Positions 1-64,000 of a stretch of DNA of 64,000 bases are shown here, one piece after another. A model generated the notes under the pieces. It was not told the origin of the DNA and ran no database searches. It was given only the letters and a program-made list of their open reading frames with translations. The stretch comes from Parasphingorhabdus flavimaris (GTDB taxonomy: Bacteria; Pseudomonadota; Alphaproteobacteria; Sphingomonadales; Sphingomonadaceae), in assembly GCF_013371215.1 (NCBI RefSeq), contig NZ_JABWMH010000005.1, positions 124,001-188,000 on the forward strand. The letters are read 5' to 3'. Position numbers and translations under genes: made by a program. Numbering within the stretch: the stretch's first letter is position 1; each line of letters starts with the position of its first letter.

Positions 1-77
1 TGCAGATGAAATAGCCGCTTTTGGTTCCACAGCGAACCCCAGGATCCGGACTTTAGCTGCAGCTAGATTGTGATTTC

Positions 78-1109
78 TCAGCCTTCCGGCAGCAACAGGC
101 TGGAATCGCCATAGCTATAAAACCGGTATCCACCCGCAATCGCATGGGTGTAAACCGCCTGCATCGTCTCCATCCCCATCAGCGCGCTGACCAGCATGAA
201 CAGGGTTGATTTGGGCAGGTGGAAATTGGTCATCAGGCCGTCGATCGCGCGGAATTTATAGCCCGGTGTGATGAAAATATCGGTGTCGCCCTCGAACGGG
301 CGGATGATTCCGTCTTCGCCGGTCGCGCTTTCCAGCAGGCGCAGGCTGGTGGTGCCGACCGCGATCACCCGGCCTCCCGCTTGCCGTGCGGCGTTGAGAC
401 GGTCGGCGGTGGCGGCATCGATCCGGCCCCATTCGCTGTGCATCTGGTGCTCGTCGGTTTCGTCGACCTTGACCGGCAGGAAGGTCCCCGCGCCGACGTG
501 CAGCGTCAATATTTCGCGCCCCACACCCGCCTCGGCCAGCGCGGCCATCAGCTCATCGGTGAAATGCAGCGCCGCCGTCGGCGCGGCGACCGCTCCCTTT
601 TCGCGCGCAAACATGGTCTGATAGTCATCGGCATCGCGTTCATCGATCGCCCGCTTGCTGGCGATATAGGGCGGCAGCGGCATGGTGCCGGCGCGCTCGA
701 GCAGCAGTTCGACCGGCTCGTCGCCGAGAAAATGCAGAATGAAGCTGCCATCGTCGAGCCTGGCTTCGGCCTCGGCAAGCACGTCCATGCCGAAATCGAC
801 GGTCTCGCCGACGCGCAACCGCTTGGCGTTGCGAATGAACGCCTGCCAGCGCCGCAGATCCACACGCTTGTGCAATGTCGCGCCAATCTTGGCCTCGCCG
901 CGGGTGCCCTGCAACTGGGCAGGAATGACCCTGGTGTCGTTGAACACCAATATGTCCTTCGGTCCCAGCAATTGCGGCAGACCGCTGACGATATGGTCGG
1001 ACAGCCGGTCGCCCGAGACGTTCAGCAGCTTGGCGCTGTCGCGGGGGACCGCCGGCCGCAACGCGATATTGTCCTGCGGCAGCGCAAAATCGAAAAGATC
1101 AACGCGCAC
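78..1109 (-). CDS. queA: S-adenosylmethionine:tRNA ribosyltransferase-isomerase QueA
   Basis: Transfers and isomerises the ribosyl part of SAM onto 7-aminomethyl-7-deazaguanine in tRNA to give epoxyqueuosine, the penultimate step of queuosine synthesis, in the cytosol. The 343-residue product has the family's full length, with the N-terminal [15 protein letters not shown] block, the central [12 protein letters not shown] and HVGAGTF blocks, and the C-terminal [10 protein letters not shown] motif. The start is GTG, 8 nt after the stop of the upstream PPIase gene, so the two are probably co-transcribed. tgt, the usual partner, is not seen downstream in the 77 bases available. Family assignment is secure. 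Confidence 0.96.
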
Positions 1110-1117
1110 GACCTGGC

Positions 1118-1768
1118 CTAGGGATTGATCGGCGCGTTCAGGTCATCGAGCGTAATCGGTGCTTCGGAAAAATTGGGCCGGGCACCGGGCAGAACCGGCG
1201 GCTTGTTGTCGGCGGCTATCGATGCCTGCACAATGCGGCTGGGGTTTACCGGGGGCTCGCCGCGTTCGATCGCGTCGACATATTCCATGCCCGATGTCAC
1301 CCGGCCGAACACCGTATATTTGCCATCGAGAGCAAAGCGCGGATAGAAAACGATGAAAAACTGGCTGTTGGCGCTGTCTTCGCTATTCGCCCGCGCCATC
1401 GAGACGACACCGCGCAGATGGGGAAACTTGCCGAACTCCGCCTTGAGGTCGGGCAGTTCCGAACTGCCGGTCCCGGTGCCGGTAGGATCACCGGTCTGCG
1501 CCATGAAACCTTCGATCACCCGGTGAAAGACAATGCCGTCGTAAAAGCCCTGGCGCGCCAGCGTCTTGATCCGTTCGACATGATTGGGCGCCATCGTCGG
1601 GAACAGCTGGATCGTGACCCGGCCGCCGGTGGACAGGTCGAGATGCAGGATATTTTCTTCGACCGGCACGGAGGCAGCAACCGGAGCCTGTTCTTCGGTT
1701 TCCTGTGCATGCGCGGAAGCGGACACCAGAAGCAGAGCGGATAGGGTCAGGAAAAATTTGTGCAGCAT
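1118..1768 (-). CDS. Exported cyclophilin-type peptidyl-prolyl cis-trans isomerase
   Basis: Catalyses proline cis-trans isomerisation during protein folding. I start it at the ATG at 1768 because that gives a clean signal peptide ([21 protein letters not shown], cleavage near AHA-QE); an in-frame start 36 nt further upstream would bury it. Cyclophilin blocks follow: [36 protein letters not shown] and NSQFFIVF. The protein therefore probably acts in the periplasm. It lies between coaD (86-nt gap) and queA (8-nt gap) on the same strand. About 216 residues, normal for periplasmic PpiA-type enzymes. Confidence 0.93.
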
Positions 1769-1854
1769 GACATACTCATTTGGCAAAGCGGAATGGAAAA
1801 GCAACCTGCCTTTGGACGATTATAGCTTTCGCTGCAATGAATTGCTCGACAAGA

Positions 1855-2358
1855 CTATTGGTCGCCCTTGAGTCCGAGCTTGAGAACCCTGGCAGAAATT
1901 TCTTCGGCAACCAGCGGTGTCACAAATTTGTGAATTTCGCCGCCGAACATCGCGATTTCCTTGACCAGACGCGAGGCAATCGGCTGCAGCGAGACATCGG
2001 CCATCAGAAACACCGTTTCGATATCGCCGTTGAGCTGCTGGTTCATGCCCGCCATCTGATATTCATATTCAAAATCGGCGACCGCGCGCAGTCCGCGCAC
2101 GATCACGCCCGCGCCCTGTTTTTCGGCAAATTTCATCAGCAGCGAGTTGAAACCCACGACCACCACGCCGTCGCCCAGTTCCGCGGTTTCGCGGCGCACC
2201 ATGTCCAGCCGCTCTTCATCGGAAAACATCGGCGATTTCGAGGGATTGGTGGTGACGCCGATGACCAGCTTGTCGACCAGCCGCATGCCGCGCCTGATAA
2301 TATCCATATGGCCCAATGTGATGGGGTCGAAAGTCCCCGGATAAACGCCGATTCTCAT
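1855..2358 (-). CDS. coaD: Phosphopantetheine adenylyltransferase CoaD
   Basis: Joins ATP and 4'-phosphopantetheine to make dephospho-CoA, the penultimate step of CoA synthesis. The 167-residue product starts MRIGVYPGTFDPITLGH, the T/HxGH nucleotidyltransferase signature. The ATG at 2358 is preceded by a good Shine-Dalgarno (GGAAGGA), which decides it against an upstream in-frame start. ispA ends 16 nt upstream on the same strand, so the genes are probably one transcript. Length matches the family. Confidence 0.96.
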   Translation of the reverse strand: MRIGVYPGTFDPITLGHMDIIRRGMRLVDKLVIGVTTNPSKSPMFSDEERLDMVRRETAELGDGVVVVGFNSLLMKFAEKQGAGVIVRGLRAVADFEYEYQMAGMNQQLNGDIETVFLMADVSLQPIASRLVKEIAMFGGEIHKFVTPLVAEEISARVLKLGLKGDQ

Positions 2359-2374
2359 GTCTCGTCCTTCCCGA

Positions 2375-3247
2375 CTAGCGGTCTCTTGCGATTGTATATT
2401 CGGCGATGGCGCGCAGCACGTCCGCCTCGCCGCCATAGCCGTTCAAATGCGACTTTGCCTGATCGACGAGCATCTGCGCCTGCTCTCTCGCCCGCTCCAG
2501 ACCCATCAGGCTCAGGAAGGTTTCCTTGCCGGCCTTGGCATCCTTGTGCAGCGCCTTGCCGGCCTTTTCCTCGTCGCCCTCGACATCCAGAATGTCGTCG
2601 GCAATCTGGAACGCGAGGCCAAGATCATGGGCATAGCCGCGCAGGCTGGTGCGGCCCTCGCTGGTCACCTTTCCCAGTATCGCGCCAATTTCGACGCAGG
2701 CGGTGATCAGGGCACCGGTTTTCAGCTGCTGCAGCCGGGTCACGGTCGGCAGGTCAAAGGTGGAGTTTTCTGCCACCAGATCCATCATCTGCCCCCCGGC
2801 CATGCCCGCCGGCCCGGCGGCTTTGGCGAGACAGGCGGTCATTTCCGCACGAACAAAAGGATCGCTATGGGTGCGCTCGTCGGCGAGCAGGCCGAACGCC
2901 AGCGCGTGCAGCGCATCGCCGGCCAGAACCGCGGTCGCTTCCCCGAAAGCGACGTGGGTGGTCGGCTTGCCGCGCCGCAGGTCGTCATCGTCCATGCACG
3001 GCAGGTCATCGTGGATCAGCGAATAGACGTGCAGCGCCTCGACCGCGGTCGCGGCCCGGATGGCGCAGGATTCATCGACGTTGAACAACCGCGACGTCGC
3101 CATCACCAGCAATGGTCTCAGCCGCTTGCCACCGCCGATCGCGGCGTGGCGCATCGCTTCGTAAAGTTCGCGGCGCGGATCATCCGGCACTTGCAGCAGC
3201 GTATCAAACTGGCGATCGACAGCGGCGGCGACCCGTGCAATTTCCAT
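2375..3247 (-). CDS. ispA: Polyprenyl (farnesyl/geranylgeranyl) diphosphate synthase
   Basis: Condenses isopentenyl diphosphate with allylic diphosphates to make C15 (or C20) prenyl diphosphate for quinones, carotenoids and undecaprenyl carriers. Both aspartate-rich motifs are visible: the first in IHDDLPCMDDDDLRRG and the second in FQIADDILDVEGD, with the GGKRLRPLL block before them. From ATG 3247 it has 290 residues; a GTG at 3277, 4 nt after the xseB stop, would add ten residues and is equally possible, since neither has a clear ribosome binding site. The xseB-ispA pairing is common in proteobacteria. Exact chain length of the product cannot be read from the sequence. Confidence 0.93.
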   Translation of the reverse strand: MEIARVAAAVDRQFDTLLQVPDDPRRELYEAMRHAAIGGGKRLRPLLVMATSRLFNVDESCAIRAATAVEALHVYSLIHDDLPCMDDDDLRRGKPTTHVAFGEATAVLAGDALHALAFGLLADERTHSDPFVRAEMTACLAKAAGPAGMAGGQMMDLVAENSTFDLPTVTRLQQLKTGALITACVEIGAILGKVTSEGRTSLRGYAHDLGLAFQIADDILDVEGDEEKAGKALHKDAKAGKETFLSLMGLERAREQAQMLVDQAKSHLNGYGGEADVLRAIAEYTIARDR

Positions 3248-3281
3248 CGAGAGATCGGAATTATTGTTGGCCGCCACGGGT

Positions 3282-3530
3282 TCAGTCCGCGTCAAACGGG
3301 ACAGTGGCCTTGGGCTTGCCATCCCGATCGAGCGTGATCTTCTCGATTTTGGCCTGCGCAGCTTCCAGCCGTTTCTGGCACAGGCCACGCAGTTTCTCGC
3401 CTTCGCTATAGAGCGCAATCGACTGGTCGAGCGGCACGTCGCCGCTTTCCAGTTTGCGGACGATATCCTCGAGACGCTTCAGCGCATCCTCGAAGTTCAG
3501 TTCAGACAGGTCTTCATTGGTTTCGCTCAT
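3282..3530 (-). CDS. xseB: Exodeoxyribonuclease VII small subunit
   Basis: Small subunit of the single-strand-specific exonuclease VII; several copies coat the large subunit XseA. The 82-residue product has the XseB pattern NFEDALKRLEDIVRKLESGDVPLDQSIALYSEG followed by a leucine-rich helix. ATG 3530 is preferred to a TTG 12 nt upstream. It heads the ispA-coaD-PPIase-queA run. xseA is not in the window. Confidence 0.95.
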   Translation of the reverse strand: MSETNEDLSELNFEDALKRLEDIVRKLESGDVPLDQSIALYSEGEKLRGLCQKRLEAAQAKIEKITLDRDGKPKATVPFDAD

Positions 3531-3632
3531 GGCGAAATTCAATGACGAGCCTTTGCGCTGCGGTCAAGGGCTTGGGCTTCACTATCCTCAACTTCCAGTG
3601 TAGCCCTTGCGAGAAAAGCTGGGAGAAGAAAC

Positions 3633-4292
3633 ATGTTCATCGGTCATTTTGCGCCCGCAATGGTTGCCGCAACCCATCCCAGGGCACCGGGGCTCGGCGC
3701 GTTATTTGTCGCGGGGCAGTTGCTGGATTTCGGCTTTTTCGGTCTCGCGCTGGCCGGAATAGAGAATTTCCGGATCACCCCGGGAATCACCAAAATGGTG
3801 CCGCTCGATCTCTACGACATGCCCTATACCCACAGCCTGCTCGGCAGCGCGATCTGGGCCGCAGCTTTTGCCCTGCTGATCTGGCTGTTCACCCGCAACC
3901 GGACGGGCGCGCTTATCGGCGGCGCGGTGGTGCTCTCGCACTGGTTCCTCGACCTGCTGGTCCATGCGCCCGATCTGACGCTGGCAGGCGCGCCGCCGAA
4001 AATGGGTTTCGCGCTGTGGAACCATCCGATGATTGAAATGCCGCTGGAACTGGCGATCACCTTTGGCGCGCTCGCCTTTTTCGTCATCCGGACAAGGGCG
4101 GTTTCCAGCCAGTCAAAATATGCCCTTGGCCTTTTGGCCGTATTGCTGCTGGCCTTCCAATGGATCAACTGGTTTGGACCAGAGCCAGAAACCGCCGACA
4201 CGGCGATGAAGCTCACCGGTCTGTTCGCCTTTTCGGTCGCCGCTCTGGCCGCATGGTGGGCGGGACGGACCCGCTTATTGAAGCAACGCTAG
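3633..4292 (+). CDS. Multi-pass membrane protein, YdjM/metal-dependent hydrolase-like
   Basis: A 219-residue integral membrane protein of uncertain function. It starts MFIGHFAPAMVAA, which resembles the N-terminus of inner-membrane proteins of the YdjM/DUF457 'metal-dependent hydrolase' group, and carries conserved-looking histidine motifs, YTHSLLGS (about residue 66) and LSHWFLDLLVH (about residue 100), inside or beside hydrophobic helices. I count about six membrane segments. It is followed after 13 nt by a DUF2177 gene, probably in one operon. The family link is by motif similarity only and no reaction has been shown. A second YdjM-like gene lies at 19396-19971. Confidence 0.8.
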   Translation: MFIGHFAPAMVAATHPRAPGLGALFVAGQLLDFGFFGLALAGIENFRITPGITKMVPLDLYDMPYTHSLLGSAIWAAAFALLIWLFTRNRTGALIGGAVVLSHWFLDLLVHAPDLTLAGAPPKMGFALWNHPMIEMPLELAITFGALAFFVIRTRAVSSQSKYALGLLAVLLLAFQWINWFGPEPETADTAMKLTGLFAFSVAALAAWWAGRTRLLKQR

Positions 4293-4305
4293 AACAGGAT
4301 CGATC

Positions 4306-4713
4306 ATGACCCAATATATTGCCGCCTATTTCATCGCCGCCATCGTCTTCGGCATCCTCGACTATCTTTGGCTCAGCAATATGGCGGGGACCCTCTACCG
4401 GCCGGTCATCGGCGAGATCATGGCCGACGAGTTCCGCAAGGCTCCGGCGATGATATTCTATGCAATCTACCTGTTCGGCATCGTATGGTTCGGGATCAAG
4501 CCGGCGCTGGCCAGCGGCCAGTGGACCACCGCCCTGCTCAACGGCGCGCTGTTCGGCGGGATCGCCTATGCGACCTATGACCTCACCAGCCAGGCCGTGC
4601 TCAAGGTCTGGTCGACCAAGATCAGCCTGTACGACATCGCCTGGGGCACCTTTGCCACCGGCGTGACCGCAGCGCTGACTGCTTTCCTGGTGCTGAAATT
4701 CGTGAAGGCTTAA
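4306..4713 (+). CDS. DUF2177 family membrane protein
   Basis: A 135-residue membrane protein with about four hydrophobic helices. The N-terminal YFIAAIVFGILDYLWLSNMA, the central IYLFGIVWFGIKPAL and the block YATYDLTSQAVLK fit the DUF2177 family, whose function is unknown. It follows the YdjM-like gene by 13 nt. Its last four bases overlap, tail to tail, the stop of the DUF1289 gene on the other strand. Confidence 0.88.
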   Translation: MTQYIAAYFIAAIVFGILDYLWLSNMAGTLYRPVIGEIMADEFRKAPAMIFYAIYLFGIVWFGIKPALASGQWTTALLNGALFGGIAYATYDLTSQAVLKVWSTKISLYDIAWGTFATGVTAALTAFLVLKFVKA

Positions 4714-4904
4714 TCGCCTTCGTGGCGGCCCTTCTGCTTCGCGGCTAGCGCCTGCATTCGCTCCGGCAGCAGGGAAAATATCTCGCGCTTCCGGCCCGGT
4801 GAAGCCGATCCCCACTCGCCTATCTCCGACAGACTGCGCCCACAGCCCACACACAGACCGCTCGGACGATCAATGGTGCAAATATCGTTGCAGGGCGATT
4901 TCAC
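4710..4904 (-). CDS. DUF1289 domain-containing protein
   Basis: A 64-residue cysteine-containing protein. The start MKSPCNDICTIDRPSGLCVGCGRS carries the DUF1289 cysteine pattern (C5, C9, C18, C21), probably a metal-binding knuckle; role unknown. Its start overlaps the stop of the upstream isomerase gene by 4 nt (ATGA), so translation is probably coupled, and its 3' end overlaps DUF2177 convergently. Confidence 0.88.
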   Translation of the reverse strand: MKSPCNDICTIDRPSGLCVGCGRSLSEIGEWGSASPGRKREIFSLLPERMQALAAKQKGRHEGD

Positions 4905-5500
4905 GTGGATAGTTGATCGTCGATCTGGTCCAGCCGTTCCTTGCCGAAATACATCTCGCCATCAATATAGATGGTCGGGATGCCGAAGGCTCCGCGCTCG
5001 ACCGCATTTTCCGTATTGTCGATCAACGCCTGTTTGACCGCCGGGTCCTGGGTCTGCGCCAGGAGGTCAGCCGCATCAAACCCATCATCCTGCAAGATCT
5101 TGCCAAGCGTTTCGCCATCGGTGACATCCAGTCCCTGCTCCCAGATCGGCGGCAAGAGCGTTTCAATAAACTCTGCGCGTTTTGCAGGATCCAGCGCAAC
5201 CAGCATCCGCAACAGCGTGATCGTGTTGAACGGGAAATGCGGGTTCATCTTGAATTTGGAGAGCCCGTGCTTTTTCACAAATCGGCCCAGCTCGAGCATT
5301 GCATATTCATTCTTGCCCTTCACCTCCGCATCGCGGATGAACGGCGGCGCATTGCCGGTCAGCTTGTGCATGCCGCCGAGAAAGGCCGGGGTGATTGCGA
5401 TGGTCGCGCCATGTTTTTCGGCCAGGTCTTTCAGCGGTTGCCAGATGAGATAGGCGTTGGGACTGACGAAATCGAAAATCAGCTCGATGGTCTTGGACAT
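4901..5500 (-). CDS. 2-hydroxychromene-2-carboxylate isomerase family protein (DsbA-like fold)
   Basis: A 199-residue thioredoxin-fold protein of the NahD/GST-kappa group. FDFVSPNAYLIWQPL near the N-terminus carries the catalytic serine in place of the DsbA CxxC, and FGIPTIYIDGEMYFGKERLDQI is the typical C-terminal block with the cis-proline. The start at ATG 5500 has a strong AAGGAG site 7 nt upstream. In naphthalene degraders this enzyme acts on hydroxychromene carboxylate; many homologues have no ring-degradation context, and none is present here, so the substrate is unknown. Confidence 0.9.
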   Translation of the reverse strand: MSKTIELIFDFVSPNAYLIWQPLKDLAEKHGATIAITPAFLGGMHKLTGNAPPFIRDAEVKGKNEYAMLELGRFVKKHGLSKFKMNPHFPFNTITLLRMLVALDPAKRAEFIETLLPPIWEQGLDVTDGETLGKILQDDGFDAADLLAQTQDPAVKQALIDNTENAVERGAFGIPTIYIDGEMYFGKERLDQIDDQLST

Positions 5501-5590
5501 AGGTTGCTCCTTCGAACCTATCCTTAAAGCAGCACAGCGAAACATCAATTCCCTCTAGGCGAAATTGTCCCGCCTCGTTAAAGGGTCTGC

Positions 5591-7798
5591 ATGACCTCAG
5601 ACACGATGATTGCCGAGCCCCAGATCTCCACCGAAACCGTGCGCGAGCATGGCCTCAACGCGGAGGAATATCAGCGCATATTGAACGCGCTCGGCCGCGA
5701 GCCGAATATTACCGAACTCGGTATCTTCTCGGTGATGTGGTCGGAACATTGCTCCTACAAGTCATCGCGCCTGCATCTGAAGAAACTGCCGACCACCGGC
5801 CCGCAGGTCATTTGCGGTCCCGGCGAAAATGCCGGTGTGATCGATATTGGCGATGGTCAGGCGGCGATTTTCAAGATGGAGAGCCACAACCATCCGTCCT
5901 ATATCGAACCCTATCAGGGCGCTGCGACCGGCGTCGGAGGCATCCTCCGCGACGTCTTCACCATGGGCGCGCGGCCAGTGGCCAATCTCAACGCATTGCG
6001 TTTCGGACGGCCCGACCATCCGAAGATGAAGCATCTGGTCAAGGGCGTGGTTGCGGGCATCGGCGGCTATGGCAATTGCGTCGGCGTGCCGACGGTCGGC
6101 GGCGAGACCAACTTCGATCCGGCCTATGATGGCAATATCATCGTCAACGCGATGACCGTCGGCGTGGCGGACGCGGACAAGATTTTCTATTCGGCCGCCA
6201 GCGGTGTCGGCAATCCGATCGTCTATGTCGGCTCCAAGACCGGCCGCGACGGCATCCACGGCGCGACCATGGCAAGCGCCGAATTTGACGATGACAGCGA
6301 TGAAAAGCGCCCCACCGTGCAGGTTGGCGATCCGTTCACCGAGAAACTGCTGATCGAGGCCTGTCTCGAACTGATGGCCAGCGACGCGATTGTCGCGATC
6401 CAGGACATGGGCGCAGCCGGTCTGACCAGCTCCAGCGTCGAGATGGCGACCAATGGCGAAGTCGGCATCATCCTCGACATGGACAAGGTGCCCTGCCGCG
6501 AAACCGGCATGACCGCCTACGAGATGATGCTCAGCGAAAGTCAGGAACGCATGCTGATGGTCCTCAAACCCGGCCGCGAAGAAATGGCCGAGGCTATTTT
6601 CACCAAATGGGAACTGGATTTCGCGGTGATCGGCGAAGTCACCGACAGCCGCCGCATGGTTCTCACCCACAAGGGCGAAACCGTCTGCGACATCCCGCTC
6701 GGCCCGCTCGCCGACGATGCGCCGCTTTACGACCGCCCGCATCTGACCCGCGAGGAATATGCCGCGCATATCAATGTACAGCCGATCGGCGATCTGCCCG
6801 AAAGCCCCGATATCGGTGCCGATCTTCTGAAGATGATGGCCAGCCCCGCGCTCGCCTCGCGCCGCTGGATCTGGGAACAATATGACAGCCAGGTCGGCGC
6901 CGACACCGCGCAACGCTCCGGCGGCGACGCCGCTGTCGTCCGCGTCCACGGCACCAACAAGGGCCTCGCGATCACCACCGACTGCACCCCGCGCTATTGC
7001 AAGGCCGACCCCTATGAAGGCGGCAAGCAGGCGATCGCCGAAGCCTATCGCAATCTCTGCGCGGTCGGCGCCAGGCCTCTGGCGACCACCGACTGCATGA
7101 ACTTCGGCAATCCCGAAAAGCCGCATATCATGGCGCAATTTGTCGGCACGATCGAAGGCATGGGCGAAGCCTGCAAGGCGCTCGACATGCCGATCGTCTC
7201 GGGCAATGTCAGCCTCTACAACGAAACCACCGGCGCCGACGGCATCAGCCACGCGATCCTGCCGACCCCGGCGATTGGCGCGGTCGGGCTGATCGACGAT
7301 CTCGACAAGATGATGACCATCGGATTCAAGCAGGAAGGCGATCTTATCGCCACCATCGGCTTCCATCACGAGGAGCTCGGCCAGTCGACCTGGCTCCGCG
7401 AAATCCACGGCCGCACCGACGGCCCGCCACCCAAGGTCGATCTGGCCGATGAAGAATGGGCCGGTCGGACCGTCCGCGAACTGATCGCCGCCGGCAAGGT
7501 CACCGCCGTGCACGATATCAGCGACGGCGGCCTGGCGGTAACGCTGGCTGAAATGGCGCTGGCCGGCAATCTCGGCGCAGAGATCGACAATATGACCAGC
7601 GCCTTCGCCTTCAGCGAGGCGCAGGGCCGCTATGTCATCACCTATCGCAACGAGAATGATCTTGATCGCGCAAAAGTGCCGTTCGAGAAAATCGGTCAGG
7701 TGAAGGGCGACAAGCTTGTCCTCAACGGCAATCCGGTTGCCGTGAGCGACCTCCGCGAAGCGCATGAGAGTTTCTTCCGCGACTGGATGGAAGACTAG
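5591..7798 (+). CDS. purL: Phosphoribosylformylglycinamidine synthase subunit PurL
   Basis: The ATP-dependent ligase subunit of FGAM synthase, fourth step of purine synthesis; it works with PurQ and PurS, which are not in the window. At 735 residues it is the short alphaproteobacterial/Gram-positive type. Visible blocks are [28 protein letters not shown] and [12 protein letters not shown], with [16 protein letters not shown] near the end. A palindromic repeat begins 5 nt after its TAG stop. A long antisense reading frame across it is a codon-bias shadow. Confidence 0.97.
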
Positions 7799-7803
7799 GC
7801 CCC

Positions 7804-7863
7804 GGCCCCTCCACCATGCTTCGCGCGGTCCCCCTCCCCATGCCTGAGGCACAGGGAGGAAAA
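7804..7863 (-). repeat. Two-hairpin palindromic repeat, copy A (short type)
   Basis: Read on the minus strand it runs from CCTCCCTGTGCC through a triloop to GGCATGGGGAGG, a 12-bp stem including two G-T pairs, followed by a second 7-bp stem with one mismatch and the tail GGAGGGGCC. It begins just after the purL stop and is oriented away from copy B. One of six copies between purL and coq4. Confidence 0.88.
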
Positions 7864-7918
7864 GCGGTTTGACAGTTTTGGCCCGACGCTGACAAAATTG
7901 CGCTGATTGTGATACATC

Positions 7919-7974
7919 TTTCCTCCTTGTTGCGAAGCAATGGGGAGGTGGCCTGCGCAGCAGGTCGGAGGGGC
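7919..7974 (+). repeat. Two-hairpin palindromic repeat, copy B; supplies the DUF559 ribosome binding site
   Basis: Stem 1 is CCTCCTTGTTGC / GCAATGGGGAGG around a GAA triloop. Stem 2 is GGCCTGC / GCAGGTC around GCA. The conserved tail GGAGGGGCT ends one base before the ATG of the DUF559 gene, so the repeat's own GGAGGGG is in position to act as Shine-Dalgarno. It forms an inverted pair with copy C1 around the gene. Confidence 0.88.
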
Positions 7975-7975
7975 T

Positions 7976-8332
7976 ATGGCACGAACAACCAGACAAACCG
8001 TCCTGAAAGCAAGGCAATTGCGCAAGACGATGAGCAAACCTGAAATCATGTTGTGGCAGCAGCTCCGCAAAAAGCCGCTCGGTATCAAGTTCCGGCGCCA
8101 GCATCCGATCGGGTCATATATCGTGGATTTCTATTGCCCTTCTGCGAAACTGGCTATCGAAGTCGACGGCATGGCGCACGATATGGGCGACCGCCCGGAA
8201 CGCGATGAGCGGCGAGAATGGGATTTATTTGGCATCGGGGTCGAGGTCATCCGGATAGCCGCACAGGATGTTCTGCATGACCCGACAGATGTCGCCGACC
8301 GGATATTGCGATATATTCAGGGTTTGCGCTAG
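7976..8332 (+). CDS. DUF559 family protein, predicted PD-(D/E)XK/Vsr-like nuclease
   Basis: A 118-residue protein matching the DUF559 pattern: an N-terminal helix with SKPEIMLWQQLR (E23, W27), then GIKFRRQHPIGSYIVDFYC (D51) and KLAIEVDGMAH (E62, D64), which fits the acidic core of Vsr/PD-(D/E)XK nucleases, and a C-terminal VIRI strand. Biochemical role and target are unknown. The ATG at 7976 is preferred over an earlier one because repeat B's GGAGGGG lies at correct spacing. The TAG stop abuts repeat C1. The gene therefore fills exactly the space between two inverted repeats and has no operon partner; this suggests the repeats and gene form one unit. Confidence 0.9.
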   Translation: MARTTRQTVLKARQLRKTMSKPEIMLWQQLRKKPLGIKFRRQHPIGSYIVDFYCPSAKLAIEVDGMAHDMGDRPERDERREWDLFGIGVEVIRIAAQDVLHDPTDVADRILRYIQGLR

Positions 8333-8405
8333 GCCCCTCCGTCATCCACCTACGCCAAGGCTTCGGCGGACGCCACCTCCCCATTGCTGCGCAACAGGGA
8401 GGAAA
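8333..8405 (-). repeat. Two-hairpin palindromic repeat, copy C1 (long type)
   Basis: On the minus strand stem 1 is CCTCCCTGTTGC / GCAATGGGGAGG with a GCA triloop. The second part is longer than in copies A, B, C2 and D1, and shares GCCGAAGCC and AGGTGGATGACGGAGGG with copy D2. It starts at the base after the DUF559 stop. Confidence 0.87.
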
Positions 8406-8420
8406 TAGTTATGTCAATTT

Positions 8421-8479
8421 CTTCCTCCCTGTGCCGCAGGCATGGGGAGGGGGACCGCGCGTAGCGTGGTGGAGGGGCC
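8421..8479 (+). repeat. Two-hairpin palindromic repeat, copy C2 (short type)
   Basis: Stem 1 is CCTCCCTGTGCC / GGCATGGGGAGG with triloop GCA. Stem 2 is ACCGCGC / GCGTGGT with triloop GTA. Separated by 15 nt from C1 and in opposite orientation, giving a divergent pair. The remaining 94 nt before the DUF3052 gene hold C-rich degenerate matches and a Shine-Dalgarno (AGGAGAAGC). Confidence 0.87.
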
Positions 8480-8573
8480 ACGCCCAGACCAACCGAAAAG
8501 ACCACCTCCCCCCACAGAAAAGGGAACCCCTCCCGCCCCCGGTCGTTGATGATGAAAGGACAGGAGAAGCATC

Positions 8574-8981
8574 ATGACTGCAGGATATTCTGGCACCCCG
8601 CTTGCGAAAAAACTGTCCCTCAAGGACGGCATGCGCGTCTGGTTTCTTGACATGCCGGATAGCGTCCGGTCAGAGATTGAGGGGTCCGACTTGACCTTGT
8701 CCGAGGACGAAGTCCCCGCTCCCGGCCTGCACGCCGCCCATATCTTCGTGACCGATCGGGACACAATGAAACAACATCTCGCAACCCTGCGCGAAATGAT
8801 CGATCCCGCCGGTCAGGTATGGGTGAGCTGGCCGAAAAAGGCTTCGAAAGTCGATACCGACATCACCGAGGACACGATCCGCGAAGTTGCCCTGCCGATG
8901 GGCCTTGTCGACATCAAGGTCTGCGCGGTGGACGCCGTCTGGTCCGGTCTGAAGCTAGTTATCCGCAAGGAATTGCGATGA
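8574..8981 (+). CDS. DUF3052 family protein
   Basis: A 135-residue soluble protein whose start MTAGYSGTPLAKKLSLKDGMRV and the later block VWVSWPKKASK match DUF3052. Function unknown. It has a good AGGAG site before the ATG. It is isolated between repeat pairs C1/C2 and D1/D2; unlike DUF559 it stands about 95 nt from the upstream repeat, so it looks like a resident gene surrounded by insertions rather than part of a repeat unit. Confidence 0.85.
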   Translation: MTAGYSGTPLAKKLSLKDGMRVWFLDMPDSVRSEIEGSDLTLSEDEVPAPGLHAAHIFVTDRDTMKQHLATLREMIDPAGQVWVSWPKKASKVDTDITEDTIREVALPMGLVDIKVCAVDAVWSGLKLVIRKELR

Positions 8982-8984
8982 CAA

Positions 8985-9040
8985 ATCCTCCCTGAAGCAA
9001 AGCTTCGGGGAGGGGGACCATCCGAAGGATGGTGGAGGGG
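8985..9040 (+). repeat. Two-hairpin palindromic repeat, copy D1 (short type)
   Basis: Stem 1 is CCTCCCTGAAGC / GCTTCGGGGAGG with triloop AAA. Stem 2 is ACCATCC / GGATGGT with triloop GAA. Compared with C2 both stems changed sequence on both arms while keeping pairing, the clearest compensatory pair in the set. It begins 3 nt after the DUF3052 stop. Confidence 0.88.
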
Positions 9041-9053
9041 TATTGACTCAAGT

Positions 9054-9127
9054 GGCCCTCCGTCATCCACCTGTGTCAGGGCTTCGGCAGATGCCACCTC
9101 CCCATGCCCGGAGCACAGGGAGGAAAA
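9054..9127 (-). repeat. Two-hairpin palindromic repeat, copy D2 (long type)
   Basis: On the minus strand stem 1 is CCTCCCTGTGCT / GGCATGGGGAGG around CCG; the second segment is the long type shared with C1. It ends 4 nt before the coq4 stop codon and is inverted relative to D1, so the two could also form one large hairpin. Confidence 0.86.
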
Positions 9128-9131
9128 ATAT

Positions 9132-9935
9132 TCAGGCCGCCTGCGCCAGCATATCATATGGGTCGACATTGCCCGCGCGGAACCGGGCATGCGCCTCGTG
9201 ATAGAAATGCGGTGTGTGGATATGGAGCCGCTCGCGCAGCGCCTCGAGCGGCTGGGCCAGCAGATCGATGATCGATTCCTCGTTGATCTTGGGACAGGCC
9301 TTGCCCATTTTCTGGCCTTCGCGGATCGCCTTGAAGATCGGCGCGTCGCTCTTGACCTGTTTTTTCATGTTCAGACCCGCGGCATAGGCGATGAAGACAT
9401 TGCCCAGCGAAGGATTCTGGCCATAGGTAAAGGCCAGCACACAGGCCTCGCCCAGCGCATCGCGGCCATAACCGGTCAATACGTGCAGCAGATCATGGGT
9501 GTCGCGCTGGCGGAAACCGTACCATTCGATCAGATCGCCATATTTTTGCGGACTGAACCGGTCATATTCGGCAATCAGACCGGCCGCGCTCAGGCCTTCA
9601 TTCTCCATGAAATCGCAATAGGCGTGCGCGAGACTGCCCGCAGGCATTTTGCGCAACCGCTCGTGATCGTCGAGAATATCGGCCAGCGCCGGTTCGCTTT
9701 CGAGCAGCGCCTTGCCCTTGTCGCTCTCGACAAAGGCCTTGGCATCCTTGCGGAATCCGGGGCGCGGTAGCGATTCAAAGATATGGAAGACCTGTTCGGT
9801 ATCTTCCTTGTCCTTGATCAGCTCGCGGAAATGATGGAGCGCCTTGAGCGGGCGGAAACGCGCAGCAGGGCGGTCGGGATGGATGAACGGGGCTTGCGAA
9901 TCGCCCGGCGCGGAAAAGTCATGATCTATTTTCAT
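9132..9935 (-). CDS. Ubiquinone biosynthesis protein COQ4 homologue
   Basis: COQ4-family protein needed for ubiquinone synthesis (recently linked to C1 oxidative decarboxylation of the ring in eukaryotes); in bacteria its role is inferred. The 267-residue product carries the metal-binding signature H147-D148-x2-H151-x11-E163 (HDLLHVLTGYGRDALGE). A convincing sigma70-type promoter ends only a few bases before the ATG, suggesting a leaderless mRNA. Its 3' end adjoins repeat D2. No other quinone gene is adjacent. Confidence 0.92.
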   Translation of the reverse strand: MKIDHDFSAPGDSQAPFIHPDRPAARFRPLKALHHFRELIKDKEDTEQVFHIFESLPRPGFRKDAKAFVESDKGKALLESEPALADILDDHERLRKMPAGSLAHAYCDFMENEGLSAAGLIAEYDRFSPQKYGDLIEWYGFRQRDTHDLLHVLTGYGRDALGEACVLAFTYGQNPSLGNVFIAYAAGLNMKKQVKSDAPIFKAIREGQKMGKACPKINEESIIDLLAQPLEALRERLHIHTPHFYHEAHARFRAGNVDPYDMLAQAA

Positions 9936-9941
9936 GAGACC

Positions 9942-9970
9942 TGGATATTGCTTACTAACATTAATGTCAA
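9942..9970 (-). promoter_or_regulatory. Promoter of coq4, probably leaderless, with overlapping palindrome
   Basis: On the minus strand TTGACA (9970-9965), a 17-bp spacer and TATCCA (9947-9942). The ATG at 9935 lies about where transcription should begin. The palindrome ACATTAATGT (9958-9967) overlaps the -35 box and could be an operator. No Shine-Dalgarno is seen before the ATG, in keeping with a leaderless transcript. Confidence 0.6.
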
Positions 9971-10101
9971 TACCGTTTCGACTTTCCTACCGGTCGCTGC
10001 TCGGCTATCCAGCCAGAAAGCCGGTTCCGCCCTGTAAAAAAGGCTTCCTTGGCCCGAACTTTGACAAACTTTGCCCACATCCGAACGCGGGAGACTGACA
10101 T

Positions 10102-10776
10102 TTGAAACCGCATGAAACCCTGCCCTACACCGATTTGCCGGAATATTCCGACGCAGAACGGATTGCGCGGTCGCAGGCCTTTTACGAAGCGATCAAGACC
10201 CGCCGCACCTGCCGCTATTTCAGCGATGAAGCGATCCCCCGCGCGGTGATCGAGAATGCGATCCTGGCCGCGGGCACCGCGCCCAATGGCGCCAATCACC
10301 AGCCGTGGCATTTTGCGGTGATCCAGTCGCCGGAAAAGAAGAAAGCTCTGCGTGCCGCCGCCGAAGAGGAGGAGCGCGCCTTTTACCAGAGCAAGGGCAG
10401 CGAAGAATGGCTCGAGGCGCTGGCACCGCTGGGCACCGATGCCGACAAGCCATTTCTGGAGACCGCGCCCTATCTCATTGTCATTTTCGGCCAGCGCAAG
10501 GGCGGCATGAACCCGGGCGAGATGAAGCAGAATTATTATGTCAACGAAAGCGTCGGCATCGCCACCGGCATGCTGATCACCGCGCTCCACGACGCCGGCC
10601 TCGCCACCCTCACCCACACGCCCAATCCGATGAAATTTCTCAACCGGCTCTGCGACCGGCCCAATAACGAGAAGCCGATGATGGTTCTGGTGGTCGGAAA
10701 ACCGGCGGCAGACGCCACAATCCCGGTCCACGCGACGATCAAGAAACCGCTGGACGCGACTTCCTCTTGGCTGTAG
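10102..10776 (+). CDS. Nitroreductase family FMN oxidoreductase
   Basis: A 224-residue FMN-dependent NAD(P)H oxidoreductase of the nitroreductase/BluB/iodotyrosine-deiodinase group. KTRRTCRYFSDEAIP and AAGTAPNGANHQPWHFAVI bind the FMN phosphate and ring, and GIATGMLITALHDAGL is the dimer helix. Start is TTG with GGGAGA upstream. The substrate is unknown. The DUF418 gene follows after 30 nt on the same strand. Confidence 0.92.
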   Translation: MKPHETLPYTDLPEYSDAERIARSQAFYEAIKTRRTCRYFSDEAIPRAVIENAILAAGTAPNGANHQPWHFAVIQSPEKKKALRAAAEEEERAFYQSKGSEEWLEALAPLGTDADKPFLETAPYLIVIFGQRKGGMNPGEMKQNYYVNESVGIATGMLITALHDAGLATLTHTPNPMKFLNRLCDRPNNEKPMMVLVVGKPAADATIPVHATIKKPLDATSSWL

Positions 10777-10806
10777 TAGCCAAATAATACAGTAGGAGTA
10801 TCGGCG

Positions 10807-12042
10807 ATGAGCGCGTCACAACGCTATTTGGAAATGGACGCGCTGCGCGGTTTCGCCGTTATGGGGATATTGGCGATCAACATCGCCGCTTTCGCCCAGC
10901 CGGAAATGGCTTTCGTCAACCCGCTGGTCTCGAGCCAGGTCTCCGGTCTCGACCTCGGCAGCTGGGCCGCAAATTTCATCCTGTTCGACGGCAAGATGCG
11001 CGGGCTGTTCTCGATATTGTTCGGCGCCAGCACCGCTCTGGTGATCGAACGCGCAATCGCCAGCGGCCAGTCGGCAACAAAAGTCCATTTTTCGCGCATG
11101 TTCTGGCTGGCGATATTCGGACTCTTCCATTTTTTCTTTCTGTGGATAGGCGACATTTTGTTTCTCTACGCCGGATCGGGTTGCGTGCTGTTCCTGTTTC
11201 GCAACTGGAGCGCCGAACGGCTGATCAGGTGGGGCGTTATCGCCTATGTGGTCGGCGCGATCCTGCTGATTACAAGCCTGGCATCGATGCTATCGCTGCT
11301 CGAGCAGGCAGCACAGGCCAATCCGCCGCGGGAGGTGCTGGACAGGATCAGCGAAATCTATGCCGAGCTGGGAACCCTGCCCGCCGATGTGGCGGCGGAA
11401 ACGGCGCGGCTGCAAGGCGGCTTTTCCGGCCTGTTGAACTATAAGCTCTCCGAACAATGGTCGACACCCTTAGAGAATCTCATGCTCGGCCCGATCGAGA
11501 CCATCCCGCTGATGATGATCGGCATGGGATTATATAAAAACGGCTTCATCCTCGGTCAGGAGAGCCGCGCCGCTTACGGCAAAATAGCCGGATGGATGAT
11601 GGCCGTCAGCCTGCCCTGTTTCATCGCTCTGGCCGGAATCGCCTATGCCCGGGACTTTAACACGATCTGGATGATGAACATCACCCAGGCCTGGTCGAGC
11701 CTGCCGCGACTGCTGATGATCATCGGCTATGTCGCCCTGCTTATTCTGGTAATCCAGCGCTTTCGCGACAGCAGGCTGTTGCAGCGCGTTGCGGCGGCGG
11801 GCCGGGCAGCCTTTTCCAACTATCTCGGAACCAGCATCGTCATGACCTTCATCTTCTACGGCTGGGGTCTGGGATATTTCGAACAGTTCGGCCGGTTCGA
11901 GCTGCAGCTGTTCGTTCTGGGCGCATGGCTTCTCATGCTGCTCTGGTCCCGCCCCTGGCTGATGCGCTTTCGCTACGGGCCGCTGGAATGGCTGTGGCGC
12001 AGCCTGGCTAAAGGACAAGTGCAACCCATGCGCCTGACCTGA
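10807..12042 (+). CDS. DUF418/YeiB family membrane protein
   Basis: A 411-residue multi-pass membrane protein. RYLEMDALRGFAVMGILAINI at the start and NYLGTSIVMTFIFYG, with a C-terminal FRYGPLEWLWRSL block, are the standard DUF418 signatures. Around ten transmembrane helices can be counted. Function unknown; the family is distantly related to membrane acyltransferases. AGGAG precedes the ATG. Confidence 0.93.
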   Translation: MSASQRYLEMDALRGFAVMGILAINIAAFAQPEMAFVNPLVSSQVSGLDLGSWAANFILFDGKMRGLFSILFGASTALVIERAIASGQSATKVHFSRMFWLAIFGLFHFFFLWIGDILFLYAGSGCVLFLFRNWSAERLIRWGVIAYVVGAILLITSLASMLSLLEQAAQANPPREVLDRISEIYAELGTLPADVAAETARLQGGFSGLLNYKLSEQWSTPLENLMLGPIETIPLMMIGMGLYKNGFILGQESRAAYGKIAGWMMAVSLPCFIALAGIAYARDFNTIWMMNITQAWSSLPRLLMIIGYVALLILVIQRFRDSRLLQRVAAAGRAAFSNYLGTSIVMTFIFYGWGLGYFEQFGRFELQLFVLGAWLLMLLWSRPWLMRFRYGPLEWLWRSLAKGQVQPMRLT

Positions 12043-12063
12043 ACGATCGGCGCGAGCCATTTT

Positions 12064-12096
12064 GCTATTGCGATCTATTCTCATTAGCGATATACG
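12064..12096 (+). promoter_or_regulatory. bfd promoter overlapped by Fur-box-like dyad
   Basis: TTGCGA (12068-12073), 17-bp spacer, TATACG (12091-12096). Between the boxes is an interrupted dyad running from GCTATTGCGA (12064) to TCATTAGC (12088), which includes ATTCTCATTAGC (12077-12088). That core recurs before bfr and, inverted, before the TonB receptor. This suggests iron-dependent repression by Fur, as is usual for bfd. Confidence 0.6.
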
Positions 12097-12116
12097 AGTC
12101 GTTGTAAGGAGCCGAT

Positions 12117-12287
12117 ATGGTTGTTTGTGTTTGTAATGCGATCAAGGAAAAAGACCTGAGAGCCGCTGTACGCAGCGGTGCGGACAGGCCGTCGCAAGTC
12201 TATGCCCAGCTCGGCCGCAAGCCCAAATGCGGGCAATGCCTCGCTTTTGCCCAGACCATCATTAAATCACAACTTGCGACCGCTTAG
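12117..12287 (+). CDS. bfd: Bacterioferritin-associated ferredoxin
   Basis: A 56-residue [2Fe-2S] protein with cysteines C4, C6, C38 and C41 (MVVCVCNAI ... KPKCGQC), the BFD-type fer2_BFD pattern. Bfd docks on bacterioferritin and reduces the stored ferric iron for release. It starts at ATG 12117 after an AAGGAG site and lies 122 nt upstream of bfr in the same direction. Slightly shorter than the E. coli protein (64 residues), but the cysteines are all present. Confidence 0.93.
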   Translation: MVVCVCNAIKEKDLRAAVRSGADRPSQVYAQLGRKPKCGQCLAFAQTIIKSQLATA

Positions 12288-12288
12288 C

Positions 12289-12300
12289 ATTCTCGTTAGC
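12289..12300 (+). promoter_or_regulatory. Iron-box-like element before bfr
   Basis: ATTCTCGTTAGC overlaps the 3' edge of the bfd gene region and matches the element before bfd at 11 of 12 positions. It lies 110 nt upstream of the bfr ATG. A single half-site; regulation is inferred. Confidence 0.4.
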
Positions 12301-12409
12301 AAATCATTGAAATAACTGCGTTTTCTATAGCAGCAACCCTTTCGCTTCGGGGCGGAATGCTGTATAGGAGCAGGCAATCAATATTCAGTCTAGCGGGAAG
12401 GAATCTGCC

Positions 12410-12886
12410 ATGAAGGGCGATACAAAAGTCATCGAGTTTCTCAACGAGGCTCTCAAAAACGAACTCACCGCGATCAACCAATATTGGCTGCATTATCGCA
12501 TGCTCGACAATTGGGGCGTGACCAAACTCGCCGAATTCGAGCGGCATGAATCCATCGACGAAATGAAGCATGCGGACAAACTGGCCGAACGGATTTTCTT
12601 CCTCGACGGATTACCCAATTTCCAGTTGCTGGGCCGCTTGAAAATCGGCGAAACGGTCGAGGAAATCCTCAAGGCCGATCTGGAACTGGAATATGAGGCG
12701 CTGCCGATGCTCAAGGACGCGATCGAACATTGCGAGAGCGTGCGGGACTATGTCAGCCGCGATCTGTTTGCCGAAATCCTCGAAAGCGAAGAGGATCATG
12801 TCGATACGCTCGAACAGCAATTTGACATGATCGAGCGGATGGGGATCGAGAATTATATCCAGCTACAGTCGAAACCCGCCGAATAG
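12410..12886 (+). CDS. bfr: Bacterioferritin
   Basis: 24-meric haem-containing iron store; oxidises Fe2+ at a di-iron site and keeps ferric mineral in the cavity. The 158-residue product has all ferroxidase ligands in place by E. coli numbering (E18, E51, H54, E94, E127, H130) and the haem ligand M52. It follows bfd, its electron donor. The 3' end converges on the Hpt gene with a 16-nt gap. Confidence 0.97.
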   Translation: MKGDTKVIEFLNEALKNELTAINQYWLHYRMLDNWGVTKLAEFERHESIDEMKHADKLAERIFFLDGLPNFQLLGRLKIGETVEEILKADLELEYEALPMLKDAIEHCESVRDYVSRDLFAEILESEEDHVDTLEQQFDMIERMGIENYIQLQSKPAE

Positions 12887-12902
12887 ACCGATAGCGGACC
12901 AG

Positions 12903-13292
12903 TCAGCCAAACCGCCGATGCGGCGGGCGGCTTGGTTGGCGCTCGATCAGCGGGCTGGAATCCTCTTCTAGGAGGGCCAGCGTTTCCTCGAACATCGGGC
13001 CTAATGCCACGACCAGCTCGAGCACATCATCGGGCGTGTCGTGGCGCTCGACACAAGCGCGGGCGGTCATTTCGATCCGCTCGGCCGTATCGCTCAGTCG
13101 CAGAGCGCCAAATTGCAGCGATTCTCCCTTCAGGCTGTGCGCTGCATCCACCATGGGCACGGGATCGTTCACGCGCATGGCTTCTTCGATCTTGCGGACA
13201 GACCGGGTGCCGTCTTCACGGAAATAGCCGAGTATCCGGACAAAATTGGGCCCCAGCGCCAAGCGTGTCTCGGCGAAGACGGTCCAGTCCAT
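12903..13292 (-). CDS. Hpt domain phosphotransfer protein
   Basis: A 129-residue stand-alone histidine phosphotransfer protein. AAHSLKGESLQFGA carries the phospho-accepting H52, within a helical bundle. ATG 13292 with GGAAGA upstream is preferred over a TTG 27 nt further out. It would pass phosphate between receivers in a phosphorelay, but no hybrid kinase or receiver is adjacent. The C-terminal tail is short and arginine/proline-rich. Confidence 0.87.
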   Translation of the reverse strand: MDWTVFAETRLALGPNFVRILGYFREDGTRSVRKIEEAMRVNDPVPMVDAAHSLKGESLQFGALRLSDTAERIEMTARACVERHDTPDDVLELVVALGPMFEETLALLEEDSSPLIERQPSRPPHRRFG

Positions 13293-13451
13293 AAATTCAT
13301 CTTCCAATGGCGGCACCAAATGCTCCCGGTAATATATAGCGGCGAGTCGCTACTCCGGGATTGTTTACGGCAGAACCGGTGAAAACTTCATTACCCACGG
13401 CGATAAAAATCCAACAATAAACGGACCTGGTCAGCGTCTTGTTGCGGAAGA

Positions 13452-14843
13452 TCACTCTTTGTCGTGATAGGGGTTCTTGGGAGCCCGGATGATCAGCCGC
13501 ACGGGAACACCACCAAAGCCCAGCTCGCGCCGGATGCCGTTGATCAAATAGCGGCGATAGCTTTCGGGCAGATCATCGACCCGTGTGCCAAAGATGACAA
13601 AGGACGGCGGCCGGGTTTTGGCCTGGGTGATATAGCGTAATTTGATCCGCTTGCCACCAGGTGCCGGTGGCGGATTTTCGGTGATCGCGTCTTCGAACCA
13701 GCGGTTGAGCTTGCCGGTCGACACCCGCTGGGACCATATCCGGCGGGCCTGAAAAGCGGCCTTCATCAACTGGTCGATACCCTTGCCGGTAAAGGCGGAA
13801 ACAGGGACCAGCGGTACATCGCGAACCTGTGCCAGCCCGTCATCGAGAGCGGCGCGGATTCCGTTGAACAATTTGCTCGGTCCTTCGGCAACATCCCATT
13901 TATTGATGCCGATAATGACGCAGCGGCCTTCCTGGATCGCGTGATCGGCAATCCGCAGATCCTGCGCTTCGAGCCCCTTGGTCGCATCCAGCAGCAGCAC
14001 GACCACTTCGGCGAAATCAACCGCATGCCGCGCGTCGGCAACCGCCAGCTTCTCCAGCTTGTCGTTCACCTTGGCCCGCTTGCGCATGCCGGCAGTGTCG
14101 ATCAGGCGGACCCGGCGGTCGGGTTCGATCCCGTCCAGCTTCTCTTCCTCGGTCAGCGCATCGTCATGCCAGACCCATTCGACCGTGATACTGTCCCGGG
14201 TGATACCGGCTTCCGGACCGGTAATCAGCCGGTCTTCATCGAGCATCTTGTTGATCAGCGTCGACTTGCCGGCATTGGGGCGACCGACAATCGCCAGTTT
14301 CAGCGGTGCCGATTCATCGGTCGGTTCTTCGCTTGCCGCCGCCTTGAAATTCTCGACATAGGGCAGGATCGCCTGAAACAGGTCGGCCATGCCGTCGCCA
14401 TGTTCCGCGCTGAACGGTATGGGATCGCCAAAACCGAGCGCATAGCTTTCCAATATTCCGGATTCCGCCGCCTTGCCCTCGGCCTTGTTGACCAGCAACA
14501 CGACCGGCGTTTTTGCGCTTCTCAGCCAGCGCGCGATTTCCTCGTCGAGCGGGGTAAGGCCGGCGCGACCATCGATCACGAATATCGCCAGCTCCGCCCC
14601 CGCAACCGCCATTTCGGTTTGCTTGCGCATCCGTCCGGGCAGGCTCTTGGCATCTTCGTCTTCATAGCCAGCGGTATCAACAATGTTGAATTCGAGGCCC
14701 AGAAGATTGGCAGCGCCCTCCCGCCGGTCACGCGTGACACCCGGCATGTCGTCGACAAGCGCCAGCTTCTTGCCAACCAGGCGGTTGAACAACGTGGATT
14801 TTCCGACATTCGGTCGGCCGATAATTGCAATATTGGGCAGCAT
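13452..14843 (-). CDS. der: Ribosome biogenesis GTPase Der (EngA)
   Basis: Double-GTPase needed for 50S ribosome assembly. 463 residues from ATG 14843, beginning MLPNIAIIGRPNVGKSTLFN (first G1), with the second G1 in VGRPNAGKSTLINKM, both NKxD motifs (LVNKAEGK, a degenerate first, and IGINKWDV) and a C-terminal KH-like domain ending SYRRYLINGIRRELGF. An extra 58 residues upstream in frame lack homology. It is third in the yfgM-bamB-der order also seen in E. coli. Confidence 0.96.
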   Translation of the reverse strand: MLPNIAIIGRPNVGKSTLFNRLVGKKLALVDDMPGVTRDRREGAANLLGLEFNIVDTAGYEDEDAKSLPGRMRKQTEMAVAGAELAIFVIDGRAGLTPLDEEIARWLRSAKTPVVLLVNKAEGKAAESGILESYALGFGDPIPFSAEHGDGMADLFQAILPYVENFKAAASEEPTDESAPLKLAIVGRPNAGKSTLINKMLDEDRLITGPEAGITRDSITVEWVWHDDALTEEEKLDGIEPDRRVRLIDTAGMRKRAKVNDKLEKLAVADARHAVDFAEVVVLLLDATKGLEAQDLRIADHAIQEGRCVIIGINKWDVAEGPSKLFNGIRAALDDGLAQVRDVPLVPVSAFTGKGIDQLMKAAFQARRIWSQRVSTGKLNRWFEDAITENPPPAPGGKRIKLRYITQAKTRPPSFVIFGTRVDDLPESYRRYLINGIRRELGFGGVPVRLIIRAPKNPYHDKE

Positions 14844-14874
14844 TGCGCTAGTCCCGTCCTTTTGGTTTAGATCC

Positions 14875-16209
14875 TCAGCGGAACGCTGAAATCCGGCCAC
14901 TGTCGTCGAGAACATACAGCATACCGCCCGCCACAATCGGTGGCAGCGACACGCCATCGTCCAGCTCGAACAAAGTCTGGCTGGCGCCGTCCGCCGGCGA
15001 AATCGACACGACGTCACCCTCGGTGCTGGCGACGATCAGTCGATTGCCAGCCAATATGGGTCCCGTCCAGTTGATGGGATTTTTCTTCTTCTTGTCGTTT
15101 TTGAACGCTGCAAGCTGGCTCATCCACCGGACCTTGCCATTCGGTCGCGCAATGCAGAGCAGCTTCGCATCATCGGTCAACACGAATACCCATTCACCGG
15201 CGACCACCGGTGTGGCGATTCCGGCAATATTCAATTCCCAGATGCGCTGGCCGGTAACCAGTTCATAGGCTGCCATCCGGCCGCCCTGCCCCAGCGCAAA
15301 CACGCGGCCGCGATCAATGACCGGATCGGCATCGATATCGGACAATGTTGCCACCGATGTGGTGATGCTGGTCCGCGCAAGCGCGTCATTCCACAGATTG
15401 CGGCCATTTTCATAACGATAGGCAGTCAATTCGCCCGACGAATAGCCGGCGACAATCGTTCCCTGTCCGGCTGCCGGAGCGGCGACACCGAAAATGCCGG
15501 CAAGGCCGAGCGTACCCGCCTCGTTCCACTGCACCGATCCGTCGACCATATTGAGCGCATAGATCTGATTGTCCTGGGTCATCACATAGACATTGCCGTT
15601 GGAAATCGTCGGAGCACCGCGCAGCGGTCCCGCCGGACGGACTTTCCAGATCTCGCTGCCATCTGCCACGTTCAGCGCGACGACATCGCCGACACCGTTC
15701 GTGGCATAGACGACATTGTTGAATACGCTGGCACCGCCGCCAAAGCGCGACGATTCTCCGTCGCCCTTGACTTCGATCTGCGTGGTCCAGACCTTAGCGC
15801 CGGTCGCCGCATCAAAGGCATGAACCATGGCTTCGGTATCAATCACGAACAGCCGTCCACCAGAGACCACCGGAGCCGCGGCGAGCCGCTGTCTTTTGGT
15901 GGTTCCGCTGACATTGGCGGTCCAGGCGCGGGCGAGACTGCCGTCAAGCGCGACATGACCGATTGATTTGCTGGCGTTGCCGCCCGATTGTGCCCATTCG
16001 CTATTGGCTACCGGGGCCGGCAGGATCACCGATATCGATGCGAGGGCCGGATCGACCTCCGCGCCGCTTTCACCGCTCAGGATCGAGGTGCGTTTGCCGA
16101 GCGTCGGGGTGTTCTTCTTGTCGTCACCATTGCCGCCGCCCAATATGCCGCAGCCAGAAAGCAAAGACAGAGCCAGCACGCTGGCGATCAGTTTCGTTCC
16201 GGAAATCAT
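14875..16209 (-). CDS. bamB: Outer membrane protein assembly factor BamB
   Basis: Lipoprotein of the BAM complex that folds beta-barrel proteins into the outer membrane. 444 residues with a lipoprotein signal (MISGTKLIASVLALSLLSGC, acylated C20) and PQQ-like beta-propeller repeats of the type GRLFVIDTEAMVHAFDAATG. The start overlaps the stop of yfgM by 4 nt; der follows after 31 nt. Slightly longer than E. coli BamB (392) through a linker after the lipid anchor. Confidence 0.94.
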   Translation of the reverse strand: MISGTKLIASVLALSLLSGCGILGGGNGDDKKNTPTLGKRTSILSGESGAEVDPALASISVILPAPVANSEWAQSGGNASKSIGHVALDGSLARAWTANVSGTTKRQRLAAAPVVSGGRLFVIDTEAMVHAFDAATGAKVWTTQIEVKGDGESSRFGGGASVFNNVVYATNGVGDVVALNVADGSEIWKVRPAGPLRGAPTISNGNVYVMTQDNQIYALNMVDGSVQWNEAGTLGLAGIFGVAAPAAGQGTIVAGYSSGELTAYRYENGRNLWNDALARTSITTSVATLSDIDADPVIDRGRVFALGQGGRMAAYELVTGQRIWELNIAGIATPVVAGEWVFVLTDDAKLLCIARPNGKVRWMSQLAAFKNDKKKKNPINWTGPILAGNRLIVASTEGDVVSISPADGASQTLFELDDGVSLPPIVAGGMLYVLDDSGRISAFR

Positions 16210-16976
16210 TCCTTAGCTTCTCCCTTAGCCGCGCCCGCCTTGAGCGGTGTCGCTTTTTTGTCATCGCCGTCCACATCCACCGCGTCAACGCCTTCGACGC
16301 CTGCCATCTGCAGAGCGCGCGATCGTATCGTCGGAGGGACGGTCTCGTCTTTTGCAAGCTGCGCGAACAGCGGACCGGCGAGGTCGGATTTTTTCATGTT
16401 CAGATAGGATAATGCGACCATTTCGCCGGCGCTGCCGAACCAGGGGTTGCCGGGCACCGCAAGCGGCTTCAGCCTGTCGACCACGGCCTGTGGCTCGAGC
16501 GTATCAAATTCGGCGGCAGTCTGGCGGATCAACGCAAGATCACGAAAAGGTTTCGGCAGACTGTCGTCACCTGCGACCTTGGCATAGCCGGCGATCGCCT
16601 TTTTCGGCTCGCTTTTCTCCAGCGCAATATTGGCCTGCATCAGTATCGCTGCTGCGCGATAGCCTTCCTGGTCCGCCTCTATCAACGGCTCCAGCGCGGT
16701 CGCCGCGCCGTCGAGATTGTTCTGACGGACGCTGTCTATGGCAGCGACATATTCCTCGCTGCGGAGACCGGATTCCTCATTCTGGCTATTCTGCCAGAAT
16801 ATCCAGCCCGCCAGCGATCCGAGACCGACGACGAGCGCCACGACTATCCACAACCCGTACCGCGCAGCAAAACTCTTCAGCTGATCCTCACGGACCGCTT
16901 CATCGACTTCGCGCAGAAACACTTGTTCCTGACGGTCTGGCTTCTCTTCTGGTGCTTTGTCTTCGTCTTTGGCCAA
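16206..16976 (-). CDS. YfgM-like single-pass membrane TPR protein
   Basis: A 256-residue protein with an acidic cytoplasmic N-terminus, one transmembrane segment (YGLWIVVALVVGLGSLAGWIFW, around residues 40-61) and a periplasmic tetratricopeptide region. In E. coli YfgM is an ancillary SecYEG/periplasmic chaperone partner. Order yfgM-bamB-der and 4-nt overlap with bamB support the assignment. The C-terminal 25 residues are charged low-complexity sequence. Confidence 0.88.
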   Translation of the reverse strand: MAKDEDKAPEEKPDRQEQVFLREVDEAVREDQLKSFAARYGLWIVVALVVGLGSLAGWIFWQNSQNEESGLRSEEYVAAIDSVRQNNLDGAATALEPLIEADQEGYRAAAILMQANIALEKSEPKKAIAGYAKVAGDDSLPKPFRDLALIRQTAAEFDTLEPQAVVDRLKPLAVPGNPWFGSAGEMVALSYLNMKKSDLAGPLFAQLAKDETVPPTIRSRALQMAGVEGVDAVDVDGDDKKATPLKAGAAKGEAKE

Positions 16977-17132
16977 TGTGGCTTCCTCAAATCTGTTTCA
17001 CATGCCTGTTTCGCCGGTCAGACGGGTGCGCATGGCAATCGGCTGTCCTTTAGCGTCCGCAATAGCAAATGTAAAAGTCTATTGACCATTTCCACAGGCT
17101 GAACGGCAGATCGGCCAAAAGTCGGAATCTCG

Positions 17133-18005
17133 TTATTTTTTCGGCTGATAAAGCTGGTCCGGCCCAGGAAAGCTGCGCTCCCTGACCTCTCCGGCATATT
17201 GCTCCGCGGCCTGATCGATTTGCTCGGCTATATTATGATAGCGTTTTACAAAGCGTGCGGTGCGATCAAACATGCCCAGCATGTCTTCGGTGACCAGCAC
17301 CTGGCCGTCGCATTGCGCCGATGCGCCGATACCGATGGTGATCGCATCCACCGCCTTGGTCGCTTCGATTGCAATCGGTTCGAGCACGCCTTCCAGCACG
17401 ATCGCAAAGGCGCCGGCCTTGTCGAGCGCGACCGCGTCGCCAACGATTTTCTTCGCTTCCGCGTCGCTGCGCCCGCGCGCCGCATAGCCGCCAAGCACGT
17501 TGATCGCCTGTGGCGTCAGACCGACATGACCAACCACCGGAATCCCCCGCTGAACCAGAAAGGCGACGGTTTCAGCCATCACTTCGCCGCCTTCCAGCTT
17601 GACCGCGGCAGCCCCGGTTTCTTTCAATAACCGGGCGGCGCTTTCATAGGCTTTCTCTGGCGATGCTTCATAGGAACCAAAGGGCATGTCGACGACGACA
17701 ACGCTGTGATAGCTGCCGCGGACGACCGCCGCGCCATGGTTGCACATCATCTCGAGCGTCACCGGTATCGTCGAATCGAGCCCGTAAATCACCTGCGCCA
17801 GCGAATCACCGACCAGCAGCATGTCACAATGCGCATCGAGCAGTTGCGCCGTCCGTGCGGTATAGGCGGTCAGCATCACCACCGGCTCTGCCGTCACCCC
17901 GTCGACCTTGCGGCCCTGTATTTTGGGAACCGACAGCCGGCGCATCGGCTGCGGTCGCGGCGTGGCGCGGCTGGTGGAAGTATCGAGCTTGAAGGTCGTG
18001 GACAT
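17133..18005 (-). CDS. panB: 3-methyl-2-oxobutanoate hydroxymethyltransferase PanB
   Basis: Adds a hydroxymethyl group from methylene-THF to 2-oxoisovalerate to make ketopantoate, first step of pantothenate/CoA synthesis. 290 residues from ATG 18005; [21 protein letters not shown] holds the Mg-binding aspartate and [13 protein letters not shown] the catalytic region. An in-frame start 15 nt upstream is less likely. panC is not next to it; the upstream and downstream genes face the same way but with gaps of 72 and 156 nt. Confidence 0.96.
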
Positions 18006-18077
18006 GGCAATCCTCAGCAATAGCGTTGTTGGACTGGCCTCAATAAGCGAGGACGCAGGATAAGGCCAGCTTGGCGG

Positions 18078-19169
18078 TCATCGCTTTGCGGCTGACACGG
18101 CCTCCCGGGGGTTATCGCTGAACAGGCCATCCACGCCAGCGGCTATAAATGCCCGCACTTCGCCTGCAAGGTCGCCGGATTCGCGCGGATCGATGCCGCT
18201 TTTGAAATCGGTCGGGAGAAAATGGTTCTCGCGCCGGAAAGTCCAGGGATGAACAGTCAGGCCAATCTTGTGCGCTGCGTCCACCAGGCCGGTCGCCGTG
18301 TTCAGCTGACCAATGGCATTGCGGCTTATCACCAGATCCTTGGGTGGCCCTATCCCGTCGGCATAGGTTGCAATTTCCTTCAGGCCATCCGCCGTGAGCA
18401 TCGATGCAAAACTCCGGTCTGCGAGGTCCGGCGGACCACCTTCGCCACCGACCAGTTGCACCAGCCGTATCTCGGTCTGCTTGTTGAGCGCCTGCAGATT
18501 GCCAACCTCGAACGACTGGATGAAGACCGGATCATCCTTGCCCTCATAACCATATTTCTTCAGCAATTTGAGCAATTGGCCGCCATGGCTCAAACCCAGA
18601 GCCTTGAAATGGCTTGGATGTTTGGTTTCCGGATAGACGCCGATCCGCTTGCCGCTTTTGTCCGCATGGGCGCTCAGCAATTGCAGCACTTCTTCGAAGG
18701 TCGGCACTTCGAACCGGCCATCATATTGCATATTCGCAGCCCGCAATTCGGGAAGCCGTTCCCTGGCGCGCAATGTCTTCAGCTCGGCGAGGGTGAAATC
18801 TTCGGTGAACCAGCCGGAATATTCTTGCCCGTCAATGATCTTGCTGGTCCTGCGCGCCGCAAATTCCGGCCTGTCCGCCACATCCGTGGTCTCGCCAATC
18901 TCGTTCTCGTGCCGGGCGACCAGCACGCCGTCCTTGGTCAGCACAAGATCGGGTTCGATGTAATCCGCACCCTGTTCGATTCCCAGCTGATAGGCGGCCA
19001 GCGTATGTTCCGGACGCTCGCCGCTGGCACCGCGGTGCGCAATGATTACCGGCGCTTCTCCGGTCAGTGTCTTGACGTTCATGCTGGCTTCTCCGGGCGG
19101 TTCGGTCTGCGCGCTGCATCCGGCCAGAACCAGCGGCAATATCATTATCGGAGCAAGCCGCATACGCAT
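18078..19169 (-). CDS. Glycerophosphodiester phosphodiesterase lipoprotein (GlpQ-like)
   Basis: Hydrolyses glycerophosphodiesters to glycerol-3-phosphate and an alcohol, probably in the periplasm. 363 residues; lipoprotein signal ending LPLVLAGCSA, then the GDPD active-site blocks IIAHRGASGERPEHTLAAY and GADYIEPDLVLTKDGVLVARHE. The ATG at 19169 overlaps the TGA of the DUF427 gene (TGATG), so translation is coupled. Length is that of GlpQ rather than the shorter UgpQ. Confidence 0.93.
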   Translation of the reverse strand: MRMRLAPIMILPLVLAGCSAQTEPPGEASMNVKTLTGEAPVIIAHRGASGERPEHTLAAYQLGIEQGADYIEPDLVLTKDGVLVARHENEIGETTDVADRPEFAARRTSKIIDGQEYSGWFTEDFTLAELKTLRARERLPELRAANMQYDGRFEVPTFEEVLQLLSAHADKSGKRIGVYPETKHPSHFKALGLSHGGQLLKLLKKYGYEGKDDPVFIQSFEVGNLQALNKQTEIRLVQLVGGEGGPPDLADRSFASMLTADGLKEIATYADGIGPPKDLVISRNAIGQLNTATGLVDAAHKIGLTVHPWTFRRENHFLPTDFKSGIDPRESGDLAGEVRAFIAAGVDGLFSDNPREAVSAAKR

Positions 19170-19450
19170 CAACCGACCTCCACGCCTTTCCAGAATGCAA
19201 TCCGTCCGGCAATTTCGGCAGCAGCATCCTTGGGTTCGGGATAATACCAGGCCGCATCCTCATTGGTTTCGCCGTCGACGATCAGGCTATGATAACATGC
19301 GTCGCCTTTCCACGGACAATGGCTGGTGGCGTCGCTGTGCAGCAGATATTTCGACCAGACCGAGTCGCGCGGGAAATAATGATTGCCCTCGACGATCACC
19401 GTATCCTCACTCTCGGCGATGACCGCGCCATTCCATTTTGCTTGCACCAT
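19169..19450 (-). CDS. DUF427 domain-containing protein
   Basis: A 93-residue protein with the DUF427 pattern AKWNGAVIAES, EGNHYFPRDSV, TSHCPWKGDACYHSL and AAWYYPEPKDAA. Function unknown; the family is small and cytosolic. ATG 19450 lies inside the 3' end of the YdjM-like gene (55-bp overlap in another frame), and its stop overlaps the GDPD start. Confidence 0.9.
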   Translation of the reverse strand: MVQAKWNGAVIAESEDTVIVEGNHYFPRDSVWSKYLLHSDATSHCPWKGDACYHSLIVDGETNEDAAWYYPEPKDAAAEIAGRIAFWKGVEVG

Positions 19451-19971
19451 TTGTCTGTCCTTTTTCTGATTGCGACACCTGCGGCAACGACCAGCATAAT
19501 CGGCATCCAAATCCAGACGAATTCGGAATATAGCACTGCGATACCACGAGCGCTGATAAAATCAGAAAGGCCGATTGGCGATACGGCAATCGGGGTAAGC
19601 GGCGCAAAATGACGAGCCTCGTCAAACGGCCACCACAGCGCGACCCCCAGCCCGCCATTGGTCAGCATGTCGAGCAGCCCGTGCGAGGCCATCGACAGGA
19701 ACAGGAAAATGGCCGCGGCATAATAGCGGTCGGGTCGCAGAATCGCGGTTGCCAACAAGGCTGCCGCTGCCGCGAAAACCAGGCTGTGGCTCGCGCCGCG
19801 ATGGCCCCAGCTGTCGCTATATTCAACGCCCAGACCGAAGCCGACAACATCGGCATCGGGTAGCATCGCGAAAACGAGACCGGTTGCGATCACCGGCACG
19901 GAAAGCCGGCTTCGTCCCAGAATCAACCCACCGGCCAGCGGCACAATCGCATGGGACATGATCGTCGGCAT
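19396..19971 (-). CDS. YdjM/LexA-binding-type membrane metal-dependent hydrolase
   Basis: A 191-residue inner-membrane protein with about five hydrophobic segments. GHRGASHSLVFA and SMASHGLLDMLTNGG are the histidine motifs of the YdjM family ('membrane-bound metal-dependent hydrolase'); MLPDADVV is the third conserved block. Enzyme activity has not been demonstrated for the family. The C-terminal 18 residues overlap DUF427, and its ATG overlaps the stop of the ArsC-like gene by one base. Confidence 0.88.
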   Translation of the reverse strand: MPTIMSHAIVPLAGGLILGRSRLSVPVIATGLVFAMLPDADVVGFGLGVEYSDSWGHRGASHSLVFAAAAALLATAILRPDRYYAAAIFLFLSMASHGLLDMLTNGGLGVALWWPFDEARHFAPLTPIAVSPIGLSDFISARGIAVLYSEFVWIWMPIMLVVAAGVAIRKRTDKWCKQNGMARSSPRVRIR

Positions 19972-20339
19972 CAGCTGTTACGCGCGGTCAGACCTGCTGC
20001 TTCATAATCCGACGCCTTGAACCCGACGACCAGCTCGTCGCCATGTTCCAGCACCGGTCGTTTGATCATGCTGGGATTTTCCGCCATCACCATCACTGCC
20101 GTATCGTCGCCGATATTTTCCTTCACCATGTCGGGCAGTTTGCGGAAGGTTGTGCCGCGCTTGTTGACCAGCGCCTCCCAACCGACCTGCATAACCCACA
20201 TTTCCAGCTTTTCCTTGCTGATACCCGACTTTTTATAATCGTGAAAAACATAGTTGATGCCGTTTTTCTCCATCCAGTTGCGCGCCTTCTTGATCGTGTC
20301 GCAACTGGAAATGCCGTACATTTTGGTTTCGTTACTCAT
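19971..20339 (-). CDS. ArsC/Spx-like (YffB) reductase family protein
   Basis: A 122-residue thioredoxin-fold protein beginning MSNETKMYGISSCDTIKKAR, with one active-site cysteine in SSCDT, and the later NKRGTTFRKLP and NPSMIKRPVLEHGDELVVGF blocks, as in YffB/Spx-type ArsC relatives. True arsenate reduction is doubtful for this subgroup; E. coli YffB is a glutathione-dependent thiol reductase candidate. Its start overlaps the nth stop by 8 nt. Confidence 0.9.
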   Translation of the reverse strand: MSNETKMYGISSCDTIKKARNWMEKNGINYVFHDYKKSGISKEKLEMWVMQVGWEALVNKRGTTFRKLPDMVKENIGDDTAVMVMAENPSMIKRPVLEHGDELVVGFKASDYEAAGLTARNS

Positions 20340-21000
20340 GAGTCTGATCCTGTTTCTGCTGCGCTTTAAGCCAGAGACAGATGTCGTTGACCGGACATCG
20401 GTCACATTTGGGGCTCCGGGAAGTGCAGATTCTCTTCCCGAACTGGATTAGCCAGAAATGGCCGTCGCGCAAGGCCCAATCGGGACTGCGCTCTTCCAGC
20501 TGGTGCGCGGTCTTGTCCGCGGTCCGGGCATCGGTCAGGCCGATTCGGTTGCAGACACGGTGCACGTGCGTGTCCACGGCAATGACATCGGCACCAAAGG
20601 TAAAGCACATCACGATATCCGCGCATTTCCGGCCAATGCCCGGCATCGACAACAGGCCTTCGCGCGTGTCCGGCACGACACCGCCATGCTCGGCCAGCAG
20701 ATATTCACAGAATTTCCGGATATTGCGGGTTTTCATATTATATAGTCCGCACGGTTTGATGGCTGCGGCGATATCCCGGTCATCCAGTTCCAGCATAGCC
20801 TCTGGCGTTTGCGCGAGGTCGAATAGAGCGCGCGCAGCCCTCGCGGTCTTGCGGTCCAGCGACTGGGCCGACAGCATGCAGGAAATACAGGACCGAAAGG
20901 CATCCGGCTGGCCCTTCGGGCCCTTGGCGTCTTTGGTGCGTCCCGGCATGGCTTCCGACAGACGGCGATAAACGGTTTCAACCTGCTGCCCGTTCAGCAT
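20332..21000 (-). CDS. nth: Endonuclease III (Nth)
   Basis: DNA glycosylase/AP-lyase that removes oxidised pyrimidines. 222 residues with the helix-hairpin-helix LLSMPGIGRKCADIVM containing catalytic K125, aspartate D143 in VDTHVHRV, and the [4Fe-4S] set C192-x6-C199-x2-C202-x5-C208. ATG 21000 gives normal length and overlaps the upstream HhH-GPD gene by 7 nt, so the two glycosylases are translated together. Confidence 0.96.
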   Translation of the reverse strand: MLNGQQVETVYRRLSEAMPGRTKDAKGPKGQPDAFRSCISCMLSAQSLDRKTARAARALFDLAQTPEAMLELDDRDIAAAIKPCGLYNMKTRNIRKFCEYLLAEHGGVVPDTREGLLSMPGIGRKCADIVMCFTFGADVIAVDTHVHRVCNRIGLTDARTADKTAHQLEERSPDWALRDGHFWLIQFGKRICTSRSPKCDRCPVNDICLWLKAQQKQDQTHE

Positions 21001-21698
21001 GAGGCTGCCCGCGTCTCGCAATCGGCGCGCACCGGACAGAACGGACAATCCGGTCGTTTCGGCCGGCAAATAGTCTGGGCAAGGCGCTTTCCGAGCAGAT
21101 GATGCTCGTCCAGATCTCCCGCCGACCATTCGGGCGGGATTGGTGGCATCAGCTCTTCATAAGCGCGCGTGGTATCGGCCTTGGCCGGCACCAGCCCCAT
21201 GCGCTGCACCACGCGCCGGTGGCCGGAATCGAGCACCAGCGCCCTGCGATTGAAATGGCTGGTGTTCATGATCCCGGCGCTGATCTTGCGCGCCACCCCG
21301 GGCAAGGTCTCCAGCCAATCCATCGCTTCTGCCGTTTCCATCGGTTCAAGATGCTCCAGGCTGGCCTTGCCGCAGCGCGCAATAATTTCGCTGAGGCAGG
21401 CCTTGAGACGCTCCGCCGCCATTGCCGGGAAAGTGGCGGTCTGCAGATGGGCGCGCAATTGCTCGACAGGAGCCTCGGCGACGCGCTCCCACGATCCATA
21501 TTCGGCGATCAATCGATCGGTATTGGCGTTGGACACCGCGGTTTTCGCGCGCGCGCCAATCACGCCCTGGACCAGGACCCACATCGGATCGCGGCGCTGG
21601 TCGTCGACCGGCATCACCCGGCCAAACCGCTCGATCAGCCTGCCGTGCATCCGGCGCAAAATCTCGGTGCGGTGATCGGGTCCCAGGTCGAGTTGCAT
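20994..21698 (-). CDS. Second HhH-GPD, [4Fe-4S] DNA glycosylase (Nth-like paralogue)
   Basis: A 234-residue endonuclease III-like protein. The HhH motif TLPGVARKISAGIMN includes K138, the catalytic aspartate sits in LVLDSGHRRVV (D157; VDTHV in Nth), and the cluster cysteines C211, C218, C221 and C227 keep Nth spacing. It is well diverged from the neighbouring Nth, so the substrate may differ. It overlaps nth by 7 nt and seems to be first of a five-gene overlapping chain ending in the GDPD gene. Confidence 0.88.
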   Translation of the reverse strand: MQLDLGPDHRTEILRRMHGRLIERFGRVMPVDDQRRDPMWVLVQGVIGARAKTAVSNANTDRLIAEYGSWERVAEAPVEQLRAHLQTATFPAMAAERLKACLSEIIARCGKASLEHLEPMETAEAMDWLETLPGVARKISAGIMNTSHFNRRALVLDSGHRRVVQRMGLVPAKADTTRAYEELMPPIPPEWSAGDLDEHHLLGKRLAQTICRPKRPDCPFCPVRADCETRAASC

Positions 21699-21761
21699 CA
21701 GCGGAATATGGCCGAGCTGAGGACCGGTAGCAAGACTATGCGCCCCGCAGCCATCGACCGG

Positions 21762-22172
21762 TCAGTCCAGCCGGCGACCAATGGTCACAACCGGCTGCAC
21801 ATCATAGCCCAGCGCCTTGTAGAAACCGATCGCCGCTTCATTATCGTCACGCACCATCAACTGTATTTTCGGCGCGTTTCGTTCGCGCAGCCAAAGCTCG
21901 GCGGCCACCATCATCCTTCTGCCAAGGCCCTGCTTCTGGAAATCCGGCGTGACTGCCAGATAATAGACCCAGCCGCGATGGCCGTCAAAACCGGTCAGGA
22001 CGCTGGCGGCCAGTTCACCTTCTATATGTGCCAGCAATATTGCTGATGTCTCGTTCGCCAAAGCGAGATTATAATCCGCCGACGGATCGTTCCACGGGCG
22101 GGTGAGACCACAGGCTTCCCAGAGCGCGATGACCTCGTCCCTGTCGGACTCTTTGGCGGAGGAAATCTGCAT
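21762..22172 (-). CDS. GNAT family acetyltransferase (YpeA-like)
   Basis: A 136-residue N-acetyltransferase: VYYLAVTPDFQKQGLGRRMM is the acetyl-CoA-binding A motif (QxxGxG/A) and NEAAIGFYKALGY the B motif. WEACGLTRPWNDP near the start is typical of the YpeA group. Substrate unknown. The frameshifted GFA gene ends 7 nt upstream. Confidence 0.92.
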   Translation of the reverse strand: MQISSAKESDRDEVIALWEACGLTRPWNDPSADYNLALANETSAILLAHIEGELAASVLTGFDGHRGWVYYLAVTPDFQKQGLGRRMMVAAELWLRERNAPKIQLMVRDDNEAAIGFYKALGYDVQPVVTIGRRLD

Positions 22173-22179
22173 ATCGATG

Positions 22180-22580
22180 CTAAGCCTTTACATAGCCTTC
22201 CGCCAACTGGCGGATTTTGTCATCCGGATCATACCAGGGCGCGCCGTCCGAACGCCAGATATGGGCGTCGGGCTTTTGGGTTATTTCGGTGTCCACGCAG
22301 CCCATTCTGAGCAATATCATATTCGCTTCCCGCCGCTCGGCGATCAGCTGCGATCCACAGCCGTGCAGAAATAGCGCTTCTTCCCGGGCGATGATTCATA
22401 GCTATTCAGAACGTCTGCACCGCTGGTCCATTTGAACGCGTCATAGGCTATCGGCATGACACTGGAAAAGGCCGCGCTATGGGCTTTGCGGCATGTCTGG
22501 CAGTGGCAGTGAATGATCGGCCCGTTGTCGCAATCCGCTTCATAGGTGACAGATCCGCACAGACAGCTTCCCCTGATCAT
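22180..22580 (-). pseudogene. GFA family protein gene, broken by a one-base frameshift
   Basis: From ATG 22580 (AAGGAAG upstream) the first frame reads MIRGSCLCGSVTYEADC, CHCQTCRKAHSAAF and RYFCTA, the zinc-cysteine blocks of glutathione-dependent formaldehyde-activating (GFA) proteins, but stops after 78 residues. At 22359-22362 loss of one base would restore the expected CTACGS: the next frame continues CGSQLIAERREAN and HIWRSDGAPWYD to a TAG at 22180, about 134 codons in all. The rest of the gene is undamaged, so this is a recent mutation or a sequencing error. Function of intact members is mostly unknown. Confidence 0.85.
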
Positions 22581-22609
22581 TACCACTTCCTTTCGCGCGC
22601 CCGATGGCT

Positions 22610-23617
22610 TCAGATATCGACGATGATCTTGCCGAAATGCTGCCCCGATTCCTGGTGACGGAACGCATCGCCCAGATCGGCGAGCGGGAAGTGCTTGTCG
22701 AGCACCGGTTTCAGGCCATTGGCCTCGATCGCCGCGATCATGTCCTGCTGTTGCGACCGGCTGCCGACGGTCAGGCCCTGAACGCGCAGGTTCTTGCCCA
22801 TCAGCAGGCCGGTCTGCACCGGCCCGGCAAAGCCGGTGAGCACGCCGATCAGGGCGATGTGACCGCCGATCCGGGTCGCCATCATCGACTGGTCGAGCGT
22901 CCCCGGCCCGCCGATCTCGACAACGCAATCCACGCCCTTACCACCGGTCAGTTCGAGCACCTTTGGCCCCCAGGCCTCGACTTGCTTGTAATTGATCAGA
23001 TGATCCGCGCCGAGTTCCTTCAACCGCTCCAGCTTGGCGTTGGAAGAGGATGTCGCGATCACCGTCGCGCCCGCCGCCTTGGCAAATTGCAGCGCGAAGA
23101 TCGATACGCCGCCGGTGCCCTGCACCAGCACCGTATCGCCGGGCTTCACGCAGCCATCGACAAACAGCGCGCGCCAGGCGGTCAGTCCCGCGCAGGTCAG
23201 GGTCGCGGCCTCGGCGGCGCTATAGCCTGCGGGCGCGCGGGTCCACGCGGTCGTCGGGCCAACCGCCTGCTCGACCGCATAGCCGTCGATCCCGTCGCCG
23301 GGCACCCGCTTGAACCCGCCTTCGGGCGGCGCCCCATCGATCCACTCGGGGAAGAAGGTCGAGACCACCAGATCGCCGACTTTAAATTCGCTGACCCCCT
23401 CGCCCACGGCGGTGACTTCACCCGCGCCATCGGACATGGGGATGCGGTTTTCGCCGGTAGGGATCATCCCCTTGACCACCGCATAATCATGATAGTTGAG
23501 GCTGGACGCCCGCAGCCGCACCGCGATTTCGCCGGAACCGGGCGCTGCCGGTTCCGGCAGGTCGACCAGCTTGAGATTGTCGAGCGATGCGGGGGCGTGG
23601 AGTTGGATGGCTTTCAT
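22610..23617 (-). CDS. MDR-superfamily NAD(P)-dependent oxidoreductase
   Basis: A 335-residue medium-chain dehydrogenase/reductase. N-terminal GroES-like domain (SLNYHDYAVVKGMIP, MSDGAGEVTAVGEGV) and Rossmann domain with VQGTGGVSIFALQFAKAAGA. The catalytic zinc ligands of alcohol dehydrogenases are missing, so it is more like quinone oxidoreductases/enoyl reductases; substrate unknown. The GFA gene follows after 29 nt. Confidence 0.9.
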   Translation of the reverse strand: MKAIQLHAPASLDNLKLVDLPEPAAPGSGEIAVRLRASSLNYHDYAVVKGMIPTGENRIPMSDGAGEVTAVGEGVSEFKVGDLVVSTFFPEWIDGAPPEGGFKRVPGDGIDGYAVEQAVGPTTAWTRAPAGYSAAEAATLTCAGLTAWRALFVDGCVKPGDTVLVQGTGGVSIFALQFAKAAGATVIATSSSNAKLERLKELGADHLINYKQVEAWGPKVLELTGGKGVDCVVEIGGPGTLDQSMMATRIGGHIALIGVLTGFAGPVQTGLLMGKNLRVQGLTVGSRSQQQDMIAAIEANGLKPVLDKHFPLADLGDAFRHQESGQHFGKIIVDI

Positions 23618-23760
23618 GGCGGGGCTCTCCTGATTTTAATTGTCTGATTAAAATATGGTCTAGTATGGCGGTGGCGGGTGGTCAACAATTGCCGGATCAT
23701 GCATCCAGAGACGGTGCCGCCCATCTTGAAAATCGGTTACCTTGACGCCATTTTGATCCT

Positions 23761-23997
23761 ATGAAAAAGATGGTCACGAATGAAGATAAGGGCATGGAAA
23801 CCGTCGACCGAGAGGCGGAACTGATGAGACGCTCGGTGGGTGCCGGAGAACAGGAAACCTCTATCGACCGTCTGCTTGACGCCGCCCGATCCGGCACGGT
23901 CGAACAGCACAAATTCTTTTCAGGGCGCAAGGCAGAGAGCCTCGGCGTGGGGCTGCGCAACGACACGATTATGCGCGAAAGCCGTCTTGCCAACTGA
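23761..23997 (+). CDS. Small hypothetical protein
   Basis: Possible 78-residue hydrophilic protein, mostly charged helix, with no recognised domain and no cysteine. Its codon third positions are moderately GC-rich, as in neighbours, but there is no clear Shine-Dalgarno and a competing minus-strand frame covers the same DNA. I include it with low confidence because the interval has no better gene. Confidence 0.35.
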   Translation: MKKMVTNEDKGMETVDREAELMRRSVGAGEQETSIDRLLDAARSGTVEQHKFFSGRKAESLGVGLRNDTIMRESRLAN

Positions 23998-24070
23998 TTG
24001 CCATGGTTGCCGGTCGACCGACCTTTTCCGTGGCAGCGGGGCCGAAAACGCAAAACCGCAAAAAATCTTC

Positions 24071-24208
24071 GTTCGTCCTGAGCCTGTCGAAGGACCGAGG
24101 CCTTTAACTAAATAAACCCGTCACCCTGAACTTGTTTCAGGGTCTATTTCTCCGACCTCGCAGGCTGTGATGGTATCACGATGGATGCTGAAACAAGTTC
24201 AGCATGAC
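24071..24208. repeat. Intergenic dispersed-repeat cluster
   Basis: Three short repeat-like elements: GTTCGTCCTGAGCCTGTCGA (from 24071), CACCCTGAACTTGTTTCAGG (from 24122), and GCTGAAACAAGTTCAGCATG (from 24187). The second and third are inverted relatives sharing TGAACTTGTTTCAG, and the third is itself a hairpin (GCTGAA/TTCAGC). A shortened copy of the first occurs near 32055. Such elements are common in sphingomonad intergenic DNA (general knowledge). Confidence 0.75.
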
Positions 24209-24227
24209 CGTAACTATTGTGCACAAA

Positions 24228-24623
24228 TTATGAACCTTGTCCTTTGAAAGTCCGCCAGAGCCATCGACCAAGCAATCCAATAACAAGAGCCCCTGACATC
24301 CAGACCAATTGATTCAGTCCGGCAAGCCCAAGCCATGGATGTGCATGATCCCTTCCGAACATTCGAAAGACTTCGAATAGGGTCGGTCCCAAAATCAACA
24401 GTTCCACAATCAGCAAATATAACAACCACTGACGAGGTGATTTCCAGACAACGAACATGAAAACAACTGTCGGGATCAGGAAAAGCCGCTCGCCAATGCT
24501 CTGATCCTCCCACGAAAAATAATGCGAAGCCCAGCCGGGAAACATATTTTCCACCATGATTGATATCGCGATCAGGTAACCGATCGGAAAGACAATCCCG
24601 AAAAATCTTAACGCACGATACAT
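24228..24623 (-). CDS. Hypothetical four-helix membrane protein
   Basis: A 131-residue protein with four hydrophobic stretches (FFGIVFPIGYLIAISIMV, LFLIPTVVFMFVVW, WLLYLLIVELLILGPTLF and LVWMSGALVIGLLGRWLW). No family recognised. AT content is a little higher than in the flanking genes. It lies between a repeat cluster and guaA, in the same direction as guaA and 116 nt downstream of its stop. Confidence 0.7.
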   Translation of the reverse strand: MYRALRFFGIVFPIGYLIAISIMVENMFPGWASHYFSWEDQSIGERLFLIPTVVFMFVVWKSPRQWLLYLLIVELLILGPTLFEVFRMFGRDHAHPWLGLAGLNQLVWMSGALVIGLLGRWLWRTFKGQGS

Positions 24624-24695
24624 TTTACGCGCGGCTCCTTACGTCGCCGAGTGAACCGAGCCATCACTCTCCGCCATGCGGCATCTTGCGATGCC

Positions 24696-24745
24696 GAATA
24701 AATCGGACAAACAGCCCCCGGCTGTTTGCTCCTTCCGATTTATTC
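24696..24745 (-). terminator. Long hairpin containing the guaA stop codon
   Basis: GAATAAATCGGA / TCCGATTTATTC outer arms and CAAACAG / CTGTTTG inner arms make a near-continuous stem. The TAA stop of guaA (24740-24742) lies in the outer arm. No T-run follows on the minus strand, so it may be an mRNA 3' end stabiliser or a weak terminator. Confidence 0.6.
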
Positions 24746-26311
24746 CCACTCAATCGTCCCCGGCGGCTTGCTCGTATAATCGTAAACCACCCGGTTAATC
24801 CCCTTCACCTCGTTGACGATCCGGGTCGAGACACGGGTCAGGAAGCTGGCGTCGAAGGGGTAGACGTCGGCGGTCATGCCGTCGGTGCTGGTCACGGCGC
24901 GCAGGCCGCAGACATTGTCATAGGTGCGCTGGTCGCCCATCACCCCGACCGTCTTGACCGGCAACAGCACCGCAAAGGCCTGCCAGATCGCATCATACAG
25001 TCCTGCGTTGCGGATTTCCTCGAGATAGATCGCATCGGCCTTGCGCAATATGTCGCAGCGTTCCTTGGTCACTTCGCCGGGAATACGGATCGCCAGACCC
25101 GGCCCGGGGAACGGGTGGCGACCGACGAACTGATCGTTCAACCCGAGCTCGCGCCCGAGATCGCGCACTTCATCCTTGAACAGTTCGCGCAATGGTTCGA
25201 CCAGCTTCATGTTCATGCGTTCCGGCAAACCGCCAACATTATGGTGCGACTTGATCGTTACGCTCGGCCCGCCAGTAAAGCTGACGCTCTCAATCACATC
25301 GGGATAGAGCGTGCCCTGGGCGAGGAAATCGGCGCCGCCAACCCGACCCGATTCCTCGTCGAACACCTCGATAAATTCGCCGCCGATAAATTTGCGCTTC
25401 TTCTCGGGGTCGGTCACGCCGGCCAGCCCCTTCATGAAGCGCGCCTCGGCATCGACCACCACCAGCGGGATATTATAATGGTCGCGGAACAATGTCTCGA
25501 CCTGCTCGCGCTCGTTCATCCGCAACAGGCCATGGTCGACAAAGACACAGGTCAGCTGGTCGCCGATCGCTTCGTGGATCAGGATCGCCGCCACCGAACT
25601 GTCGACACCGCCGGACAGGCCGCAGATCACTTTCTTGTCGCCGACCTGCTCGCGGATCTCGGCGATCTTGGCGTCCTTGTACTCCGCCATCGTCCAGTCG
25701 CCGGCACAGCCGCAGACATGGCGAACGAAATTGCCGATCATCTTGCCGCCGTCGGGCGTGTGCACGACCTCGGGGTGGAATTGCGTGCCATAATAGCGCC
25801 GCTCGTCGTCCGCGATCAGCGCAAAGGGCGCGCCTTCGGTGGTCGCGACGATCCGGAAGCCGGGCGCGAATTCGGTGACCTTGTCGCCGTGGCTCATCCA
25901 CACCTGATGCTTCTCCCCGACCTGCCACAGGCCATCAAACAGCACGCATTCTTCGCTGATCTCGATAAAGGCGCGACCGAATTCGCCGCCAAAGTCACCG
26001 CCGGAACCCGATTCCACCGTGCCGCCGAGCTGGTGCGTCATCACCTGCTGGCCATAGCAGATGCCGAGGATCGGCAGGCCGCTTTCGAAAATCACTTCCG
26101 GCGCGCGCGGGCTGCCTTCGTCCGGTACCCCGGCGGGCGAACCGGAGAGGATGATCCCCTTGGGTTTCAGCCGGTGAAAGGCCTCTTCCGCCATGTTGAA
26201 CGGAGCGATCTCCGAATAGACCCCCGCCTCGCGCACCCGGCGGGCGATAAGCTGCGTGACCTGAGAGCCGAAATCGACGATCAGAATGGTTTCTTCATGA
26301 GCTATGGACAT
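24740..26311 (-). CDS. guaA: GMP synthase (glutamine-hydrolysing)
   Basis: Converts XMP to GMP using glutamine and ATP. 523 residues: N-terminal class I amidotransferase ([19 protein letters not shown]; nucleophile Cys in [10 protein letters not shown]; His-Pro-Glu as FHPEVVHT) and C-terminal ATP-pyrophosphatase with [12 protein letters not shown], ending with the conserved PPGTIEWE. Standard length. Stop codon lies within a hairpin. Confidence 0.98.
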
Positions 26312-26386
26312 GGCTTAGCCGCTTAGTGGGCCGCCCCATTCGAGTCTAGTGCCTTTGTCTCTTGTCGCGACAATTTGCGGACCGGC

Positions 26387-27091
26387 TCAGGCCATCGCCA
26401 GCTCGCCGAGAAAAACCGCGAGAATCACGCCGATTGCGGTCGCGATTCCGGCCAAATGATGGTCCTCCTGATAGGCCTTGGGAAAGACCTCGGTCGCCAG
26501 CGAGGCAACCACCGCACCGGCGGCAAAACAGCGGGTCGCGGCCAGCACATGCGGAGAGACGCCGTCGAGTGCGAAATATCCGATGATCGCTGCGGCGGAT
26601 AATATCAGCGCCGTCAGCGTCCACAGGCCCAGCGTCTTGCCCTTCGACAGCCCGTTTCCAACCATCTGCTTGGCCCCGCCAGCGGCTTCCGGCAGGTTGG
26701 ACAGCAGGATCGCTCCGGCCAGCGCCGTCACTTCGATCGGCGCCGCCCCGATCAGCGCCACCCCGAGCGCCAGATTCTCCGGCACCCCGTCGAGCGTGAT
26801 CGCGGCGAGCAAACCGCCACCGCCTTCCGGTCCCCATTTTTCGTCAATCCAGAAGTCGACAACGGAAAACACCACCGCGCCGGCCGCGACCGAGCCCAGC
26901 CCGACCCAGAGATTGCTTTGCGCAATGGCCGGCTGGATCATCTCGCTCACCAGTGACACCACCAGCGCGCCGCCCGCCAGGGCAATGACAAAGCCCTCGG
27001 TCTTGCCCGATATCTTTCCGTAAATGCCCCAGAGCGCGCCCGCGATCAGCGCCGCCGAAACCACCACCACGACAAATACGGTCATCAACAT
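26387..27091 (-). CDS. ZIP family divalent metal transporter
   Basis: A 234-residue membrane protein with about eight helices. TLDGVPENLALGVAL matches the ZIP helix-IV metal motif and ILLSNLPEAAGG the helix-V motif. Probably imports zinc or another divalent cation; no metal-regulator site was seen. A start six bases inside (second ATG) is possible. Gene lies between guaA and the acyl-CoA synthetase gene, all on the minus strand. Confidence 0.87.
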   Translation of the reverse strand: MLMTVFVVVVVSAALIAGALWGIYGKISGKTEGFVIALAGGALVVSLVSEMIQPAIAQSNLWVGLGSVAAGAVVFSVVDFWIDEKWGPEGGGGLLAAITLDGVPENLALGVALIGAAPIEVTALAGAILLSNLPEAAGGAKQMVGNGLSKGKTLGLWTLTALILSAAAIIGYFALDGVSPHVLAATRCFAAGAVVASLATEVFPKAYQEDHHLAGIATAIGVILAVFLGELAMA

Positions 27092-27115
27092 TGCCTGACA
27101 ACGCCTTTCCGCAAA

Positions 27116-28681
27116 CTAGCTTGCCTCGACCAAATCCCGCAATTCGGTTTTCAGGATCTTGCCGATATGGCTGCGCGGCAATTCGTCGATCAGGCGCAGT
27201 TCCGACAGCCGCTGGGTCTTGCCGAGATCCGCATTGGTTGCCGCCTTCAGCGCGTCGAGATCGAGCGTCACCCCGGCTTCGGCGACGACAAAGCCGACCG
27301 GCGTCTCGCCCCATTGCCGCGAAGCCACCCCGATAACCGCCGCATCCGCCACGCCCGGCTGCGCCATCAAAGCTTCTTCCAGATCGCGCGGATAGATATT
27401 GAAGCCGCCCGAGATGATCATGTCCTTCGACCGGCCCATCAGCGTGATGAAGCCGTCCGCGTCGACCTTGCCGATATCCCCCATCCGCTGCCAGCGGTCG
27501 CCATTTTCGTCATACCAGCTGGCTTCCGCGGTCTTCTCCGGCTGATTCTGATAGCCCGACATCATCGTCTGAGACCGGCCGACCAGCTCGCCCATTTCGC
27601 CTGCGGGCAGCCGGTTGAGCCGCTCGTCGACGGTGATCACCTCGCTGCCGCCCCAGGCGATGCCGACCGTGTGCAACTTGTCCGGATGCTCGTGGGCGAG
27701 CAACAGACAGACCACCCCGCCCTCGGTCATCGAATATATCTCGATCAGCCCGCCCGGCATGCGCTCCAGCACTTCCGCCTTGAGCTCCGCCGAAAAAGGC
27801 GCGCTGGTGCAATATTTATGGGTCATCGCGCCCAGATCATAATCGTCAAAACCTTCATAATCCATCAGCCGCTGATATTGGACCGGCACCAGCATGGTGT
27901 GGCTGGCCCGGTGCTCCTGCGCCAGTTCCAGCCAGCGCTGGCAATCGAACTTGCCCATCATCACGATCGTCCCGCCATAGGCAATGGTCGGGGTGAACAG
28001 CGCCAGCGTCGTGTTCGAATAAAGCGGCGTCGACAGCAGGGTCACCTGCCCGGGCTTGCCGTAGCCGGTGCCCTCACCGACGGCCGCCTGATACCAGCGC
28101 ATCTGGCGGCTGTGGACAATGCCCTTCGGCGTCCCGGTGGTGCCGCTGGAATAGATGATATTATAGGGGTCTTTCGGGCCGACGCCCGTTTCCGCTGGCC
28201 TCGCGCCCTCATCCGCCATCCAGTCAAAGATCATCGGCGCGTCATCCGCCGCCTGATCGAGCATGACATGTTTGAGCGGCGGCAATTCTTCCCCGCTCTC
28301 GAGAAGCTCCACCCGCTTGGCGCTGTCGATAAACAGATGCATCGCGCCACTGTCGCGCATCATGTTGGCCAGCTGCTTCGGCGTCGCCGAAGTCGTCAGC
28401 GGAGCGGCACAACCGCCCGCGACAATCGCGCCGAGATAGGCCAGCGCGTAACGCACCGTGGTCGTCCCCAAAATCGCAACCGCCTGCCCCTTCTGCAGCC
28501 CGTCCGCCTGCAGTTGCGCCGCAATCCGGTTGACCAGCGCCGCCGTCTCCGCCCAGCTCAGCTTTTCCGCGCTGTCGTCCAGCGCGATCCGGTCGGGCTG
28601 GTTGACCGCATGGGCGTTGATGAGATCTGCGATCTGGCCAAAGGGCTGCTCGAGATAGCGGGCGGGGTCTATATGTTTCAT
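27116..28681 (-). CDS. AMP-dependent acyl-CoA synthetase
   Basis: ANL-family ligase (acid + ATP + CoA to acyl-CoA). 521 residues from ATG 28681, with the P-loop-like YSSGTTGTPKGIVHS (A3), YSMTEGG (A5), GRSKDMIISGGFNIYP (A8) and RSHIGKILKTELR (A10 lysine). Substrate probably a medium/long-chain or branched acid; not determinable. ZIP gene follows after 24 nt. Upstream lie the GxxExxY units. Confidence 0.93.
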   Translation of the reverse strand: MKHIDPARYLEQPFGQIADLINAHAVNQPDRIALDDSAEKLSWAETAALVNRIAAQLQADGLQKGQAVAILGTTTVRYALAYLGAIVAGGCAAPLTTSATPKQLANMMRDSGAMHLFIDSAKRVELLESGEELPPLKHVMLDQAADDAPMIFDWMADEGARPAETGVGPKDPYNIIYSSGTTGTPKGIVHSRQMRWYQAAVGEGTGYGKPGQVTLLSTPLYSNTTLALFTPTIAYGGTIVMMGKFDCQRWLELAQEHRASHTMLVPVQYQRLMDYEGFDDYDLGAMTHKYCTSAPFSAELKAEVLERMPGGLIEIYSMTEGGVVCLLLAHEHPDKLHTVGIAWGGSEVITVDERLNRLPAGEMGELVGRSQTMMSGYQNQPEKTAEASWYDENGDRWQRMGDIGKVDADGFITLMGRSKDMIISGGFNIYPRDLEEALMAQPGVADAAVIGVASRQWGETPVGFVVAEAGVTLDLDALKAATNADLGKTQRLSELRLIDELPRSHIGKILKTELRDLVEAS

Positions 28682-28757
28682 CAAGCGATTAATTCCGCAT
28701 ATCGGTTTGAAATGCAATGGCTATCCGAGCGGTTTGTTCTTTTGAACAGGTAGGGAA

Positions 28758-29052
28758 AATTTTCACGCGAAGACGCGAAGCCGCCAAGAGCGATCATTAT
28801 TGACGATCCGTCGGAGACCCAGTTTGAAAGTCGGAGCGTCGAAATTCAACCCTGTAGACAAATCACCGTCATTGCGAGGAGCGCAGCGACGCGGCAATCC
28901 AGAGCGTCTTGCCGGAATCATCAGCGCGTGCCGCCCTGGTTTACCACGCTACGCTCGCAATGACGTCCTTGACCTTCACTGCCCCAATCACCGACCCCTT
29001 CGCGCCTTAGCGTCTTCGCGTGACAAAATTACACCCAGATCGCCGTTAGCAG
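28758..29052 (-). mobile_element. Gutted copy of the GxxExxY inverted-repeat unit
   Basis: Remnant of the unit at 29127-29598. The left part (28758-28849) matches that unit's left end and still reads APTFKLGLRRIVNN, the GxxExxY C-terminus. The right part (from about 28981 to 29052) matches its right end, with CCTTAGCGTCTTCGCGTGA (29005-29023) identical to the intact terminal repeat. Nearly all coding sequence between is gone, and a 99-nt palindromic repeat occupies the middle. This explains most of the 463-nt gene-free interval; 29053-29126 shows nothing recognisable. Confidence 0.8.
28867..28965. repeat. Palindromic intergenic repeat inside the gutted unit
   Basis: Perfect 12-bp arms CGTCATTGCGAG (28867) and CTCGCAATGACG (28954-28965) with further local dyads in the 75-nt interior. 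A CGTCATTGCGAG repeat is frequent in proteobacterial intergenic regions (general knowledge). It sits where the GxxExxY coding region should be. Confidence 0.75.
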
Positions 29053-29126
29053 CACACTTACTAGTAGATTACATGACGTGGATAAAATCCACACGATGGC
29101 GAAGTTGTTTTCAACAAGCCGAGATG

Positions 29127-29598
29127 AATTTTCACGCGAAGACGCTAAGGATGATGGTTATTGACGATCCGTTTGAGTCCCAGTTTGAAAGTCGGAGCAC
29201 CGAAATTCATCAGCAGACCAAGGGGCAGATGCATGAGCCGCAGGTAGGTTAACAGTTGTTTGCCGTGAACCGGCATCATGTTTTCCGAGGATTTGAGTTC
29301 GATCAGAAGCTTGTCTTCGACAAGAAGATCGTAGCGGAATGCATCTTTGATCACCAATCCGTCGAACCGGATCTCGACCGGCTTTTGCCGGTCTATTTTC
29401 AAACCACGGCGCTCGATGCTTCTGGCCAAAACCCGTTCATAAACCATCTCCAGCAAACCGGGGCCCAGCTCCTTGTGAATCCGGAACCCGCAGTCAATCG
29501 CGACGGTCGCCAAATATTCAATCTGTTGCCCCAATCACCGGCCTCTTCGCGCCTTAGCGTCTTCGCGTGATAAAATTAGTCCCAGATCATCCTTAGCA
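29127..29598 (-). mobile_element. GxxExxY gene unit with perfect 19-bp terminal inverted repeats
   Basis: TCACGCGAAGACGCTAAGG at 29132-29150 and its exact reverse complement at 29552-29570 frame the GxxExxY gene; the gene's stop codon lies inside the left repeat. Homology with the gutted neighbour runs a little beyond the repeats at each end (29127 and 29598), which helps define the limits. No transposase is encoded. Calling it mobile is inference from the duplicate copy. Confidence 0.7.
29145..29534 (-). CDS. GxxExxY protein (predicted PD-(D/E)XK-type nuclease fold)
   Basis: A 129-residue protein with the defining GxxExxY motif at G26-L-L-E29-M-V-Y32, followed by VLARSIERRGLKIDRQKPV, the acidic DLLVEDKLLIELKSSE (putative D/ExK) and a C-terminal NFGAPTFKLGLKRIVN. 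The family is widespread, often in strain-specific places, and has no known function. Start is TTG, with GAAGAGG upstream. It is not in an operon and is contained within inverted repeats. Confidence 0.9.
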   Translation of the reverse strand: MGQQIEYLATVAIDCGFRIHKELGPGLLEMVYERVLARSIERRGLKIDRQKPVEIRFDGLVIKDAFRYDLLVEDKLLIELKSSENMMPVHGKQLLTYLRLMHLPLGLLMNFGAPTFKLGLKRIVNNHHP

Positions 29599-29640
29599 GA
29601 AAATTGGCGACTTGCCTCCATCTCCGATTGACCCTTCCGG

Positions 29641-30087
29641 TCAATCTCGCAACCGGTCCAGCTTCGCGCGAACGTCCTGCAGCAGCGGCAATAGCTGCGC
29701 CAAAGTCTCGCGCGACAATACAGCATCCGCATCCGCAAGCGGCCCCGCCAGCCGCTGCAGACATAGCTCGCGCATTTTCACGCCCGCCGCCGTCACCGAG
29801 ACCAGCTTGGCCCGGCCGTCCTCCGGGTCCGGTCTGATCGCCACCAGCCCCGCCTTTTCCATCCGCGCCAAGGTGCTGGTCACGGTCGGGCGGGTGATCT
29901 GGAAGGCGCTGGCCAGCTGTGCCGGCGATTGCTGGTCATGACCGAGCCGGACAAAATGATTGAGCACGGTGAATTGCGCGATCGTCATCCCCTTTGGCAA
30001 TACAGAAGCAAAACCCGCCTGGGCCAGCTGGTTGATGATAGCGATCTCGGTAAACAGCTGAAAGACCGGAGGCCCCTTATTGCTCAT
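29641..30087 (-). CDS. MarR family transcriptional regulator
   Basis: A 148-residue winged-helix repressor: QFTVLNHFVRLGHDQQSPAQ and FQITRPTVTSTLARMEKAGLV form the HTH, and RPDPEDGRAKLVSVT the wing. It is 11 nt downstream of the nitroreductase-like gene, so the operon probably encodes its own repressor; a palindrome before the operon is a likely operator. No sensing cysteine is evident. Confidence 0.93.
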   Translation of the reverse strand: MSNKGPPVFQLFTEIAIINQLAQAGFASVLPKGMTIAQFTVLNHFVRLGHDQQSPAQLASAFQITRPTVTSTLARMEKAGLVAIRPDPEDGRAKLVSVTAAGVKMRELCLQRLAGPLADADAVLSRETLAQLLPLLQDVRAKLDRLRD

Positions 30088-30098
30088 CGTCGGTACGC

Positions 30099-31226
30099 CT
30101 ATGCCATATGGCTGTTGAGCGGCCAGCGCGGGCTTGGTCCGATGGGCGGACCATAGCCGACCCGCGCGAGCATCTGGACCCGCTCGTCACCGGTTGCGCC
30201 GAGCAGCTTGTGCACGGCGCGATAAGGGCCGGCGACCTCTTCATATTCCTGCAGGCTCTGGCTCATCGGGTGCATCGCCAGCCCCAATATCGTTGCCTGG
30301 AGATTGGCGCGGACATATTGGCGACCCGCCTCGATCTGGTCAGCGCGCCTATTGCCGGGCGTGGTAATCCAGATCAGCGCCGGCACCGAGCCGTAGGTCT
30401 CGCGCATTTGCTCGCGGCCGAACGAGAAAGCCTGGCTGCTGGTGTCGGCGAGCTGCTCGCGATTGATCTGGCCGGTCACGATACCGGCCTCGATCATCGG
30501 TCCGGAGAGCGAGATGCCGTCAGGACTGGCGTCAATCTGCCGATGGCCGATCCGCATCAGGTCGACGCTTTCCTGATAGGGTGCCTCGGTCATCAATTCG
30601 ATATCGATCGCCGCAACAATCTGCTTTCGCAACCGCTCGACAAATTCGGGGTCTGCGGAAAAGGCACCGCCGTCCAGGGTGATCGTTTCGAGCTGGATAT
30701 CCCGGACCTTTCTCGAAAGATCATAGACCTCCCTGTTGGAACGACGCCGGGTGATCGCGGAAAATAGATGGTCCCGTTCGGCACCCTCGGTCCTGACAAA
30801 TTTCACGCGGGCCACAGGACGCTCGTCGAACCGGGGCTGCGCATCTCCGTCCGCGAACAGCTCTGTCTCCATCGCATAGCCACGCTCGGACGCCGCGATC
30901 CGGGCAGTCTCCAGAAACGTGCCGAAGCCGATGGTGGTCTGCCGGTCAAACGGGTCTGTGGCGGGCAGTCGCCTGGCAAGATCGCAGCTGATCTCGGCCG
31001 CGTCGTCCCCGACCAGTCGAATCAGCCAAGGCTGCAGGTTGTGCGGATTGGGGGCCAGGATGGCGTGGCGGAATGCATCGAGCCGGATATCGTCCGGCGG
31101 CGGACTATCGAGATTCCATGGTGCAAAAGCCGACTGCGGCATTCTGGTGACCCGCCAGACTCCACCCGCGCTGATGAGAGCGAGACCCCCGAAGCCTGCG
31201 CCCAATACCATTCTGCGACTGACCAT
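30099..31226 (-). CDS. Tat-exported nitroreductase-like (Acg-type) protein
   Basis: A 375-residue protein with an N-terminal twin-arginine-like signal (SRRMVLGAGFGGLALISAGG) and nitroreductase-related blocks: AILAPNPHNLQPWLIRL, TRRRSNREVYDL and a late GRQYVRANLQATILGLAMHPMSQ. This fits the double-length Acg/nitroreductase family; enzymatic activity is uncertain because family members often lack a complete FMN site. First gene of an operon with marR. Confidence 0.85.
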   Translation of the reverse strand: MVSRRMVLGAGFGGLALISAGGVWRVTRMPQSAFAPWNLDSPPPDDIRLDAFRHAILAPNPHNLQPWLIRLVGDDAAEISCDLARRLPATDPFDRQTTIGFGTFLETARIAASERGYAMETELFADGDAQPRFDERPVARVKFVRTEGAERDHLFSAITRRRSNREVYDLSRKVRDIQLETITLDGGAFSADPEFVERLRKQIVAAIDIELMTEAPYQESVDLMRIGHRQIDASPDGISLSGPMIEAGIVTGQINREQLADTSSQAFSFGREQMRETYGSVPALIWITTPGNRRADQIEAGRQYVRANLQATILGLAMHPMSQSLQEYEEVAGPYRAVHKLLGATGDERVQMLARVGYGPPIGPSPRWPLNSHMA

Positions 31227-31262
31227 ATCCGAATCTCCAGATCCATTCGATAGCGTTCCTTA

Positions 31263-31280
31263 TAGTTCGATATCGAATTA
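31263..31280. promoter_or_regulatory. Palindromic operator candidate before the nitroreductase-marR operon
   Basis: TTCGATATCGAA (31266-31277) is a perfect 12-bp palindrome; with TA..TA flanks the dyad extends to 18 bp with one mismatched pair. A half copy, TTCGATAGCG, lies at 31247-31256, closer to the start. Length and position suit a MarR-family dimer. Confidence 0.6.
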
Positions 31281-31329
31281 AAATCAAGGAACCTCGGTAA
31301 GTGCGGTCTCCTCTCCCGCGAAAATGGTC

Positions 31330-31349
31330 GCCCCAGCGCAGGCTGGGGC
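31330..31349. repeat. REP-like hairpin
   Basis: GCCCCAGC / GCTGGGGC with a four-base loop, between the MarR operon and the SH3-like lipoprotein gene. May serve as a 3' end hairpin for the latter. The remaining sequence to 31461 shows nothing else recognisable. Confidence 0.6.
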
Positions 31350-31461
31350 CTAGATCAAGCTCCGGCATATCCCGCAATTATGCCTGAATTCCAGCCGGCG
31401 CCGGGATGGTGTTGTGAATGAAGGCAAGCGAGAAGAAAATGATCGAGACCGGAGTGCGAAC

Positions 31462-31959
31462 CTATCCCGCCACCAGCACGACGAACAGGCTCTCCACCCA
31501 TCCGCTCTTGCACGGTCCGTCATAATTGCGCTTGGCGCGGACCGGAGAGGATACGCCGCAATCGACGGAGCTGTCTGCCTCGGTCGCCCCGGCGGATTGC
31601 TTGTCATAGACAATACCGAACCATTGCTGGTCGTGGCTGCGGGTACAGACATAGACGGTCTGGCCGGGTGATAGGCTGTCGATTTTCTCTGCCGAATCAA
31701 ACGGAGCGCTCAGCACCGGCAGCGAGCCGCTGACATGGCCGCCGACCTCGCCGACCGACTGGCAGGCATCGAAACGGGGGCCGCCTTCGCCGATCCGCAC
31801 CGGCTTGGCCGATGGCCCGGTCACAACCCGCTCGGCACGGCCGGTGGGATTGTCGAGATAGTCGCTGCTGTCGGCCAGATCATCGCTGACCTTGGTGGAT
31901 TCGGAGCAGCCTGTGACGGCGAGACACAATATGGAAGCGGCGAGCAGTGTTCTGTTCAT
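31462..31959 (-). CDS. Hypothetical lipoprotein with SH3-like region
   Basis: A 165-residue protein with a lipoprotein signal (MNRTLLAASILCLAVTGCSES, acylated Cys 18). The part from about residue 68 (VGEVGGHVSGSLPVLSAPFDSAEKIDSL...VYVCTRSHDQQWFGIVY) resembles bacterial SH3 domains, with paired cysteines later (DCGVSS, GPCKSGW). No enzyme motif. Function unknown; probably binds peptidoglycan or another envelope component. Confidence 0.8.
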   Translation of the reverse strand: MNRTLLAASILCLAVTGCSESTKVSDDLADSSDYLDNPTGRAERVVTGPSAKPVRIGEGGPRFDACQSVGEVGGHVSGSLPVLSAPFDSAEKIDSLSPGQTVYVCTRSHDQQWFGIVYDKQSAGATEADSSVDCGVSSPVRAKRNYDGPCKSGWVESLFVVLVAG

Positions 31960-32071
31960 GACAGAGGTTTAGCGCAAAAGCGGGGCCTTTGGGAAGCTGC
32001 GAATAAATTGCGGCGGCTGCCGATGTTCGTCGGGGCTGCTGAGCTCATATCCTGACGTTCGTCCTGAGCCT

Positions 32072-32473
32072 TCACAACACGATCTGGGTCTGGGTCACCA
32101 CCGCCACCAGGGTCCCAACCTCCAGCGTGATCCTGGTCTGCCAGACCGACTGGCGCCGGCCGATCTTGAACGGGGTGGCTTCGCCATAGACGATCGAACC
32201 TTCGGGCGCCGCGTTGAGGAAGTTGGTCTTGCTTTCGGAAGTCGTCGTGCCGTTCGACCCTTCGGGCAGATTGGCAAAGCCGCCAAAGGCGCCCAGCACA
32301 TCGGCAAAGGTCATCACCGCGCCGCCGTGGATACTCGGCGTGCCCCGCCCGTTGCCGGCGGTACAGAGCTCCGGTCGTACGAGCATTTCACCGCTCACCT
32401 TTTCCTTGTCCATGGAAGTGATGATTATGCCCATAGTTTTGGCAAAAGGAATCATATCGGCAGGATTGGTCAT
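32072..32473 (-). CDS. PaaI-type hotdog-fold thioesterase
   Basis: A 133-residue single-hotdog protein from ATG 32473. SIHGGAVMTFADVLGAFGGF is the 4HBT/PaaI active region, with the acidic residue on the central helix; LEVGTLVAVVTQTQIVL ends the sheet. It hydrolyses an acyl-CoA of unknown kind. Earlier in-frame start residues come from a repetitive leader and are not favoured. Confidence 0.9.
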   Translation of the reverse strand: MTNPADMIPFAKTMGIIITSMDKEKVSGEMLVRPELCTAGNGRGTPSIHGGAVMTFADVLGAFGGFANLPEGSNGTTTSESKTNFLNAAPEGSIVYGEATPFKIGRRQSVWQTRITLEVGTLVAVVTQTQIVL

Positions 32474-32496
32474 GAATCGGGTCCTTTTTGGTTCTC

Positions 32497-35258
<2,762 letters not shown>

Positions 35259-35270
35259 TCGACTCCATGA

Positions 35271-35301
35271 GGCGAAGGATGGCGAAACGCCAACCTTCGC
35301 C
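35271..35301 (+). terminator. Hairpin after gyrB
   Basis: GGCGAAGG-A-TGGCG, loop AAA, CGCCA-A-CCTTCGCC: a 13-bp stem with one A-A mismatch, 12 nt after the gyrB stop. There is no following T-run, so termination strength is uncertain. Confidence 0.65.
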
Positions 35302-35350
35302 CGAGCGGTCGATCAACGGGCAGCGCCAATGGGCCGCCCCCTGACCACCC

Positions 35351-36526
35351 CTAGTTTTCGTGCGCCAGCGTGTGCGCTTTCTTGATTTTCTTGGCGAGCG
35401 ACCATTTGTGGACTTCGGTCGGACCGTCATAGACCCGGAATGCCCGCACTTCGCGGAACACCTGTTCCACAACCGTATCGCGGCTGAGACCCGTGCCGCC
35501 CATCACCTGGACACAATTGTCGGCGATCCGAAACAGCGCTTCGGAGACAGAAACCTTGACCATCGAGCTCTCGCTGGTCCCCAATGCTCCGGTATCGAGA
35601 ACGGACGCGCACCAGTCGATCATCAATTCTGACTGCTTCAGATCGATCTGGTTCTGCGCCAGCATGAAGCCGACGCCTTCGTGATCGATCAGCGGCTTTC
35701 CGAATGCCTGGCGTCTGCAGGCATAATCGACCGCAATTTCCTGCGCCCGGTCGCAGCTGCCCAGCCAGCGCATGCAATGGGTCAGGCGGGCCGGTGACAA
35801 GCGCACCTGCGCATATTTGAACCCTTCACCGCTTTCGCCCAGCATCTGGTCAGCCGGGACGCGGAGATTGTCGATCATCACCACCGAATGGCTGCCCGGC
35901 ATCGAGCTGTCGATCGTATCCAGCACCCGTTCGATCCGGATCGCGGGATCGGGTAGGTCGACGAGAAACATGGTCGCACCTTCTGCGGATTTGGCCATGA
36001 TGATGCCAACCTTCGCGCCCTTGGCTCCGGTAATGAAGGTCTTGCGGCCGTTGATTACCCAGTGATTGCCATCGGGTTCGGCAGTCGTCTGCATCATCAT
36101 CGGATCGGAACCGGCGCCATTTTCACTGGCTGGCTCGGTCATGAAGAAGGCCGAACGCTCCCTGCCGGAGACCAGCGGTTCGAGGAAGCGTTGCTTCTGT
36201 TCCGCCGAGGCACATTTGCCGAGCAGATACATATTGCCCTCATCCGGCGCGAAAGTGTTGACGGCCAGCGGCCCCAGCGGCGAGAGCCCCGATTTACGCA
36301 ACACCAGGGCTGTCTCGAGATGAGTCAGATGGCTGCCGTCCTCGCGGATATGCGGCGTCAACACACCGGCTTCCCTGGCCAGCGCGCGCATTTCCTGCAC
36401 CAGCCCATCGGTCGGGCCATGGTCTTCGCAGCGCTCGTCTTTTTCATAAGCAAAGATTTTATCGCGAACGAAAGTCTCGACCCGTTCGGCGAGGTCATGC
36501 GCCTCGGCGCTGATATTATTGGTCAT
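35351..36526 (-). CDS. Acyl-CoA dehydrogenase (ACAD10/11-like)
   Basis: FAD enzyme that introduces a 2,3-double bond in acyl-CoA, passing electrons to ETF. 391 residues from ATG 36526; FFMTEPASENGAGSDP is the FAD/substrate region, and VMGGTGLSRDTVVEQVFREVRAFRVYDGPTEVHKWSLAKKI is the classical C-terminal signature, given here in two overlapping stretches (VMGGTGLSRDTVVEQVF and VYDGPTEVHKWSLAKK). It lies 78 nt downstream of the sco/serine hydrolase operon on the same strand and may belong to it. Confidence 0.94.
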   Translation of the reverse strand: MTNNISAEAHDLAERVETFVRDKIFAYEKDERCEDHGPTDGLVQEMRALAREAGVLTPHIREDGSHLTHLETALVLRKSGLSPLGPLAVNTFAPDEGNMYLLGKCASAEQKQRFLEPLVSGRERSAFFMTEPASENGAGSDPMMMQTTAEPDGNHWVINGRKTFITGAKGAKVGIIMAKSAEGATMFLVDLPDPAIRIERVLDTIDSSMPGSHSVVMIDNLRVPADQMLGESGEGFKYAQVRLSPARLTHCMRWLGSCDRAQEIAVDYACRRQAFGKPLIDHEGVGFMLAQNQIDLKQSELMIDWCASVLDTGALGTSESSMVKVSVSEALFRIADNCVQVMGGTGLSRDTVVEQVFREVRAFRVYDGPTEVHKWSLAKKIKKAHTLAHEN

Positions 36527-36604
36527 GCATTCTCCTGTATTTGGAAGTTTGTTACGGCAAACAAGCTCGGCGCACCATGGGCATGCACGCAAACTGCTTC
36601 CGCG

Positions 36605-37882
36605 TCATTTTTGCACCGGGACGAGTGGCGGCGCAGGGTCCGGCAATGGCAGGTCCGACAGATCGAGCCAGTCATTGCCAACCTGACCATAATAGCTGTC
36701 AAATACCGCAAAAGGCATCCGGAACGGTCGTCCCCATCCGCTGTTCCACATCACCGCCACGCCGGTGCGGGTCGCGGGATCGAATATCATCGTTGCCCGA
36801 AAGCCATCGACCGCGCCGCTGTGCCCGACCAGATGTCGTCCGCTATAGTTGAAACTGCGCCAGCCCAATCCATAGGACGGCTCGCCGAGAGCGCGGGCGA
36901 GATCGCCGCTGTAGACCCGTCCGGTTCTGATCAACTGCGCATGGGCCATCGTCAGCGTGGCAGGCGAAAGCACATCCTCATTCTCGCCCATCTGCGCACG
37001 AAGCCAGCGCGCCAGATCGACAATGTTGCTGCTAACGCCAGCGGCAGCGGGCACCCGCCAGTAGGATTCGGACAAGGTGCGCACCTCATCATCGCGATGG
37101 GGCCGCGCCCAGCTTTGCGCGCCGGTCAGCCCCTCCATCCCGAATCGTGCGCTCTTCATGCCAAGCGGCTCAAACAGCTGCTTTTGCACCGCGTCGGAAT
37201 ATAATGTTCCCGCCGCCTGCCCCAAAATCTCGCTGGCCGTATCGAAGGCGATATTCTGATAGCTGTGACAGGTTCCCGGCACGCATTGCAGCGGTGCCGT
37301 AACCAGCTGTGCGCGAAGCAGGCCGGGGCTTTGTCCGTCCTCAAGCTTCGTGTCATAGGCATTTTTGGTCAAGCCGGTCTGGTGTGAAAGAAGCTGCGCC
37401 AGGCTGATCCGGGACTCGGCGCCGCCGGGCAGTCTGAGTGAAGATTGCCACTTGCTCAGCGGAGCATCGAGGTCGAGCTTTCCATCGGCCGACAATTTCG
37501 CGGCAAGCGAACCCGCGACGCCCTTGGATAGCGAAGCCCAGCGGAACACGGTCTCCGGGCTCACCAGTTCACCGCTGTCCTTGTTGGTCACACCATAGGT
37601 GCGGACAAAGCGGATATCGCCATCCTCGATAATGGCAACCGCCATGCCCGCCATTTCGGGCCTCGCCGCTAGCGCTGCGAAATCCCGGTCGAGGCCGCGA
37701 TAGTCGATCCCGCCTTTCCAGTCATCGGGTTCGGTCGGCAGCGGAACCTGCGCTTCCGCTTCGACGACGGCTTCCAGCGGGAAGCCGACCTGCTGCCCAA
37801 CGAGGGCACGATAGCCGTACCAGCCAACCAGCAAGGCAGCGGCCAGCCCGAACAATAGCGGGAGATGTCTAGGCACGTTCAA
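36605..37882 (-). CDS. Serine hydrolase, class C beta-lactamase/esterase family
   Basis: A penicillin-binding-like serine hydrolase of about 425 residues with an N-terminal membrane anchor (LPLLFGLAAALLVGWYGY). The SxxK motif is in FRWASLSKGVAGS, YxN in CHSYQNIAFD, and the third motif region near RHLVGHSGAVDGFRA. More likely an esterase/D-amino peptidase than a resistance enzyme. No ATG starts it: TTG 37882 or GTG 37876, 3 to 9 nt after the scoB stop, so translation probably depends on scoB. Confidence 0.9.
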   Translation of the reverse strand: MNVPRHLPLLFGLAAALLVGWYGYRALVGQQVGFPLEAVVEAEAQVPLPTEPDDWKGGIDYRGLDRDFAALAARPEMAGMAVAIIEDGDIRFVRTYGVTNKDSGELVSPETVFRWASLSKGVAGSLAAKLSADGKLDLDAPLSKWQSSLRLPGGAESRISLAQLLSHQTGLTKNAYDTKLEDGQSPGLLRAQLVTAPLQCVPGTCHSYQNIAFDTASEILGQAAGTLYSDAVQKQLFEPLGMKSARFGMEGLTGAQSWARPHRDDEVRTLSESYWRVPAAAGVSSNIVDLARWLRAQMGENEDVLSPATLTMAHAQLIRTGRVYSGDLARALGEPSYGLGWRSFNYSGRHLVGHSGAVDGFRATMIFDPATRTGVAVMWNSGWGRPFRMPFAVFDSYYGQVGNDWLDLSDLPLPDPAPPLVPVQK

Positions 37883-37885
37883 ATA

Positions 37886-38527
37886 TTATAACGCGACTTC
37901 AAATGCGGCGGTTGTTTTCGCTGCAACATCCTCGGCGCTGACGCCCGGTGCCAGCTCGATCAGCTTGAACGGACTGTCATGATCCTCCCGCTTGAACACG
38001 GCGAGATCGGTAATGATCATGTCGACGACATCGGTTCCCGTCAGCGGCAGGGTACACGCCGGGATAAACTTGGGGCTGCCGTCTTTCGCGCAATGGTCCA
38101 TCACGACGATGATTTTCTTCACCCCCGCGACCAGATCCATCGCGCCGCCCATGCCCTTGATCATCTTGCCCGGAATCATCCAGTTGGCGATATCGCCATT
38201 CTGGGCAATTTCCATCGCACCCAGAACGGTCAGATCGATATGGCCGCCGCGAATCATCGCGAAGCTGTCGGAGGAGCTGAAATAGCTCGACGACGGCAGC
38301 TCGCTGATCGTCTGCTTGCCGGCATTGATCAGATCCGCATCGATCTCGTCCTCGAAAGGGAACGGTCCGATACCGAGCATCCCGTTTTCACTCTGCAACG
38401 TGACCTCTACTCCCGGGGGGATATGGTTGGCCACAAGTGTCGGAATACCGATCCCCAGGTTCACATAATAGCCGTCTTGCAGCTCCTGTGCCGCCCGAGC
38501 GGCCATTTCGTCGCGAGTCCAGGGCAT
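37886..38527 (-). CDS. scoB: 3-oxoacid CoA-transferase subunit B
   Basis: Beta subunit of succinyl-CoA:3-ketoacid CoA transferase, which activates acetoacetate with succinyl-CoA. 213 residues with [19 protein letters not shown] and the active-site glutamate in [14 protein letters not shown]. It starts 2 nt after the HAD gene and is the fourth gene of the coupled run, separated from scoA by two unrelated genes. Confidence 0.96.
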
Positions 38528-38529
38528 AT

Positions 38530-39474
38530 TTATCCTTCTTTCTCAACCGGTGTTGCGTTTGCAGGTTCGTTCGCTTCCACTAGAGGAGGTGGTGTCAGAA
38601 ACCAGCCGTTATCAAACATATTTTCCAGCGTGATCGCCCCGTCGGGATCCCGCAAATAATCATAAAGCTCGTCAAAATCGGCGCGGTCGTCGCCGGCCAT
38701 CGCGACAATGCAATAGTTGCGGGCCGCATCCCAGCGCCGAACCTGTTTGCGGTCTTCTCCGCCGCGGTCAAGAAAAAGAAAATCATCCGATTCCGGTTGG
38801 GAAAAACCGGCATCGCCGAGAATGGCCGAAATTGTCGCGGATGCCGACGCCGGTTGATCGGATAGCCAGATCACGCTGATTTCCGCAGCCCGCAAGCTCG
38901 TCAGCACTTCGATCAGACCATTTTGCCGGTAGAGCGTCTCCGATTCCGTCCAGTCACGACCGGTCATGTCATCCAGATCAATCGCCACGGCCAATGGCTT
39001 GCCCGCACATCCGATTGTTTGTGGCTTGAAGATATCGACGCGCGGAACCAGGACCACCGATTCAACGCCCTCTCCTGCTTCCAGTTTCGCCGATTGTGTC
39101 AGGGCATAAGCCGCAAAGGCGGCATAGGGCGAACCATCGGGCCCGACCGGCTGGAAAAACCGGGAGATATAATTTGCTGCATCGCCATCGAGATCCACTT
39201 CTGCCATTTCATAGGCACCGCCTTTTCCGGAGAATATCTTCCCCGCAACAGGGGATGGCTCGCCAGCCGATCGACCAGGCCCGACCGTCACGGAGCCAGA
39301 CTTGCGCGCCAGGTCGATGGCACCGGATGCGACCAGTTCCCGTTTCGCCTTGGTCCGATCAATCTGGTTTTTGGCTAACCCCCCCACGGCGGCCAGCGGC
39401 AATAGCGCTGCGACGCAGCCGGAAAGCAGCGTAGAAACAGACAAAGTCAGGAATATAGGGCCAATTCTCGACAT
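38530..39474 (-). CDS. HAD-like lipoprotein, putative acid phosphatase
   Basis: A 314-residue protein with a lipoprotein signal (ending STLLSGC) and, after about residue 160, haloacid-dehalogenase-like motifs: [14 protein letters not shown] (motif I, DxDx), [10 protein letters not shown] (motif II), DRKQVRRWD (lysine, motif III) and [15 protein letters not shown] (motif IV). This resembles class B/C acid phosphatases but the N-terminal part is unrecognised. It overlaps DUF5076 by one base (TGATG) and precedes scoB by 2 nt. Substrate and reason for its position are unknown. Confidence 0.82.
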
Positions 39475-39806
39475 CAGTTCGGCTTCTCGAAATCCTGAAC
39501 AGTATCAAGGTTGGTAGTGTTGCGATCTCGTTCGGCTTCCAGCCCAGACCAAATTCTTTGCAAGGCTTCGGTTTCGCGAATATCATGAGCCTGTGCGAAT
39601 GCTCTGGCCCCGTGCCGAATGGCATCGACCATCAACATTCCGAACATCTCCGGTTGCGCAAGCCTGTCAGGCTGGATCAGACAAGTTGCAGGACCATTAT
39701 CTTCCACCCAGAGTCGCGCAACTTCACAGGATTGATCCAGAAAATCATAGTCATCGACTGCAATCGCGTTGGCGAACCGCCCCTGGGATTTATTCTCTTC
39801 AACCAT
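39474..39806 (-). CDS. DUF5076-like protein
   Basis: A 110-residue soluble protein with VARLWVEDNGPATCLIQPDRLAQPEMFGMLMVDAIRHGARAFAQ-type composition (two stretches: ARLWVEDNGPATCLIQP and EMFGMLMVDAIRHGARAFA), which I recall as the DUF5076 family of sphingomonads; the family name is moderately sure. No function known. Start and stop each overlap the neighbouring gene by one base. Confidence 0.78.
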   Translation of the reverse strand: MVEENKSQGRFANAIAVDDYDFLDQSCEVARLWVEDNGPATCLIQPDRLAQPEMFGMLMVDAIRHGARAFAQAHDIRETEALQRIWSGLEAERDRNTTNLDTVQDFEKPN

Positions 39807-40513
39807 CAGGCCTTTTCGCGCTCCCGCGTCATCCGGAATTCGATCTTCTTGTCATAAGGCGCGCCACTGATCAGGCGTTTGACATAGATGCCCGGCAGAT
39901 GGATGCAATCCGGATCCAGTTCTCCGACTTCGACAATTTCTTCGACCTCGGCGACGCAGATCTTGCCTGCGGTTGCCATCGGAGCGTTGAAGTTGCGCGC
40001 GGTTTTGCGGAAGATCAGATTGCCTGCCTTGTCCGCTTTCCAGCCCTTGATCAGGCATAGGTCCGCAAAAATGCCGTGCTCGAGAATGAAGGTCTCGCCA
40101 TTGAAATCCTTGTGCTCCTTGCCCTCGGCCACCTGCGTCCCGACACCCGTCTTGGTGTAGAAGCCCGGAATACCGGCACCACCGGCGCGGCACCGTTCGG
40201 CAAGCGTCCCCTGGGGGCAGAATTCGACCTCCAGCTCGCCGGACAGGAATTGCCGTTCAAATTCCTTGTTCTCCCCGACATAGGATGCGATCATCTTCTT
40301 TACCTGATGCGAGCGGAGCAGCTTGCCCAGGCCTTCATTGTCAATGCCCGCATTGTTCGACGCGATCGTGAGGCCCGAAACGCCGTTCTTCTGGATCGCA
40401 TCGATCAGACGTTCGGGGATCCCGCAGAGGCCAAAACCGCCGACACATAAATGCATGCCGTCGAACAAAAGACCTTCGAGTGCGGCCGCCGCATCGGGAT
40501 AGATTTTCTTCAT
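39806..40513 (-). CDS. scoA: 3-oxoacid CoA-transferase subunit A
   Basis: Alpha subunit of succinyl-CoA:3-ketoacid CoA transferase. 235 residues with the glycine-rich CoA loop [20 protein letters not shown] and [37 protein letters not shown]. First gene of the tightly coupled operon scoA-DUF5076-HAD-scoB-serine hydrolase. Confidence 0.96.
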
Positions 40514-40615
40514 AATCGCGCTTTCCTGACTGATTGATTGGCATCTAGCCCAGGTGCTGCCCGAGCGTCCAGAATAGAATATGTTTGAGACAATGAATCG
40601 GTTATGCGCGGGGCC

Positions 40616-41689
40616 ATGACCCGATTGCTTGCCTGCTTGTCCCTCTTTTTCTTTCTCGTGCCGGTCACTTATGTGCGAGGACCGGCGCCCCCGGCAAATG
40701 ACAGCCAGTATATCGCGCTCGAGCCGATAGCAATCGCCCCCGACGGCGCAGCCCGTTCCCGAGTTGGCCGTCTCGAATTTCTCGGCGGCTGGAAAATCGG
40801 CAGCGACAATCCCGCGTTCGGCGGCATATCATCGATGGTGGCCCTGCCGGATAACCGCTTCCTGATGCTCAGCGACAACGGAACGCTGGCCGGCTTTACC
40901 CTGGATGAAGACGGCAACCGCGCGATACGTCCGTTCATCGCGCCCTTGCCCGACGGGCCGGACAAGCCCAATGAATTTGCCAGACGGAATTGGGACGCAG
41001 AATCATTGCTCTATAATCCCGGGACCGGCCAGTTCTGGGTCGGCTATGAGCATCAGCACAGCATCTGGCGCTACGGCCCGTCCCTCGCCCGCAAGGAAGC
41101 CGCGCATTATCCGAAAGCCACGCAGCAATGGCCAGAAAATGGAGGTGCCGAGGCAATGCTTCGACTGCCGGATGGCAGGTTTCTGGTTTTTTCCGAATCG
41201 GCGCTTTATGCCAAGGGCGGCTATCAGGCGCTGATGTTCGAGGACGATCCTGCCGAACCGGGTAGCGAAGCCGTGCTGTTCGGGCATCGACCTCCGAAGG
41301 GCTACAATCTCACCGATGCAGCTCTGATCGACGACAAGTCTGCCCTGTTGCTGCACCGGCGATTCACGCCGCTCGACGGGGTCTCGGCTATAGTGTCCAT
41401 CGCGCAACTGTCAGATTTCCAGCCGGGCAAGGTCGCGACGTCTCGCCCGATCGCAACTATAAAACCACCGCTGAAGGTCGACAATATGGAGGCACTGGCC
41501 GTCACCCGGGACGGCGACAATGTGATTGTCTGGATGGCTTCCGACGACAATTTCAATGCGTTTCAGGAAAGCCTGCTGTTCAAGTTCCGCCTGCTGAAGG
41601 GCAAAAAGGCCTTGAAAAAACCCGCAGGCGAACGCCAAACTGAAAAAGCCGGAGCGAGCCCCGGCTTTTCAACGTTCGAATCAGATTGA
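40616..41689 (+). CDS. Phytase-like esterase, exported
   Basis: A 357-residue beta-propeller of the 'esterase-like activity of phytase' family, with signal peptide [65 protein letters not shown] and [25 protein letters not shown] are the repeating acidic motifs. An alternative ATG lies 12 nt upstream. Substrate unknown. The coding 3' end forms a terminator hairpin. Confidence 0.88.
41644..41669. terminator. Bidirectional terminator inside the 3' end of the esterase gene
   Basis: AAAAGCCGG .. CCGGCTTTT, loop AGCGAGCC: a stem with A-run and T-run on either side, able to work on both strands. It is read as codons for KAGASPGFS in the esterase and probably also ends rpmB transcription from the minus strand. 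Confidence 0.8.
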
Positions 41690-41693
41690 TCGC

Positions 41694-41984
41694 TTAAGCG
41701 GTAGCAACCTGTTTTTTCGCGATTTCTTTTTTGAGGCGTTTGACACGCAGGCTCAATTTTTCGTCCTTGGTTTTCAACAACCAATTGTCGAGACCGCCAA
41801 CATGTTCCACGGAACGCAGACCATGGGTCGATACCCGCAGTTTGACGCCCTTGCCGAGCGTGTCGGACAGAAGCGTTACATTTTGCAGGTTGGGCAAAAA
41901 TGTCTTCTTGGTCCGGTTTTTGGCGTGTGACACATTATTGCCTACCAGCCGAGTCTTACCTGTCAGTTCGCAAATCCGCGACAT
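41694..41984 (-). CDS. rpmB: 50S ribosomal protein L28
   Basis: 96 residues from ATG 41984: [29 protein letters not shown] and a basic C-terminus, alphaproteobacterial L28 length. An upstream in-frame extension of 27 codons is not homologous. Monocistronic, with the terminator shared with the esterase gene. Confidence 0.97.
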
Positions 41985-42135
41985 CGTATAAGTCCAATTT
42001 CTTGTTATTGAGTGATTCCCAGCGGGAAAGTGGGTCCGGATAACCACAAAGCAGAAGGTCGTCAAGCATTACGGCGCATTTCCTTGCACCACAGCCTGTC
42101 TGGCAATCCATCTGCTTTCCCGCTAGGCGCAGCCG

Positions 42136-42594
42136 ATGGCGCCGTCAAAACATATATCCTTCATGGACTCCGCCGTGGACCTCGCGAAAACCGCCTTGAC
42201 CGTGGGCGAAGTGCCGGTGGGCGCGGTGGTTGTCCAAAAGGGGGAAATCATCGGGCGCGGCCATAATCGCACCCGAATCGACCATGACCCGACCGCCCAT
42301 GCCGAAATCGTTGCGATTCGCGAAGCCGCACGATTTCTCGGCACTGACCGGCTGGAAGATTGCGACCTCTGGGTTACGCTGGAACCCTGCACCATGTGCG
42401 CCGGGGCCATTGCCCATGCCCGCATCGGCCGGCTCTATTATGGAGCCAGCGATGCGAAGGGCGGAGCGGTAGACAGCGGCGTTCGGTTTTTCAATGCCCC
42501 GACCTGCCATCACCAGCCGGAAGTCTATGCCGGAATGGACGAAGAAATATCAGCCGCGTTGCTGAAGGATTTTTTCCGGAGTCGGCGGGACTAG
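42136..42594 (+). CDS. tadA: tRNA-specific adenosine deaminase TadA
   Basis: Zinc enzyme that deaminates A34 of tRNA-Arg(ACG) to inosine. 152 residues with HAE zinc/catalytic motif (H55-A-E57 in DPTAHAEIVAIREAAR) and PCTMC (C85, C88). A start at M10 is possible as no strong ribosome site precedes the first ATG. The gene converges on the LytTR gene with a 3-nt gap. Confidence 0.94.
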   Translation: MAPSKHISFMDSAVDLAKTALTVGEVPVGAVVVQKGEIIGRGHNRTRIDHDPTAHAEIVAIREAARFLGTDRLEDCDLWVTLEPCTMCAGAIAHARIGRLYYGASDAKGGAVDSGVRFFNAPTCHHQPEVYAGMDEEISAALLKDFFRSRRD

Positions 42595-42597
42595 CCT

Positions 42598-43398
42598 TTA
42601 GTGCACGAACCGCGCGACGACATCGCGGTAACTGCGCGAGACTTTCACCTGTGCGCCCGATCCCAACACCAGGAAACATTCGCCATTGGTGTGCGGCTTC
42701 ACCTCGCGGACCTGGCTCAGGTTGACGATGGTTGAACGGTGCACCCGCTGGAAATGGCGGGGGTCGAGACGTTTCTCGAGATCCTTCATCGTTTCACGCA
42801 AAATCAGGCTGTTGTCGGCGGTGTAGATGCACATATAATCCCCGGCCGCGTCAATGCGTTCGATCGAATCGACATCAACCCGGAAAATCTGGCCGCGGTC
42901 TTTCACATTGATCAGCTTCTCGTAACGGTCGGCGGAGGCCGGTTCTTCCGAATCGTCCATATTGGCCATGGCATCGGGGGCTACTTCGCTGAGCACCGAC
43001 TTCAGCTTCTCGATTTCGTCGGCACCGCGTTTTTCCGAGAGACGCTTGCGCACCCGGTCAATCGCGTCGGCCAGCCGGTCTTCCTCGACCGGCTTTACCA
43101 GATAATCGATCGCCTCGGCTTCGAACGCACGGACTGCATGTTCGGAATAGGCGGTGACGAATATGAACAGGGGCGGTTCGATCTCCATGATGCCACGCAC
43201 CACCGAAAACCCGTCAAACCCCGGCATCTGGATATCGAGAAACACCAGATCGGGCTTCAAGGTCTTGATCTTGCGGATCGCTTCCCGGCCATTGCGGCAG
43301 GTATCGACTATTTCGATATCATCGAATTTTTCGAGCCGGATCTGCAGACCCTGAATCGCGAGCTTTTCGTCATCGACTAATATCGTTTTGATCGTCAT
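42598..43398 (-). CDS. LytTR family response regulator
   Basis: 266 residues. Receiver domain with VDDEKLA acidic pocket and phospho-acceptor D55 in LVFLDIQMPGFDG; an acidic linker; C-terminal LytTR DNA-binding domain (INVKDRGQIFRVDVDSIERI, HFQRVHRSTIVNLSQV). Translationally coupled to the kinase (ATGA overlap). Targets unknown; LytTR regulators usually bind pairs of imperfect direct repeats. Confidence 0.94.
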   Translation of the reverse strand: MTIKTILVDDEKLAIQGLQIRLEKFDDIEIVDTCRNGREAIRKIKTLKPDLVFLDIQMPGFDGFSVVRGIMEIEPPLFIFVTAYSEHAVRAFEAEAIDYLVKPVEEDRLADAIDRVRKRLSEKRGADEIEKLKSVLSEVAPDAMANMDDSEEPASADRYEKLINVKDRGQIFRVDVDSIERIDAAGDYMCIYTADNSLILRETMKDLEKRLDPRHFQRVHRSTIVNLSQVREVKPHTNGECFLVLGSGAQVKVSRSYRDVVARFVH

Positions 43399-44627
43399 GT
43401 TTTTAAATCCTTATGCTGAAAGGATGCCATCGCCGGTGTGTTGACCGGCTCCCGCTGATCGGCATCGCTATATGCATGCTCCCCAAAAATCGTTTCGTTT
43501 CTCACTTGCTCGTCGGTCGCCGAATCATCGGCAGCCTCCCGGTCGATCTGTTCTCTCGTTTCAAATGGCAGAGCGATGATTACAGTAAATCCTTCACCCG
43601 GAGCCGAGCGCGTTTCGAATATCGCGGACTCTCCATAAGCCTGGTTTAACCGCTCCTGAATATTGCCCAGGCCGACACCGGTTGAATCATTTTTGGCGGC
43701 AGTCGTACCCGTTTTCCCGGGCCCGGTATCCGACACCGTAATCCGCAGCTTGCCGCGGTCAAGATGCGCCGAAACCGAAATATCCGCGCCCTCTTCCTGT
43801 GGTGTCACCGCATATTTGATGGCGTTTTCGACCAGCGGCTGGAGCAGCAAGGATGGCAGTAATGCATCACGCACGGCCGGATCGATATCAAAATGGGATC
43901 GCAGCCGTTCCTCGAAACGCATTTTCTCGATATCGAGATATAGATGCAGCGTTTCCACTTCCTGTGCCAGAGTCACGCGACTGTGGACTTCGTTGACCAG
44001 AGTATGGCGGAGGAACGACGACAGCCGCGACAACATGGCATTGGCCGGTTCCGTCTGCCGCAGGAGCACAAGGGTCGAGATGCTGTTCAGCGTGTTGAAC
44101 AGAAAATGCGGATTGAGCTGATAGCGCAGCATCGCGAGCTGGGCGCGGGTGGCCTGGGCCTCGAGCTGTAGCAGCTGATCATTTTGCTCCTCGACGCGCA
44201 GGAAGAAGTTGATCGCGTAATAGAGCGCCGACCACGCGCCCAGCAACATGATACCGAGGAACAGTGATCCGAGGAACAGGGTGATAAACGCGGTTTCCGT
44301 CGTCGGGTTCTGGATCAGAAAAACCCAGGCATCAATGAACGCATAGAGCGCCGCTGCAATTGTCAGAATGACGGCGGTGCTGCTCCATGTCACGATCGGG
44401 CGGCGGTGAATCAGATTTTTGTAGACCACCGACAGCAACAGGGAGATCGAATAGCCGGTTATCGTGGAAATAATGACCGGCACCAGGAAACTCAAAGGCA
44501 GTCCGTTGGATATTCCGCCGATCGCGCGCAAGATGAGCGCGCCGGCCCAGCCCGCCGATTGCAGGTTCCAGAATGCCCGGTTCTTGTTGCCAAAAAACGG
44601 CTGGGGGCGGATTTCTATGACGGCCAT
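43395..44627 (-). CDS. LytS-type sensor histidine kinase
   Basis: 410 residues from ATG 44627. About four to five N-terminal transmembrane helices, then the His_kinase motif QLNPHFLFNTLNSISTLVLL, PSLLLQPLVENAIKYAV (N box) and GVGLGNIQERL (G box). No recognised periplasmic sensor domain. A hydrophilic tail of about 55 residues follows the ATPase domain, unusual for the family. It works with the regulator encoded immediately downstream. Confidence 0.93.
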   Translation of the reverse strand: MAVIEIRPQPFFGNKNRAFWNLQSAGWAGALILRAIGGISNGLPLSFLVPVIISTITGYSISLLLSVVYKNLIHRRPIVTWSSTAVILTIAAALYAFIDAWVFLIQNPTTETAFITLFLGSLFLGIMLLGAWSALYYAINFFLRVEEQNDQLLQLEAQATRAQLAMLRYQLNPHFLFNTLNSISTLVLLRQTEPANAMLSRLSSFLRHTLVNEVHSRVTLAQEVETLHLYLDIEKMRFEERLRSHFDIDPAVRDALLPSLLLQPLVENAIKYAVTPQEEGADISVSAHLDRGKLRITVSDTGPGKTGTTAAKNDSTGVGLGNIQERLNQAYGESAIFETRSAPGEGFTVIIALPFETREQIDREAADDSATDEQVRNETIFGEHAYSDADQREPVNTPAMASFQHKDLKT

Positions 44628-44790
44628 TTCCCTATCTATAGCGGGGCATTGCCGGTTGGGGAAGAATCGCCTATCATTTGCGCAAATAAAGGTCTCGACC
44701 GGCACCGCTTTTCATGGAAATGCTGCAAAACATGCATTTTCGGGGGCGGTAATGCGGCTGGATAAGAGAGGAAAGATAGAGGAGAGCGAC

Positions 44791-45372
44791 ATGGGTGGTC
44801 CCAACGAAGTCAGAGCGAAATTCCCTTCCATGGAAGAAGGAACGCAGGAAGACTGGCAGATTATCGGCAGTCATTTTGGTGATTTTGCGAGCAAGGTCGC
44901 CGACCGGGTGCTGGACCATCTGAAACTGCTCGACGGCGATTTTGGCGGTTTTCCGATCGACCGGATGCAGCACAGCCTGCAGACTGCCACCCGCGCCCAC
45001 CGCGACGGCCGGGATGAGGAATATGTCGTGATGGCCTTGCTGCACGATGTCGGAGACACGCTCGGCACTTATAATCACCCCGATGTTGCCGCAGCGATCC
45101 TGAAACCCTTTGTCAGCGCCAAGAACCACTGGATCGCGCAGCAGCACGGCATTTTTCAAGGCTATTATTTTTTCCATTATCTCGGCCAGGATCGCGACAT
45201 GCGCGAACAGTTCCGCGGCCATGAACATTTTGAAGATTGTGCCGAATTCTGCGCAAAATATGACCAGACCGCCTTTGATGCGACTTATGACACGGCGCCT
45301 CTGGAATTTTTCGAGCCGATGGTCCGGCGGGTCATGGCGCGCCCCAAGAACAGCATTTACGCGACCGAATAG
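44791..45372 (+). CDS. HD domain-containing protein
   Basis: 193 residues from ATG 44791 (GGAG upstream). DRMQHSLQTATRAHRDGRDEEYVVMALLHDVGDTLGTYNH holds the H...HD metal motif, here cited as HSLQTATRAHRDG and ALLHDVGDTLG. FEDCAEFCAKYDQTAFD follows. It belongs to the HD phosphohydrolase group, with resemblance to inositol-oxygenase-like HD proteins (WIAQQHGIFQGYYFFHYLG). Substrate unknown. Upstream in-frame codons are not protein-like. Confidence 0.85.
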   Translation: MGGPNEVRAKFPSMEEGTQEDWQIIGSHFGDFASKVADRVLDHLKLLDGDFGGFPIDRMQHSLQTATRAHRDGRDEEYVVMALLHDVGDTLGTYNHPDVAAAILKPFVSAKNHWIAQQHGIFQGYYFFHYLGQDRDMREQFRGHEHFEDCAEFCAKYDQTAFDATYDTAPLEFFEPMVRRVMARPKNSIYATE

Positions 45373-45391
45373 CGGCCGCCGCGGTCAGCGC

Positions 45392-45931
45392 TTAAGCAGC
45401 CGAGGACTCACCAATTTCCTTCAGGTGGCGCACCACCATGTCGTCGCGGCCCGAACCGTCCGAATCCTGCTTCAATTCGGATTCATCGATCCAGCAGAGA
45501 TCTTTCATCTCCAGAACCCGGTCATCATGCGCCCGCATGCTGATCTGGCCGATCGGTTGACGGTCTCGCGAGTCGCATAATATCGGATTGGACGGGACAC
45601 CCGTTTGCCATTTTTCGCCCCATTGGCGGAGAGCGATCATGGTCGGCAGCAAATCCTGTCCCTTGGCGGTCAATCGATATTCAACCTTGCGCTTGTCGTG
45701 ATCACAGGGGCGGCGGGTCATGATCCCCGCTTCGACCATGCGGGTAAGCCGGTTGGCCAGAATGTTCCGGGCAATACCGATTTCGGACAGAAAATCTTCA
45801 AAATGCCCGACACCGTTAAGCGCGGCGCGCAATATCATGAAGCACCAACGTTCGCCAATAACCTCCAGCGCCATGGGCAGACTGCATTCACCGCCGGCCA
45901 GACTCGATAGATCTTCTCTGATTTTGTCCAT
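45392..45931 (-). CDS. HxlR family winged-helix regulator
   Basis: 179 residues; CSLPMALEVIGERWCFMILRAAL and GIARNILANRLTRMVEAGIMTRRP are the HxlR signature (C15 and C30 available for redox sensing). A C-terminal extension of about 70 residues, rich in charged sequence, follows the winged helix. It diverges from the CC_3452-type gene, with a palindrome between them. Confidence 0.9.
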   Translation of the reverse strand: MDKIREDLSSLAGGECSLPMALEVIGERWCFMILRAALNGVGHFEDFLSEIGIARNILANRLTRMVEAGIMTRRPCDHDKRKVEYRLTAKGQDLLPTMIALRQWGEKWQTGVPSNPILCDSRDRQPIGQISMRAHDDRVLEMKDLCWIDESELKQDSDGSGRDDMVVRHLKEIGESSAA

Positions 45932-45978
45932 GGTCTTGTTCCTAAACCAGTTTGACGATGAGTGCGAAAAAAATATAA

Positions 45979-46000
45979 GTTTTTAGTTGCAACTTAAAAC
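45979..46000. promoter_or_regulatory. Palindromic operator candidate between hxlR-type and CC_3452-type genes
   Basis: AGTTGCAACT (45985-45994) is a perfect 10-bp palindrome, within TTTTAGTTGCAACTTAAAA. A second related sequence, GCAACTGATATTGCAAC, lies at 46023-46039. Position in an AT-rich divergent promoter region suits an autoregulating HxlR protein. Confidence 0.5.
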
Positions 46001-46104
46001 CTATTAATATAGGTACTGATTCGCAACTGATATTGCAACAACAATTTTCTCCCCCTTGGCCATCGCAAGACGGCCCAGAAACGACAGACAAGAAAGGATA
46101 TAAA

Positions 46105-46434
46105 ATGCTTCTCTCCCAAAGCCCTCTCCGCGCATCGATCATATTCAGCATTGCCGCGATGACGTCGCTGACCCTGTTCACCGCCACGACAGCCGAGGCC
46201 CGCAGCACCGCAGTCGCCTATACTGCCGAACTGCAGGCCCCGGTGGAAGCCGGCCGGGAAATTATCAAGGGCACTGTCATTCGCTGCGATGGCACCGAGT
46301 GTATCGGCGGCAAAAGCAGCTCTTCGCCCCGTACGGTCTGCGCCAAAATCGCCGACAAATTCGGTCCTGTCGCCAGTTTCGCATATAAAGGCGAAGCCTT
46401 TGACGCCGATGCGCTGGCGAAGTGCAACGATTGA
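46105..46434 (+). CDS. CC_3452 family exported protein
   Basis: 109 residues from ATG 46105 (AAGGATAT upstream). Signal peptide-like start, then ARSTAVAYTAELQAPVEAG, IIKGTVIRCDGTECIG, and RTVCAKIADKFGPVASFAYKGEAFD with four cysteines. This matches the CC_3452 family of alphaproteobacterial secreted proteins; no function known. Divergent from the HxlR gene. Confidence 0.82.
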   Translation: MLLSQSPLRASIIFSIAAMTSLTLFTATTAEARSTAVAYTAELQAPVEAGREIIKGTVIRCDGTECIGGKSSSSPRTVCAKIADKFGPVASFAYKGEAFDADALAKCND

Positions 46435-46447
46435 TTTGCCTATCCCC

Positions 46448-46503
46448 TCTGACCGGTCTCTCGCTCCGAACAGCAGCCAGCTCGCTGGCTCCCCCCGGTC
46501 AGA
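46448..46503 (+). ncRNA. Structured RNA candidate upstream of rsh (first stem-loop)
   Basis: TCTGACCGG (46448-46456) pairs perfectly with CCGGTCAGA (46495-46503), enclosing a hairpin AGCCAGC/GCTGGCT (46475-46490). Immediately downstream is the second long hairpin and U-run. Together this looks like a compact two-stem RNA of about 125 nt ending at a terminator, either a small RNA or the 3' UTR of the CC_3452 gene. No match to a known RNA family was recognised. Confidence 0.5.
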
Positions 46504-46506
46504 TTT

Positions 46507-46571
46507 AGCGCCGAAGCCAATGCTCTGGTTCCTTCCCCGGACATGAGAGCGGGCTTCGGCGCTCTTTTTTT
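46507..46571 (+). terminator. Long intrinsic terminator before rsh
   Basis: AGCGCCGAAGCC (46507-46518) pairs with GGCTTCGGCGCT (46552-46563), a perfect 12-bp stem; inside, GCTCT (46522) and AGAGC (46546) extend the helix. A run of T (46565-46571) follows. Ends 36 nt before the rsh start. Confidence 0.85.
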
Positions 46572-46607
46572 GTTGCCCCGGCCGCGAAAGCGCTACATCC
46601 TCATTTG

Positions 46608-48698
46608 ATGCTCAGGCAATATGAATTGGTGGAACGGGTTCGATCCTATGATCCCGATGCGGATGAGGACTTGATCAACCGCGCCTATGTTTTTTCGGTG
46701 CAGAGGCACGGCAGCCAGAAGCGCGCCAGCGGCGATCCCTATTTCAGCCATCCGATCGAGGTCGCCGGTCTGATGACCGATCTCAAGCTGGACCAGCAGA
46801 CCATCGTCACCGCCCTCCTTCACGACACCGTCGAAGATACGCTCACTACGTCCGAAGAAATTGCAAAATTGTTCGGCGACGAAATCGCCCGATTGGTCGA
46901 TGGCGTAACCAAATTGTCCAAGATCGAAGCGCAGACCGACAACGAGCGCGCGGCTGAAAATCTGCGCAAGTTCTTCCTGGCCATGTCCGACGACATTCGT
47001 GTTCTGCTCGTCAAGCTTGCCGACCGCCTACACAATATGCGGACCCTCCATTTCATCAAGAGCGAAGAAAAGCGGCGGCGGATCGCCCATGAAACCATGG
47101 ATATCTATGCGCCGCTCGCCGAGCGAATCGGCATGTACGAATATATGCGCGAAATGCAGTTGCTCGCGTTTCGCCATATGGAGCCGGAAGCCTATGAAAC
47201 CATCACCAAGCGGTTGCAGGCGATCAAGGAAGGCGACGAAGGCCAGGTCGAGAAAATCTCCGATTCAATTCAGAAAGCGCTCAAAAATGGCGGACTGGTA
47301 GCGGAGGTCAGCGGACGCGAGAAACATCCTTATTCAATCTGGCGCAAGATGCAGGAACGGCATGTCAGCTTTGAACAGCTGACCGATATCATGGCTTTTC
47401 GGGTGGTCACCGACAATAGCGCGGAATGCTATCGCGCGCTCGGCATCCTGCACGAAAAATGGAAAATGGTTCCTGGCCGGTTCAAGGATTATATTTCCAC
47501 TCCCAAGCGCAACGGCTATCAATCGATCCACACGACGTTGATGCACGGCAATAATATGCGGGTGGAGATACAAATCCGCTCGCAGCGCATGCACGAGGAC
47601 AATGAATATGGCCTCGCAGCGCACTGGGCCTACAAGCAGGGCAACCGTCCCGATGGCCAGGCCGGCTGGATTCGCGACCTGATCGAAATTCTTGACCAGG
47701 CGGAAGACGCCGAGGAACTGCTCGAACACGCCCGTCTGGCCATGTATCAGGACCGTATCTTTGCCTTCACGCCCAAGGGTACGTTGCTGCAACTGCCGAG
47801 GGGTTCGACCACAGTCGATTTCGCTTATGCCGTCCACACCGATCTCGGCAACCAGGCGGTCGGGGCCAAGCTCAATGGTCGTCACGTGCCATTGCGCACC
47901 CAGTTGCAGAATGGCGATGTCGTCGAAATCCTGAAATCCAAGGGGCAGGAACCGCAGCCCGGATGGCTGTCCTTTGTCATCACCGGAAAGGCCCGGTCGG
48001 CGATCCGCCGCAATGTCCGATACAAGGAACGCGACGAAATAATCGCGATGGGCACCGAGCTATATGAGGAAATTATCGAACGCCTGCCCGGAAAAGTCGG
48101 TCCGCGCGCGATCAAAGCGGCGCTGAAAAGACTGGAAATGAAAGACCCCGACGAGCTGATGATGGCGATCGGCACCCGCCAGCTCAGCGACCGTGAAGTG
48201 ATGGAAGCACTCATTCCCGGCAGCGTCAACGACAATGATGACGAACGCCAGTGGCCCGAACAGGATCGCGCCATTTCGATCAAGGGGCTGACGCCCGGCG
48301 TCGCTTTCAATCTGGCTGAATGCTGTCATCCGGTACCCGGAGACCGCATCGTCGGCCTGCGGCGAAGCGGCAAGAATGTCGAAGTCCATACGATCGATTG
48401 CCCGAGCCTGGCCGATGGTGTGGACGCCGACTGGGTCGACCTGAGCTGGGGCAATGAAAGCGACGGAGCGGCGGCGCGGCTATGCGTCGTCCTGCACAAC
48501 AAGCCGGGAACGCTCTCCGAAATGGCCGGGATTTTCGGCTTTCACAATGCCAATATCCTCAACCTGCGGCTGTCGCATCGCGACGGTCCGTTCCATACAT
48601 TCGACGTTGATCTGGAAGTGCACAATGTCCACCATTTGATGCGGATATTATCTGCCCTGCGTGCATCCGAAGCGGTCGCCCAGGCCGAACGTTCCTAG
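46608..48698 (+). CDS. rsh: Bifunctional (p)ppGpp synthetase/hydrolase RSH
   Basis: Makes and degrades the stringent-response alarmone ppGpp. 696 residues: HD hydrolase (HPIEVAGLMTDLKLD, ALLHDTVEDT, KLADRLHNMRTL), synthetase (GRFKDYISTPKRNGYQSIHT), TGS domain (FAFTPKGTLLQLPRGSTTVD) and C-terminal ACT domain (KPGTLSEMAGIFGF). Both catalytic sites look intact, consistent with the single long RSH of alphaproteobacteria. A TTG precedes the ATG but is less likely. Structured RNA and terminator lie immediately upstream. Confidence 0.97.
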   Translation: MLRQYELVERVRSYDPDADEDLINRAYVFSVQRHGSQKRASGDPYFSHPIEVAGLMTDLKLDQQTIVTALLHDTVEDTLTTSEEIAKLFGDEIARLVDGVTKLSKIEAQTDNERAAENLRKFFLAMSDDIRVLLVKLADRLHNMRTLHFIKSEEKRRRIAHETMDIYAPLAERIGMYEYMREMQLLAFRHMEPEAYETITKRLQAIKEGDEGQVEKISDSIQKALKNGGLVAEVSGREKHPYSIWRKMQERHVSFEQLTDIMAFRVVTDNSAECYRALGILHEKWKMVPGRFKDYISTPKRNGYQSIHTTLMHGNNMRVEIQIRSQRMHEDNEYGLAAHWAYKQGNRPDGQAGWIRDLIEILDQAEDAEELLEHARLAMYQDRIFAFTPKGTLLQLPRGSTTVDFAYAVHTDLGNQAVGAKLNGRHVPLRTQLQNGDVVEILKSKGQEPQPGWLSFVITGKARSAIRRNVRYKERDEIIAMGTELYEEIIERLPGKVGPRAIKAALKRLEMKDPDELMMAIGTRQLSDREVMEALIPGSVNDNDDERQWPEQDRAISIKGLTPGVAFNLAECCHPVPGDRIVGLRRSGKNVEVHTIDCPSLADGVDADWVDLSWGNESDGAAARLCVVLHNKPGTLSEMAGIFGFHNANILNLRLSHRDGPFHTFDVDLEVHNVHHLMRILSALRASEAVAQAERS

Positions 48699-48732
48699 TG
48701 CACAGACCTGTCCGGCACAGGAATTGAAAAGC

Positions 48733-49341
48733 TCAAGGTGCGGGCGGTGGTCCACCGGATCCTGCCTGCATTTGCTGGCGCAATTCTTCCATCTGCTCGG
48801 CAGATATAAAGTCCAGCAAGGTCACATCAAAGATCAGCAGGCTGTTTGGCGGAACCAGTTCGCCGGGTGATGCCTCGCCATAGGCAAGGTCCGAAGGAAT
48901 CCATATCCGATATTCTCCACCCTTCTGCATCAGTTGCAGCGCTTCGGAGAAACCGGGAACAACACCGCCAACCGGCATCGGCGCCTGTTCATTGGCATCA
49001 AAAATCGTGTCGTCGCGCAGGCGGCCTTCATATTTGACGAGCGCGGTATCGGTAACCACTGGCTTCGGGCCCTTGCCCGGCTTGATGATTTTATACTGAA
49101 GACCGGACTTGGTCTGTTTGACCCCGGCCTCTTTCGCATTGTCCTTCAGGAAATCGGCGTTGCTCGGTGGCGGGAAGAGCTTTTCCCATCCTGCTTTGGC
49201 AAATTCGGTCGGGCTGGTTTTCTCCGGTATCGCAGCAGCAAGCGCCGCCATCAATATGATGCCGAGCAAAAGCCCCGTCAAAAAGGGTTTGATCCGCGAT
49301 GATGGCTCGCTGCTTGTCCTGGATTGGCCGATTTCACTCAC
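48733..49341 (-). CDS. FKBP-type peptidyl-prolyl isomerase (tandem copy 1)
   Basis: 202 residues with an N-terminal membrane anchor (FLTGLLLGIILMAALAAAI), a linker, and one FKBP domain (DTALVKYEGRLRDDTIFDAN, VVPGFSEALQLMQKGGEYR, SDLAYGEASPG). Probably a periplasmic, membrane-anchored foldase. The FKBP core is nearly identical to the upstream neighbour at 49374-49961, while the N-terminal part is different. Confidence 0.93.
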   Translation of the reverse strand: MSEIGQSRTSSEPSSRIKPFLTGLLLGIILMAALAAAIPEKTSPTEFAKAGWEKLFPPPSNADFLKDNAKEAGVKQTKSGLQYKIIKPGKGPKPVVTDTALVKYEGRLRDDTIFDANEQAPMPVGGVVPGFSEALQLMQKGGEYRIWIPSDLAYGEASPGELVPPNSLLIFDVTLLDFISAEQMEELRQQMQAGSGGPPPAP

Positions 49342-49373
49342 GGACTAGTCTCCACCGGCAAAGAAGCCGCGTT

Positions 49374-49961
49374 TTATTGGCCCATGCCCTGGGGTGGCGG
49401 ACCACCGGGCATGCCGCCCTGCGCCTGCATCTGCTGTCGCAATTCTTCCATCTGCGCTGCGGAAATATAGTCCAGCAGCGTCACATCAAAGATAAGCAGA
49501 CTATTTGGCGGAATCTGGTCGCCCGGAGATGCTTCGCCATAAGCAAGGTCCGACGGAATCCATATCCGATATTCTCCGCCCCTCTGCATCAGCTGCAGCG
49601 CTTCGGAGAAACCGGGAACAACGCCGCCAACCGGCATCGGTGCCTGTTCGTTGGCGTCGAAGATCGTATCGTCGCGCAGACGGCCTTCATATTTGACCAG
49701 CGCGGTATCGGTAGCAGTGGGGGATGGCCCCTCGCCCGGCTTTATCACTTTATATTGCAAGCCCGATTCGGTGGTTACAACACCATCCTCATCTGCATTG
49801 GCGGCAAGAAATTGCTCGTTGCTTGCGCCGTCGCTGACAACGCTTCGGGTTCCCGTATAAGCGAGAAGCAGAGCGGCGCCTGCAATCAGCAAGACGCCGA
49901 TCCAGATCTTGGCCAGCAAACCCTTTTGGATGGGTTGAATCGGAACTGTCGTGACAGACAT
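49374..49961 (-). CDS. FKBP-type peptidyl-prolyl isomerase (tandem copy 2)
   Basis: 195 residues with one membrane anchor (IWIGVLLIAGAALLLAYTG) and the same FKBP core as its neighbour, including GGVVPGFSEALQLMQRGGEYR. It precedes copy 1 by 32 nt on the same strand, so the pair arose by tandem duplication. The tail is methionine/glycine/proline-rich (QAQGGMPGGPPPQGMGQ). rpsU lies 35 nt upstream of its start. Confidence 0.93.
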   Translation of the reverse strand: MSVTTVPIQPIQKGLLAKIWIGVLLIAGAALLLAYTGTRSVVSDGASNEQFLAANADEDGVVTTESGLQYKVIKPGEGPSPTATDTALVKYEGRLRDDTIFDANEQAPMPVGGVVPGFSEALQLMQRGGEYRIWIPSDLAYGEASPGDQIPPNSLLIFDVTLLDYISAAQMEELRQQMQAQGGMPGGPPPQGMGQ

Positions 49962-49996
49962 GGGCAGGCTACCTTATTGTCGTGGAGCCGAAGTGC

Positions 49997-50203
49997 TTAA
50001 ATCAGGCCGTCGCGTTCCATACGCTTGCGGTCCATCTTGCGGGCGCGGCGAACGGCAGCAGCCTTTTCGCGGGCGCGCTTTTCGGATGGCTTTTCATAGT
50101 GGCGACGAAGCTTCATTTCGCGATAGACGCCTTCGCGCTGTAATTTTTTCTTGAGCGCCCGGAGCGCCTGATCAACATTATTGTCGCGAACCATGATTTG
50201 CAT
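49997..50203 (-). CDS. rpsU: 30S ribosomal protein S21
   Basis: 68 residues: [21 protein letters not shown], then [18 protein letters not shown] and a basic tail, standard alphaproteobacterial S21. S21 helps initiation on mRNA. Preceded by a 259-nt gene-free region (50204-50462) that probably holds its promoter and that of the divergent aldolase; I see no clear operator there. Confidence 0.97.
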
Positions 50204-50462
50204 AAGACTGAGTAACTCCGTTCAAATTTCGTAGCGGACCAGAAGCAATTTCTTCCGGCCTATATTAGTGTAAAAGCCATAAAAAAGGGTTTGCAGCAGA
50301 ATCAACCTGCTTCAATCTCGGGTCGCCTATCAATTTCTCGGCACCGAGGCAAGCTTTTACGCGATTCAATGCGCAAATGGCGAGAGCTTTGGATTCGTCT
50401 TTTCGAGCCTTTGCTATAGATTGATGCACAGAGACCATGAAAGTCGATTCGAGGAGAGAAAA

Positions 50463-51227
50463 ATGGCCACCGCAATCAATGTGAAATCGAGTTGCAGCGA
50501 AGAAGAATGGCAGGCCCGCCAGCGGCTTGCCGCCTGCTACCGGATTTTCGCCTATCTCGGCTGGGACGAGATGATCTTCAATCATATCACCCTCAAGGTG
50601 CCCGGAGAGGACGATGCTTTTCTGATCAATCCTTACGGCCTGCATTTCAGCGAGGTCACCGCCTCTACTCTGGTCAAGATCGACATCGACGGCAACACGC
50701 TGGACGGCTCGACCTACCCGGTCAACAAGGCCGGCTTTACCCAGCACAGCCTGTTCCACCGCGAACTGCCCGATGTCCACGCGATCATCCACACCCATAC
50801 TACCGCAACCATGGCGGTATCCTCGGTCGAAGGCGGCCTGCAGCCGATCAATTTCTACGCCGCCGCAATCGTCCCGCGCCTTGCCTATCACAAGTTTGAA
50901 GGCATCACCGTGCACGAGGACGAAGGCCCGCGCTTCCTCGCCAGCCTGGGCAAGAAACGGATGATGATGCTCGAAAATCACGGGCCGGTGGTTATGGGCC
51001 GGACGCTGGAACAGGCGTTCCTCAACCACTGGGTGTTACAACGTGCCTGCGAAATCCAGATGCAGACGCTGTCCATGGGCAAGCCGGTAATGATCGGCGA
51101 AGAGGTGATCCAGAAACATCTCGACAATCTCTCGCAGGCATCAATCGATCCGCTGCAACAGGGCGTGCCGGAATTTGATGCCATGGTGCGGCTGATCGAT
51201 CGCGAAGACAGAAGCTGGCGGGAGTAA
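50463..51227 (+). CDS. Class II aldolase/adducin family protein
   Basis: 254 residues from ATG 50463 (GAGGAGAG upstream). NHITLKVPGEDDAFLINPYGLHFSEVTASTLVKI opens the domain (short quotes: NHITLKVPG, LINPYGLHFSEVT), HAIIHTHTTATMAVSS carries the zinc histidines and MLENHGPVVMG the third. Enzymatic substrate is unknown; family members are sugar-phosphate aldolases/epimerases, while some lack activity. Followed by DinB and IorA genes. Confidence 0.9.
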   Translation: MATAINVKSSCSEEEWQARQRLAACYRIFAYLGWDEMIFNHITLKVPGEDDAFLINPYGLHFSEVTASTLVKIDIDGNTLDGSTYPVNKAGFTQHSLFHRELPDVHAIIHTHTTATMAVSSVEGGLQPINFYAAAIVPRLAYHKFEGITVHEDEGPRFLASLGKKRMMMLENHGPVVMGRTLEQAFLNHWVLQRACEIQMQTLSMGKPVMIGEEVIQKHLDNLSQASIDPLQQGVPEFDAMVRLIDREDRSWRE

Positions 51228-51271
51228 AAGACGGCAGATCGCCAGAACGGCCAGATCCATCCGACCAGAAC

Positions 51272-51787
51272 ATGTTGCGGGAAACCCTGACCAGACAATA
51301 TGACATGGCTGCAAAGCTGATGCATTTCCATCTCGAGGGCCTGACCACGGATGAGTGTCTCTGGCGTCCCGCTCCCCGCGGCCCGGGGGTTCATGCCCGG
51401 CCCGACGGAAAGTGGATCGCCGACTGGCCCGATCGGGAAGATTATGCCATCGGGCCGCCGACAATATCTTGGATCACCTGGCATATCGGCTATTGGCTGA
51501 CCATGGTTCTCGACCATTCGTTCGGATCGGCATTGCAGCGGCGAGAAACCATATTCTGGCCGGGCGATGCGGATCGGACCGTGGACTGGATTGATGATCT
51601 GGAAGGCCAGTGGAGGGCACGCATGGAGAAGCTGGATGAAGCGGACCTGTTGTCCAGCGACAAGGCCAATTGGCCTTTCCAGGACCGGCCTCTTGCGGAT
51701 GTGGTCGCTTGGTCTACAGTGGAATTGACCAAGAACGCTTCAGAAATCGGCTATGCCCGGTTTCTGTACGCCAGTCATCACGGCTAG
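51272..51787 (+). CDS. DinB family protein
   Basis: 171 residues of the DinB/YfiT four-helix-bundle type. LTRQYDMAAKLMHFHLEGL, ISWITWHIGYWLTMVLDH (metal-histidine) and VELTKNASEIGYARFLYASHH (last metal-histidine) are visible. Thiol-dependent transferase activity is known for some members; the function here is unknown. Lies between aldolase (44-nt gap) and IorA (18 nt). Confidence 0.87.
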   Translation: MLRETLTRQYDMAAKLMHFHLEGLTTDECLWRPAPRGPGVHARPDGKWIADWPDREDYAIGPPTISWITWHIGYWLTMVLDHSFGSALQRRETIFWPGDADRTVDWIDDLEGQWRARMEKLDEADLLSSDKANWPFQDRPLADVVAWSTVELTKNASEIGYARFLYASHHG

Positions 51788-51805
51788 TTTGCCAAGGGAG
51801 GAAAA

Positions 51806-52345
51806 TTGACCAAATTCACCGTCAATGACCGTCCGGTCCAGTACCGGATGGATCCGGAAACGCCGTTGCTCTGGGCGCTGCGCGATGCGTCCAACCTGAC
51901 CGGCACCAAATATGGCTGCGGCACCGGCGATTGCGGGGCCTGCATGGTCGAGGTCGACGGCGAAGCGATCCGCTCCTGCCTGGTCACCATCGGCGAGATG
52001 GAGGGCCGGTTCGTCACCACCATCGAAGCGCTGTCACGCGATCGCAGCCATCCGGTGCAACAGGCCTGGGCAGCGGAAAATGTCCCGCAATGCGGTTTCT
52101 GCCAGTCCGGCATGATCATGGCGGCGGCGGTATTGCTGAAGAAAAATTCCAACCCTTCGAAAGCCGCGATTGACGAGGCGATCACCAATATCTGCCGCTG
52201 CGGCACCTATCCGCGTATCCGCGAGGCGATCCAGCGCGCGGGACGCGTCGCGCGCGGCGAAGCGGTGCTCAGCGCCGCACCGCCTCCGGGCATCGATCCC
52301 GATGATGCCGCCAAGGCGGTACCTGCGCTGACGCCCGGAAAATAG
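51806..52345 (+). CDS. (2Fe-2S) protein of the xanthine dehydrogenase/IorA small subunit family
   Basis: 179 residues from TTG 51806 with a GGAGG site. Ferredoxin-type cluster YGCGTGDCGACMVEV plus the second cluster QCGFCQSGM and NICRCGTYPRI are complete. In molybdenum hydroxylases this subunit passes electrons from the Mo-cofactor large subunit. The large subunit should be adjacent but is not: DinB is upstream and the TonB receptor converges downstream. Orphan status is notable. Confidence 0.92.
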   Translation: MTKFTVNDRPVQYRMDPETPLLWALRDASNLTGTKYGCGTGDCGACMVEVDGEAIRSCLVTIGEMEGRFVTTIEALSRDRSHPVQQAWAAENVPQCGFCQSGMIMAAAVLLKKNSNPSKAAIDEAITNICRCGTYPRIREAIQRAGRVARGEAVLSAAPPPGIDPDDAAKAVPALTPGK

Positions 52346-52351
52346 CTGTTC

Positions 52352-52367
52352 CCCGGCCTGCGCCGGG
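52352..52367. terminator. Hairpin between convergent iorA-like and TonB receptor genes
   Basis: CCCGGC / GCCGGG with a four-base loop in the 33-nt gap, without a T-run. It may serve as a bidirectional transcription end or be a REP element. Confidence 0.5.
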
Positions 52368-52378
52368 ACACATGTCCG

Positions 52379-54541
52379 CTAGAAACCGAATTTCACGGTA
52401 AACCGCGCATTGAGCGGTTCGCCGGTCGAAATATTGTCATTATTGTGGACCGACGGATAATAAGTCTCGTCGAACAGATTTTCGACATTGAGTTGCAGCT
52501 GTATCTGCTCGCTCACATCATAATAGAGCGCGGCATCGACCCGGGTGAAGGCCGGGATGCGGACCGTATTGTCATTGGTGGCGAACTGGCTGGACTGATG
52601 GGTCACCCCGACACCGGCCGCAAATTGATCGGTGAAATCATATTTGGTCCACAATGAAATCATATGCTCGGGTACCTGGAACAGCCGCAAGTCCTGCCCG
52701 CCGACGCTGGCCGCATTGCGTTGCTGTCCGTCGAGATAGCTATAGCCGGCGTTGATCTGCAACTGGTCGGTAAGCTTGCCGACGAGCTGGAACTCGACAC
52801 CTTCGGTCCGCGAACCCGACAGCGTGCTGTTGCCCTGATTGTCGAGCAGGATTGACTGGTCATCGCGGTCGAGGCGGAACAGCGCAGCGGTCAGGCTGAG
52901 CCCCGATGTCAGGTCGTATTTCACACCTATTTCGTAATTTTCGAATGTTTCCGGTGCGAGATTGGCATCGCTAGGAGAGAGCGTCAGAAACTGGTCGCCC
53001 GAACGCGGCAGGAAGCTTTTGGCATAGCTCGCATAGAACGAGACATTCTCCTGCGGCTTGTAGATCGCACCGAAGCGCGGCGAGAATTTCTCGTCCGTCC
53101 GGCTGAGCAACAAGCCGTTCTGGATATCATTCACATCCAGATCGAAACGATCAAAGCGGACGCCGCCGATAATATCGAAATGGTCGCCGATGCTGATCTG
53201 GTCCTGCACGTACAGCGACAGGAACTTGAGGTCGGACACGGTGCTGCGGCTGAAGGCAGGGAAGGTAAAGGCCGGCACCGCGATGGGGTCGGTGAGCGGA
53301 ATCACGATCTGGTCATCATTGCTGGCGGCGAATAATATGTCGCGCCGTGCATTGGCCGATTGCTGCTGGCCGATTTCATAACCGAGCAACAGGCTATGAC
53401 CCAAAGCGCCAGTCTCGCCCGTCCACAGCAAATTGCCCTGTGTGATGAAATTCTCGCGATCGGTGGTGTCGACATAACCGTCGAGCGTAACCGAATCGAC
53501 AGCCGGCGTCAGCCGGATGTCATTGCTGCGGGCATCAACCGGATAGACGTTGCGATAGAGCTTGTCATAATCGCCATATTGGGTGGTCGAGCTGAAGCTC
53601 AGCTCGTCGCTGAAATCATGCTCGACGCGCAGCTTGACGATATGGGCCTGCAACGTCGTGCGGTTGGTTCCGGGCTGGCCGAACAATGTATCGCGATATC
53701 CGGTGAGCGGGCCGCAGGGATCGGCGAAGGAACAGGCATCGCCGGCTGCGCGCAGCTCGGCCGGATTGCCGCGGTCTACTGCGCGGTCATCATCCACATA
53801 TTCGTAGGACAGCAAAATCCGGTTATTGTCGTCCAGCTCGGCGCCGAATGTCGGGTTTACCGCGATGCGCCGGCCATCGTAGAAATTGCGATGATTGTTG
53901 AATTCTTCGTAGAGACCATTGAGCCGGAAAGCAGCCGAATCAGCGACGGGCAGATTAAGGTCACCCGAGAGATAAAAAGCACCAAAGCTGTCGACGCTTG
54001 CGGTCGCTTCGCCAAACTGACGATCGGCGATCGGGGATTTGGTCACCCGGTTGATGATCCCGCCGCCGCCGCCACGGCCAAAGATCATCGCATTGGGGCC
54101 TTTGTGGATCTCGACCCGCTCGATATTATAGAGCGGCCGGAAATACTGGACGTCGTCGCGGATACCGTCGACGAAGAAATCGGCGGTGGTATTCTGCCCC
54201 CTGATGGTAATCTGGTCCCGATTGCCCTCACCCTGCCCGATCGATGCGCCGGGCGTGTAGCGGAGAATATCGCCAATATCCTGAAGCGCCTGGTCATCAA
54301 GCTGTTCGCGGGTGACAACCGAAACGGTCTGGGGCGTATCGACAAGCGGCGTGGCGGTTTTCAGGCCCGCGCTGCTGATCGCGACATAGCCTTCTTTTTC
54401 ACCGGTAACGATGATCTCCTGATCGTCGACAAAACCCTCTTCCCACAGCTCCTGAGCCGATGCCTGCGCCGGACTTGTAGCGATTGCGACCAGGCTGGCA
54501 GAGGCAAAGAAGCGCAACGAACGATGCGAAAGATGATTCAC
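52379..54541 (-). CDS. TonB-dependent siderophore receptor
   Basis: About 720-residue outer-membrane receptor. Signal peptide up to SPAQASAQ, plug with IIVTGEKEGYVAISS TonB-box region and TVSVVTREQLDDQALQDIGD, barrel ending in FDETYYPSVHNN and a final F. The GTG at 54541 has GGGAG upstream; the longer frame's TTG start falls in the Fur box and is rejected. Fur-like boxes upstream indicate iron repression. The ligand cannot be told from sequence. Confidence 0.94.
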   Translation of the reverse strand: MNHLSHRSLRFFASASLVAIATSPAQASAQELWEEGFVDDQEIIVTGEKEGYVAISSAGLKTATPLVDTPQTVSVVTREQLDDQALQDIGDILRYTPGASIGQGEGNRDQITIRGQNTTADFFVDGIRDDVQYFRPLYNIERVEIHKGPNAMIFGRGGGGGIINRVTKSPIADRQFGEATASVDSFGAFYLSGDLNLPVADSAAFRLNGLYEEFNNHRNFYDGRRIAVNPTFGAELDDNNRILLSYEYVDDDRAVDRGNPAELRAAGDACSFADPCGPLTGYRDTLFGQPGTNRTTLQAHIVKLRVEHDFSDELSFSSTTQYGDYDKLYRNVYPVDARSNDIRLTPAVDSVTLDGYVDTTDRENFITQGNLLWTGETGALGHSLLLGYEIGQQQSANARRDILFAASNDDQIVIPLTDPIAVPAFTFPAFSRSTVSDLKFLSLYVQDQISIGDHFDIIGGVRFDRFDLDVNDIQNGLLLSRTDEKFSPRFGAIYKPQENVSFYASYAKSFLPRSGDQFLTLSPSDANLAPETFENYEIGVKYDLTSGLSLTAALFRLDRDDQSILLDNQGNSTLSGSRTEGVEFQLVGKLTDQLQINAGYSYLDGQQRNAASVGGQDLRLFQVPEHMISLWTKYDFTDQFAAGVGVTHQSSQFATNDNTVRIPAFTRVDAALYYDVSEQIQLQLNVENLFDETYYPSVHNNDNISTGEPLNARFTVKFGF

Positions 54542-54557
54542 AGATAAACTCCCTGAC

Positions 54558-54574
54558 TTGAGAACTATTCTCAA
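54558..54574. promoter_or_regulatory. Fur box of the TonB receptor
   Basis: TTGAGAACTATTCTCAA, a near-perfect 17-bp dyad (TTGAGAA / TTCTCAA arms), 16 nt before the GTG start of the receptor gene. Strong match to Fur-box half-sites. Confidence 0.75.
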
Positions 54575-54585
54575 CAGTCGCTTCC

Positions 54586-54610
54586 GCTAATGATAATGGT
54601 TATCAAATGC
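54586..54610. promoter_or_regulatory. Second Fur-box-like site, between TonB receptor and arsC
   Basis: GCTAATGATAATGGTTATCA (from 54586) is an AATGATAAT..ATTATC-type Fur box. Its half-site, read on the minus strand as ATTATCATTAGC, matches the bfd and bfr elements. It could serve either the receptor or the divergent arsC gene. Confidence 0.7.
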
Positions 54611-54703
54611 AACGAAAGAATCTTGCCTGTCCCGAGTTTTTCTTTGAAACAACCCTTGCTCTTGTGGTTAGGGAGTGACTGCGACGCAAAAGGAGCGAGA
54701 AAC

Positions 54704-55054
54704 ATGAAGGCAACCATCTGGCATAATCCGAAATGCGGCACGTCCCGCAAGACCCTGGCGATATTGCAAGAAACGCCCGGCGTTGATCTCGCGGTGGTCG
54801 AATATCTGAAAAACCCGCCCACGCGTGCCAAGCTGGAACAGCTGTTCGGCGATGCTGGCATCACCCCGCAGGAAGGCTTAAGAGTCCGTGGCTCCCCCGC
54901 CGAGGAGCTAGGATTGACGAAAGCCGATGCGACGGCGGATCAGATTCTGGACGCCATGGCCGAGGAACCGATGTTGATCAACCGGCCGTTGGTTGAGACC
55001 GAAATAGGGGTCAGATTATGTCGTCCGCAGGACATCGTACAAGAGATACTCTGA
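54704..55054 (+). CDS. arsC: Arsenate reductase (glutaredoxin-type) ArsC
   Basis: 116 residues from ATG 54704 with AGGAG upstream. WHNPKCGTSRKTLAIL carries the nucleophilic cysteine and GSPAEELGL and MLINRPLVETEIGVRLCRP the arsenate-binding arginines. Reduces arsenate with glutathione/glutaredoxin. No arsB/acr3 or arsR neighbours, so physiological substrate is uncertain. ParA follows after 47 nt. Confidence 0.92.
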   Translation: MKATIWHNPKCGTSRKTLAILQETPGVDLAVVEYLKNPPTRAKLEQLFGDAGITPQEGLRVRGSPAEELGLTKADATADQILDAMAEEPMLINRPLVETEIGVRLCRPQDIVQEIL

Positions 55055-55101
55055 TATCATGCGCTTTCGGCGGATTTGAGTAAAACAGACCGGGAAAGAA
55101 A

Positions 55102-55833
55102 ATGGCGGTAGTCGCAGTTTACAGCATGAAGGGCGGGGTCGGCAAAAGCTGTACTGCCGTGAATCTTGCATGGAACAGCGCGATCGGCAGTTCGCGGCGG
55201 ACATTGCTCTGGGACCTCGACCCGCAAGCTTCGGCGTCGTTCATCCTGAAGGGCGACAAGGCGGAGAAAGATCGCGCGCGTGCGTTGGTTGCCGGCAACA
55301 TCAAGCCGGCCAAGCTGATCAAGCCGACCGAAATCGAAAATCTCGATCTCCTGGCAGCGGATGTGTCGCTGCGCGGTCTCGACCGGCTGTTTTTCCAGAT
55401 CGGCAAGAAGCGGCATCTCGGAAAATTGCTCAAGGAAATGGGCAAGGATTACGACCGGATCATTCTGGATTGCCCGCCCGGTCTTACAGAGACCAGCGAG
55501 CAGATCCTGCGCAACGCCGATATTGTCATAGTTCCCACGATCCCCTCACCACTGTCCGAACGCGCGCTGACCGATGTCCAGATGTTCCTCAATGCTGCCG
55601 GGAAAAAACACGCACCATTGCTACCGGTCTATACGATGGTCGATCGACGGCGATCGATCCACAATCAGGGCCTGATCAGAAAACCGAAATGGCCGGTCAT
55701 CCCGATGTCCAGCGCGGTCGAGCATATGACGCAATTGCAGATGCCGGTCGGCAGCTTCGCGCCGCGCAGCCCTGCCGCCCAGGCTTATGCAAGAATCTGG
55801 CGCGGGATTGAAAAGCGGCTGGCGAAAAATTAG
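55102..55833 (+). CDS. ParA/MinD-family ATPase
   Basis: 243 residues with the deviant Walker A MKGGVGKSCTAVNLAW (signature K10, K15), LLWDLDPQASASF (A') and IILDCPPGLTETSEQIL (Walker B). No ParB gene or parS site is adjacent, so it is an orphan ParA, perhaps for positioning of another cargo. Converges on the GGDEF-EAL gene with 14 nt between. Confidence 0.9.
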   Translation: MAVVAVYSMKGGVGKSCTAVNLAWNSAIGSSRRTLLWDLDPQASASFILKGDKAEKDRARALVAGNIKPAKLIKPTEIENLDLLAADVSLRGLDRLFFQIGKKRHLGKLLKEMGKDYDRIILDCPPGLTETSEQILRNADIVIVPTIPSPLSERALTDVQMFLNAAGKKHAPLLPVYTMVDRRRSIHNQGLIRKPKWPVIPMSSAVEHMTQLQMPVGSFAPRSPAAQAYARIWRGIEKRLAKN

Positions 55834-55847
55834 GCGCGACCGGGGGG

Positions 55848-58217
55848 CTATGCGGACTTTCTGCTATACTCCAGCGTCTCGGCATCGAACGTGCTGAACA
55901 ATTTTCTGGCATCCTCGGTGACCATTGGCCGGCCGAAATAATAGCCCTGGATCTTGGTGCAACCCAGTTTCTGGATCATCTGCACCTCTTCCTGGGTCTC
56001 CGCACCTTCGGCGGTCGTCGCCATCCCGAGACTATCCGCCATCGCCACGACTGCGCGGATTATGGCAAGGCTTTCGGGGACATTTTTCGCTGCCCCTTGC
56101 ACAAAACTGCGATCGACCTTGATCGTCGTGAAGCGCGTCTTGCGCAGATAACCGAGCGAGGAATAGCCGGTACCGAAGTCATCGAGCGAGAGGTTGATCC
56201 CCAGTGCAATGATTTCGTCAAGCATTTGAGCCGCGCCGGCACCCTCGCGCATGAAGATGCTCTCGGTCACTTCTATCTCCAGGCGATGCGGGGGCAGCCC
56301 GCTATCCTGAAGCGCCGACACCACCGTTTCGAGAAAATCCGGTTCGGTTAGCTGGTCGGCGGAAACATTCACCGCGACCTTGACGGTGGAAGGCCAGTTC
56401 ATGGCTTCCTCGCAGGCCGTCCGCAAGACCCATTCGCCGATCGGGATGATCAGCCGCGCATCTTCTGCAATTGGAATGAATTTAACCGGAGAAACATTGC
56501 CGAATTTGGGGCTGTTCCAGCGCAAAAGCGCCTCGAAAGCGACAACACTGCCCGTATCAGCGCTGACCACAGGCTGATAGTTGAGCAACAGCTCATCATT
56601 CTCCAGCGCCTTGCGCAAGGCAATTTCCATGACCCGCCGCTCTTCTGCCTGGACATGCAACTTCGGCTGGTAGTGGTGATATACGCCGCCGCCCTGGTCC
56701 TTGGAGCGATACAGGGCGAGGTCGGCGCTGCGCATCAGCATCTCGACGGTGCGTCCGTCACGCGGACCGAGCGCGGTCCCTATGCTGGCTCCAATATAAA
56801 GGGGATGCTGGTCGATCTCATATATTTGCGACAATGTGTCGATGATTTTCTGCGCCAGGATTTCGATATATTCGACGTCCCGCGCATCCTTGATCACAAT
56901 GGCAAATTCATCACCGCCCAGGCGACAGCATAGTTCATTGTCGGTCATGATCGACCGCAACCGGTCGGACACGCGTGCCAGCAAACGATCACCTACCGGA
57001 TGCCCGAGCGTATCGTTCACCGCCTTGAAACGATCGAGATCGATCATCATGAAGCCGCAGCGTCCGTTCCATTGCTCGGCCGTCTCGAGCGCTTTCCCGA
57101 GCGTTTCGGTCATCTGCAAGCGGTTTGGCAGGCGAGTGAGCGTGTCAAATCTGGCCAATTGCGAAATTTTGTCCGCCGATTCACGCTGCAAAGTTATGTC
57201 CGACCCGACCCCGCGAAATCCGTGGAACACTCCGCTATCATCAAGCTTTGGCGAAGCGGACAATTCCCACCAGCGACTTTCCCCGTTGATCTGGACAGGC
57301 ACCAGCATATTGCTGAAGCTGTCGCGACGCTTCAGCTTGTCTGCCAGCTCGTGCAACGCGGTCGAGAATTTTCCGCTTTCCCAGGATTCTCCAGCCACCA
57401 GTTGCAGGAACGGCTTGCCTTCGATCTCCTCCGGCCGCTGTCCTATGGCATGGGCAAAGCGCGGCGAGACATGGGTTATGCGGCGCGAAGTATCTGTCTG
57501 CCAGAGCCAGTCGGCCCCCGTATCCTCGAATTCCTTGAGCAGCAGACTGACCACCTCGCTTTTCTCGTTGAGGCTTGCTTCCGAGACCCTTCGCTCGATG
57601 AACGAACGCCCGGTCTTGAGGCAGGCCGAGATCAGCAATACCGCAATTGCCAGTGACGCAACCGCCAGGTCGAGACTGCCAACGTGAAACCAGCCGAAGC
57701 TCAGCGCTGCGCTCAAGGCTGAAATGAACAATATGCTGCTGAGCGGGATTGCCGAAAATATCATGGCCGACCCCACCATCAGACAGATCATCATCGCCCA
57801 GAGCGAATGCACCGTCATCAGATCCGCCTCGAATGCAAATAGCAGAAATCCGGCACCCCAGATCAACCCGTCGACAAGCGACAGGAAATTGACCATCCGC
57901 GTCTCCGCGCGATCAACGGTTTTCCGCTGCCATGCCAGCTTTTTGCGGGACCATAGATGGGAATAGATGCTCAGCATCGCCAATGCCGAAAACCACAGGC
58001 CGAGGAACATCATATTGATCTGGCCGATGCCCCATTGCAGAGTCAGCAGGCCGCACACAATCGCAGCAATAATTTTCAGCAAACCATGCTGCTGGATGCC
58101 GTTGAATTGCAGCGCACGAATACGCCCCCAGTCAACCCCTTCAGGGTTGGACAGGCCAAGTAAGACGCTCAGCGGGATATCCCGCGGCAAACCGGAAGGT
58201 GCGATGATTTTTTCCAC
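55848..58217 (-). CDS. Membrane-bound GGDEF-EAL protein with PAS domain
   Basis: 789 residues. N-terminal five or six transmembrane helices (to about residue 200), PAS/PAC domain (about 230-345, ending FRGVGSDIT), GGDEF domain with intact GGDEF at 434-438, and EAL domain with EAL at 562-564, DDFGTGYSSL and KVDRSF. No RxxD inhibition site just before GGDEF. Both cyclic-di-GMP activities look possible. Sensor input and target unknown. Confidence 0.95.
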   Translation of the reverse strand: MEKIIAPSGLPRDIPLSVLLGLSNPEGVDWGRIRALQFNGIQQHGLLKIIAAIVCGLLTLQWGIGQINMMFLGLWFSALAMLSIYSHLWSRKKLAWQRKTVDRAETRMVNFLSLVDGLIWGAGFLLFAFEADLMTVHSLWAMMICLMVGSAMIFSAIPLSSILFISALSAALSFGWFHVGSLDLAVASLAIAVLLISACLKTGRSFIERRVSEASLNEKSEVVSLLLKEFEDTGADWLWQTDTSRRITHVSPRFAHAIGQRPEEIEGKPFLQLVAGESWESGKFSTALHELADKLKRRDSFSNMLVPVQINGESRWWELSASPKLDDSGVFHGFRGVGSDITLQRESADKISQLARFDTLTRLPNRLQMTETLGKALETAEQWNGRCGFMMIDLDRFKAVNDTLGHPVGDRLLARVSDRLRSIMTDNELCCRLGGDEFAIVIKDARDVEYIEILAQKIIDTLSQIYEIDQHPLYIGASIGTALGPRDGRTVEMLMRSADLALYRSKDQGGGVYHHYQPKLHVQAEERRVMEIALRKALENDELLLNYQPVVSADTGSVVAFEALLRWNSPKFGNVSPVKFIPIAEDARLIIPIGEWVLRTACEEAMNWPSTVKVAVNVSADQLTEPDFLETVVSALQDSGLPPHRLEIEVTESIFMREGAGAAQMLDEIIALGINLSLDDFGTGYSSLGYLRKTRFTTIKVDRSFVQGAAKNVPESLAIIRAVVAMADSLGMATTAEGAETQEEVQMIQKLGCTKIQGYYFGRPMVTEDARKLFSTFDAETLEYSRKSA

Positions 58218-58305
58218 GCCCGACCATTACGCCGAAAATGTTAGCGAAACGTAAGCATCTGCTTAAATTTTCTTGCGATATCTGGTTGCCGGAAATTAAC
58301 CGCGG

Positions 58306-60036
58306 TCAGGCGGCGACAGCATAAGGCTGGATATCGCCTGAAAGATACAGATTTCGGGCTTTTGCGCGGCTTAGCTTGCCGGAACTGGTGCGCGGCAAGG
58401 TGCGCGGCGGGACCAGTTCGATCACACAATTCATTCCGGTGATGGCCCTGACCTTTTCCTTGATTTCGTTGCGCAGGCGCAAACGTTCGATCTCATCCGA
58501 GGTCCGGCACTGGACCAGCACTGCCGGCGTTTCTTCTCCGCCAGGAGTGGTGATCGCGAAAGCGGCAATATCGCCGGCCTTGAAACCGGGCAGTTGTTCG
58601 ACCGCCCATTCAATATCCTGCGGCCAGTGGTTCTTGCCGTTGATGATGATCATGTCCTTGGCGCGACCGACAATGTAGAGATAGCCTTCGGATAGATAGC
58701 CCATATCGCCGGTATCGAGCCACCCGTCGACCAGACAGGCATCGGTTGCCTCCTGGTCACCATAATAGCATTCCATCACCGCCGGGCCCTTCATCCAGAC
58801 CTTGCCGACGGTTTTTTCCGCCAGCACGGCGCCGTTTTCCTGACGGATTTCCAGCACGGTATCGCGAACCGGCTTCCCGCAGTTGACGATCGCGCGGAAG
58901 CGTTTCGGGCGCTTGCCGTCGCTCTGTTTTTCACCCGAAAGCTCGGTCTCCTCGACCAGTTCCACTTCCATGCCCTCACCCGATGGCATCAGGGTTACCG
59001 CTAGCGTTGCTTCCGCAAGCCCGTAGCTCGGCAAAAACGCCTTGGCGTCAAACCCTGCCGGCGCAAAAGCGTCGGTAAACCGCTGCATCACGTCCGGACG
59101 GATCATGTCCGCGCCATTGCCCGCCAGCCGCCAGCGCGACAGGTCGAAACGTTCCTTGACATTGGACTGGCTGCCGATGCGCCGGGCGCAAATTTCATAG
59201 CCGAAGGTCGGCGAGAAACTGCAGGAGGTCCCCTCGTTGCGGGTGATCAGGTCAAGCCAGGACAATGGCCGCCTGGCGAAGTCCGAAGTCTTGAGATAAT
59301 CGGTCGAAACCTGGTTTGCGACCATCGACAGGAAGCATCCGACCAGACCCATATCATGATAGAAAGGCAGCCAGGAAATGCAGCGATCGGTGTCGCCGAT
59401 CAGCATACCATGGGCATGCGAACCAAGATTGTGCAGCAACGCCTTGTGCGAAACCGCAACACCATGCGGGAACCGGGTCGACCCGCTGGAATATTGCAGA
59501 TAGGCAATGTCGCTGCTGTCCGCCGCAGGCAATTCCACCTCGGGAGCATCCTTGGCAGCGAAAACATCCCATCCGGAAACCGGGATATTGCGCGACTGGC
59601 CCGCAGCGCCCGCCAGTTCCTCGATTTCGTCTGGAAACAGCAATAGCGCAGGCTCGCAGCTATCAAGCTGCACGCCGATCTGTTCGATATAGCTGTCCTT
59701 GCCGCCGAATGAGGTTGGCAATGGCAATGGCACCGGCAGGGCACCGGCATAGACGGCGCCGAAGAACAACGCGCAGAATTGTGGCTCGGTATCGGCAATC
59801 AGCGCGACCCGGTCGCCCGGTTTTATACCGAATGCAACCAGTCTTTTCGCAGCAGCCAATGCGTCGTCGCGCAATTCGCTAAACGGATAGGCGCGGACGA
59901 GCGCGGCACGGGCGTCGTGAAAATTAAATCCCCTCTGGCCCTGGGCCGCATAGTCCAGCGCATCTCCCAACGTGTCAAAATCGGAAAAGCGGCGCGGAAG
60001 TTCGTCCACAGTCGGGGTTGCAGTCATTTCGGTCAT
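58306..60036 (-). CDS. Fatty acyl-AMP ligase (FAAL-type)
   Basis: 576 residues from ATG 60036. AYLQYSSGSTRFPHGVAVSH (P-loop) and WLPFYHDMGLVGCFLSMV are typical of FAAL/FadD32-like ligases, as are the AGFDAKAFLPSYGLAEATLAV and the C-terminal GRAKDMIIINGKNHWPQDIE. These proteins pass acyl-AMP to acyl carriers or polyketide synthases; neither is adjacent, so the acceptor is unknown. Confidence 0.92.
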   Translation of the reverse strand: MTEMTATPTVDELPRRFSDFDTLGDALDYAAQGQRGFNFHDARAALVRAYPFSELRDDALAAAKRLVAFGIKPGDRVALIADTEPQFCALFFGAVYAGALPVPLPLPTSFGGKDSYIEQIGVQLDSCEPALLLFPDEIEELAGAAGQSRNIPVSGWDVFAAKDAPEVELPAADSSDIAYLQYSSGSTRFPHGVAVSHKALLHNLGSHAHGMLIGDTDRCISWLPFYHDMGLVGCFLSMVANQVSTDYLKTSDFARRPLSWLDLITRNEGTSCSFSPTFGYEICARRIGSQSNVKERFDLSRWRLAGNGADMIRPDVMQRFTDAFAPAGFDAKAFLPSYGLAEATLAVTLMPSGEGMEVELVEETELSGEKQSDGKRPKRFRAIVNCGKPVRDTVLEIRQENGAVLAEKTVGKVWMKGPAVMECYYGDQEATDACLVDGWLDTGDMGYLSEGYLYIVGRAKDMIIINGKNHWPQDIEWAVEQLPGFKAGDIAAFAITTPGGEETPAVLVQCRTSDEIERLRLRNEIKEKVRAITGMNCVIELVPPRTLPRTSSGKLSRAKARNLYLSGDIQPYAVAA

Positions 60037-60181
60037 CCAATATCCATTCCCGGAAGGTCCAGCCTTCCTAAAAACCAATCTATTTCTATCGGTAAGGGTG
60101 CCAAGTGGCTTTTTATACGTCCCTTTAACCTAATCTGCCATTGTCATTGATAAGCTCTGGCGTTTAAATTCCGGCCCGACT

Positions 60182-60742
60182 GTGGCACAAAAAGGGCAAA
60201 CGTCAAACCAGAAGGTCAAGCCGTTGAAAAATAGCGTTAAAACGTTAGATCGGGAGAGCTTGAATCGGCTCGCTATACGCTATGTCGAGCGTTATGCAAC
60301 GAGCCGCAAAAAACTGGCGCGATATCTGCAGCGAAAAATCGGGGAAAGAGAGTGGGATGACGCCAAGCCTCCAGCGGTCGAGGAACTGGTAGAGCATATA
60401 GCCGCATTGGGCTATGTCGATGACGCAACTTACGCTCAAAGCAAGGCCGCCGCCCTGACCAGACGCGGCTACGGAACCCGCCGGGTCTCGCACGCGCTAT
60501 ATGAGGCGGGGATCAGCGAGGCGGACGGCCGCGAAGCCTACCAGACCAGCGAATCGAACAAATGGGCCGCAGCCGACAAATTTGCCCGCAAGCGCCGCAT
60601 TGGTCCTTATGCCGAGTCGCAGCAGGACAGCGATAAATGCCGCAAGCAACTGCAGGCCTTTCTGCGGGCCGGCCATGATTTTGACGTCGCCTCGCGCTTT
60701 GTCTTTGCCAGGCCGGGCGCGGAGATATCGGAGGACAGCTGA
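60182..60742 (+). CDS. recX: Regulatory protein RecX
   Basis: 186 residues of a RecA modulator made of three-helix repeats: RYVERYATSRKKLARYLQRKI, LGYVDDATYAQSKAAALTRRGYGTRRV and a third repeat near AGHDFDVASRFV. Start GTG 60182. recA is not in the window. Confidence 0.9.
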   Translation: MAQKGQTSNQKVKPLKNSVKTLDRESLNRLAIRYVERYATSRKKLARYLQRKIGEREWDDAKPPAVEELVEHIAALGYVDDATYAQSKAAALTRRGYGTRRVSHALYEAGISEADGREAYQTSESNKWAAADKFARKRRIGPYAESQQDSDKCRKQLQAFLRAGHDFDVASRFVFARPGAEISEDS

Positions 60743-60890
60743 TAGACGGCGGCCTGGTGCGGATCGCGAAGGGTTTGACGTCATGAAGGTCGGGAATCGC
60801 CAGTTTACAATTATTATGATATAAGCTCTATGCCGAGTCGAAAAGTTTATCAGACTCTTGATTTAGCTTAGTTTTGTGCGGAGATGCATC

Positions 60891-61511
60891 GTGGCAATCT
60901 TATTTGCGGAACCAAATCCTGCGGATAGTCACATGGCCCAGGCCAACGATGACGAACATAGTTCCTCGGACGTGGAACCATTGCGTACAAAAGGTCGTGT
61001 CAAATGGTTCGACAGTCATCGCGGATTCGGTTTCATCGTCCCGGAAAATGAAGATTCCGGCGCAAAAAACGCGACATCACAATCGGATATATTGATTCAC
61101 TGGAGCCTGCTCGAAACGCTGGGCACGCGGGAATTACCCGAAATGGCGATGGTTACCTGCGAATATGTTGCCGCCCCCAAAGGATTGCAGGCAACAAAAA
61201 TTCTCGACATAGACTTGTCCGCCTGCGCGGAAACGAGCTCGGGGGCAGCGCCATCATCCGCACAGCCAGTGCTCCGCGCGGTCGAGGATCTTTCCGAATT
61301 CATTGCAGCGGAAGTAAAGTGGTTCAATCGCGCCAAAGGCTATGGCTTTCTGGTCAGCAACGATCTCGCGGGCGATATTTTCCTCCATATGGAAACGCTC
61401 CGCGATGCAGGAATTGCAGATGTCGTTCCGGGCCAGCAATTACTGGCCCTCATAAAAGACGGCGAGCGTGGCCACATGGCTGCGCAAGTCAGCTTGCCCT
61501 CCTCAATCTGA
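60891..61511 (+). CDS. Tandem cold-shock domain protein
   Basis: About 206 residues with two cold-shock domains. The first has [19 protein letters not shown] and [13 protein letters not shown]; the second has [20 protein letters not shown] and [14 protein letters not shown] spacer of about 30 residues separates them. GTG 60891 has GGAG upstream; ATG 60933 is an alternative. Binds nucleic acid and probably acts as RNA chaperone. The first domain's RNP2 (ILIHWS) differs from the usual VFVH. Confidence 0.9.
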
Positions 61512-61528
61512 AGCAGATACCCATATCG

Positions 61529-62032
61529 ATGAACAAGATATTACAAGCGATCGCGCTTACCCTGATGCTGCTTCCCGCCTTCAGCCTGTCCGGCTGCTAT
61601 GCCCGGACCGGCGAAACCGCAACGAGCAACCAGCAGTCCGAAACAACCTTGTCCGAAGCGGGTCTCAGGCTGGTTCCGCTCAGTATTCAAACCTCGGACG
61701 CAGTGCATGACTTTGTCGTCGAAGTGGCAGAAACCAGCGCTCAACAGGCCAGGGGCCTGATGTTCCGGACCGAAATTCCGTCGGACAAGGGCATGATTTT
61801 TCCGTTTCCAGAGGATCGGGTCGCGAGTTTCTGGATGAAGAATACGGTGATCCCGCTGGATATCATCTTCATCCGGCGCGACGGAACAATCGAATCGGTC
61901 GCCGCCAATACCACGCCTTATTCGCTCGACTCGGTTCGGTCTAACGAGCCGGTTGCCACGGTGCTGGAAATTGCGGCGGGCCGCGCCGCTGAACTCGGTA
62001 TCGGGCCGGGCGACACCGTCACCTGGCGATGA
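61529..62032 (+). CDS. DUF192 family lipoprotein
   Basis: 167 residues with lipoprotein signal (MNKILQAIALTLMLLPAFSLSGC). DUF192 core: FVVEVAETSAQQARGLMFRTEIPSDKGMIFPF (short quotes: ARGLMFRTEIP, GMIFPFPEDR), ASFWMKNTVIPLDIIFI and VLEIAAGRAAELGIGPGD. Function unknown. 17 nt downstream of the cold-shock gene, so probably co-transcribed. Confidence 0.93.
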   Translation: MNKILQAIALTLMLLPAFSLSGCYARTGETATSNQQSETTLSEAGLRLVPLSIQTSDAVHDFVVEVAETSAQQARGLMFRTEIPSDKGMIFPFPEDRVASFWMKNTVIPLDIIFIRRDGTIESVAANTTPYSLDSVRSNEPVATVLEIAAGRAAELGIGPGDTVTWR

Positions 62033-62113
62033 ACCTCCCCGCATCGGCAAACATCCTTCCTGTTTGACATTTTTTCATTGCGGACCGCCTGTCTGCGGGG
62101 CTAAGCGAACGGC

Positions 62114-62521
62114 ATGAACATATTGGCGAACATATTCACTTGGTGGAACGGCGCAACGATCGGCACCGCCCTGTTCAGCGCCCGCAATGGCCAACGCGTC
62201 GGTGAAGATGTGTTCGGCAACAAATATTTTCAGTCGAAGAAGGAGAGCTCCGGCCATCCTTCACGACGCCGTTGGGTCATCTACAATGGTGCCAATGATG
62301 CCAGCCGCGTGCCGCCCGAATGGCATGGCTGGCTCCATCACAGCTACGACGAGATTCCCGAAAGCCATCTGCCGCAAGCGCGTATCTGGGAAAAGGAACC
62401 GAGCGGAAATCTTACCGGTACGGCGCAAGCCTATCGGCCGGCTGGCGCTCTGGAAGAAGGCGGTCGCCGCGCAGCAGCCACCGGCGACTACGAATCCTGG
62501 AACCCCGCCGAAGCGGAATGA
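62114..62521 (+). CDS. NADH dehydrogenase accessory subunit NDUFA12-like
   Basis: 135 residues matching NDUFA12/B17.2: WWNGATIGTALFSARNGQRVGEDVFGNKYFQ opening (short: FSARNGQRVGEDVFGNKYF), RRWVIYNGANDASRVPPEWHGWLHH and a C-terminal RPAGALEEGG. A supernumerary complex I subunit in alphaproteobacteria. Translationally overlapping DUF2155. Confidence 0.95.
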   Translation: MNILANIFTWWNGATIGTALFSARNGQRVGEDVFGNKYFQSKKESSGHPSRRRWVIYNGANDASRVPPEWHGWLHHSYDEIPESHLPQARIWEKEPSGNLTGTAQAYRPAGALEEGGRRAAATGDYESWNPAEAE

Positions 62522-63255
62522 CAGGCATGACGCGCCACTCCATTTCATTCGCGATTCTGGCGACGATCCTGCTGTCCGGCTGCGGCTGGCTCGGCGGCGA
62601 CAATGTTGATGAAAATGCTACCGGTCAGGCGGCCGAGAAAGCCGTGGTTGCGGCGACCGACGGTGATCTGGTCACGCCGGTCACCGAACAAATCGGGACA
62701 CCGATGGCGGAACGCGTCGCGACGCTTGGTTTCCTCAACAAGCGCAATGGCCTGACGCGCGATCTCGAACTGAAACCCGGCCAGTCGATCCGGATCGGGC
62801 GCGCGATCGTCCGGCTGCGGGCCTGCGAAAAAAGCGCCCCCTGGGAATTGAGCCCGGAACAGGGTGCTTTTGTCCAGTTGCTGGTCAATGAACGCCCGCC
62901 CAACCGGGCCGGTGACGATCAATGGAAACGCGTTTTCTCCGGCTGGCTGTTCCGCGAGTCACCGTCCCTGAATGTGGTCGAGCATCCGATTTACGATGTC
63001 TGGGTCAAAAGCTGCGCGATGAGCTTCCCCGGAGAAGAGGAGACGCCGGGAGATTCGGCAGATCCGACAGCGCCGAGAAGGTCTTCGTCAAATCTCGCCA
63101 ACAGCGCGTCGAGCGCTCCAAATGAAACAGCGCCGGAAACCGCGGCTCCTGCTACGCCAGCGCCCGCTGCACCGCGACCGGCGCCTCCGGCGACCAGAGC
63201 GCCGGCAGACCCGATCGGCGACCTTATTGCCGAAACCACGGACGACGGCGCATAG
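62518..63255 (+). CDS. DUF2155 family lipoprotein
   Basis: 245 residues with a lipoprotein signal (ILATILLSGCGWLGG). The core (about 80-172) contains IRIGRAIVRLRACEKSAPWE and HPIYDVWVKSCAMSFPG; a Pro/Ala-rich tail follows. It lies directly after NDUFA12 (4-nt ATGA overlap), a common alphaproteobacterial order. Its last 265 bp are covered on the other strand by aat. Function unknown. Confidence 0.9.
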   Translation: MTGMTRHSISFAILATILLSGCGWLGGDNVDENATGQAAEKAVVAATDGDLVTPVTEQIGTPMAERVATLGFLNKRNGLTRDLELKPGQSIRIGRAIVRLRACEKSAPWELSPEQGAFVQLLVNERPPNRAGDDQWKRVFSGWLFRESPSLNVVEHPIYDVWVKSCAMSFPGEEETPGDSADPTAPRRSSSNLANSASSAPNETAPETAAPATPAPAAPRPAPPATRAPADPIGDLIAETTDDGA

Positions 63256-63842
63256 CCCCTGACCTTTCTGAGCTTGTCGACATATTCGTCCTGGCTGATT
63301 TCAATCGCTCCCAATGATGCCAGATGGTCGGTCATGAACTGGCAATCCAGCAGCTCGAATCCGCCGACGTTCAAGCGGGCCACCAGCCACGCCAATGCAA
63401 CTTTGGACGCGTCGCGGCTGCGGGAGAACATGCTTTCACCGCAGAAGGCACCACCAATCGCCAAACCGTAGAGACCGCCGACCAGCCTCGCCTCACCGGT
63501 TGCTTCATCCGCCTGCCAGCACTCGACACTATGGGCATGGCCAAGCTGGTGCAGTTGGTTGAACGCCTCCTCGATTTCGGCATTTATCCAGGTTTCTTGG
63601 CGATCGGCGGCTTGCGTGGCGCAAATATCGATCACATCGGCAAAGGCGGTATCGGCGGTGACCCGAATGCGGTCGGACCTGATGGTCTTGCGGAGCGAAC
63701 GCGACATCTGGAAATTGTCCAGCGGAATGACCGCCCTGGCTTTTGGTTCCACCCAGAAAACATCGGGATCGTCACGCGCGTCCGCCATCGGGAATATGCC
63801 CGACGCATAAGCTTTCAGCAGCAGGTCGAGATCAATGGCCAT
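62991..63842 (-). CDS. aat: Leucyl/phenylalanyl-tRNA--protein transferase
   Basis: Adds Leu/Phe to proteins with basic N-termini for N-end-rule degradation. The core (about 197 residues) has AYASGIFPMADARDDPDVFWVEP, HSVECWQ, GGLYGLAIGGAFCGESMFS and LLDCQFMTDHLASLGA. An 84-residue Gly/Ala/Ser-rich tail continues to SSPGKLIAQLLTQTS, where the usual protein would stop earlier. I recall a similar ending in sphingomonads. The tail is encoded opposite the 3' end of the DUF2155 gene. Start at ATG 63842. Confidence 0.93.
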   Translation of the reverse strand: MAIDLDLLLKAYASGIFPMADARDDPDVFWVEPKARAVIPLDNFQMSRSLRKTIRSDRIRVTADTAFADVIDICATQAADRQETWINAEIEEAFNQLHQLGHAHSVECWQADEATGEARLVGGLYGLAIGGAFCGESMFSRSRDASKVALAWLVARLNVGGFELLDCQFMTDHLASLGAIEISQDEYVDKLRKVRGYAPSSVVSAIRSPIGSAGALVAGGAGRGAAGAGVAGAAVSGAVSFGALDALLARFDEDLLGAVGSAESPGVSSSPGKLIAQLLTQTS

Positions 63843-63905
63843 GGACACTGAATAACCCGATCAACTCCATTCGGACAGTCAGAAATCGTCTGATATTGCC
63901 GCCGG

Positions 63906-64000
63906 TCATGCAGACATCAACACCCGTGCTTCTTCGGCAATTTTCTCGGCGATTGCGGCATATTCCTGGGCAAAGCCTGCGTTGGTGCGCCAGGCAGCAC
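63906..64000 (-). CDS. C-terminus of an unidentified gene cut by the window edge
   Basis: The last 31 codons are read as ...WRTNAGFAQEYAAIAEKIAE followed by EARVLMSA and a TGA stop (63906-63908). Helical, alanine-rich; no family recognised. The gene continues beyond 64000. It lies 63 nt upstream of aat. Confidence 0.55.
   Translation of the reverse strand, partial: AAWRTNAGFAQEYAAIAEKIAEEARVLMSA

Follow-up and report, generated by a model that had tools for sequence, protein, structure and literature searches.

Is a small gene that lies exactly between two facing hairpin repeats a chance neighbour of those repeats, or do gene and repeats belong together? The question is raised by a DUF559 gene in the window, by which we mean the whole 64-kb stretch (64,000 nucleotides) of the Parasphingorhabdus flavimaris genome analysed here. 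An earlier note on this DNA, made from its letters alone, had claimed that the gene sits exactly between facing two-hairpin repeats, that the repeat tail adjoins both gene ends, and that a DUF559 protein is carried with a REP-type palindrome in a manner that recalls the logic of REP-associated tyrosine transposases (RAYTs). The first two claims are borne out. The inner inverted arms (7906-7963 and 8361-8418) show 81% complementarity over 58 nt; the upstream tail, GGAGGGGC, stops one base 5′ of the ATG, and the complement of the downstream tail, GCCCCTCC, begins at the first base past the TAG. A second pair of inverted arms (7804-7861 and 8422-8479; 58 nt, 95% complementarity) encloses the unit (Table 1). 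An additional in-frame ATG is present upstream at 7940. The neighbouring genes are purL (5591-7798), so named from our reading of its AIRS and FGAR-AT domains, and a weakly DUF3052-like gene (8574-8981; 22.2 bits, cut-off 22.7). Close by is a gene-less doublet whose halves stand 15 nt apart, the right one forming with 8335-8405 a direct repeat (D3) of 82% identity. Five matches to the core repeat pattern lie in the window, while 100 dinucleotide shuffles gave none.

Table 1. The DUF559 unit and the repeats around it (positions are those of the window)
Feature	Position	Strand	Remarks
Class I repeat, left outer copy	7806-7860	-	fold z only -1.16
Spacer, left outer to left inner repeat	7861-7920
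Class II repeat, left inner copy	7921-7973	+	head hairpin, second hairpin, GGAGGGG tail towards gene start; fold z -2.69
DUF559 (PF04480) gene	7976-8332	+	118-aa ORF; Pfam E 1.9e-29
Class II repeat, right inner copy	8334-8403	-	tail towards stop codon; fold z -2.48
Class I repeat, right outer copy	8423-8477	+	fold z -3.17
Class I repeat, left half of gene-less tail-to-tail doublet	8986-9040	+
Class II-like repeat, right half of gene-less doublet	9056-9126	-	just outside the strict pattern

The protein itself is the natural place to begin. It matches PF04480 with 102.1 bits (cut-off 20.6); PF18741 stayed below its cut-off, and the Pfam search gave no match to PF01797, the Y1_Tnp domain. DUF559 is under purifying selection at the purL locus: among nine orthologues the median dN/dS is 0.097, taken over 31 of the 36 pairs (three undefined pairs, one over-saturated pair and one with a dN/dS of 0 were left out), a tenth orthologue, L195, being frameshifted and excluded. 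The AlphaFold model (mean pLDDT 87.8) was matched by Foldseek to 3hrl, a crystallised endonuclease-like protein (E 2.2e-7), and to I-Bth0305I (3r3p_B; E 1.4e-5, TM 0.75 by target length), and sequence profiles match the same two proteins (3r3p profile E 3.3e-5). Five residues – E23, D51, E62, D64 and D77 – are invariant in 60 sequences, with H68 present in at least 90%. By our reading, E23, D51, H68 and D77 may be equivalent to the EDxHD positions. The gene product is likely a small nuclease of Vsr/EDxHD-like type. Three other settings for the gene were considered and set aside: a defence system, for which PADLOC gave weak domain matches only; phage cargo, relatives at E 1e-5 being found in just 2 of 50,697 phage records; and plasmid spread of the exact unit, for which the single match was to 32 nt of the repeat.

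How general is the arrangement? We scored the local alignment of the upstream flank of each gene against the reverse complement of its downstream flank, with thresholds of 30 and 40. The family set comprised 152 loci, two from the window's own genome and 150 taken from among the best-scoring matches listed, so that weak members are under-sampled; to these were added 70 phylum-wide loci, 40 of them hand-picked and 10 from the window's own family. Three of the 222 were dropped as duplicate proteins or as too near an end. At a score of at least 30, inverted flanks were found at 173 of 219 DUF559 loci. Among control ORFs (mechanical, uncurated, 150 codons or longer) the count was 5 of 457, and among random intervals, length-matched and drawn from the same loci, 9 of 1300; at 40 the three counts were 154/219, 1/457 and 0/1300. 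Together with the shuffles, these controls lead us to reject chance as the source of the repeat and gene layout. Hairpins whose arms are 8 bp or longer tell the same story within 130 nt upstream (126 of 152 family DUF559 loci versus 19 of 208 control ORFs), and downstream the figures are 58/152 and 31/190.

Flank scores of this kind must be read with care: 67 of the 219 pairs reached 40 in direct orientation too, as expected of palindromes, and the hairpin itself therefore contributes part of the score. Nonetheless, left and right copies match beyond a common style, since 154 of 219 loci reached 40 with their own pair and only 115 of 1088 mismatched pairs from different loci did so.

The pattern extends well beyond the phylum. 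Using a low-GC relative as query, we took the best 80 of 555 relatives, whose titles name Pseudomonadota, Bacteroidota, Nitrospirota, Chloroflexota, Zixibacteria, Patescibacteria, Clostridia and others; six were dropped, again as duplicate proteins or as too near an end, leaving 74. Here 42 of 74 DUF559 loci scored at least 30. Control ORFs did so in 3 of 136 cases, random intervals in 2 of 543 and mismatched left/right pairs in 88 of 362; at 40, own pairs gave 26/74 and mismatched pairs 39/362. Grouping the proteins of all sets (family, phylum and cross-phylum) at 70% identity gave 178 clusters, and with averaging inside each cluster the share that reached 30 was still 74%. Among the 180 loci scoring at least 40, the upstream copy carried a clear palindrome in 171, and in 143 of these it lay on the gene-distal side. 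A low-GC form of the repeat, sought in 16 genomes picked because their DUF559 flanks resembled it or because they belonged to the same phyla, was present in all 16 at 1 to 83 copies and at ten or more in eight; the reversed control pattern gave none. Inspection by eye added two Deinococcus copies and three on cyanobacterial plasmids that are also flanked (7 of the 41 plasmid records with a match were inspected), a Thermoactinomyces relative on a plasmid where flanks of this kind are absent, and an unannotated E. coli copy, presumably ycjD, that is preceded by a long hairpin.

Most sampled bacterial DUF559 genes, then, have a palindromic repeat on either side, the two copies being inverted. The sequence of that repeat varies by lineage; what is usually kept is the layout, with the hairpin outside and the tail gene-ward, and the idea of one cognate sequence for all DUF559 genes is accordingly rejected. 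Against its own reading the earlier note had set two objections. That the repeats might be equally common beside any gene is contradicted by the control ORFs. That DUF559 genes elsewhere might lack these flanks is answered in substance because most others bear inverted palindromes of their own; the exact sequence, however, proved lineage-specific, 46 of 219 family and phylum loci and 32 of 74 cross-phylum loci fell under the threshold, and at some loci, L290-L298 for instance, inspection by eye showed a repeat on just one flank. The claim of a RAYT-like logic is strongly supported and reaches across phyla. As a whole the first reading is partly supported; its observation is confirmed, and is broader than first seen.

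Several loci in these sets deserve separate mention. Nowhere in the family and phylum set are flank scores higher than at L226 and L252 (G491), where DUF559 lies between long, near-perfect inverted repeats of about 90-100 nt that are unlike the G-rich types. In several proteins, those of L238, L249, L265 and L283 among them, the C-terminus (for example NPHPNPLPERERE) reads as translated downstream repeat, so that the predicted protein end extends into the palindrome.

The repeats are not confined to the gene. The strict class I/II pattern occurs 30 times in the 3.35-Mb genome that holds the window and its reversed control not at all; class I copies end in GGTGGAGGGG, class II copies in ACGGAGGGG or TCGGAGGGG. 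Fourteen of the 30 form seven tail-to-tail pairs less than 100 nt apart, alongside three head-to-head pairs and one direct pair. Over six genomes – this one complete, five others hand-chosen and represented by the pairs among the matches listed – close pairs are tail-to-tail in at least 40 cases, head-to-head in at least 7 and direct in at least 1. Tail-to-tail spacing is near-constant within several of these genomes: among the matches listed it is 31-32 nt in G108, 14-15 nt in G006, 40-44 nt in six of seven G157 pairs, 41-42 nt in four of six G202 pairs, and 13-17 nt in 12 of 13 pairs of the metagenome genome G499. The hairpins are well maintained. Across 17 aligned class I copies 98.7% of cells pair, as against at most 64.5% in slid controls, and two-sided change is seen in 31 cells where shuffling gives a mean of 10.0; two other measures of covariation in class I, the number of pairs with such change and the number of pair types, stayed within the shuffled range.

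A second DUF559 gene of the same genome (L009:1441-2110, C1:860059 region) is preceded by a palindrome of another kind, CCCCTCCTTTGAAGAGGAGGGGC, and followed by related copies in a less regular order; this gene falls below the inverted-flank threshold. Elsewhere in this genome repeats lie within coding sequence. A class I tail-to-tail doublet (L020:1501-1625, C1:853968-854092) stands in frame inside an unannotated gene that looks like truB. The 29 loci of the genus compared at that position (L377-L405) bear doublets as well, drawn from three or more other repeat families, among them a GTCATCCTGAAC type. The truB-like site seems to be a hot spot at which REP families replace one another. An ORF of 965 aa that resembles isoleucyl-tRNA synthetase contains, in frame, a head-to-head class I pair (L032:1501-1620, C3:583293-583412).

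If gene and repeats form a unit, their presence and absence at orthologous sites should be informative. The downstream gene served as anchor for the purL site, giving 27 loci, the window's own included; ten carry an orthologous DUF559 gene after purL. By reading against L193, three of the ten (L196, L200 and L204) have gene and spacer reversed between the outer repeats, so that the 7861-7920 spacer lies on the opposite side. Such inversion is expected from recombination between the outer class I repeats, and it spans the stretch between these repeats rather than the 487 bp alone. L203 has lost gene and tails and keeps one head palindrome, an apparent deletion; some relatives, such as L205 and L213, have no class I/II repeat at the site. 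A different occupant is seen in L197 and L199, where the interval from purL to the DUF3052-like gene holds, in place of the DUF559 unit, a two-gene module that to our eye resembles a VapB/VapC toxin-antitoxin pair.

The boundary between trpB and trpA was readable at 28 of 30 loci and lacks DUF559 at 26, ten of which have zero intergenic bases. Searched G-rich repeat strings were absent from 25 of the 26 and present at one, whereas both filled loci have them. By eye, L409 and L414 among the loci without the gene show other palindrome types, and L407, L422 and L430 have hairpin arms of at least 8 bp. The repeats at filled L125, L139 and L078 are near-perfect inverted copies no more than about 15 nt from trpB and trpA. 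Gene and repeats thus co-occur here although both are missing from most relatives, and the comparison of filled with empty sites indicates that they behave as one unit. A target-site duplication was sought here and none could be established, since a short TGAC may just as well be a regenerated start/stop overlap. Vertical inheritance seems to account for many of the trpBA and purL copies, and movement is therefore probably infrequent.

Do gene and repeat also change together? Taking 41,353 pairs of loci with no detected similarity between their neighbours, and counting upstream repeats as similar at a score of at least 50, we found similar repeats in 0-1.1% of pairs below 45% protein identity, in 15.5% at 60-70%, and in all nine above 80%. 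The 8,736 pairs with at least 50% identity gave 6.1%; in 500 permutations the mean was 3.2% and the highest value 4.3%. Among 249 genomes of the family, 218 are DUF559-positive and 31 negative, 11 of the latter identified by elimination. At least five strict repeats were found in 63 of 218 positives versus 0 of 31 negatives, and at least one in 98/218 versus 3/31, counts that are uncorrected for phylogeny. The strict class I/II repeat is absent from 120 of the 218 positives; other repeat types must therefore be cognate there.

The association of DUF559 with its repeats is solid, and points to an enzyme-repeat partnership so far unrecognised. The 487-bp unit is best read as a REP-like mobile palindrome that bears a gene, the dispersed tail-to-tail doublet being the form without one. 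The mechanism we infer would run as follows. The nuclease may recognise the palindromes of its own lineage, probably as a doublet (in cruciform, hairpin or duplex form), and would cut that doublet near the tail-tail centre; the break would be repaired from another copy by way of the flanking repeats. Through repair of this kind empty doublets could spread as non-autonomous elements, and from time to time so could the gene, in a homing-like manner; the guidance of repair by repeats would keep copies alike. With a gene standing between its tails the target would be split, which would shield the bearer, as in homing endonucleases. In Caulobacter the DUF559 protein VsrA is responsible for an SOS response (PMC12907096), so that at least one member of the family appears to damage DNA in vivo. 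On balance we favour, with some confidence, the view that a REP-like superfamily has its dedicated nuclease in DUF559, which is copied with its repeats by repair. On this view DUF559 would be the driver of the repeats; on the chief rival view it would be their parasite.

On the parasite reading another agent generates and disperses the repeats, and the gene homes into doublets that are already there. It draws on the seven gene-less tail-to-tail doublets (strict pattern) of the window's own genome, which stand against one repeat-centred DUF559 gene, and on the position of the gene, just where a nuclease that cuts doublet centres would insert. Yet it predicts repeat-rich genomes that lack DUF559, and among the 31 negatives at least five strict repeats occur in none and one to four in three; and of the 26 trpB-trpA sites without the gene just one has a G-rich repeat string. 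We regard the parasite reading as unlikely. That the repeats are a passive expression cassette, whose tail would serve for ribosome binding and whose downstream hairpin would end the transcript, with DUF559 genes retained beside repeats for the good expression this gives, would suit GGAGGGG directly 5′ of the ATG and a hairpin repeat 3′ of the stop; but other ORFs at the same loci are seldom so arranged (5 of 457), and neither the match between left and right copies nor the joint divergence of repeat and protein is predicted, which makes the cassette quite improbable.

Two further explanations assign the enzyme a different role. Were the repeats moved in trans by a RAYT or other Y1 transposase with DUF559 as cargo, genomes with Y1_Tnp should hold more of them, and they do: in counts uncorrected for phylogeny, at least one strict copy is present in 22 of 37 Y1_Tnp-positive versus 79 of 212 negative family genomes (p 0.017), and at least five in 18/37 versus 45/212 (p 0.0009). 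However, Y1_Tnp is absent from 45 of the 63 genomes with at least five repeats. As driver in the window's own genome it was rejected: there is one intact IS200-like gene and one decayed, and neither is bordered by class I/II repeats in the stretches read. We find this explanation hardly credible. A host mismatch-repair enzyme of Vsr type, with flanking repeats that are neutral or structural neighbours, is a very improbable reading, although it can call on the purifying selection described above, on a structural match to Vsr that is weaker than those to the endonucleases (1vsr, E 0.041), and on Caulobacter. There, according to PMC12907096, VsrA is tied functionally to a cytosine methyltransferase, the SOS response arising when that enzyme is missing, and mismatch repair is the function proposed for it. 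But the Vsr family model TIGR00632 is matched by a relative with only 16.2 bits (cut-off 97.85) and by the window protein not at all, and two-sided inverted repeats across phyla are left unexplained.

What would the preferred reading, DUF559 as the dedicated nuclease of these repeats, mean? G-tailed palindromes reach far beyond the window's genome, and tying them to a single family of small nucleases whose structure is solved would provide a candidate driver for them. If the reading is true, a 'domain of unknown function' acquires a role; the units – one nuclease gene of about 120 codons and two hairpin repeats of about 40-70 nt – are among the smallest that are mobile; and cleavage and copy-number assays could test directly where these REPs come from. 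Our search of the full-text literature, whose scope excludes preprints and most subscription journals, found no report of a DUF559-repeat link, and a search for the repeat string AACCCTCTCCC gave, judging by titles, no paper on such repeats. Earlier papers relate YcjD to Vsr (2005, PMC1189080) and assign a DUF559 gene to the EDxHD family (2022, PMC9403480).

Comparison with known systems sharpens what is particular to the DUF559 unit. The EDxHD homing endonuclease I-Bth0305I is related to the DUF559 protein in sequence and in fold. DUF559 sites are found both filled and empty. The DUF559 protein, at only 118 aa, has no intron or intein host, and its gene lies between multi-copy palindromes whereas an EDxHD homing endonuclease occupies one allelic site. 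Like REPINs and MITE-like REP doublets, the paired repeats here are short, dispersed, inverted hairpin doublets, and in several genomes their spacing is near-fixed; they differ in the candidate enzyme, DUF559, and in an orientation that is mainly tail-to-tail.

The closest parallel is the REP-RAYT system, which the unit resembles in its logic: an enzyme accompanied by palindromic repeats, which here too are many and dispersed (30 strict copies). RAYT and REP trees are congruent. The RAYT, however, is an HUH tyrosine transposase (PF01797), while the enzyme here is the Vsr/EDxHD-like PF04480. REP-RAYT palindromes carry a GT(A/G)G head on their 5′ side; by reading, that head is absent from the window copies and the own-genome pairs, although the strict pattern, which fixes a TCCTCC start, is itself no test of it. 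DUF559-linked repeats have instead a G-rich tail that resembles an arm of their own hairpin, unlike the REPs of RAYTs. The super-families of GTAG- and CGTC-tagged REPs also comprise palindromes in many phyla, and a 2013 survey says of CGTC REPs that they have no dedicated transposase (PMC3733652). The DUF559-linked repeats that we read differ from both in having no tag; their arms are G/C-rich and their tail is G-rich, as in CCCTCTCCC..GGGAGAGGG..GAGGGG and CCCCCTTT..AAAGGGGG..GGGGGATT. We give even chances to the broadest form of our proposal: that DUF559 proteins are the enzymes of a third, panbacterial REP superfamily, whose untagged, G-tailed palindromes would be spread not by a transposase but by nuclease-plus-repair, in a homing-like fashion.
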